This document shows, piece by piece, positions 1 to 24,388 of a DNA stretch of 24,388 nucleotides. Made by a program: the position numbers and the translations under genes. Below the pieces are notes generated by a model. It had not been told where the DNA came from. It did not search any database and was given only the letters and a program-made list of their open reading frames with translations. The stretch spans positions 1 to 24,388 of IMG/VR virus record IMGVR_UViG_3300046009_004891. One strand, written 5' to 3'. Within the stretch, counting starts at the first letter, position 1, and every line of letters begins with the position of its first letter. This DNA comes from a virus.

Positions 1-254
1 GGTCCCGTATCGTAACCACGAATCAAATCAAACGGACCCGAGGCCGTAGGCCGAAGGAGAGTAAAATTACCCGTTCCACGGGGGCTCACACCCACAAGCC
101 AAATTTGATTACCCTTGTTATCATAGGTGAAGATGGAGATACTCTGGGTATCCTCACCGTAGTTGTTTACGAACAATCCCCAACCCGATTTATCCGGGTT
201 GTAGTAAACACCACTCAAATCAAGGGTAGACTCTGCTTTAGACTTCTTAGCCAT
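1..254 (-). CDS. Partial protein with SGWG-type beta domain (structural or host-like domain)
   Basis: The gene starts at ATG 252-254 and runs off the left edge, so only about 84 N-terminal residues are seen. After a short basic start (MAKKSKAES) the sequence reads SGVYYNPDKSGWGLFVN, then a stretch with IFTYDNKGNQIWLVG. This pattern of an SGWG motif followed by 'F-YD-x-G-x-x-W' resembles a repeated beta-rich domain (typically ESGWG...WFTYD..G...W) found in secreted or surface proteins of Gammaproteobacteria such as the Xanthomonas group. A good ribosome site, AGAGGAG (264-270), lies 9 bases upstream. It is the last leftward gene in view, after the endolysin. The match is by eye; the role (virion appendage or lysis-linked) is unknown. 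Confidence 0.75.
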   Translation of the reverse strand, partial: MAKKSKAESTLDLSGVYYNPDKSGWGLFVNNYGEDTQSISIFTYDNKGNQIWLVGVSPRGTGNFTLLRPTASGPFDLIRGYDTG

Positions 255-373
255 TTCAACTGGCTCCTCTAGTTGGGTTGATAGGGTTGAGCTAGTGGGT
301 TAACGAACCGACTGCGTTGCTCAGGCGAGTCCAGTCCGAGACTAAAGACCACCTCCTTGGTTAGTGCCGCTTT

Positions 374-1117
374 CTACTTGTCCCTCTTAGAGAGCATATA
401 CCAAATCGCCAACAGAGAGACACCAACAAACAGATAGCTAACAAACTGGCTGAGTCCAGCTAGAGGGGCAAGGGCATCCCGCACCACCTCTACTTGGGAG
501 ACTTGGGAAGCAACGCCTGCTGTGGCTGCGACTCCACCGGCAACCTTCTGGACTTGAGTGTTGTCGGGTACGGCATCGGGGACCACGTTGGATGTGGGCT
601 CGGAAGACTTGTGCGGCTTCGATTCTTCGGCATCAAACCTCTCATCCTTTGTGTAGGTGGTTCCGGTAAGGAACATACCAGCCTCTTCCTTACGTCGGTT
701 AACCAACCCTTGAACTACCTTACCCCCTGCCTTTTTCCACTTGGGGAACTCAGCATAAGCCCCCGTGAAATCAGATTGGTTCAACTTACGAAGAAGGGTA
801 GAACGAGCGAAAGCTCCGGGCCCAATGTTGTAGCAGAGCGATACAACAGCGTCCCATTGGGGTTGGCTAAGAGGAACCTTGATAAGCTGACGACAAGAGA
901 TTTCGTCTTGGGCTACGTGCTGGATAAGAAGCTGCTCAGCGAACTCTCGGGTAATGGTGTTACCCTCGAAAGCGTGACGAGGGTCAGTGATCCCATAACC
1001 AATAGTCCACACACCTACAAGGTCTTTGTAGGCTTTGGCTGAGAAGCCCTCGAACTTCTTAATGACGTTGAGGCCGTTCTCAGAGATTCTTCGGTCTCGG
1101 TTTGGGTTAGTGGTCAT
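374..1117 (-). CDS. Endolysin: GH24 (T4/P22-type) lysozyme with C-terminal membrane segment
   Basis: This 247-residue protein is predicted to cleave peptidoglycan at the end of infection. Residues 14-150 match the phage lysozyme fold of glycoside hydrolase family 24: FEGF...D...WTIGYG gives the catalytic series E23-x8-D32-x5-T38, and NIGPGAF, LLRKLN and GLVNRRKEE follow in the usual order. Residues 160-210 are a hydrophilic and Ala/Val-rich linker. Residues about 221-243 (SYLFVGVSLLAIWYML) form a hydrophobic helix followed by SKRDK, so the enzyme may be membrane-anchored. The gene has a strong ribosome site, GGAGGT, just upstream and overlaps the stop of a candidate membrane ORF by ATGA. It lies in the leftward tail/lysis operon. 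The family call is firm; the topology is inferred. Confidence 0.95.
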   Translation of the reverse strand: MTTNPNRDRRISENGLNVIKKFEGFSAKAYKDLVGVWTIGYGITDPRHAFEGNTITREFAEQLLIQHVAQDEISCRQLIKVPLSQPQWDAVVSLCYNIGPGAFARSTLLRKLNQSDFTGAYAEFPKWKKAGGKVVQGLVNRRKEEAGMFLTGTTYTKDERFDAEESKPHKSSEPTSNVVPDAVPDNTQVQKVAGGVAATAGVASQVSQVEVVRDALAPLAGLSQFVSYLFVGVSLLAIWYMLSKRDK

Positions 1118-1323
1118 CTATTGACCTCCGTTTTGTTGAAAGTTGTTCGATTAAGAGTCCAAGAAAGCAGCGCTTGGAACAGTGATCGTGCTGCCAGTGT
1201 AGCCTCGAATCGAGCCTTTCGTGATTCGCACCTCGTCAATCCAGCCGCGATAAGCAAAGCGAGGATCACCAGAAACACCGCCAAGCCGAGAATTAGTTGC
1301 ATCGTCGTTGTCAAACGATCCAT
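1114..1323 (-). CDS. Candidate overlapping small membrane protein (possible holin)
   Basis: A 69-residue reading frame lies mostly inside the 3' end of the LamG-like gene in another frame and ends with an ATGA overlap on the endolysin start. Residues about 8-29 (MQLILGLAVFLVILALLIAA) form a strong transmembrane helix, followed by a basic, soluble tail rich in Arg. Its position directly before the endolysin fits a holin or another lysis regulator. Against it, no convincing Shine-Dalgarno sequence precedes ATG 1323 or the internal ATG. In its favour, the LamG codons over the helix carry T at the third base much more often than elsewhere in that gene, which is what makes this frame hydrophobic. 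It may still be a shadow frame. Confidence 0.35.
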   Translation of the reverse strand: MDRLTTTMQLILGLAVFLVILALLIAAGLTRCESRKARFEATLAARSLFQALLSWTLNRTTFNKTEVNR

Positions 1324-1909
1324 TGGAATCAGAGGCTACTAGCGTACCGTCCACATAGATTCTACGGGCGGTGCCTTCCCTCACCCAAGCGACCCAAGTA
1401 AAATCCGTTGTGCTGATTGTTACAGACGCACTAAGGTCGGTGAAAACGTTTGAGCGCCACCAAACCGTAGTTGGCGTGACTCCAAGTGCAAGCCCCTCGG
1501 CTGAGTTCTGCGCGCCTGCCGACCACCAAAAGCCGACAGAAATATGAGGGGCAACAGGTCGGAACCAGCCCTCAATCACAAAGTCTTCGGTCTCCATGAA
1601 GTGACCGGCGATTCTTGAAGTCGGCTCAATATATTCGCCCGTGTCTGTTCCGGACGATGGCGACTCAAATCGCGTAGACGCAGTGCCAAACTGTTTCTCG
1701 TCAGTATCGACGTAAGGGCCAGCGGACGATGCGCCTGCATTCCGTTGCCAAGTCGTGGTGTTAATTACGTCCGGCCACGACTGCGACTCGTCCGTACCGT
1801 CCATGTGCAATAGCAACGTAACAAACGAAAAGAACGGATCGGTTGGTCCAGCCGGAGCAAACCTGTACGGATCGAGAATAAAACTCACGTCCGTCTCCCA
1901 ATCAACCAA
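1151..1909 (-). CDS. LamG/concanavalin A-like jelly-roll protein, probable tail appendage
   Basis: The protein has 252 residues from a TTG start. Features of the LamG/laminin-G-like jelly roll used in phage receptor-binding proteins can be seen: LLLHMDG near the N-terminus, FVIEGWFRPV in the middle, RRIYVDGTLVA, and the C-terminal block SRLGGVSGDP...YRGWIDEVRITKGS. Such domains bind carbohydrates or stabilise fibre tips. It overlaps the upstream tail-fibre-like gene by 25 bases, which suggests translational coupling; only a weak GAAAG precedes the TTG. The upstream frame is open to about 1969, so ribosomal frameshifting from the fibre gene is formally possible, but the fibre's natural-looking end (GLKVWLIGRRT) argues for two separate proteins. 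Confidence 0.85.
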   Translation of the reverse strand: MVDWETDVSFILDPYRFAPAGPTDPFFSFVTLLLHMDGTDESQSWPDVINTTTWQRNAGASSAGPYVDTDEKQFGTASTRFESPSSGTDTGEYIEPTSRIAGHFMETEDFVIEGWFRPVAPHISVGFWWSAGAQNSAEGLALGVTPTTVWWRSNVFTDLSASVTISTTDFTWVAWVREGTARRIYVDGTLVASDSNGSFDNDDATNSRLGGVSGDPRFAYRGWIDEVRITKGSIRGYTGSTITVPSAAFLDS

Positions 1910-3024
1910 ACTTTCAACCCACGAGCACCAGTAGTTCCAATCTGGTCTACATCCACAGTGATCTGGGCATCATCGGCAAGCGATGTGTCGGAGATCACGG
2001 GAGCTGTAGCAGCCGTTGTGCTGGTCAGCTCGGTATTGTCAATGGTCAACTTCGTGCTAAGGATCGATGTACCCGCCTCGTTGATGTCAACCGTAAAGAT
2101 TGATCCACTAGGCTGGGCTGTACTCAACGAAGCTCGGACACCCGTGAGGGTAAACGCGTAGGGCATACGGAAAGTCACCTTAGCCGTCCCGGCTGTGATG
2201 TCCGTAGTCTCATCAGAGCAAGCAACACCGATAGCTTCGATGGGTTTGGAGTCTACGTTACCGGAACCCACGAGGGACTGGTTGTCAACAGTACGGATGT
2301 TCGTACCGGACGCAAGGGTGTCTTGCTTAGAGCTTGGGCTGAAATTACCCGCGTGCCACATCCCGTTCCCGTTGAACTCAGGGGCAGTTGACCCACTGGT
2401 AAACGTGAACGTGGTGATGTCATTACCAGCGTCACCGACAGCTTCAAGAGTCCAACTAGTCTGGTTAGACCCGGTACGACCCATCTCCAAACGGGCATAG
2501 GAGCCCGTGTCAGTGGGGTGGTCATACTGGACACTCAACTCATCGAAGCCAACGATAGAGCGAGCACCGACTCCCGTTGCAGGGCCGATACGTACCGCAC
2601 TTGGAAGCGTGAGAGTAGTACCATCCCACACTGTACCGAGCACACCCCCGAAGCTCGTTCCATTGCGGAACTGGAGCTGAGTCCCGGTTCCACCGGGTGT
2701 ACCACCACCTCCGGTGGGGGCTTCATTTACCCACCGACTCGTTCCCGAGTCCCAAGTGAGCACATCACCGTCAGCGACGGTGGTAATAACCACATCCCCG
2801 ATGTCATCTAAGTTTCCGATGGGGAGTGTGGGGAGGGGTACATTCTCCCAAACCATCAAGGATGAGTTGTACTGCAAGATGTCTTCATCATCTGGGTTGG
2901 AGATCAACACATCGCTGATCTCCCCCAGTTCAGTCTCTTGGAGGATGCCCTCGAAGAGATTACGGAGGGCCACTTCCTCGTTTACGGGAAAGGGGAACAG
3001 CTTAGATTTCTTAATATCGGACAA
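1885..3024 (-). CDS. Tail-fibre-like structural protein
   Basis: The protein has 379 residues, starting at TTG 3022-3024 behind an excellent AAGGAGGG site. Residues 33-62 and 71-101 are two copies of a motif (L-x-DI/EI-x-DV...D-x-DIL/DVL-x-Y/W...VW/WVNE) common in phage fibre and appendage proteins. A Gly/Thr-rich hinge (PTGGGGTPGGTGTQ) follows at about 103-117, then Gly/Ser/Thr-rich sequence resembling fibre shafts. The C-terminal third (ITAGTAKVTFRMPY...GLKVWLIGRR) resembles the jelly-roll ends of phage structural proteins. It is the second gene after the promoter at 3290-3318 and is followed by the LamG-like gene. Assignment to the virion is inferred from composition and neighbours. Confidence 0.85.
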   Translation of the reverse strand: MSDIKKSKLFPFPVNEEVALRNLFEGILQETELGEISDVLISNPDDEDILQYNSSLMVWENVPLPTLPIGNLDDIGDVVITTVADGDVLTWDSGTSRWVNEAPTGGGGTPGGTGTQLQFRNGTSFGGVLGTVWDGTTLTLPSAVRIGPATGVGARSIVGFDELSVQYDHPTDTGSYARLEMGRTGSNQTSWTLEAVGDAGNDITTFTFTSGSTAPEFNGNGMWHAGNFSPSSKQDTLASGTNIRTVDNQSLVGSGNVDSKPIEAIGVACSDETTDITAGTAKVTFRMPYAFTLTGVRASLSTAQPSGSIFTVDINEAGTSILSTKLTIDNTELTSTTAATAPVISDTSLADDAQITVDVDQIGTTGARGLKVWLIGRRT

Positions 3025-3057
3025 GCTGGTAGCCCTCCTTGGCTAGATTGGAACCGC

Positions 3058-3252
3058 TTAGAGCGTGGGTGCGGCGTAGTTCGTGTCGGTCACACCGCCG
3101 TCAGCGTTGAGCTTCAAGCGCAGGGTATTACCCCAAGTAACAAGGGACTCAATATTCGCCTCGATCTTGGCAAAGGCATCAGCCAGTTCCTTGGCCTTCT
3201 CGGAATCACCTTGGCTGAAGAAATCACGGGGTTTCAGGTTTGCTGCGGGCAT
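3058..3252 (-). CDS. Small conserved-looking phage protein, first gene of the tail/lysis operon
   Basis: This 64-residue protein is preceded by a strong GGAGGT ribosome site at 7 bases. It begins MPAANLKPRDFFSQGDSEKA and is mostly helical up to residue 45, with AKELADAFAKIEANIESLV forming an amphipathic helix. A short tail ends in YAAPTL. Short proteins of this kind often precede fibre genes in podoviruses and may be virion or assembly components, but no specific function is recognised. It is the first gene after the TTGACA-17-TACAAT promoter at 3290-3318, and the fibre gene starts 33 bases downstream. Confidence 0.8.
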   Translation of the reverse strand: MPAANLKPRDFFSQGDSEKAKELADAFAKIEANIESLVTWGNTLRLKLNADGGVTDTNYAAPTL

Positions 3253-3339
3253 TGGGTGTTACCTCCGTTACGGTTGGTTGGGAGTCGCGATTGTAACGAT
3301 GTTCAGCGGTTGTGTCAAGAGAGAGAGAGAGAGCGAACG

Positions 3340-3609
3340 CTAAGAGAGTAGCTTCTCCGCTTGTTCCTTGATCTCATCGGTAAACGGGAAGTCAAACCCC
3401 GAAGCCCCCTCCCAATCTCGGAAGTAGTCGAGATGGTACGGAACCTTCTCGGATTCCTCGGGGTGCTCCGTCTGGAGCTTGACCAACTCTCGGGACCACA
3501 TGTCAAACATGTAATCGGGAACCACGGACTCGTACATCCGGTAGTACAGGTACGAGTGGACGGCGATGTTACGGCGAAGCTCAGCGATACGATCAATTAC
3601 GTTTTTCAC
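3340..3609 (-). CDS. Stand-alone NAD+-DNA-ligase Ia-like domain protein
   Basis: The protein has 89 residues from GTG 3607-3609, with AGAGG upstream and a GTGA overlap with the preceding gene. Its sequence follows the pattern of the N-terminal Ia domain of bacterial NAD-dependent DNA ligase (LigA): IAELRRNI-x-x-H18-x-YLYY, then P-D32-x-x-F35-D36, then REL-x-KLQ-x-EHPEE. In LigA this domain holds the NMN half of NAD+, and the D-x-x-Y/F-D residues take part. The adenylation domain with its KxDG lysine, the OB fold and the BRCT domain are all absent, and no partner gene is nearby, so it cannot be a ligase alone. It may bind NAD/NMN, or act on the host ligase. The resemblance is by motif only. 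Confidence 0.8.
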   Translation of the reverse strand: MKNVIDRIAELRRNIAVHSYLYYRMYESVVPDYMFDMWSRELVKLQTEHPEESEKVPYHLDYFRDWEGASGFDFPFTDEIKEQAEKLLS

Positions 3610-3782
3610 AGTTTAAACCTCTTGGGCCAAGTAATCTTGGCGTTCTTTGCCATCTCGTGTGCGAACCAGAACAACTCTTGGGGTGTGATCTCCCCGGCTT
3701 TGATCCGGTCTCGGTCCTTTGCGTAGATTTCTTGGAGGTAGGCTTGAACCTCATCCCACGTCATGTCCTCGATCTTTTTCAC
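3606..3782 (-). CDS. Small hypothetical helical protein (58 aa)
   Basis: The gene runs from GTG 3780-3782 to a TGA that overlaps the GTG of the ligase-domain gene (GTGA). A good site, GGGAGG, lies 5-6 bases before the start. The product begins MKKIEDMTWDEVQAYL and includes EITPQELFWFAHEMAKN, with a basic end (TWPKRFKL). It is charged and helical with no membrane segment. No family is recognised. The ribosome site, the overlap and its place in a compact leftward row support a real gene, probably co-translated with its neighbour. Confidence 0.75.
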   Translation of the reverse strand: MKKIEDMTWDEVQAYLQEIYAKDRDRIKAGEITPQELFWFAHEMAKNAKITWPKRFKL

Positions 3783-3878
3783 CAAAACCTCCCGTCGTCC
3801 TTCGGACTCCTTTCGTTCGCCTACGGCTCTCTGTAAGCCTCTCTACGGCCTTCCGGCCCCTTACCCGCACCCTCGGCC
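3783..3878 (-). repeat. Short hairpin-rich spacer (REP-like GCCGWAGGC stems)
   Basis: The 96 bases between two leftward genes hold several tiny GC stems with 3-base loops, such as GTCC-ttc-GGAC and GGCC-ttcc-GGCC. Read on the minus strand, GAGCCGTAGGCGAACGAAAG resembles sequence at 18770-18795 (plus strand) and, more loosely, at 40-60. No start codon with a ribosome site was seen in it apart from the one for the 58-aa gene. It may be a REP-like element or an RNA-processing or attenuation region. Confidence 0.4.
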
Positions 3879-4112
3879 TTAGCCACCGGCTAGGTCGGGC
3901 TTAGAGAGGCTCTCAGAGCGGTTACCGTGGATGTATCGGTAGTACCTCTCGTACTTGTTGGCAAAAGCGGATGCCAACTCCCATTGCTCGGGGGTCAGAT
4001 CAACAACCTCGTCAAGAACAACCCACAAATCAGCAAGAATCTCCGGAGACTTCCTAGGATCGCTCAGGAGATGATCGTACATGCTAGCCGCTACCTCGCC
4101 CTTACTCTGCAT
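3879..4112 (-). CDS. Hypothetical small protein (77 aa)
   Basis: This leftward gene starts at ATG 4110-4112 inside the 3' end of the preceding gene (11-base overlap), with GAGG about 9 bases upstream. The product is acidic and helical: EILADLWVVLDEVVDLTPEQWELA, interrupted only by short turns, then YERYYRYIHGNRSE, a Tyr-rich patch. It ends KPDLAGG. No domain is recognised, and there is no signal peptide or membrane segment. The overlap suggests coupled translation with the upstream gene. Confidence 0.7.
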   Translation of the reverse strand: MQSKGEVAASMYDHLLSDPRKSPEILADLWVVLDEVVDLTPEQWELASAFANKYERYYRYIHGNRSESLSKPDLAGG

Positions 4113-4443
4113 CTGGGATCGCCTCAGAATCGTTCCTAGGCGCCTTAGCGTCGATGTTGTTGATCCGCTCTTCCCATCGAGAACAAAGTTTGTCTGCTTC
4201 GGTCATGATCGCGTCGATGTTATCCACCCCAGCCAGAACTTTACCGCCGAGCTTGATCGGATGATTGAACGCAGTCCGGAGAACCTCGGGATCGTTGTCC
4301 AACCCGGCTCGGTGTTCTTGCCTGAGCTTTTCCAGCTCCATTCTTGTTTCGTACCGATTCCTCGATTCGACGCTGAGACGGCGGATCAGCTCGGAGAGTT
4401 GTTCGTTGGTAAGCTGGGTGTAGTCGTTGGTGTCGGGGGTCAC
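4102..4443 (-). CDS. Hypothetical coiled-coil protein (113 aa)
   Basis: The start chosen is GTG 4441-4443, which has GAGGAG 8 bases upstream; a longer frame to 4479 lacks any ribosome site. The protein begins MTPDTNDYTQLTNEQLSELI, continues in a charged helix (ESRNRYETRMELEKLRQEHR) likely to form a coiled coil, and has a second helical part around IDAIMTEADKLCSRWEERIN. The end is acidic (SEAIPDAE). No family is recognised. It is the first gene after the AT-rich leader and the promoter at 4739-4767. Confidence 0.75.
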   Translation of the reverse strand: MTPDTNDYTQLTNEQLSELIRRLSVESRNRYETRMELEKLRQEHRAGLDNDPEVLRTAFNHPIKLGGKVLAGVDNIDAIMTEADKLCSRWEERINNIDAKAPRNDSEAIPDAE

Positions 4444-4738
4444 TTGGGTTGCTCCTCGGTAAAGTGGGTACGACGCCACAAGAGTATACTTATCCGACGC
4501 AAGAGTGTCTAGTATCCTTTAAACCGTAGGTTTAGTTGTTATTAAGCTATAGATGTATTCTATCTAGGGTTAGTTATTCTTGATAGATTGAGTAGTTACT
4601 TTCTAGGGTTAGTTATACTTAGTAGGTTTGTAGGTATATATCTACGGTAGTAGATAACTTAGTAGTTATGGTAGTTATGTAATGTATAGTATATATTATA
4701 TAATATATATTATATATAAGAGCTTTAAGAGCTTTTCT
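4444..4738. other. AT-rich noncoding leader with direct repeats
   Basis: The sequence changes sharply to AT-rich, low-complexity DNA. A 15-base direct repeat, TCTAGGGTTAGTTAT, occurs at 4563-4577 and 4602-4616, with many partial copies of TAGTTA and AGTAGTTA around it. Bases 4680-4720 are almost pure A/T (TATATTATATAATATATATT). No gene with a ribosome site was seen on either strand. The minus-strand promoter at 4739-4767 would make it a 5' leader of about 290 nt for the gene at 4443. It could also be a DNA-unwinding element. Confidence 0.6.
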
Positions 4739-4767
4739 TTGATACCACAGTTCAGCAGAGTTGTCAA
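4739..4767 (-). promoter_or_regulatory. Sigma70-like promoter, leftward
   Basis: On the minus strand there is a perfect -35 TTGACA (4762-4767), a 17-base spacer and a -10 TATCAA (4739-4744). Transcription would start near 4732 and enter the AT-rich leader of the 4443-3340 gene group. Confidence 0.65.
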
Positions 4768-4777
4768 GTACCCCATC

Positions 4778-4819
4778 GCCAAGCAGAGCTTGGCTCTTAT
4801 CATCCCCGCCAGAGGCGGG
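4778..4819. terminator. Two short hairpins after the 5559-4858 gene
   Basis: GCCAAG-cagag-CTTGGC (4778-4794) and CCCGCC-aga-GGCGGG (4805-4819) lie about 40-80 bases past the stop of the leftward gene and just before the next promoter. Neither has a clear T-run on the minus strand, so termination is plausible but unproven. They could instead be protein-binding or RNA-stability elements. Confidence 0.4.
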
Positions 4820-4857
4820 TTCTGTACCCTATCGCTCTACCTCAACTTCTATGAGGA

Positions 4858-5559
4858 TCATAGACTTAGTACCTCTACCGTCTTTCTAACACTCCTCCCT
4901 CCACCTCTCATCTCCTTTGGTAAGACCTCCCTTAGCTGAATGTTCCCTAACCGGAGGGGTATGGTCGTATCCAACCTTTCTAGCCGTATACTTCCACCCC
5001 TCCCCCCATCCCTTGTATCCCGAATGTACTCCGATACCGTACCCACCCAAGGGTAGACGTAGGAGACCATGAATGATCCCATCACAACGGACACAAACTC
5101 CTCCCTACTCAACTCAACTGGAATCCGAGCCATCTTCCAGACATCGAGAAGATAGTCGTACCGAAACTCCATATCTGCCCTTCTCCTTCTCTCTCGTTCG
5201 TCGTATTTCTCCAACTTACTCCTCCGTCGTTCCCACCCCTTTTTCAACAGAAGACTCATGTCTTTCTTCTTTAACAGCTTGTTCAGTTTGTCTTGCTCAT
5301 CAGGTCGAAGAGGTTTGTCGGAGAAGTACGCCTTACGAAAGAGGTAGTCGGCGTGGGAAGTCAGTGGAGGCGTTTCTATGCCAGACCCGGTAGGGTCGGT
5401 AGGGGTGGGCTCTAGACAAGCCTCTAGAAGCCTCCTGTTGAGGTCTAGGACCATTGGGCAGACATCCGACCCATCTAGCGATGGGTACTCCATCCGCACT
5501 TCGTGCGTTCCGTTACAGATGACACAGTGTCTGGTTTGTAGATCGTCGTTACAGTCCAC
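4858..5559 (-). CDS. Hypothetical protein with N-terminal zinc-ribbon-like cysteines
   Basis: The protein has 233 residues from GTG 5557-5559, with AAGGAG 11 bases upstream and a strong promoter at 5601-5629. The N-terminus has C3, C12, C15 (HCVICNGTH) and C34, consistent with a small zinc-binding unit. The centre (residues 85-135) is extremely rich in Lys, Arg and Glu, for example KLNKLLKKKDMSLLLKKGWE and DERERRRRADMEF, and looks nucleic-acid binding. The C-terminal part, with SREEFVSVVM and later GSIRLERLD...GNIQLREV, faintly recalls the 'DRID...GY..GN' end of HNH-type phage nucleases but lacks the expected histidines. No firm family. It is the first gene of the leftward block and may act early. 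Confidence 0.75.
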   Translation of the reverse strand: MDCNDDLQTRHCVICNGTHEVRMEYPSLDGSDVCPMVLDLNRRLLEACLEPTPTDPTGSGIETPPLTSHADYLFRKAYFSDKPLRPDEQDKLNKLLKKKDMSLLLKKGWERRRSKLEKYDERERRRRADMEFRYDYLLDVWKMARIPVELSREEFVSVVMGSFMVSYVYPWVGTVSEYIRDTRDGGRGGSIRLERLDTTIPLRLGNIQLREVLPKEMRGGGRSVRKTVEVLSL

Positions 5560-5600
5560 AGCTTGTAACTCCTTGATGCAATTGTCAAAAGTAGTACCCG

Positions 5601-5629
5601 ATTGTAGATGTTTTAGACCCCTTTGTCAA
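5601..5629 (-). promoter_or_regulatory. Strong sigma70-like promoter, leftward
   Basis: On the minus strand there is TTGACA (5624-5629), a 17-base spacer and TACAAT (5601-5606), five of six matches at -10. The transcript would start near 5594, about 35 bases before GTG 5559, leaving room for the AAGGAG site. This is one of the best promoter matches in the window. Confidence 0.8.
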
Positions 5630-5831
5630 GATACTGAGAGAATTACGGAAGGAAATCGTTAAGTTCGTAATTGGGATTTTTACCGGGAGAGGGAGGGGCC
5701 ACCCTCACCCACCCCACCCACGCGAAAGGGGATACCCCCGGGGGTCTAGATTCAGCCAGAAGGCCAATAGGCCATTAGGCCAAGAATTACCAGCCAACAG
5801 AATGGAAGGCGGATCAAGATTAGAATGGGCT

Positions 5832-5919
5832 AGCTAATGCGATAGGCGCTGACTGGTAATAGGAAGCCAATGACCAGCTAATGCATTAGGCGCACTAGAC
5901 CAATTGAATAAGCATTAGC
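5832..5919. repeat. Iteron-like repeats GCTAATGC
   Basis: GCTAATGC occurs at 5833-5840 and 5877-5884 and inverted at 5912-5919. The first two sit in an 18-base direct repeat with 16 matches, spaced 44 bases apart. Similar but weaker words (CCAATAGG, GGTAAT) lie between and around them. Repeats like this are typical of initiator or regulator binding sites. Confidence 0.5.
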
Positions 5920-6116
5920 CAGTCAAATATGAAATTGAAAAGGTAATGGGTAATGCCCTGTTAACATTTCCCACGGTACACCAGTCACTGTCGTGACGGT
6001 ATGGGACTATTAAGTGTGTGGCAGAAGGGAGAAGGGGTGGGGGAAGAGACACACTAGCCCATCGGAAGACTGCCCATTAATATACACGTGTGCACTAATA
6101 CCCGCCTAAGATGTTA

Positions 6117-6125
6117 TGTTATACC
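6117..6125 (+). promoter_or_regulatory. Candidate extended -10 promoter, rightward
   Basis: TG-n-TATACC fits an extended -10 element; no good -35 hexamer lies 16-18 bases upstream. Transcription would start near 6132, giving a leader of about 170 nt with two GC hairpins before the first rightward gene. This is the best rightward candidate found, but it is weak. Confidence 0.3.
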
Positions 6126-6158
6126 GTAACAGTAAGAAGGCGAGGGCGGAGCTATACA

Positions 6159-6197
6159 CGCGCGTGAGCGCGCATCCTTATCCCGCACGCTGTGCGG
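6159..6197 (+). other. Pair of GC-rich hairpins in the rightward leader
   Basis: CGCGC-gtga-GCGCG (6159-6172) and CCGCAC-gct-GTGCGG (6183-6197) stand 11 bases apart, without a T-run after either. They could stabilise the leader RNA, attenuate transcription or bind a protein. Confidence 0.45.
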
Positions 6198-6304
6198 AGT
6201 GATCCCGCATCTGACACAATCGTTTACAAAAGAATGCTTGCCAACGTGGTGAGTACGTGTCAATCTAGCCCCACACAAGACGAGACCCCAAGAGGAGTTA
6301 TACC

Positions 6305-6601
6305 GTGAGCCAGAAATACCGCGCAGACCGCAGCGAAACCCAAGCCGACGGCGCTATCTGCTGGTTTGCGGATTGGATGGGTGGACCTACCCTGTCTAAG
6401 ATAAACAAGTGCCGCATCGACGGTTTGGGCGACAAGCGTTTGACGGTTTACATTACCGGCGAAGCGAATACCTGGTTTTCCGTTCCGGCCAGCACGCGCT
6501 ACCGTGGCCAGTATATCCGTGGGTATGTCACGTCGGACGATGCGGGTTATATCTTCCACGCAAGGGATAACCACAAATCGCGCCTTGTTTCTTCCGACTA
6601 A
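6305..6601 (+). CDS. Hypothetical small protein, first rightward gene (98 aa)
   Basis: The start GTG 6305 has AGAGGAG about 8 bases upstream. The product opens with polar residues (MSQKYRADRSETQADGAICW), then reads CRIDGLGDKRLTVYITGEAN and WFSVPASTRYRGQYIRGYV, a pattern of alternating strands suggesting a small beta fold. It ends in HARDNHKSRLVSSD. It has no signal peptide or membrane helix, and no family is recognised. Being first after the divergent control region, it is a candidate immediate-early protein. Confidence 0.75.
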   Translation: MSQKYRADRSETQADGAICWFADWMGGPTLSKINKCRIDGLGDKRLTVYITGEANTWFSVPASTRYRGQYIRGYVTSDDAGYIFHARDNHKSRLVSSD

Positions 6602-6614
6602 GGAATCCAAACCG

Positions 6615-6827
6615 ATGGACACGCAACCCAAGGAACCAAAAGTGAAAAACACCGAAAAAGCCGACAAAATGGAACACTGGCTGCACTCTTGCCCAAAAAG
6701 GGTTATAGCGCGTGTTGTCGAATCTGACACCGATCTAACCAATCTCGGGATAACTGCACACATTTACAAAAGCGGTATGCTAGTTGTAACCACTATCGAA
6801 GCCTTGCAGAAACTTTCCGAAGATTAA
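6615..6827 (+). CDS. Hypothetical small protein (70 aa)
   Basis: The start chosen is ATG 6615, with AAGGAA upstream near the end of the previous gene; the open frame extends further 5' but would overlap that gene heavily. The N-terminus is lysine-rich (MDTQPKEPKVKNTEKADKME), followed by HWLHSCPKRVIARVVESDTD and a beta-like end with GMLVVTTIEALQKLSED. No family is recognised. Confidence 0.65.
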   Translation: MDTQPKEPKVKNTEKADKMEHWLHSCPKRVIARVVESDTDLTNLGITAHIYKSGMLVVTTIEALQKLSED

Positions 6828-6832
6828 TGACC

Positions 6833-6955
6833 ATGTTTAACGACTACACAGACGCACTCACCGATGCTGAAATCGAGCATCTAATGATTGAGCTAGCCCG
6901 TATCGAATCCGAATCGAGTGCGGACCTTGACGCCTACGCCTACGGGGGCTACTGA
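6833..6955 (+). CDS. Very small acidic protein (40 aa)
   Basis: The frame runs from ATG 6833 to TGA 6953-6955. The product starts MFNDYTDALTDAEIEHLMIE, continues as an acidic helix, and ends in a Tyr/Gly-rich tail (AYAYGGY). It fills the gap between its neighbours, and its stop lies 1 base before the next ATG. The ribosome site is weak, so coupling or leaky initiation may be needed. No function is recognised. Confidence 0.5.
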   Translation: MFNDYTDALTDAEIEHLMIELARIESESSADLDAYAYGGY

Positions 6956-6956
6956 G

Positions 6957-7172
6957 ATGGCACACTTCACGGAGAAACCTTGTGCCGCCGCTGGCCTCAC
7001 ATCCTACCGCTATCGCGGTCGGTACGGCTGGATCATGATAGGCGCGAAGAACCAGCACGACGCTTTGCGCGAGGCCCTGCGCTCTGTGTCGCAAGAGTCT
7101 GTTAGCGCCGAGAATCTTGAAGTGTGGGATTTGCTGCTGGGTAAGTACGTTGCACAGGAGTGTTCCAAGTGA
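6957..7172 (+). CDS. Hypothetical small protein (71 aa)
   Basis: The start is ATG 6957, one base after the preceding stop. The product reads MAHFTEKPCAAAGLTSYRYR, then YGWIMIGAKNQHDALREALR and a helical end with LEVWDLLLGKYVAQECSK. The early part, with 'SYRYRGRYGWIMIGA', followed by a helix 'DALREALRS', resembles small phage proteins of unknown function. It overlaps the next gene by GTGA at 7169-7172. Confidence 0.75.
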   Translation: MAHFTEKPCAAAGLTSYRYRGRYGWIMIGAKNQHDALREALRSVSQESVSAENLEVWDLLLGKYVAQECSK

Positions 7173-7393
7173 ACCGCAAAGAACTTCAAGCCTACAACGT
7201 CCTGCTCCGTCAAGTGTCATCCGAGCGAGCCGAGCGGGACTGTTCTGCCCTTGCTCGCTCCAGCCTGTACCAGTACGAGAAGAGAGAGCGGGAGCGGATC
7301 GAAAGGCGTAATAATCGTTTACTTGTCGTCTCGGTTTGGGTGTTGACAGCGCTGGTTGCGTGTGTCACTATCCTTTCCACATTCACCAACTGA
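7169..7393 (+). CDS. Small single-pass membrane protein (74 aa)
   Basis: The start is taken as GTG 7169, overlapping the previous stop (GTGA) with AGGAG 8 bases upstream; an earlier GTG at 7160 lacks suitable spacing. The N-terminal 48 residues are charged and helical (EKRERERIERRNNR). Residues about 50-70 (LLVVSVWVLTALVACVTIL) form a transmembrane helix followed by a short STFTN tail. By the positive-inside rule, the long basic N-terminus should face the cytoplasm. It could modify the host membrane or belong to superinfection exclusion; the sequence does not decide. Confidence 0.75.
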   Translation: MNRKELQAYNVLLRQVSSERAERDCSALARSSLYQYEKRERERIERRNNRLLVVSVWVLTALVACVTILSTFTN

Positions 7394-7405
7394 GGAGCCG
7401 CACAC

Positions 7406-7687
7406 ATGCGTATCACAATCAAACACCTTCGCCCCCTTGTTGATCGCTTGAACCGCACAGCTGGCACTCCGTCCGAACCGTGGACGTGTGGGAAAGATGG
7501 CAAGCTTCGCTCAAACATCGGTAACTTCCACATCGACAGCGCTTACGGTGGCTACAGCCTCCACCAAATGGCGAATGAATGCGGGGGCGTCCGCGACGTG
7601 TTCCGCGTCGGACACATCTCCGCTCGCGCCTTATACGACCAAATCCACGCATTCTTGAGTGGGATTGAGTACGCGCGGGGCGAGTAA
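7406..7687 (+). CDS. Conserved-looking phage protein (93 aa)
   Basis: ATG 7406 is preceded by GAGGAG. The protein begins MRITIKHLRPLVDRLNRTAG, then has a turn-rich part with GNFHIDSAYGGYSLHQMANE, and ends with SARALYDQIHAFLSGIEYAR. Proteins with a 'KITIKHLE..VDRLN...GGY.LH......G' pattern are, to my memory, scattered through phages and plasmids, without a known function. It is likely cytoplasmic, with no membrane segment. Confidence 0.8.
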   Translation: MRITIKHLRPLVDRLNRTAGTPSEPWTCGKDGKLRSNIGNFHIDSAYGGYSLHQMANECGGVRDVFRVGHISARALYDQIHAFLSGIEYARGE

Positions 7688-7739
7688 CACCCGAGTCGCT
7701 TAGATACACCCACCACACACACAAGGGAAGTACCCTCAC

Positions 7740-7958
7740 ATGAAACTCACAGACTGTGACCTTACCCGTCCTTTCACTCACCCGGGCTTCTTCGGCGCGT
7801 TCTGCATCATCGACGGCAGTTTCTGGATTCACCGGGATAACCCGGAAGACTTCAAGGACGAGGCTTTCATCCGAGAGCATTGCTCCCCGGTGAAGCGGCA
7901 CATTGATGACCTCACGGCCTTCGACCTGCTGCGCACGGACTGGTATAACGTGGATTAA
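7740..7958 (+). CDS. Hypothetical small protein (72 aa)
   Basis: ATG 7740 follows AAGGGAAG by about 9 bases and a CA-rich leader (CACACACACA). The product is MKLTDCDLTRPFTHPGFFGA at the start, with FCIIDGSFWIHRDNPEDFKD in the middle and a helical end LTAFDLLRTDWYNVD. It is acidic and rich in aromatics. No family is recognised. Confidence 0.75.
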   Translation: MKLTDCDLTRPFTHPGFFGAFCIIDGSFWIHRDNPEDFKDEAFIREHCSPVKRHIDDLTAFDLLRTDWYNVD

Positions 7959-7969
7959 GCCGCTTAGAT

Positions 7970-8009
7970 ACGCAACCTTAGACAATCGTTTACCATTCTA
8001 GGGTTGCGT
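7970..8009 (+). terminator. 13-bp stem-loop between small genes
   Basis: ACGCAACCTTAGA (7970-7982) pairs with TCTAGGGTTGCGT (7997-8009) over 13 pairs with one G-T wobble; the loop (7983-7996) contains CAATCGTTTAC. A short TTTCT follows. It may terminate or attenuate rightward transcription, or protect RNA ends. The loop word recurs at 6217-6227. Confidence 0.5.
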
Positions 8010-8072
8010 TTCTAGATTGCTTGAGGCAAGCTAGCCCCACGATCCACTGCACCACCACAGGACACCTCCACC

Positions 8073-8429
8073 ATGTTCACCAACCCCTTTTCCCGCTTCG
8101 ACGTTGTTCCCGGTGACTCAATCACTTGCACCGTGGATGGCACGGACTACACAGCCACAATTCACCACGACGATGTCAACGCCCTACAAGACTTTGACTG
8201 CTACAGGCGCGAACAAATCGAAGCGTGGAAGCTAGATGATTGGGAGTTTGTGGGTGTCGAGATCACTGCATCGCGTGCGGGAGTTGATCTTGGTTTCTTC
8301 GCGTCTCTTTGGGGCGTTGAGTCTTTCAGCGGTGCCGAATATTTCCTTGAAATCGCAAACGACTTGCTGGTCCAGTCCATCCCGCTAGCAAACGAAGCCC
8401 GTAAGCGTATCGCGCTTGCAATGGCGTAA
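8073..8429 (+). CDS. Hypothetical protein (118 aa)
   Basis: ATG 8073 has only a weak AGGA about 14 bases upstream in a CA/CC-rich leader. The product reads MFTNPFSRFDVVPGDSITCT, VDGTDYTATIHHDDV, then LDDWEFVGVEITASRAGVDL and FASLWGVESFSG. The phrase 'EFVGVEI.ASRAGV.LG.ASLWGIE' recalls a small protein common in phages and plasmids of Pseudomonadota with unknown function. The C-terminal half is helical. It ends inside the hairpin at 8426-8447. Confidence 0.8.
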   Translation: MFTNPFSRFDVVPGDSITCTVDGTDYTATIHHDDVNALQDFDCYRREQIEAWKLDDWEFVGVEITASRAGVDLGFFASLWGVESFSGAEYFLEIANDLLVQSIPLANEARKRIALAMA

Positions 8430-8447
8430 GCGATAAGCTACGCTTAC
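8426..8447 (+). other. Hairpin over a stop codon
   Basis: GTAAGCG (8426-8432) and CGCTTAC (8441-8447) form a perfect 7-bp stem with an 8-base loop, and the stem includes the TAA stop of the preceding gene. No T-run follows; an ACACACACACACTA leader for the next gene does. Confidence 0.45.
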
Positions 8448-8477
8448 CAAACACACACACACTAAGGAACCTTCGCC

Positions 8478-8879
8478 ATGCCCATCGTCCGCACCATCCA
8501 AAGCTTCAACGAGTTTGCCGAGTCCTTCCGTTCTATGGGGCGTGGGGGCCAGTTCCAGAACCTTGAGTGGCTTTATGACTATCTCGAAGAATACTCCGAC
8601 AGTTGTGGCGAGCCTGTCGAGCTCGACGTAATCGCTCTGTGCTGCGAGTACACGGAGGACGCCTACGATTCCATCGCGGACAGTTATACGGACTGCGCTT
8701 CCTACTTCCCCGACCCGGCTGACTACTCCGACATTGACGAGGGTGGCGAAGTCATCGACGGTACGCTTGACGAAGAAGCCTTCACCGAAGCCCGACGTGA
8801 GGCGATCCTTGAGTATCTTCGGGATAACACTTCCGTGTGTGGGTACGATGACGAGACGGTGTTGTATGCCCAGTTTTAA
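8478..8879 (+). CDS. Acidic conserved-looking phage protein (133 aa)
   Basis: ATG 8478 follows AAGGAA by about 9 bases. The protein is strongly acidic. Its first half, SFNEFAESFRSMGRGGQF, then LEWLYDYLEEYSDSCGEPVE and LDVIALCCEYTE, matches a pattern I recall from small acidic phage and plasmid proteins ('F..MGR..QFS...L..L..YLE.....G..IELDVI.LCCE..E'). The second half, EAILEYLRDNTSVCGYDDE, also fits that pattern. No activity is known to me; the acidity would allow DNA mimicry, which is only a guess. Confidence 0.85.
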   Translation: MPIVRTIQSFNEFAESFRSMGRGGQFQNLEWLYDYLEEYSDSCGEPVELDVIALCCEYTEDAYDSIADSYTDCASYFPDPADYSDIDEGGEVIDGTLDEEAFTEARREAILEYLRDNTSVCGYDDETVLYAQF

Positions 8880-8898
8880 CCGAAAGGAGACAACCAAA

Positions 8899-9933
8899 AT
8901 GATTACCACTAAAAACCCGAAGTGCGTTTACTTACTCCGCGTAAACGACCCGGAGAACAAGTCCCGCAACAAAACCTTTCAGTACCCGAAGAAGGGCACC
9001 GTGACCGCTCCCGATTGGATTCCCGACCGCGTGTGTGGTCGTGGTCTGCACGGGTGGGAGAATGGTGAAGGTGATTACTCGGCGGCAGATTGGCACGAAG
9101 ACGGGGTTTGGCTTGTTCTCAGAGTGCTTGAATCTGACCTTGTGCGGCTTAACGGTAAAGTGAAGTTCAAGACCGGCACTGTCGCCCACGCTGGCACCAG
9201 AGAAAGCGCAACGCGCTACATTTGGGAGAAGACAAAGGCTCCCCGTATTATTGGGTTGGTTCTCACGGGTGGGGATTACTCCACCCTCACGGGTGGGTAT
9301 CGCTCCACCCTCACGGGTGGGTATCGCTCCACCCTCACGGGTGGGTATCGCTCCACCCTCACGGGTGGGGATGAATCCACCCTCACGGGTGGGCATCGCT
9401 CCACCCTCACGGGTGGGGATTACTCCACCCTCGCGGGTGGGGATTACTCCACCCTCACGGGTGGGGATGGCTCCACCCTCACGGGTGGGTATAAACCCAC
9501 CCTCACGGGTGGGGATAAATCCACCCTCACGGGTGGGGATGAATCCACCCTCACGGGTGGGTATAAATCCACCCTCACGGGTGGGTATAAATCCACCCTC
9601 ACGGGTGGGTATAAATCCACCCTCACGGGTGGGGATTACTCCACCCTCACGGGTGGGTATAAATCCACCCTCACGGGTGGGGATTACTCCACCCTCACGG
9701 GTGGGGATTACTCCACCCTCACGGGTGGGGATGGCTCCACCCTCACGGGTGGGGATAAATCCACCCTCACGGGTGGGGATAAATCCACCCTCACGGGTGG
9801 GGATGAATCCGTACTCTGTTGGCGCGTATGGGATGGTCACCGCCACCGCCTGCACGTCCGCTATACCGGCGAAGGCGGTATCGAATCAAATAAGGCATAT
9901 CGGTTTGTAAATGGTGAGGTGGTGGTTGTGTGA
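8899..9933 (+). CDS. Octapeptide-repeat protein resembling ice-nucleation repeats (344 aa)
   Basis: The start is ATG 8899 behind AAAGGAGA; the open frame extends upstream only by chance. Residues 1-122 form a non-repeat domain (KCVYLLRVNDPENKSRNKTF, then CGRGLHGWENGEGDYS and WLVLRVLESDLVRL) similar in feel to phage proteins that begin with a 'GLH' domain followed by repeats. Residues about 124-307 are 23 octamers GG-(D/Y/H)-x-S-T-L-T, where x is Y, R, E, G or K. Bacterial ice-nucleation proteins use octamers of the type AGYGSTLT, so a right-handed beta-solenoid is expected. A C-terminal cap (CWRVWDGHRHRLHVRYTGEG) completes the chain. There is no signal peptide, so it is probably cytoplasmic. 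Its role is unknown. Confidence 0.85.
   Translation: MITTKNPKCVYLLRVNDPENKSRNKTFQYPKKGTVTAPDWIPDRVCGRGLHGWENGEGDYSAADWHEDGVWLVLRVLESDLVRLNGKVKFKTGTVAHAGTRESATRYIWEKTKAPRIIGLVLTGGDYSTLTGGYRSTLTGGYRSTLTGGYRSTLTGGDESTLTGGHRSTLTGGDYSTLAGGDYSTLTGGDGSTLTGGYKPTLTGGDKSTLTGGDESTLTGGYKSTLTGGYKSTLTGGYKSTLTGGDYSTLTGGYKSTLTGGDYSTLTGGDYSTLTGGDGSTLTGGDKSTLTGGDKSTLTGGDESVLCWRVWDGHRHRLHVRYTGEGGIESNKAYRFVNGEVVVV
9268..9819 (+). repeat. 23 tandem 24-bp units (22 full plus one degenerate)
   Basis: The units are in phase with the octapeptides. Each junction carries the inverted repeat CCACCC-tcac-GGGTGG, so the array could form more than 20 hairpins in single-stranded DNA or RNA. Most bases are invariant even at third codon positions; changes concentrate in codons 3 and 4 of the unit (GAT/TAT/CAT, then TAC/CGC/GAA/GGC/AAA). 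Because 24 is a multiple of 3, long frames appear on both strands here. The pattern indicates recent expansion or homogenisation. Confidence 0.95.
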
Positions 9934-10187
9934 GAGAACACCAAGAACCGGCTACCGCCTCCGCTCGCGATGGAGCGTGCGAGCTAGCTAAAGCTTCCGT
10001 CTGCGCAAATGACGCCTTGCGCGAACTCTTCGCAGTATTCATCCCCTCCCGGGGTGATATTCCCCCGGTGTCCCTTACCACAGCCCGAGGCGCTATAGGT
10101 TTGTGCAAAGCCCTTCACGAACTAGGACACACGGATGCGGATTACTATCGGTATACGTGCGAGCATAGTGATGGGTGGGACCATTAG
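9930..10187 (+). CDS. Hypothetical protein (85 aa)
   Basis: GTG 9930 overlaps the stop of the repeat protein (GTGA), with GAGGTGG about 8 bases upstream. The product starts MREHQEPATASARDGACELA, is helical and alanine-rich in its first half, and has RGAIGLCKALHELGHTDADY and a C-terminal YRYTCEHSDGWDH. It has no membrane segment, and no family is recognised. Coupled translation with the repeat protein suggests a related job. Confidence 0.7.
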   Translation: MREHQEPATASARDGACELAKASVCANDALRELFAVFIPSRGDIPPVSLTTARGAIGLCKALHELGHTDADYYRYTCEHSDGWDH

Positions 10188-10245
10188 ATCACGCACATCA
10201 CCCCTAACGACGGTTTCGACCACTAGCAATAAAGGAGCGCACAAC

Positions 10246-10650
10246 ATGACTACCGAAAGCCGCCCGTGGAAGAAGTATGTGACGAAAGGAGAATGGGTCT
10301 GGAAGATCAGCAAGGGGACGGAAGATTGCGGCTCTTTTGAATCTCAGGACGGGGACGTGATTTGTTGGTTCGGAGACTCTGAGCAGTTCTACCCAACTAG
10401 CGGCTGGGGCCCGACAAAAGCGGATCGTAAGTTGATTCTAGAAGCTAGCCGCGTACTCCACCAGACCGGAATGACCCCCGGAGAACTCGCGGAGCGGGTT
10501 AGGGAGTTGGAAGAACTACAAGAGCGCGACGACTACCCCACCACAACCACCCCACCTCGAAAGGAAAAGCGGCTTGTGATGTTGAATGGGTGGTCTCGCG
10601 AGGGATTCGCGAGCGTAAGTGAATCGGAGGGGACCGACGATGAGCGCTAA
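10246..10650 (+). CDS. Small phage protein, first of two tandem paralogues (134 aa)
   Basis: The start is ATG 10246 with AAAGGAG at 7-8 bases. The N-terminus RPWKKYVTKGEWVWKISKG, the middle DVICWFGDSEQFYP, and LILEASRVLHQTGMTPGELA match its downstream neighbour. The layout (PW.K...GEW near the start and 'LI.EA...L' later) recalls phage proteins of the 'TPGPW...ANARLIAAAPELL' type. The C-terminal part after ERVRELEELQERDD is a Pro/Thr linker and a unique tail. The function is unknown. Confidence 0.8.
   Translation: MTTESRPWKKYVTKGEWVWKISKGTEDCGSFESQDGDVICWFGDSEQFYPTSGWGPTKADRKLILEASRVLHQTGMTPGELAERVRELEELQERDDYPTTTTPPRKEKRLVMLNGWSREGFASVSESEGTDDER
10457..10510 (+). repeat. 54-bp segment repeated at 10809-10862
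   Basis: The DNA around CCGGAATGACCCCCGGAGAA is almost base-for-base identical in the two paralogous genes (10457-10510 and 10809-10862), differing at about three positions. Flanking DNA is much less alike, so the segment may have been homogenised. Confidence 0.8.
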
Positions 10651-10924
10651 CCCCCGCCCGTGGAAGAAGGATGTAACGAAAGGGGAGTGGATCGCAGACT
10701 TTGGTAGTCATCTTTTGTCCCCTTCTAGCTTGAGACTAATTGCCGTCGTACAGCACGGACCATCCCAAGCAGCGGACGTGATTTTTATCAAAGAAGCGTC
10801 TAAAGTATTCCACCAAACCGGAATGACCCCCGGAGAACTCGCGGAGCGGGTTCGGGAGTTGAAGTTTGAGTTGGAAGATGCACTAGAAGAACTCAAGTCA
10901 CTACGATTCAGCAGAGGACTCTAA
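10640..10924 (+). CDS. Second tandem paralogue of the 10246 gene (94 aa)
   Basis: ATG 10640 overlaps the first paralogue by 11 bases and has CGGAGGGG 7 bases upstream. It shares NPRPWKKDVTKGEW at the start and EASKVFHQTGMTPGELAERV near the end with its neighbour, while the central part is shorter and different. It ends in a predicted helix (ELEDALEELKSLR). The shared 3' DNA is nearly identical, pointing to recent duplication or gene conversion. Confidence 0.8.
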   Translation: MSANPRPWKKDVTKGEWIADFGSHLLSPSSLRLIAVVQHGPSQAADVIFIKEASKVFHQTGMTPGELAERVRELKFELEDALEELKSLRFSRGL

Positions 10925-10925
10925 C

Positions 10926-11123
10926 ATGCCCCACATGCTAGTAAGCCTAGGCAAAGACGTTTTCTCTCTCGTCTACGCCATCCACCCCAAACCATCCGTT
11001 ATCCGAAAGGCGATTGAACTAGCCTTTCCTATTGCCCCCGGCTTGGCTGTATCGTACCGGGACAGCGCTTCCGGGGCTTGGTATCGGGTTTGTAAACTGA
11101 CTGAACACGAGGAGAAGAAGTAA
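10926..11123 (+). CDS. Hypothetical small protein (65 aa)
   Basis: ATG 10926 follows AGAGG by about 8 bases, and its TAA overlaps the next ATG (TAATG). The product reads MPHMLVSLGKDVFSLVYAIH, has a helix around VIRKAIELAFP, then GLAVSYRDSASGAWYRVCKL and an acidic-basic end (TEHEEKK). No family is recognised. It probably shares a transcript with its neighbours. Confidence 0.7.
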   Translation: MPHMLVSLGKDVFSLVYAIHPKPSVIRKAIELAFPIAPGLAVSYRDSASGAWYRVCKLTEHEEKK

Positions 11124-11599
11124 TGTACCGAGACAGCCAAATATTCAAGGTCACACAGCAACGAGATAGATTCCTCGATCTTGTGGAATGGGTCGAACGT
11201 AACCCCGGCCTCCACCCCAACAATTTGAAAATGGTCCTGTTGCAGGCTGCTGAAAGCGTACGATCGGAAATGAAGGATGAGGAGACGAGCACTAAGATTT
11301 CACCGGGTCCGTGGGTGTGGGTGTCTGACGGTTACTGTACTCAGCTTCTAGATGCGAACGGGGAAGTCGTCATGGATGATGGGTCAGCCGGGGGTGAGTA
11401 TGCTCCGGTTATTGAACCTGACTCAGCCAACGCCCGCTTGATCGCCGCCGCGCCAGAATTGCTTTCCGCCATTAAAGCTTTGATGAATCGAGCCCTGAAA
11501 GACGCTGAACATTATGCGCCAGAAGGAAACGAGCCAATATGGGCTTTTATTGCTGACGCATCCGACGCCATCGCCAAAGCCACAGGCGGTGCCGCATGA
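11123..11599 (+). CDS. Phage protein of the 'ANARLIAAAPELL' family (158 aa)
   Basis: ATG 11123 overlaps the previous stop and has GAGGAGAAG upstream. Residues 1-50 are a helical N-terminal part (DRFLDLVEWVERNPGLHPNN). The rest follows a layout common in phage and prophage proteins: ISPGPWVWVSDG, a beta part with LLDANGEVVMDD, then SANARLIAAAPELLSAIKAL and a helical end. The family is widespread but, as far as I know, has no assigned function. The N-terminal extension may be specific to this phage. Confidence 0.85.
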   Translation: MYRDSQIFKVTQQRDRFLDLVEWVERNPGLHPNNLKMVLLQAAESVRSEMKDEETSTKISPGPWVWVSDGYCTQLLDANGEVVMDDGSAGGEYAPVIEPDSANARLIAAAPELLSAIKALMNRALKDAEHYAPEGNEPIWAFIADASDAIAKATGGAA

Positions 11600-11811
11600 C
11601 CAACCCCCTTACATGGTGGATCATAACTTGTGGATTGTTCACAGCGTGGATGATCCTTCGAGCAGAAATAAAGATGGCTGAACACAGCGCTAAGGTGTGG
11701 GACGATCCCTCCGAGAATCTAAAGCCGATGTGGTACACTGTGGAAACCCTACTACCAGTGGGCTACGTGGTCACAGCATCGGTTACGTGGTTGGCTTGGT
11801 GGATTGGGTAA
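11596..11811 (+). CDS. Small two-helix membrane protein (71 aa)
   Basis: ATG 11596 overlaps the previous stop (ATGA). Residues about 5-23 (LTWWIITCGLFTAWMIL) and 52-70 (LLPVGYVVTASVTWLAWWI) are hydrophobic helices separated by a hydrophilic, charged loop (RAEIKMAEHSAKVWDD). It could be a holin-like or membrane-modifying protein, although it is far from the endolysin and on the opposite strand. No family is recognised. Confidence 0.75.
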   Translation: MTNPLTWWIITCGLFTAWMILRAEIKMAEHSAKVWDDPSENLKPMWYTVETLLPVGYVVTASVTWLAWWIG

Positions 11812-11838
11812 CACACACACACTAGGAGATAGCAAGAA

Positions 11839-12108
11839 ATGCAATCATGGCAATCGATTGAGACGGCGCCGAAGGATGGAACCATCGTAGATTTGTGGGC
11901 TCAGGCGATGGGGATAATTGACAGGGACTCAGATAAAGAAATTCCTTTGGTTGAATTCCGTGTAACTGACGCGTATTGTGATGGCGGCAAATGGAAGGAC
12001 AAGGATGGTCGCCCCCATGAATCTATTGCATGGATCAGTAACCCAAGAATCACCCACTGGATGCCCCTTCCGCCGCCACCCTCGCAAATCAACAGGGGAC
12101 ACGAATGA
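11839..12108 (+). CDS. DUF551-like protein (89 aa)
   Basis: ATG 11839 follows AGGAG by about 10 bases and the ACACACACACACTA leader. The sequence has the DUF551 layout: WQSIETAPKDGT at residues 4-15, a middle part ending in WKDKDG, and ITHWMPLPPPPS near the C-terminus. DUF551 proteins are very common in phages and prophages of Pseudomonadota; their biochemical role is not established. It overlaps the next gene by ATGA. Confidence 0.9.
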   Translation: MQSWQSIETAPKDGTIVDLWAQAMGIIDRDSDKEIPLVEFRVTDAYCDGGKWKDKDGRPHESIAWISNPRITHWMPLPPPPSQINRGHE

Positions 12109-12410
12109 CCACGACAAACGACGGCGGCCCGGCCCACCCGATGGTGATGAAGGCGGCGCGGGCTCTGAGTGATCGGTCTGCCGACGCATGCGGAATCTCT
12201 CGTGAAGTCCAGTGGGCGGTTTCTGCTGCGCAATTCATAGCAGACGCCCACGCCTCTCTCACCGAATGCGGGGCGCTGGAGTGTTTGAAGGCGTTGATTC
12301 ACGTCCATGATAACTTGGGCGGCGGCGGGGCGGACGAGTGGGTTGTAATGGAAGACTTCGATATCCAAATTGTGGAGGACGCGATCAATTCAGCGGGCAT
12401 AGAGATATGA
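12105..12410 (+). CDS. Hypothetical protein (101 aa)
   Basis: ATG 12105 overlaps the DUF551 stop, with a weak AGGGGA upstream. The product has a hydrophilic start (MTTTNDGGPAHPMVMKAARA), a helical centre with REVQWAVSAAQFIADAHASL, and an acidic end (EDFDIQIVEDAINSAGIEI). No family is recognised and there is no membrane segment. Confidence 0.75.
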   Translation: MTTTNDGGPAHPMVMKAARALSDRSADACGISREVQWAVSAAQFIADAHASLTECGALECLKALIHVHDNLGGGGADEWVVMEDFDIQIVEDAINSAGIEI

Positions 12411-12781
12411 ATGAATCATTTAAGTTCGTGCTATCAACCGGGCTAGGGTCTCAGCGAGGCGGGCTGGAGTTTTTCATGAAAGACATGTCCGGGAATAACT
12501 GTGGGTTGCTGGCTTCTTCTTTTTCACCAGCGCCAAGGGGAAGATTTTCATCTTATGCAGAAAGGCCAGGCTATCTAAGAGGCAAGGCATCCGTGTGGCT
12601 GCCAGAGGGAAATAGCGTCGTAGTGCAAGAAATGCCAATGCAAGAGCACTATTACAGGAAAGATGCAGACAAGGCTTTCAGGGAGTGGGTTCGTGATAAC
12701 GAAATCAAAGACAAGATGGTTGATGGATTTGTCAGGTTGCGCCTTGAATCAATCGCCAAGGTCTACGGGAGCGCGCCATGA
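12407..12781 (+). CDS. Hypothetical protein (124 aa)
   Basis: ATG 12407 overlaps the previous stop (ATGA); the ribosome site is poor, so translation probably depends on coupling. The sequence starts MNESFKFVLSTGLGSQRGGL and has strands around KASVWLPEGNSVVVQEMP and a charged helical end (KAFREWVRDNEIKDKMVDGF). Base use is richer in A and T than in the next gene. No family is recognised. Confidence 0.75.
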   Translation: MNESFKFVLSTGLGSQRGGLEFFMKDMSGNNCGLLASSFSPAPRGRFSSYAERPGYLRGKASVWLPEGNSVVVQEMPMQEHYYRKDADKAFREWVRDNEIKDKMVDGFVRLRLESIAKVYGSAP

Positions 12782-13401
12782 CTGACACCAACGCGGGGCC
12801 GGTGTTGCCAGAGTTGCCTTACCTGACCGGCTTGCTGGCTAACGGTCAGCAGGATCGAATTGAAGCCTACGGCCGCCAGTGCTGGAACGCCTGCGACGAA
12901 CAGGTGGCGGGGCCGCTGCGGCAGGCACTGAGCGAGTGCGCGACAGCAGTCGGCGCCGGGGCGGCGCCGGATTGCAGCGTCGAGTTCCTGCGCCAGGTCC
13001 CTCGCGAGGTCGAGCTTGTCGTGGCAAGGCTGCGCGAGCGGGTCGCGGAGCTGGAGCGGCTTGTCGAGCTGTACCGGGTGCAATGGGTTGAGCGGGAGTG
13101 GATGAAGCACCCACAGACGATCGAGGCAAAGGCTCAGTGGGATGCTGTCGCTTCCGCACTTGGCGCTGACAAGAACTGCCCGGACTCTGTTCTCTCTGCT
13201 GCCCACCGCCTCCGCGCCGAGAACGAGGCGCTGCGGGCGGATGCGGAGCGCGCGCGCTGGGTGATTGCGAACGCAGAGTGGCACCGCTCCGAAGATCGAA
13301 CGTACATGGCGATTCTGGTCCCGCGCGGGAGTGACCTTTCTTGCGTGGCGTTTCGCCGAGACGCCATCGACGCCGCACGCGCGGCGAGGGAGGGGAAGTG
13401 A
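12778..13401 (+). CDS. GC-rich coiled-coil protein (207 aa)
   Basis: ATG 12778 overlaps the previous stop (ATGA). The protein is Ala/Arg/Glu-rich with two heptad-like helices: VELVVARLRERVAELERLVE around residue 80 and AAHRLRAENEALRADAERAR around residue 145. The tail (RDAIDAARAAREGK) matches endings common in phage and prophage proteins of high-GC proteobacteria. Codons end in G or C far more often than in the neighbouring genes, which points to recent acquisition from a high-GC genome. The function is unknown; long frames in other phases here are GC-driven shadows. Confidence 0.85.
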   Translation: MTDTNAGPVLPELPYLTGLLANGQQDRIEAYGRQCWNACDEQVAGPLRQALSECATAVGAGAAPDCSVEFLRQVPREVELVVARLRERVAELERLVELYRVQWVEREWMKHPQTIEAKAQWDAVASALGADKNCPDSVLSAAHRLRAENEALRADAERARWVIANAEWHRSEDRTYMAILVPRGSDLSCVAFRRDAIDAARAAREGK

Positions 13402-13643
13402 AAACTCATGTAGTTTACAGATTGAACATGTATGGAAAGAAGTGCGTAGCCCCGTTCATAAATGAGTGGAATGTAGGAGACATTCCGGTAAAGGAATGGA
13501 CACCCGCTGTGCAACAGGCTGTCCGTCACGCTTATGAGTTGGGCATCATTCACACAAAGAAACAAATGTCGGAGTGCATCCGCGATATTCGGCACTTCTT
13601 ACCGAAACAAGGGTTGTGGGAAGATGAGGAAACCTCTAAATGA
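13398..13643 (+). CDS. Hypothetical small protein (81 aa)
   Basis: The start is GTG 13398, which overlaps the previous stop (GTGA) and has GGAGGGGAA just upstream. The product reads MKTHVVYRLNMYGKKCVAPF, then GDIPVKEWTPAVQQAVRHAY and a helical end with CIRDIRHFLPKQGLWEDEET. Composition returns to the A/T-richer local level. No family is recognised. Confidence 0.75.
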   Translation: MKTHVVYRLNMYGKKCVAPFINEWNVGDIPVKEWTPAVQQAVRHAYELGIIHTKKQMSECIRDIRHFLPKQGLWEDEETSK

Positions 13644-13852
13644 ACTCCCTCTCCCCAGACTACACCCGCTGTTCCAGCGACTCGTGTATCCTCCGGGCCA
13701 GGTGTCTGCGGTGGACGGACCGGCCCCAACAACACCCCGTGTGGATGGAGCGCAATCGCTACGTCAGTTGGACCGATCTCACCGACGAGTGCGAGAAAGC
13801 CGAAGGCGGTAACTACTTCATTTTGGATGAAAGGAAGCAACCTAGTGACTAA
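13640..13852 (+). CDS. Small cysteine protein, probably zinc-binding (70 aa)
   Basis: ATG 13640 overlaps the previous stop (ATGA). C11, C16 and C22 in RCSSDSCILRARCLRW plus C51 give a C-x4-C-x5-C...C pattern, common in short phage proteins thought to bind zinc. The rest is polar and acidic (YVSWTDLTDECEKAEGG). It overlaps the next gene by 8 bases. The metal-binding role is inferred from the cysteines alone. Confidence 0.8.
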   Translation: MNSLSPDYTRCSSDSCILRARCLRWTDRPQQHPVWMERNRYVSWTDLTDECEKAEGGNYFILDERKQPSD

Positions 13853-14339
13853 TCGAACCCTCTACGGAGAAACGTGGACTCCCGTCGATACTCGCAACAT
13901 CCTCCGGCTAGCAGCTCAGTGCGATGGGCTCCCTTCCTACCGAGTAGACTTTGACATCAACGGGAAGCCACTTCTAAGCTTCGGTAAGGAGCATGTAAGG
14001 CCGGGGGAATACCTGCCTAGCGGCACTATCTGTCCGTCGCTCCTAGAGGCTGACGGGTGGTCGGGGAGAGATTCCCTCTACGGGGTACTGACCCGCACGG
14101 ATGTGCGTGGTGTGACGTGGGATGCAGTGCAAGGCACTGGCCGAGGAGAACACTTGCGGTTCTCGTTCCGAGACGTAAACAATCCTTACAAGCGTAGCCC
14201 CTTGATTCTGTTGGGAAGAGCTGGATATTTCTACCTGTTCCGAGGGATCGGTACGCTTCCCGGTAGGCTCAAGGCTACGCTCCTTCAGCTTGGGTACATC
14301 TTGGAACCGCATAGTACGCCCTCGGCGGCTAGTTGTTAA
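13845..14339 (+). CDS. Hypothetical protein (164 aa)
   Basis: GTG 13845 is favoured because AAGGA lies about 9 bases upstream; ATG 13827 is an alternative that adds 6 residues. The product is a mixed alpha/beta chain: LAAQCDGLPSYRVDFDINGK, LLSFGKEHVRPGEYLPSGTI, LRFSFRDVNNPYKRSPLILL and a helical end. No domain is recognised. It is the last gene before a short regulatory gap with a palindrome, and may close a transcription unit. Confidence 0.75.
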   Translation: MTNRTLYGETWTPVDTRNILRLAAQCDGLPSYRVDFDINGKPLLSFGKEHVRPGEYLPSGTICPSLLEADGWSGRDSLYGVLTRTDVRGVTWDAVQGTGRGEHLRFSFRDVNNPYKRSPLILLGRAGYFYLFRGIGTLPGRLKATLLQLGYILEPHSTPSAASC

Positions 14340-14354
14340 AGATAAACTCTTTCC

Positions 14355-14393
14355 AGTGCGAAGCACTAGGTTGTAACTCTTCAAGAGTAACAA
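14355..14393 (+). promoter_or_regulatory. Hairpin and 23-bp palindrome before the 14418 gene
   Basis: AGTGC-gaa-GCACT (14355-14367) is followed by a near-perfect 23-bp palindrome (14371-14393). In the palindrome, TTGT-n-ACTCTT is mirrored as AAGAGT-n-ACAA around one central base, so 20 of 23 positions are symmetric. It is spaced 25 bases before ATG 14418. It looks like an operator for a dimeric protein or a strong RNA stem. No -10/-35 pair was found around it. Confidence 0.55.
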
Positions 14394-14417
14394 ACAAACC
14401 AACTAAGAGAGAAAGAT

Positions 14418-14717
14418 ATGTATTTCAAAACCACTAGTCTAGAAGTAACTAACAATCTTCTTGAGTTGTTGATTGAAGGGGATTGGAGTGTTAATTCTCT
14501 AGATGAGAAGCTAGTACAATCATTGCTTCGCAATCTGCTGTACAATCTCATCCTATCGGATGATCCCAAGTCACACTTCCCGCTCGAAGAGCGTGTTGAT
14601 CTAGTGCTTCGCACTGTGTTCAACGAAGTCGAGCAGATCACACACGATGGTTTGTGTGATGGTCTTCCTCAGTACGTCCACGACATCATTGATTCCTACA
14701 AGACGGAGAACCCCTGA
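14418..14717 (+). CDS. Hypothetical protein (99 aa)
   Basis: ATG 14418 follows a purine-rich AAGAGAGAAAG. The sequence is helical and leucine-rich: LEVTNNLLELLIEGDWSVNS, KLVQSLLRNLLYNLILSDDP, then acidic ERVDLVLRTVFNEVEQITHD. It may oligomerise. No family is recognised. It is the first gene of the unit that leads into the replication genes and lies right behind the palindrome. Confidence 0.75.
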   Translation: MYFKTTSLEVTNNLLELLIEGDWSVNSLDEKLVQSLLRNLLYNLILSDDPKSHFPLEERVDLVLRTVFNEVEQITHDGLCDGLPQYVHDIIDSYKTENP

Positions 14718-14983
14718 TGGCTGGTGATCGTCCTATTGACCCCCAAACTGATCCACTGGATAGCTTCATCGAAGAGGCAGAGGCACGGTGGGATAGTGCA
14801 ATGACGGATTACGATCCGCCGTGGAGATACATGTTACCTATCATTGTCCAGCGCCTGATGACTGAAGGCTTCTCCCACAAGATTCTCGAAGACGCCATCA
14901 TTGACCAGTGTGACAAGCTTATCCAAGACCTAGCCGAACGATTGTACGAGAAGGCACAAGACCGAGCGAAGGGGTACGATTGA
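14717..14983 (+). CDS. Hypothetical acidic helical protein (88 aa)
   Basis: ATG 14717 overlaps the preceding TGA by one base. The product begins MAGDRPIDPQTDPLDSFIEE, then has WRYMLPIIVQRLMTEGFS and an amphipathic helix ILEDAIIDQCDKLIQDLAER. It has no membrane segment; the hydrophobic part is short. No family is recognised. Confidence 0.75.
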   Translation: MAGDRPIDPQTDPLDSFIEEAEARWDSAMTDYDPPWRYMLPIIVQRLMTEGFSHKILEDAIIDQCDKLIQDLAERLYEKAQDRAKGYD

Positions 14984-14984
14984 G

Positions 14985-15341
14985 ATGACTACCGAAACGA
15001 AGTTCGAGGTTGGGAAATACTACAAGCGTGGTGACGGTGAGCTTATCCGGGTGGTGTGTGTTGATGCTCCGGGTACTTACCCGGTGATTGGTCACATACA
15101 GGACGGGACGCCGTGTAACTTCACGTTGGAAGGGAGAGAGCTAGGAAACGAACCAAGTCCTACTCGCGACCTCATCCCCACCCCCATCGAACCGAAGAAG
15201 AAAGGGGTTGTGTGGGTGAATGTATACGATGACGGCACGAGGGCCGGGGTCGGGCAGACACGGCAGGACGCTGACATGTGGTCGAAGTACGCCATCGCCC
15301 GTATCCGGGTGAGCTGGGAAGAGGGGAGGTTTGATGAGTAA
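14985..15341 (+). CDS. Hypothetical phage protein with two beta-rich halves (118 aa)
   Basis: ATG 14985 follows the previous TGA by one base. The first half (FEVGKYYKRGDGELIRVVCV) resembles a small SH3-like 'F..GKYY.R.GE...V' fold seen in many phage proteins. The second half (VVWVNVYDDGTRAGVGQTRQ, then IARIRVSWEEGRFDE) matches an end common in phage hypothetical proteins ('RI.v.W.EGRFDE'). The function is unknown. It overlaps the next gene by 8 bases. Confidence 0.8.
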   Translation: MTTETKFEVGKYYKRGDGELIRVVCVDAPGTYPVIGHIQDGTPCNFTLEGRELGNEPSPTRDLIPTPIEPKKKGVVWVNVYDDGTRAGVGQTRQDADMWSKYAIARIRVSWEEGRFDE

Positions 15342-15531
15342 TCCATCGCTGGAAGATGGTGTGTGGGAAACACCTCCATTGTACGAACTGGTGTACGGTC
15401 TGGGGACAGCAGTAATCTCTGCGCAGGTAGTACTGGGCATGATCTCACCGGAGAACACCCACGACCAATGGCGTTTGTTCAAATTGATCTCCGATATGCG
15501 TGACATCATCAACAACCCACCAAAGGTGTAA
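15334..15531 (+). CDS. Hypothetical small protein (65 aa)
   Basis: The start is ATG 15334 behind GAGGGGAGG; a TTG three bases earlier is less likely. The product starts MSNPSLEDGVWETPPLYELV, then reads GLGTAVISAQVVLGMISPEN, moderately hydrophobic, and a helical end DQWRLFKLISDMRDIINNPP. It may associate with other proteins; no family is recognised. Confidence 0.7.
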   Translation: MSNPSLEDGVWETPPLYELVYGLGTAVISAQVVLGMISPENTHDQWRLFKLISDMRDIINNPPKV

Positions 15532-15537
15532 GACGAT

Positions 15538-15870
15538 ATGACGACTACCGAACGTAAACCCCACCCCCATGCGGAAGTGATTAAGGCGTATGCTGATGGG
15601 TATGAGATTGAGTGGATGCACCCTGCAACAGAGGACTGGCTGTTTCTGAGGGAACCGGCTTTTGAACCAACCCAAAAGTACCGTATTAAACCCGAACCCA
15701 AGAAGCCCCCTACGACTTGGTATCAGGTGGTGTATCGTGATGTGGATGGAGATGTCATGCTCGATCCTGACATTTACACGGAAGAGGAAGCCTATAACTA
15801 CTACAGTTTCTCGCGCTCAGGTGTTCTGCTTAAACTCATCCCCATCTACACCGAGGAGAATGCGGAGTGA
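15538..15870 (+). CDS. Hypothetical phage protein of the 'HAEVIKAYADG' type (110 aa)
   Basis: ATG 15538 follows a weak site six bases after the previous stop. The N-terminus (RKPHPHAEVIKAYADGYEIE), then W..P.TEDWLFLREPAFEP and KYRIKPEPK, matches a layout common in phages ('HAE.I.AWADG..I......W......P.F....YR.KPE'). The second part, TWYQVVYRDVDGDVMLDPDI, is a separate small beta-type unit. The function is unknown; no metal or catalytic motif is obvious. Confidence 0.8.
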   Translation: MTTTERKPHPHAEVIKAYADGYEIEWMHPATEDWLFLREPAFEPTQKYRIKPEPKKPPTTWYQVVYRDVDGDVMLDPDIYTEEEAYNYYSFSRSGVLLKLIPIYTEENAE

Positions 15871-16175
15871 TTACCAAAGACGATGTACTCCAGTCATTCG
15901 ACACCCGAAGTTCTCACCTCCTAGATCGTGTTCGGGAAACCGCGAAGCGGTGTATCACCGCCGGTGTCCGGCTTGACCTAGGTGTGTACGAAGCCAAGAC
16001 CCGTATCGAGACTGAGTTGGCGTTTGATTTCCTCCATGCCTGCGAAGCTGCCCTGTTCCAACTGGCTGAGGTAGCGGGGTCGGGAGAGATGTATACGAAG
16101 GAGGATGTGGATGATGCATTCAACGACGGATACTCCGCGTGCCAGCGGGAGATGCGCTATGCAGTCAATGACTGA
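15867..16175 (+). CDS. Hypothetical protein (102 aa)
   Basis: GTG 15867 overlaps the previous stop (GTGA), with GAGGAG upstream. The product is almost all helix: RVRETAKRCITAGVRLDLGV, RIETELAFDFLHACEAALFQ, then EDVDDAFNDGYSACQREMRY. No family is recognised. It is the last small gene before the primase-helicase, and its stop lies 5 bases from that ATG. Confidence 0.7.
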   Translation: MITKDDVLQSFDTRSSHLLDRVRETAKRCITAGVRLDLGVYEAKTRIETELAFDFLHACEAALFQLAEVAGSGEMYTKEDVDDAFNDGYSACQREMRYAVND

Positions 16176-16180
16176 ACACT

Positions 16181-17896
16181 ATGCCCCTGAGTAACAAGCG
16201 AGTAGCTTGCCCCTTGTGCAAGGACGAGGGCCGAGATTCAACAGGCAACCATCTGCGACTTTTTGAAGATGAACAGGCAGGCTGGTGCTACCACGGTCAT
16301 GGTCGTGTGGTTCTCGCAGAACCCGGAGTTGTTGAGAAGAGGAATTCAATGACCTACAACAAGAATACTGATGACGCCTACGAGATGGCTCGTATCCGGG
16401 ACTTGAAACACCTTGCTTACCCCGAGCGTAAGATCAGCATCGAGACGATGGAGTTCTTCGGAGTCAAGGGGGAGGTGTCGCAAGAGACAGGAGAGCTTCG
16501 AGCACTGTTCTACCCGTACACTGACGAAGATGGGGCTGTCACCGGCTACAAGAAGCGCGTACTCCCGAAGCAGTTCTCCGCGCTGGGCAAGAACAAGGGC
16601 TTGTTCGGCAAGGACAAGGTACACGGGGAGAACTTCATCCTAGTTGTCGAGGGCGAGCACGATGCCCTCGCTTGCCGCGAAATGATGCGTGTGTTGAAGC
16701 CGGACACACGCCCTTACAACGTGGTGTCTATCCCAAACGGAGCAAACGAGGAGGGTACGCTAGACGCAACCACCAAGAAAGAGCTGGAGTGGCTAGCCAA
16801 GTTCAAGAAGGTGGTGCTCGTCCTAGACACAGATGGCCCCGGCAAGGCCACTGCGAGGGCCATAGCGGAGTACCTGTCCTCAAGCACTGATGTCCGTACA
16901 GCTTCGCTCCCCATGAAGGACAGCGCGGCTCTGTGGGAGGCTGGGCGAGAGAAGGACTGGGCAAGCGCGATCAACTCCGCCAAAGCATACGAAGACGACT
17001 GTATCACCAGCGGGGATAATGATTGGGATGAGTTGGAGAAGCCTCTTGTTGCTGGTACTCGCTACTCTTTTCTCCCAAGGACTTGTGACAAGATGCACGG
17101 GTTTCGTCGGGGAGAGATGACTGCTTGGATTGCTGAGGCAAACGTCGGCAAGTCAAGTATCCTTCGACAGATGATGTACGAGGACTTGATTTCCCACCCT
17201 GATGAGCACATCGGAGGGTTCTTTCTAGAAGAGCAGAAGAAGAAGACGAAGCAGAGTGTGCTTGCATACCACTGCGGCGTACCGCTGAACAAGTACCGAG
17301 CCAACCCCAGCATCGCCAACCCTGAGTTGAAGCGAGATGTACGGGACAAATTGTTCCCACGACTCCATCTCTACGAGTTTAAGACAAAGGACAACGGACG
17401 GGTGGTGTTGGACGACGAGCACATTCTCCGCAAGATTACGTTCATGGTCCGTGCGCTAGGATGCAAGCGCATCTACTTCGACCATCTGAGTTTCGTGGTA
17501 GGTGCGATGGACACGAAGGATGAGCGCCGGTCCATCGATGTGTTCTTGACCAAGCTCGCCCGTTCAGTGGAGGAGTTGGATTACTGCTTGAACATCATCT
17601 CGCACATCAAGCGAGGAGAACGAGAACAGGCGCGCACTGATCCGAAGCAGAAGTATCCGTACTGGGACATCCTCGGGATGCACGATGCCCGTGGCTCAGG
17701 GGCAATCGCGCAGTTGTCGCACAACATGATCGCCGTTGAGAAACAAGTGCTAGACCCGAACCAAGAAAACACCCGGGGCAACATCCGCACCCGCGTACTT
17801 CGAGCACGTGAGTGGGGGTTTACTGGTCTTGGTGATGTGCTTGCTTTCGACGATGAGGGTAAGTTTAAGCCTGTTGTCATTGAAGAATTCTCTTGA
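16181..17896 (+). CDS. T7 gp4-like DNA primase-helicase (571 aa)
   Basis: It should unwind DNA at the phage fork and make RNA primers. An N-terminal zinc motif, C10-PL-C13 ... WC36-YHGH40, matches the template-reading domain of T7 gp4, but with His as the last ligand. TOPRIM signatures are VVEGEHDAL (E157) and VLVLDTDGPG (D216, D218). The RecA-like helicase has EANVGKSS (Walker A, K324), IYFDHLSFVV (D434), a conserved histidine in IISHIKR, and DARGSGAIAQLSHNMIA, which aligns well with T7. The length is close to T7's 566 aa. ATG 16349 (residue 57), with AAGAGGA 5 bases upstream, could start a helicase-only form, as with T7 gp4B. The start at 16181 has a poor ribosome site. Confidence 0.97.
   Translation: MPLSNKRVACPLCKDEGRDSTGNHLRLFEDEQAGWCYHGHGRVVLAEPGVVEKRNSMTYNKNTDDAYEMARIRDLKHLAYPERKISIETMEFFGVKGEVSQETGELRALFYPYTDEDGAVTGYKKRVLPKQFSALGKNKGLFGKDKVHGENFILVVEGEHDALACREMMRVLKPDTRPYNVVSIPNGANEEGTLDATTKKELEWLAKFKKVVLVLDTDGPGKATARAIAEYLSSSTDVRTASLPMKDSAALWEAGREKDWASAINSAKAYEDDCITSGDNDWDELEKPLVAGTRYSFLPRTCDKMHGFRRGEMTAWIAEANVGKSSILRQMMYEDLISHPDEHIGGFFLEEQKKKTKQSVLAYHCGVPLNKYRANPSIANPELKRDVRDKLFPRLHLYEFKTKDNGRVVLDDEHILRKITFMVRALGCKRIYFDHLSFVVGAMDTKDERRSIDVFLTKLARSVEELDYCLNIISHIKRGEREQARTDPKQKYPYWDILGMHDARGSGAIAQLSHNMIAVEKQVLDPNQENTRGNIRTRVLRAREWGFTGLGDVLAFDDEGKFKPVVIEEFS
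16337..16351 (+). promoter_or_regulatory. Internal ribosome site and start for a short helicase form
   Basis: AAGAGGA (16337-16343), a 5-base spacer and ATG (16349-16351) lie in frame within the primase-helicase gene. The product would have 515 residues, missing only the zinc domain, just as T7 gp4B (503 aa) starts at Met64. This site is better than the one for the full-length start. Confidence 0.5.
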
Positions 17897-17921
17897 CAAC
17901 GTACCTGAAATAACGTACCAT
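17893..17921 (+). promoter_or_regulatory. Sigma70-like promoter, rightward
   Basis: TTGACA (17893-17898) overlaps the helicase stop; after a 17-base spacer comes TACCAT (17916-17921). It would start transcription near 17928, ten bases before the AT-hook ORF, and so may drive the HNH and polymerase genes separately from the early unit. The AGGAG site at 17924-17928 is close to this start. Confidence 0.55.
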
Positions 17922-17937
17922 ACAGGAGCCCTGAAGG

Positions 17938-18087
17938 ATGGGTAGACCAAGGAAGTATACTGATGAGGAAAGGAAGCAACGGGCAAGAGACAAAGCTAAA
18001 CGGTGGAGAGAGCGAAACCCAGACCGAGTGCGAGAATACAACGCTTCCCGCAACAAGAAAGGAAGCGTTGAAGCAAGGGGTCAGTAA
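17938..18087 (+). CDS. AT-hook-like N-terminal ORF of the split HNH locus (49 aa)
   Basis: ATG 17938 has AGGAG about 9 bases upstream. The product starts MGRPRKYTDEERKQRARDKA and continues KRWRERNPDRVREYNAS; GRPRK is an AT-hook-like motif, and this 'RPRKYT-EE...WR..NP' layout is a usual N-terminus of phage HNH and endonuclease-VII-like proteins. The frame then goes off (KKGSVEARGQ) and stops at 18085-18087, while the nuclease continues in the +1 frame. Either a frame mutation split one gene, or translation shifts frame here. It may also bind DNA as a short protein. Confidence 0.6.
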   Translation: MGRPRKYTDEERKQRARDKAKRWRERNPDRVREYNASRNKKGSVEARGQ

Positions 18088-18574
18088 ATACTTCACGGGG
18101 AGACCGTGTCACAAAGGGCACATTGCATTTCGTTGGGTGTGGACACATTGTTGTAGTCTTTGCACCCTAGATGCCCACAGACGAAATAGAGTTACGAGTA
18201 TGGCGAAGCGTTTGAAGCTTCTTCACGCAGCGAAGTATAGATCAGCGAAGACCTCTCAACCGTTTGATCTCACAGTTGACGATATTGTCATCCCAGAGGT
18301 TTGTCCTGTGCTCGGTATCCCGTTAGTCTCGGGCGGCGGGGGTTTCTCTCCAGACAGCCCCAGCGTTGACAAGATTGATCCAAAGAAAGGTTACGTCAAG
18401 GGCAACATCTGCGTCATCAGTTGGAGGGCAAACAAATTGAAATCTGACGCTACTCTCGAAGAGTTGGTTGCTGTTGTGAACTACATGGCTGAGATGCAAG
18501 GTGTCCCAGACACCCTCCGCTACGACCACGACACTGGTCGTCTGCTGTTACACACAATACAGGAATTCGACTAA
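17963..18574 (+). CDS. HNH / endonuclease-VII-like nuclease (203 aa as read)
   Basis: The native-looking part begins around LPATRKEALKQGVSKYFTG, followed by GRPCHKGHIA and CCSLCTLDAHRRNR, which give zinc-binding cysteines and a basic helix. FDLTVDDIVIPEVCPVLGIP and VDKIDPKKGYVKGN then match the C-terminal nuclease part of phage HNH proteins. Such enzymes cut branched or recombining DNA, or act as homing nucleases. The first 26 residues (MRKGSNGQETKLNGGE...) look like an out-of-frame shadow of the AT-hook ORF, so the annotated ATG 17963, although preceded by AAGGAAG, may not be the true origin. It is followed by the next gene with a TAATG overlap. Confidence 0.8.
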   Translation: MRKGSNGQETKLNGGESETQTECENTTLPATRKEALKQGVSKYFTGRPCHKGHIAFRWVWTHCCSLCTLDAHRRNRVTSMAKRLKLLHAAKYRSAKTSQPFDLTVDDIVIPEVCPVLGIPLVSGGGGFSPDSPSVDKIDPKKGYVKGNICVISWRANKLKSDATLEELVAVVNYMAEMQGVPDTLRYDHDTGRLLLHTIQEFD

Positions 18575-18813
18575 TGTGGAAACAAACCATCACAGCTACC
18601 GCTGTGGCTGCTCTGATAGTAGCGTGTAACTTCTACACGTACTCCCGAGGTGTATCAATCCAACGAGAGATCAGCGTTCGAGACTGTGGACTCACCGGAG
18701 TTCACATTATCGACCGTGATACTGTCCTTGTGTGTGGTGTGGTCAAAAGGGAACAGCCGGGAGCGAACGAGCCGAAGGCGAGTGAGCGGAGGAAAGGGGA
18801 GTACGATCTATGA
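18574..18813 (+). CDS. Small lipoprotein-like or membrane-anchored protein (79 aa)
   Basis: ATG 18574 overlaps the nuclease stop (TAATG). Residues 5-18 (TITATAVAALIVAC) form a hydrophobic N-terminus ending in IVAC, a fair lipobox with C18. If it is processed, a lipid-modified protein of about 62 residues would face the periplasm; otherwise it is a single-pass membrane protein. Two further cysteines (DCG, VCG) lie in the mature part, possibly a disulfide. The basic tail (EPKASERRKGEYDL) is encoded over a GCCGAAGGCGA hairpin motif. Superinfection exclusion or a spanin-like job are possibilities, but it is far from the endolysin. Confidence 0.7.
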   Translation: MWKQTITATAVAALIVACNFYTYSRGVSIQREISVRDCGLTGVHIIDRDTVLVCGVVKREQPGANEPKASERRKGEYDL

Positions 18814-19154
18814 GTGAGAGTGATCGCGAACTGTTGGAACTAGCCGCGAAGGCGGCGGGGATGAAGCTGCACTGGCATGAGCCAACGCAAAGCGCTTGGG
18901 TTGAGGGTCCGTGCACTTGGAACCCCCTCACCGACGACGGCGATGCGTTTCGGTTGAGCGTCAGCCTTCGGCTTCCTGTGGTGTATTTTCACAACTACCC
19001 GCCTCATGAACCATCTCGTGTTGTTATTTCGAGAGGTAAAGGCGTTGTGGAGAATGTAGAAGACGGTGATTGGATGAGGTCCACCCGCCGCGCAATCGTC
19101 CGAGCAGCCGCTGAGATCGGCCGGAGGATGGAGTCCGACGAGAAAGATCAGTGA
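18810..19154 (+). CDS. Phage protein with WNPLTDDGDA motif (114 aa)
   Basis: ATG 18810 overlaps the previous stop (ATGA) and has GGAAAGGGGA upstream. The sequence matches a phage and prophage family by its layout: LLELAAKAAGMKLHWH, WNPLTDDGDAFRLSVSLRLP, and RRAIVRAAAEIGRRM near the end. The family is common in Pseudomonadota and has no known function to my knowledge. It has no membrane segment. Confidence 0.85.
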   Translation: MSESDRELLELAAKAAGMKLHWHEPTQSAWVEGPCTWNPLTDDGDAFRLSVSLRLPVVYFHNYPPHEPSRVVISRGKGVVENVEDGDWMRSTRRAIVRAAAEIGRRMESDEKDQ

Positions 19155-19176
19155 AGCCTCGCAATCGGAGATTGCT

Positions 19177-19362
19177 GTGAGCCGCATTAAAACCTACCGC
19201 ACAAGTAACTTCGACACAGCTTGCCTTACGTGCCGAGAGAAGCTTAACCTCGGGACACAATTCTCTGTTGAGTACGATCACTCCGGAAAGGAGTGGTTGA
19301 TATCGTACCCGCTCCCTGAGCGAGACGATCTTCCTCCGACTAAACCAACTGAGGTGGTGTGA
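19177..19362 (+). CDS. Small CxxC protein (61 aa)
   Basis: The start is GTG 19177 with CGGAG 7 bases upstream. The product reads MSRIKTYRTSNFDTACLTCR, giving one C-x2-C pair, then LGTQFSVEYDHSGKEWLISY and a Pro-rich end (ERDDLPPTKPTEVV). A single CxxC pair may bind metal as a dimer or be redox-active. No family is recognised. Confidence 0.65.
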   Translation: MSRIKTYRTSNFDTACLTCREKLNLGTQFSVEYDHSGKEWLISYPLPERDDLPPTKPTEVV

Positions 19363-19363
19363 C

Positions 19364-19648
19364 ATGACGTACAACGAACAGATCGAAGACATCCTTGAGA
19401 ACTTTGATTGGGAAAGGTTCCTCAAGCTGTACCACTTCGACCAAGGTGACACCACGTTTAGACGTGTGTTCCCTGACCGGGTTGATAGTTGCCGACGGCT
19501 TGCCCGTGAGCTACTTGAGTCTGTTGCAAAGATGGCACCTCTTGGTGATGAGGTTGCTTGCACTAGCACAGCATGTCTCACTGCCTACAACTGGTACGGT
19601 CGTCTCCGGTTGTGTGCTGAGTTTTGTGATTGGGATACAACGGAGTAA
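19364..19648 (+). CDS. Hypothetical protein (94 aa)
   Basis: ATG 19364 follows the previous TGA by one base, with GAGGTGGTG upstream. The sequence is MTYNEQIEDILENFDWERFL, then RVDSCRRLARELLESVAKMA and a Cys- and Trp-containing end (YNWYGRLRLCAEFCDWDTTE). It is helical and acidic. No family is recognised. It stands just before the polymerase exonuclease gene and may be co-expressed with replication. Confidence 0.7.
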   Translation: MTYNEQIEDILENFDWERFLKLYHFDQGDTTFRRVFPDRVDSCRRLARELLESVAKMAPLGDEVACTSTACLTAYNWYGRLRLCAEFCDWDTTE

Positions 19649-19654
19649 ACTAGA

Positions 19655-20140
19655 ATGACCACCCTCACCCTTGACATCGAGTCGGATGGGCTCATCCCCC
19701 TCATCCAGAACATATGGGTCGTGTGCACAAAGGTGGTTGAGACGGGAGATAAGCGGTCGTTTAGATCGCGGGAGGATTTCCAGCAGTACGTGTCCGATCT
19801 AAACCCAACCTTAGTTGTGGGACACAACATAGCGGGTTTTGACCTCGAAGCTCTCCGTTTTGTGTGGGGTATCGAATACAAGTGGGACACGAAAGGGTGT
19901 TCGTTCAACGGTAAGCCGGTACGGTTTCTTGATACGCTTCAGTTGTCACAATTTTTAAATGCTGACCGACAACCCGGACATTCGCTGGAAGCCTTTGGTG
20001 AGAAGCTCGGTTTGGAGAAGGTCGCCCACGAAGACTGGTCGGTGTATTCAGAAGAGATGTTGATGCGTTGTGACCGGGACGTTGACCTGACTGAGTTGGT
20101 GTTTAAGCGCCTCATCAAGGAGTTGGCAGATTATGAGTGA
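19655..20140 (+). CDS. DNA polymerase 3'-5' exonuclease subunit, T7-like (161 aa)
   Basis: The product is the proofreading domain of a family A polymerase as its own protein. ExoI is LTLDIESDG (D7, E9), matching D5/E7 of T7 gp5; ExoII is VVGHNIAGFDLEAL (D63); ExoIII is YSEEMLMRCDRDVDL (D142). All four metal-binding acids are present, so it should be active. The chain ends at residue 161, close to the domain border in T7 gp5. The next two genes are a small winged-helix-like protein (8-base overlap) and the polymerase domain. Together they would form a two-chain proofreading polymerase; whether the chains bind directly is inferred. Confidence 0.93.
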   Translation: MTTLTLDIESDGLIPLIQNIWVVCTKVVETGDKRSFRSREDFQQYVSDLNPTLVVGHNIAGFDLEALRFVWGIEYKWDTKGCSFNGKPVRFLDTLQLSQFLNADRQPGHSLEAFGEKLGLEKVAHEDWSVYSEEMLMRCDRDVDLTELVFKRLIKELADYE

Positions 20141-20381
20141 CTACGAAGATGAGCGGAGCAAGATCGTATCCTTTCTCCGCAGTGTTGGTACAGCAAAACC
20201 GAGCGACTTCGACGAGCTTCTCTCTGGTCCCGCCGATAACGTGCTCCAAGTCTTTCTGAGCTGGAGGGCCTACGATGAGTCCAACTATCCCTATGCACTA
20301 GGAGAGTTGGTTGAGGAAGGTGTCGTGGAGTTCTGGCAAGATGAAGAGGGCACTTGCTTCTACAAACTGAAAGAGACTTGA
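20133..20381 (+). CDS. Small winged-helix-like protein between the polymerase halves (82 aa)
   Basis: ATG 20133 lies within the last 8 bases of the exonuclease gene. The layout is helix (ERSKIVSFLRSVGTAKPSDF), helix (VLQVFLSWRAYDESNYPYAL), then LGELVEEGVVEFWQDEEGTC and a strand FYKLKET, which suits a winged helix-turn-helix fold ('ALGELVEEGVVEF' as a recognition helix with a wing). It is acidic, which argues against strong DNA binding and for a protein partner. Its location suggests a link between the two polymerase chains or a control of the enzyme. The function is not known. Confidence 0.75.
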   Translation: MSDYEDERSKIVSFLRSVGTAKPSDFDELLSGPADNVLQVFLSWRAYDESNYPYALGELVEEGVVEFWQDEEGTCFYKLKET

Positions 20382-20390
20382 GGAGTACGG

Positions 20391-21944
20391 ATGACGTTAA
20401 ACGAGCTTCTTGAGTGGAAGCCTTACATTTGCTTCTCGATGGATTCGTATCTCACCTCGGTTCGTGGGTTCACGGGTATCGGGTTCAACAAAGAACGCGC
20501 TGAAGGGTTGCTTGTCCGGATCGAAGGAGAGATGACGGAGATTGAGCAAACCATCGAGCCACAACTACCTCCCCGGCCTTTGAACAAAGGAGAGCTAGAC
20601 AAGTATCGGTTCCCAGCCAAGCCGTTTAAGAAGGACGGGTCGCTGTCCAGTTCGATGGTGAACTGGATGGAACGTCTCGGAGCAAAGCTCCACACGGAGC
20701 GGGACATCTTGTTGGAAGGTAACGTGTACCCGATCAAAGGAGGCGAGCCAACCATCATCACTGGACCTATGCGCCTAGCTAATCAGGATGATCTCAAGAA
20801 CTTCCTTATCGCCGAGGGGTGGGTGCCGACCCTTTTCAATTTCAAGCGGGACGAACGAGGGAAGCCAGCTCGTGACGAGAAAGGAAACATCATCCTCACT
20901 ACCCCTAAACTCCAAGAGAACGGTCGCCTATGTCCGAACCTTGAAGAAATGGCAGGTGATATGGTACGTCCTGTGGTTCGTTGGCTTAGCCTACGCAACC
21001 GCAAGTCTGTGATTGAAGGGTGGCTCGGGAACGAGCGGCTTGCGTACGACGGCCGGTTGAGTGCTGGTGCTAGTGGGTACACACCTACGTTTCGGAAGAG
21101 ACACAGCACGGTGGTCAATCTCCCTCGCGCTGATGGCAAAACTATTTACGGCGCTGAGATTCGTTCTTTGTTTTACACACCACGACCGGGTTATGTTCTT
21201 GTGGGGTATGATGCCTCCGGGCTGGAAGCCCGAGTGGAGGCTCACTACACGAAAGGCTACCCCGGAGGTGAAGCCTACGCTTACGACTTGATTGAAGGGG
21301 ACATTCACACCAACACAGCGGTCAAGATGTTCTCGGACAAGCTGGCTCACCTCAAACCAGAAGAGATTCACAAGGAACACCCGGATGTTAAGCCACTGCG
21401 TAACAAAGCGAAGACGCTGAAGTACGCGGCAAGTTACGGTGCATCTGCCAAGAAGATAGCATCTACCTTGGGTGTGTCTCAAGCCGAAGGCGAGGCCATC
21501 TTCCAAGCGTTTTGGGATGCGGCAGCGCCGTTGGCTACGTTGCGGGACAGACTCACCCAGCACTGGGAGCAGAACGGTAAGACAAAGATTCGTGGGCTGG
21601 ACAAGCGGTGGATCATGACGCGTATGAAGCACGCCTTGGTGAACAGCGCTCAGCAAAGTGCGGGAGCGGTCATCTTCCAGTACGCCACTTTGTTTATGCA
21701 CAAGTGGCTCAACGGATTGGTAGTTGACAACGACAACGTCCTGGCGTACAATTTCAAATCCCGGTTTGTGTACCCCGTGGCTGAGATGCACGATGAAGCC
21801 CTGTGGGAAGTCCCAAAAGAACTAGCCGACGAGTTCAGGGAACTCGGGGAGAGGTCACTCACGGAGGCAGGTAAGTACCTCAAGGTCAAGGTGCCCATCC
21901 TTGGCGAAGGTAAGGTCGGAGATACATGGGCGAGCGTCCACTAA
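20391..21944 (+). CDS. Family A DNA polymerase, polymerase subunit, T7-like (517 aa)
   Basis: It should copy the phage genome. Motif A is LVGYDASGLEARVEAHY (D274), motif B RNKAKTLKYAASYG (R337, K341, Y345, Y349), and motif C MHDEALWEV (H467, D468, E469); all catalytic residues of T7 gp5 are there. The 3'-5' exonuclease domain is missing and is encoded at 19655-20140; 161 plus 517 residues is close to T7 gp5's 704. Residues about 30-200 would form the thumb and preceding parts. ATG 20391 has GAGGAG 6 bases upstream. A thioredoxin-binding insertion is not obvious by eye, so processivity may depend on another factor. Confidence 0.97.
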   Translation: MTLNELLEWKPYICFSMDSYLTSVRGFTGIGFNKERAEGLLVRIEGEMTEIEQTIEPQLPPRPLNKGELDKYRFPAKPFKKDGSLSSSMVNWMERLGAKLHTERDILLEGNVYPIKGGEPTIITGPMRLANQDDLKNFLIAEGWVPTLFNFKRDERGKPARDEKGNIILTTPKLQENGRLCPNLEEMAGDMVRPVVRWLSLRNRKSVIEGWLGNERLAYDGRLSAGASGYTPTFRKRHSTVVNLPRADGKTIYGAEIRSLFYTPRPGYVLVGYDASGLEARVEAHYTKGYPGGEAYAYDLIEGDIHTNTAVKMFSDKLAHLKPEEIHKEHPDVKPLRNKAKTLKYAASYGASAKKIASTLGVSQAEGEAIFQAFWDAAAPLATLRDRLTQHWEQNGKTKIRGLDKRWIMTRMKHALVNSAQQSAGAVIFQYATLFMHKWLNGLVVDNDNVLAYNFKSRFVYPVAEMHDEALWEVPKELADEFRELGERSLTEAGKYLKVKVPILGEGKVGDTWASVH

Positions 21945-21966
21945 ACCAAACGGAAGAACACACCAA

Positions 21967-22176
21967 ATGAAGATCATCAACAAGAGCGGTAACGAATGTT
22001 GTGATTCAGAGGACACCTTTTATGTCGTATTGTACAAACAATACGATGACTACTGGGAAGGGGGTTCGTTCCGTTGTTCCGCGGACATGAAGTACGCTAC
22101 CGAAGAGGTGGCTATCTCGTATGCCGATCCGGGCGGGGTAGTTGCCAAAGTAACCCTCGTCGCTAAGATTGTTTAA
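21967..22176 (+). CDS. Hypothetical small protein (69 aa)
   Basis: ATG 21967 follows GGAAG by about 11 bases; the open frame upstream lies within the polymerase gene. The product is MKIINKSGNECCDSEDTFYV, then VLYKQYDDYWEGGSFRCSAD and a beta-type end (YADPGGVVAKVTLVAKIV). C11, C12 and C42 are the only cysteines. No family is recognised. It separates the polymerase and the SSB-like gene. Confidence 0.65.
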   Translation: MKIINKSGNECCDSEDTFYVVLYKQYDDYWEGGSFRCSADMKYATEEVAISYADPGGVVAKVTLVAKIV

Positions 22177-22206
22177 CCAACACTGACACTAGGAACCAAA
22201 TCCAAA

Positions 22207-23205
22207 ATGACTTTTCAGTTCAACCCCCTGAAGACCAACAATACTTCGGATGAATCCAAGCCGAAGGTCGATTACAACGAAGTCAACGCCCACGTTATTG
22301 AACGTGCTGGCACGGCTACCAAGGCCCGCTCCATCCCCGGCTACATCTCTTCCATCGTGGACCTTGGTGTCCAGCCTCGTACTATCGAGACGGAAGTGAA
22401 GCCCGGCGAAGAGTACCCTGAGGATGCCGAGTATTACACCGGCCAATGGGGAGACCAGAAGGGTAAGCCCTGTGTTCGGTTCACCGTTCCTGCGAAGCAG
22501 GCGATTGCCATTACTGTGGATTTCCCACAGATCATGGTGGACAAGGGCCAGTTCTTCGGTGACAGCCACGAGCTTCCGCTCCGTCTGATCCTCAACGGTG
22601 AGCGCCTTGTCCAGAACGACGAGGGTAAGTGGCAGCCGCAAGTCCAGAAGCTGATCTACCTGTCGGAGAAGAAGCACGAAGATGGTACGTGGGCTGTGGC
22701 TAAGAACGCACTGCTCCACAACCTTGCCGCTGCGGCTGGTATCCTTGATGCACAGGGCTACTTCAACGTCAACCGTATCGGTGAGCTGCTGGGTCAGTGC
22801 CTCCAGTTCCAGTTCCGTGTGTACATGAAGCCGGGCAAGAATGGCAAGTCGTACTACACCGAGGAGATCAAGCTGGCAGGTATTGTCCCCGAGGGTGTCA
22901 GTGCCCCGGCTATGCCTGAGGGTGTGGTCAACGGTATTGTGTGGTCGGATGGAACCAAGCCCGATGCTGATGATGTGAGTAAGCTACGCCTCTCCATCCG
23001 CAACACGATCCGTAACGCCACCAACTTCAAGGGCTCAACCATCGAGAATCTCCTTGACAAGCCCCGCGAACAGAACGACAATAGTCGTCCCGTTAACCCT
23101 TCTACTGAAGTAACCAAGCCGAAGGCTGCGGCTAAGACAGCTCCCGCGAAAGCGGTGAGTTGGGAAGATGATGAACCCGAGGATGTCGATAGCCCGTTCG
23201 GTTGA
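22207..23205 (+). CDS. Probable single-stranded DNA-binding protein (332 aa)
   Basis: The protein probably coats single-stranded DNA during replication. The core has strand-rich parts (PEDAEYYTGQWGDQKGKPCV, RFTVPAKQAIAITVDFPQIM) and a lysine-rich region before the tail (EVTKPKAAAKTAPAKA). It ends SWEDDEPEDVDSPFG, an acidic tail with Phe near the end, as in bacterial SSB and T7 gp2.5, where it recruits partners. The core does not match a family by eye; the tail, the linker and its place behind the polymerase are the arguments. The ribosome site is weak (AGGAA). GC3 is high here, suggesting strong expression. Confidence 0.65.
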   Translation: MTFQFNPLKTNNTSDESKPKVDYNEVNAHVIERAGTATKARSIPGYISSIVDLGVQPRTIETEVKPGEEYPEDAEYYTGQWGDQKGKPCVRFTVPAKQAIAITVDFPQIMVDKGQFFGDSHELPLRLILNGERLVQNDEGKWQPQVQKLIYLSEKKHEDGTWAVAKNALLHNLAAAAGILDAQGYFNVNRIGELLGQCLQFQFRVYMKPGKNGKSYYTEEIKLAGIVPEGVSAPAMPEGVVNGIVWSDGTKPDADDVSKLRLSIRNTIRNATNFKGSTIENLLDKPREQNDNSRPVNPSTEVTKPKAAAKTAPAKAVSWEDDEPEDVDSPFG

Positions 23206-23215
23206 GGAGTGAGTT

Positions 23216-23395
23216 GTGACCAATGAGCGAAAGACTCTCACTGAGTTGGAATATCTCCGCTTGTTCTTCCGCTTTGCGGATTGGGATTCCCTCACCAAGA
23301 CATCGCGTGAGTGGATTAACTGGTCAATCGAAGAGTTTACCTGTAAGCGTGTTCCGTCCAAGTACCGAATCACCGAAGAGGAAAACACCAAGTGA
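23216..23395 (+). CDS. Hypothetical small protein (59 aa)
   Basis: The frame runs from GTG 23216, with GAGGAG 7 bases upstream, to TGA 23393-23395, which overlaps the next GTG (GTGA). The product is MTNERKTLTELEYLRLFFRF, then WDSLTKTSREWINWSIEEFT and a basic/acidic end (KRVPSKYRITEEENTK). It is aromatic-rich and helical. No family is recognised. The ribosome site and coupling support a real gene. Confidence 0.75.
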   Translation: MTNERKTLTELEYLRLFFRFADWDSLTKTSREWINWSIEEFTCKRVPSKYRITEEENTK

Positions 23396-23670
23396 CCACG
23401 CCTGCTGTTGGTGATGTAGTTTTGGTCAGGTGCATTGTCACCGGAACCGGAGTAACCACCACCACGTTCACCATCCACCGAAATAACCGTCGTTTCAATG
23501 CGAAGAAATTCTCCCGATATGAGGAGGCTCGGTCGTATGTACGGAAGTGGATTCGGAAGAACACCGAATCACTTCCCATCGGAGCCAGTGTGTTTGACTA
23601 CTCGAATAACGAGTACCGCAACCCTTCAGTCAGCCGATACGGGTTCTCGATTAAGCGGGTGGAGGGTTAA
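23392..23670 (+). CDS. Hypothetical protein (92 aa)
   Basis: GTG 23392 overlaps the previous stop, with GAGGAA upstream. It reads MTTPAVGDVVLVRCIVTGTG, a beta-rich 'GD.V.V' opening, then HRNNRRFNAKKFSRYEEARS, strongly basic, and ends with YGFSIKRVEG. The small beta-barrel look and basic middle would fit nucleic-acid binding; this is inference. The next gene begins immediately at the following base. Confidence 0.7.
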   Translation: MTTPAVGDVVLVRCIVTGTGVTTTTFTIHRNNRRFNAKKFSRYEEARSYVRKWIRKNTESLPIGASVFDYSNNEYRNPSVSRYGFSIKRVEG

Positions 23671-23877
23671 GTGCTTACTGTTGGGCGTTTGGTAGAGATT
23701 TTGCAAAAGTGTGACCAGTCTCTTCCCGTAGCTTACAGGTGCTTCAGCGAATTCTGTCTGATGGAGGAGTTCCAAGTGGGTGTCGACACTCTTTCCCTTG
23801 CACGCGAAGACGGGTGGGTGCCTCGATCACGTCCAGACAAAGAGACAACGGAGTATTTCCTCTTTCCCGGCAACTAA
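23671..23877 (+). CDS. Conserved-looking phage protein ending DGWV...RPDK..YFLFPGN (68 aa)
   Basis: GTG 23671 is preceded by GGAGG at 5 bases. The sequence MLTVGRLVEILQKCDQSLPV, then AYRCFSEFCLMEEFQVG and DGWVPRSRPDKETTEYFLFP, matches a short protein common in phages and prophages ('TV..LI..L...DP.LPV......E........DGWV....PDK....YLVFPGN'). The function is not known to me. It is the last gene before the tRNA. Confidence 0.85.
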   Translation: MLTVGRLVEILQKCDQSLPVAYRCFSEFCLMEEFQVGVDTLSLAREDGWVPRSRPDKETTEYFLFPGN

Positions 23878-23897
23878 TTATGCAACTCCGCATAATT
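23876..23897. promoter_or_regulatory. Perfect 8-bp inverted repeat before the tRNA
   Basis: AATTATGC (23876-23883) and GCATAATT (23890-23897) are exact inverted copies around AACTCC. The left arm covers part of the preceding TAA stop. It may be an operator or an AT-rich stem. No good -35/-10 pair goes with it, although GATAAT follows at 23901-23906. Confidence 0.5.
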
Positions 23898-23924
23898 GAT
23901 GATAATTTCACATAAGCAAGATGA

Positions 23925-24001
23925 TGCGGGTTAACTCAACTGGTTAGAGTGCCAGCCTTTGAAGCTGGAAGTTGTGAGTTCGAGTCTCACACCCGCTGCC
24001 A
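23925..24001 (+). tRNA. tRNA-Gln (anticodon UUG), CCA encoded
   Basis: All arms can be paired by eye: D stem ACTC/GAGT, anticodon stem CCAGC/GCTGG with loop CTTTGAA (anticodon TTG at 23959-23961), T stem GTGAG/CTCAC with loop TTCGAGT, acceptor TGCGGGT/ACCCGCT, discriminator G and encoded CCA (23999-24001). The first acceptor pair is U1-U72, a mismatch; bacterial tRNA-Gln commonly has a weak U1-A72, and GlnRS is known to open the first pair. The tRNA would read CAA/CAG codons for the phage. Confidence 0.95.
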
Positions 24002-24005
24002 CATA

Positions 24006-24130
24006 CAAGGTGAAATGCGCAGTGGCGATGCGCAGCAAGTCAGTTAGCCGCAGTGAGAGAGCCCGGCCGTTAGGTTCGGACTGCAACCGGAGCCACTCAG
24101 GTTAAGCCGGGATCGCTTCCGGTCACCTTG
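24006..24130 (+). ncRNA. Unrecognised structured RNA next to the tRNA
   Basis: Between the tRNA and the terminator, CAAGGTGA (24006-24013) pairs with TCACCTTG (24123-24130) over 8 bp. Inside are TGCGC/GCGCA (24016-24020 with 24030-24034, loop AGTGGCGAT like a D loop), GCAGT/ACTGC (24050-24054 with 24080-24084), and CCGGAGC/GCTTCCGG (24087-24093 with 24115-24122, one bulge) abutting the closing stem. CCCGGC (24062-24067) can also pair with GCCGGG (24106-24111), making a pseudoknot. It encodes no supported protein. It looks like a branched, tRNA-like RNA of about 125 nt, but matches no RNA class I can name. Confidence 0.5.
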
Positions 24131-24175
24131 TTCTATCTCGGTCATACGATTGGACCAAAACTAATCTTACTTACC

Positions 24176-24213
24176 GCCCCGGTGCTTTCCTAGACCGGGG
24201 CTTTTCTTTCTTC
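24176..24213 (+). terminator. Strong rho-independent terminator
   Basis: GCCCCGGT (24176-24183) and ACCGGGGC (24194-24201) form a perfect 8-bp stem with a 10-base loop, followed by TTTTCTTTCTTC. It should end the transcript that contains the replication genes, the tRNA and the structured RNA. Confidence 0.9.
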
Positions 24214-24228
24214 AGATCACGGGGACAA

Positions 24229-24388
24229 ATGAAAGCCGTCTGGGTTTGCACATTGTTTGACGATGAAAAGACACGAGAGGCGTGTGGCCTTCTAAACCGA
24301 ATGGAGGCGGCTTGGGACGACGCTCGTAATACTTGCCCACCCGAGCTAGAGTTTTTCACCGAGCACCTTCCTTTCGGATCGGTAGTGA
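24229..24388 (+). CDS. Partial hypothetical gene at the right edge
   Basis: ATG 24229 follows GGGGA by about 4 bases and the frame is still open at the window end, giving 53 residues. It begins MKAVWVCTLFDDEKTREACG and continues helical (LLNRMEAAWDDARNTCPPEL), then EFFTEHLPFGSVV. It lies after a strong terminator, so it should belong to a new transcription unit, though no promoter is clear. No family is recognised from this part. Confidence 0.65.
   Translation, partial: MKAVWVCTLFDDEKTREACGLLNRMEAAWDDARNTCPPELEFFTEHLPFGSVV

Follow-up and report, generated by a model that had tools for sequence, protein, structure and literature searches.

Gene organization at the locus

The window, that is, the whole 24,388-nucleotide stretch of DNA analysed here (IMG/VR record IMGVR_UViG_3300046009_004891), encoded a solo Nlig-Ia protein of 89 amino acids on its minus strand (3340-3609; PF22745, E 2.4e-27), with a GTG start and its stop at 3340. 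A 58-amino-acid ORF upstream (3606-3782, minus strand) overlapped this gene by 4 nt (GTGA), which likely indicated translational coupling, and the AAGAGG found in the upstream sequence 8 nt before the GTG (3618-3623, minus strand) was likely its ribosome-binding site. The gene was located between small ORFs and the tail and lysis genes, with the polymerase gene of the window ca. 17 kb away on the opposite strand. Relatives L006-L010, which were 92-100% identical, had the same neighbours, namely tail-fibre-like and endolysin genes.

Comparison with L008 yielded nonsynonymous and synonymous changes per site (pN/pS) of 0.024/0.346, indicating that the protein was under purifying selection. The comparison with L010 was less extreme, at 0.210 synonymous and 0.059 nonsynonymous, with part of the change falling at the poorly conserved start. 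The ORF at 3340-3609 is a real gene under purifying selection.

Several other features of the window were recorded. A Laminin_G_3 lectin-like ORF (1151-1909, minus strand) overlapped the end of a tail-fibre-like ORF (1885-3024, minus strand) by 25 nt in another frame; the counterpart ORF of this region in L008 was longer, and a frameshift or sequencing error in the window is possible. In an ORF of 399 amino acids (8734-9933, plus strand), a stretch weakly resembling DUF7666 (E 0.0005, short of the cut-off) preceded an extended array of STLTGG-type short repeats. Downstream of the DNA polymerase, a 332-amino-acid protein (22207-23205, plus strand) matched phrog_2544 (E 1.4e-74) and had no Pfam match, and a tRNA-Gln (anticodon TTG; 23925-24001, plus strand) was located close to the end of the fragment.

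Identification as domain Ia of LigA

The only Pfam match of the 89-amino-acid protein was PF22745 (Nlig-Ia), which aligned over profile positions 3-86 of 92 with 95.8 bits, against a Pfam cut-off of 27 bits. In PHROGs it matched phrog_6466, a family of 104 positions labelled "DNA ligase" (E 2.5e-23), and in phmmer it matched E. coli LigA (4glx) with an E-value of 6.9e-5. Among PDB sequences, LigA chains were matched near their N-terminus, by single-sequence as well as by profile searching; the profile list also contained two RxLR-effector rows (E 0.007-0.01) in which no stretch passed alone. The LigA-alignable part was an Ia core of residues 4-53 (3451-3600, minus strand), defined by phmmer alignments to LigA residues 4-51 and by model helices 4-24 and 32-48. 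The full-length ligase model TIGR00575 gave 24.8 bits against a cut-off of 444, matching at positions 1-42 of 652 only.

An AlphaFold2 model, for which 48 sequences from the window and IMG/VR served as input, exhibited the helical Ia fold with a mean pLDDT of 94.5. Foldseek placed LigA at the top with a probability of 1.00, yet with no E-value below 0.13. In VIA-align, the top 25 rows were LigA entries with Z-scores of 8.0-5.1, followed by the first unrelated row at 4.8; the alignments included 7k72_B (Z 8.0, 69 residues, rmsd 3.0) and 3uq8 (Z 7.4, 59 residues, rmsd 1.5). With several LigA chains the structural alignment, as given by its first and last residues only, leapt from Ia to chain residues ca. 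150-165, too little to argue that the C-terminal segment mimics a segment of the NTase domain. As Z-scores below 13 may be unspecific for helical proteins, the claim of homology is carried by the sequence evidence.

The preliminary description of this DNA had proposed an isolated LigA Ia-like domain, and the PF22745 match, the LigA sequence matches and the Ia fold of the model bore this out. It had named a profile match to LigA Ia and a helical Ia fold as the checks of this proposal; sequence profiles did find LigA Ia, and the fold was present in the confidently predicted model, for which LigA entries were also the top structural matches.

Distribution and conserved residues of the family

A tblastn search returned 281 phage records at E ≤10, 165 of them with at least 80% query coverage; the remaining records included some full-length ligases, such as that of phage Moabite. 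Solo Ia genes occurred in phages of Arthrobacter, Rhodococcus, Bacillus, Carnobacterium, Enterococcus, Erwinia and E. coli. The alignment comprised 75 domains (the window, 62 IMG/VR loci and 12 phage-record loci), reduced to 56 at <90% identity. The window protein shared 26-49% identity with the other 13 sequences of alignment A1, and ECBP2_0056, the example given by Iyer et al. (2022; PMC9503650), was alignment member L022.

Seven residues were invariant in all 56 non-redundant members: I8, H18, S19, Y22, Y23, D32 and G71. The invariance of H18 and S19 is biased, as both were part of the scan pattern and of the motif filter, although the filter removed no row. One conserved helix face read H18-S19-x-x-Y22-Y23 (3541-3558, minus strand; 56/56, with the same search bias for H18 and S19), and the remaining NMN-site positions read D32-x-x-F35-D36 (3502-3516, minus strand). 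Position 35 was always aromatic (F, Y and W in 22, 15 and 19 members), while D36 was retained in 36 members and replaced in 20, 19 of which had W35. Ligand binding may therefore not be universal in the family. The window protein belonged to the F-D type.

The essential residues of E. coli LigA Ia are Y22, H23, D32, Y35 and D36, and Y22 and Y23 of the window protein correspond to Y22 and H23 of that site. On this basis, the window protein had the full NMN site (Y22, Y23, D32, F35 and D36), and three of the five NMN-site positions were among the seven invariant positions of 89 (hypergeometric P 0.003, or 0.002 outside the scan-pattern positions). In the preliminary description, H18, D32, F35 and D36 had been placed where LigA has its NMN-site residues. 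Those positions were correct, as the HMMER alignment set them opposite H18, D32, Y35 and D36 of E. coli LigA. As an NMN site, the set was right for D32, F35 and D36; H18 was conserved but lies outside the essential five, and Y22 and Y23 had been overlooked.

Beyond the part aligned to LigA, residues 63-75 (3385-3423, minus strand) formed a C-terminal motif, F-x-x-[FW]-x-G-x-[ST]-G-x-x-L-P, with F63 in 53, [FW]66, [ST]70 and G71 in all and L74 in 54 of the 56 members. The LigA of phage Moabite matched PF22745 at positions 2-52 of 92 only. The C-terminal third, with these five positions, is a feature of the solo Ia family. An RRRRQ stretch was likewise family-specific and missing from LigA; the window protein was less basic there (ELRRN).

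The solo form has been called virus-only (PMC9503650), and solo Ia was also present in two bacterial genome records, L082 (Anaerovibrio slackiae) and L083 (Robertmurraya siralis). Their neighbours were of phage type (Sak4-like, ribonucleotide reductase and dUTPase PHROGs), and these loci are therefore probably prophages. A third hit, L084, was rejected as a solo Ia, being a short match that did not contain the Ia core.

Search for a ligase catalytic module

The preliminary description had stated that nothing else of the ligase existed nearby, and this held in the window: searches of the 24.4-kb fragment for PF01653 and PF01068 found none, and TIGR00575 did not extend past the N-terminal stretch noted above. 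At 89 amino acids and with no PF01653, the protein is outside the definition of LigA, which comprises an NTase domain with KxDG, OB, zinc, HhH and BRCT. In the longer relatives G001 and G002 (62.5 and 64.2 kb, possibly fragments themselves), Ia was the sole ligase match. Profile searches of 58 lone-Ia records, many of them fragments, gave no ligase module above the cut-off, whereas the positive control, the LigA of phage Moabite, was detected as expected. A split ligase was rejected on these grounds.

As a control, we searched the DNA-polymerase-related loci on contigs of at least 20 kb that lacked Ia (19 of 80 loci), and none of the 19 had a ligase. Since these contigs were ligase-free as well, the absence of a ligase tells little for or against any role of Ia; it is the expectation for phage records of such size. 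The idea that ligase avoidance signals a LigA-linked role was accordingly rejected.

The only ligase matches outside Ia among the lone-Ia records were a BRCT stretch in G024, within a 518-amino-acid protein adjoining a T4-like portal, and, in G044, a weak match to PF01068, which was rejected as a DNA ligase since it is an RNA ligase (PF09414). The 518-amino-acid BRCT protein was encoded beside the T4-like portal gene at L091:164-1720, in the record of L057, whose phage also has a solo Ia. Its BRCT part alone matched LigA significantly; by eye, the remainder showed a stretch resembling a C4 zinc finger and perhaps an NTase in degenerate form that lacked KxDG.

Helicase fusions and neighbouring genes

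Fusion of Ia to an SF2 helicase was found in both orders, with Ia first in L016, L027 and L029 and last in L048, and is the most useful lead of this analysis. In ReqiPepy6 gp102, Ia (residues 16-101) stood ahead of an SF2 helicase with weak profile matches (DEAD 0.0005, Helicase_C 0.006), and ReqiPoco6 (L027) had the same layout. In L048 the helicase (Helicase_C 2.9e-5) preceded Ia at residues 420-505, and the helicase parts of the ReqiPepy6 gp102 and L048 fusions were 49% identical over ca. 400 residues. Fusion genes were located at L048:6741-8306 and L016:3965-5593, and ReqiPepy6 gp102 was labelled merely "DNA ligase". Of the 75 loci examined, L039, L059 and L017 had the helicase of the fusions encoded on its own, no more than 8 kb from Ia. 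The fusion-type helicase was present in 252 phage records, counted irrespective of whether they also had Ia.

The genes that recurred around Ia (up to 8 kb away) were those for DNA polymerase A, clamp loader, RecA, ThyX, ribonucleotide reductase and dNMP kinase. Such replication and nucleotide genes of recurrent clusters were found at 32 of the 55 non-redundant loci, a count taken at Ia loci only.

In a few genomes, Ia was found beside genes of NAD+ salvage. The gene order in Weasels2 was Prs, HNH, NAMPT and Ia, with NAMPT and Ia overlapping, while in L031 and L036 Ia came first, then a Prs-like gene, then small ORFs and finally NAMPT. Clusters uniting Ia with NAMPT and a gene resembling ribose-phosphate pyrophosphokinase, in these two orders, were located at L015:1018-4279, L031:1542-4807 and L036:7908-10953. 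PF04095 (the NAPRTase/NAMPT family) was detected in 5 of the 55 lone-Ia records, the genes being close together in three of the five. The window fragment had no PF04095 gene, and thus no NAMPT/Prs adjacency there. NadV has been reported in 2% of small, 22% of medium and 33% of jumbo phages (PMC9503650). Set against these values, 5 of 55 gave no sign of a general NAMPT enrichment, and a general partnership of Ia and NAMPT was not supported.

Proposed function

The findings suggested that solo Ia is the NMN- and NAD+-gripping domain of the ligase, which phages have retained as a gene in its own right, with a C-terminal addition of its own. NMN, either free or as one half of NAD+, would be bound in the pocket of aromatic and aspartate residues as it is in LigA Ia, and occupancy of the pocket would alter contact with a phage partner. 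By this means, functions of infection could respond to the level of nicotinamide nucleotides; in many phages these would be replication or repair, and in a few NAD+ salvage. We give an even chance to the window protein being such an NMN/NAD+-binding regulatory protein, and consider this the most likely reading in view of the PF22745 and LigA matches, the fold, the conservation of the pocket, the helicase fusions and the NAMPT/Prs neighbours. Against it, a lone Ia is half of the cofactor site of LigA, and its affinity could be weak; PF04095 was present in few of the records, and the window gene is far from the polymerase gene, among tail and lysis genes.

The main rivals to a binding regulator were an adaptor that requires no ligand and a modulator of host LigA. 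The former, which we consider unlikely although it is the strongest of the alternatives, would serve to recruit DNA or replication proteins, having given up its ligand and using the basic stretch and the C-terminal motif as its interface. Both of these are family-specific and not in LigA, although the stretch is less basic in the window protein, and the helicase fusions in both orders and the loss of D36 in 20 of 56 members are also in its favour. The invariance of Y22, Y23 and D32 and the aromatic residue 35 in all 56 members are as expected for a nicotinamide site that has been kept, which argues against an adaptor. The modulator, also unlikely, would bind the host ligase at its NTase domain, beside or instead of the ligase's own Ia, and would activate, retarget or inhibit the enzyme. 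The lone-Ia records had no ligase module, and such phages probably use host LigA; replication and nucleotide genes were also frequent near Ia. However, ligases were equally missing from the related contigs that lacked Ia, so the absence is no signal; LigA is not needed for the helicase fusion or the NAMPT clusters, and inhibition would be harmful to a phage that has no ligase of its own. Interference with host LigA, which the preliminary description had put forward, found neither support nor contradiction.

A more specific proposal, which we hold as a doubtful one, is that solo Ia acts as a regulatory subunit, gated by nicotinamide nucleotides, in an SF2 helicase or replication complex of the phage, being fused to the helicase in either order in some phages and working in trans in others. 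Phage DNA replication or repair would thereby be throttled by the NMN/NAD+ state, e.g., when NADase defence fires. The helicase fusions do point to a concrete candidate partner.

Cellular NAD+ is in the millimolar range. A sponge or shield that protects against NADase defences by sequestration and not by signalling would therefore require huge expression, and sequestration hardly explains the helicase fusion; this explanation is improbable, although it has the pocket conservation and the NAD-salvage neighbours in three genomes in its favour and was proposed in PMC9503650. Section 3.5.1 of that paper suggested that solo NLig-Ia senses NAD+ or shields it against NADase effectors, and the central sensing and shielding idea of the preliminary description is thus already in print as a hypothesis. 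Sensing or sequestering of NAD+/NMN fits the conserved pocket, as judged from sequence. The role in countering NAD-depleting defence that had also been put forward gained modest support from the clusters with NAD-salvage enzymes in three genomes; the scarcity of PF04095 went against it.

A decaying, functionless ligase fragment, for which the presence of the N-terminal domain only would speak, is in effect refuted by the purifying selection (pN/pS as given above); the wide occurrence in unrelated phages, the conservation of its own C-terminal part and the operon-like overlap with the upstream ORF also argue against it.

Solo Ia proteins are labelled "DNA ligase" in dozens of phage records, which is misleading, since they are unable to ligate alone. 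If NMN or NAD+ is bound, phages would have in these proteins natural receptors of very small size for nicotinamide nucleotides, and NAD+-based immunity would be tied directly to phage replication.

Comparison with known systems

In phage NAD+ salvage (NAMPT/NadV with Prs, and NAD+-reconstitution systems), the Ia gene clusters with the pathway in Weasels2, L031 and L036; unlike the members of that pathway, Ia is not an enzyme, and the window has no PF04095 gene. Bacterial LigA shares with the window protein the helical fold and NMN-site residues of its domain Ia. The window protein differs from LigA in lacking the NTase, OB, zinc, HhH and BRCT domains and is unable to ligate alone, and solo Ia has a family-specific HS at 18-19 and the C-terminal motif beyond the LigA match. 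According to a review (PMC5052709), the NMN moiety is bound by subdomain 1a, which may also be the first to contact NAD+.

Iyer et al. (2022, Viruses 14:1977; PMC9503650) reported solo NLig-Ia in 81 phages, which with one exception had neither an NAD+- nor an ATP-dependent ligase; we found no other literature on solo Ia. Passages of sections 3.5.1, 3.6, 3.9 and 4 and the Figure 4 legend of that paper describe no helicase fusion of NLig-Ia and no NadV neighbour. Compared with the solo NLig-Ia described there, the window member comes from an uncultivated phage, is located beside tail and lysis genes and not in a replication operon, and has F at position 35. It shares with them (PF22745, phrog_6466) the same domain, the solo architecture and the conserved ligand residues, no ligase catalytic module being found in its 24.4-kb fragment, and the window gene is a further member of the phage family described in 2022.
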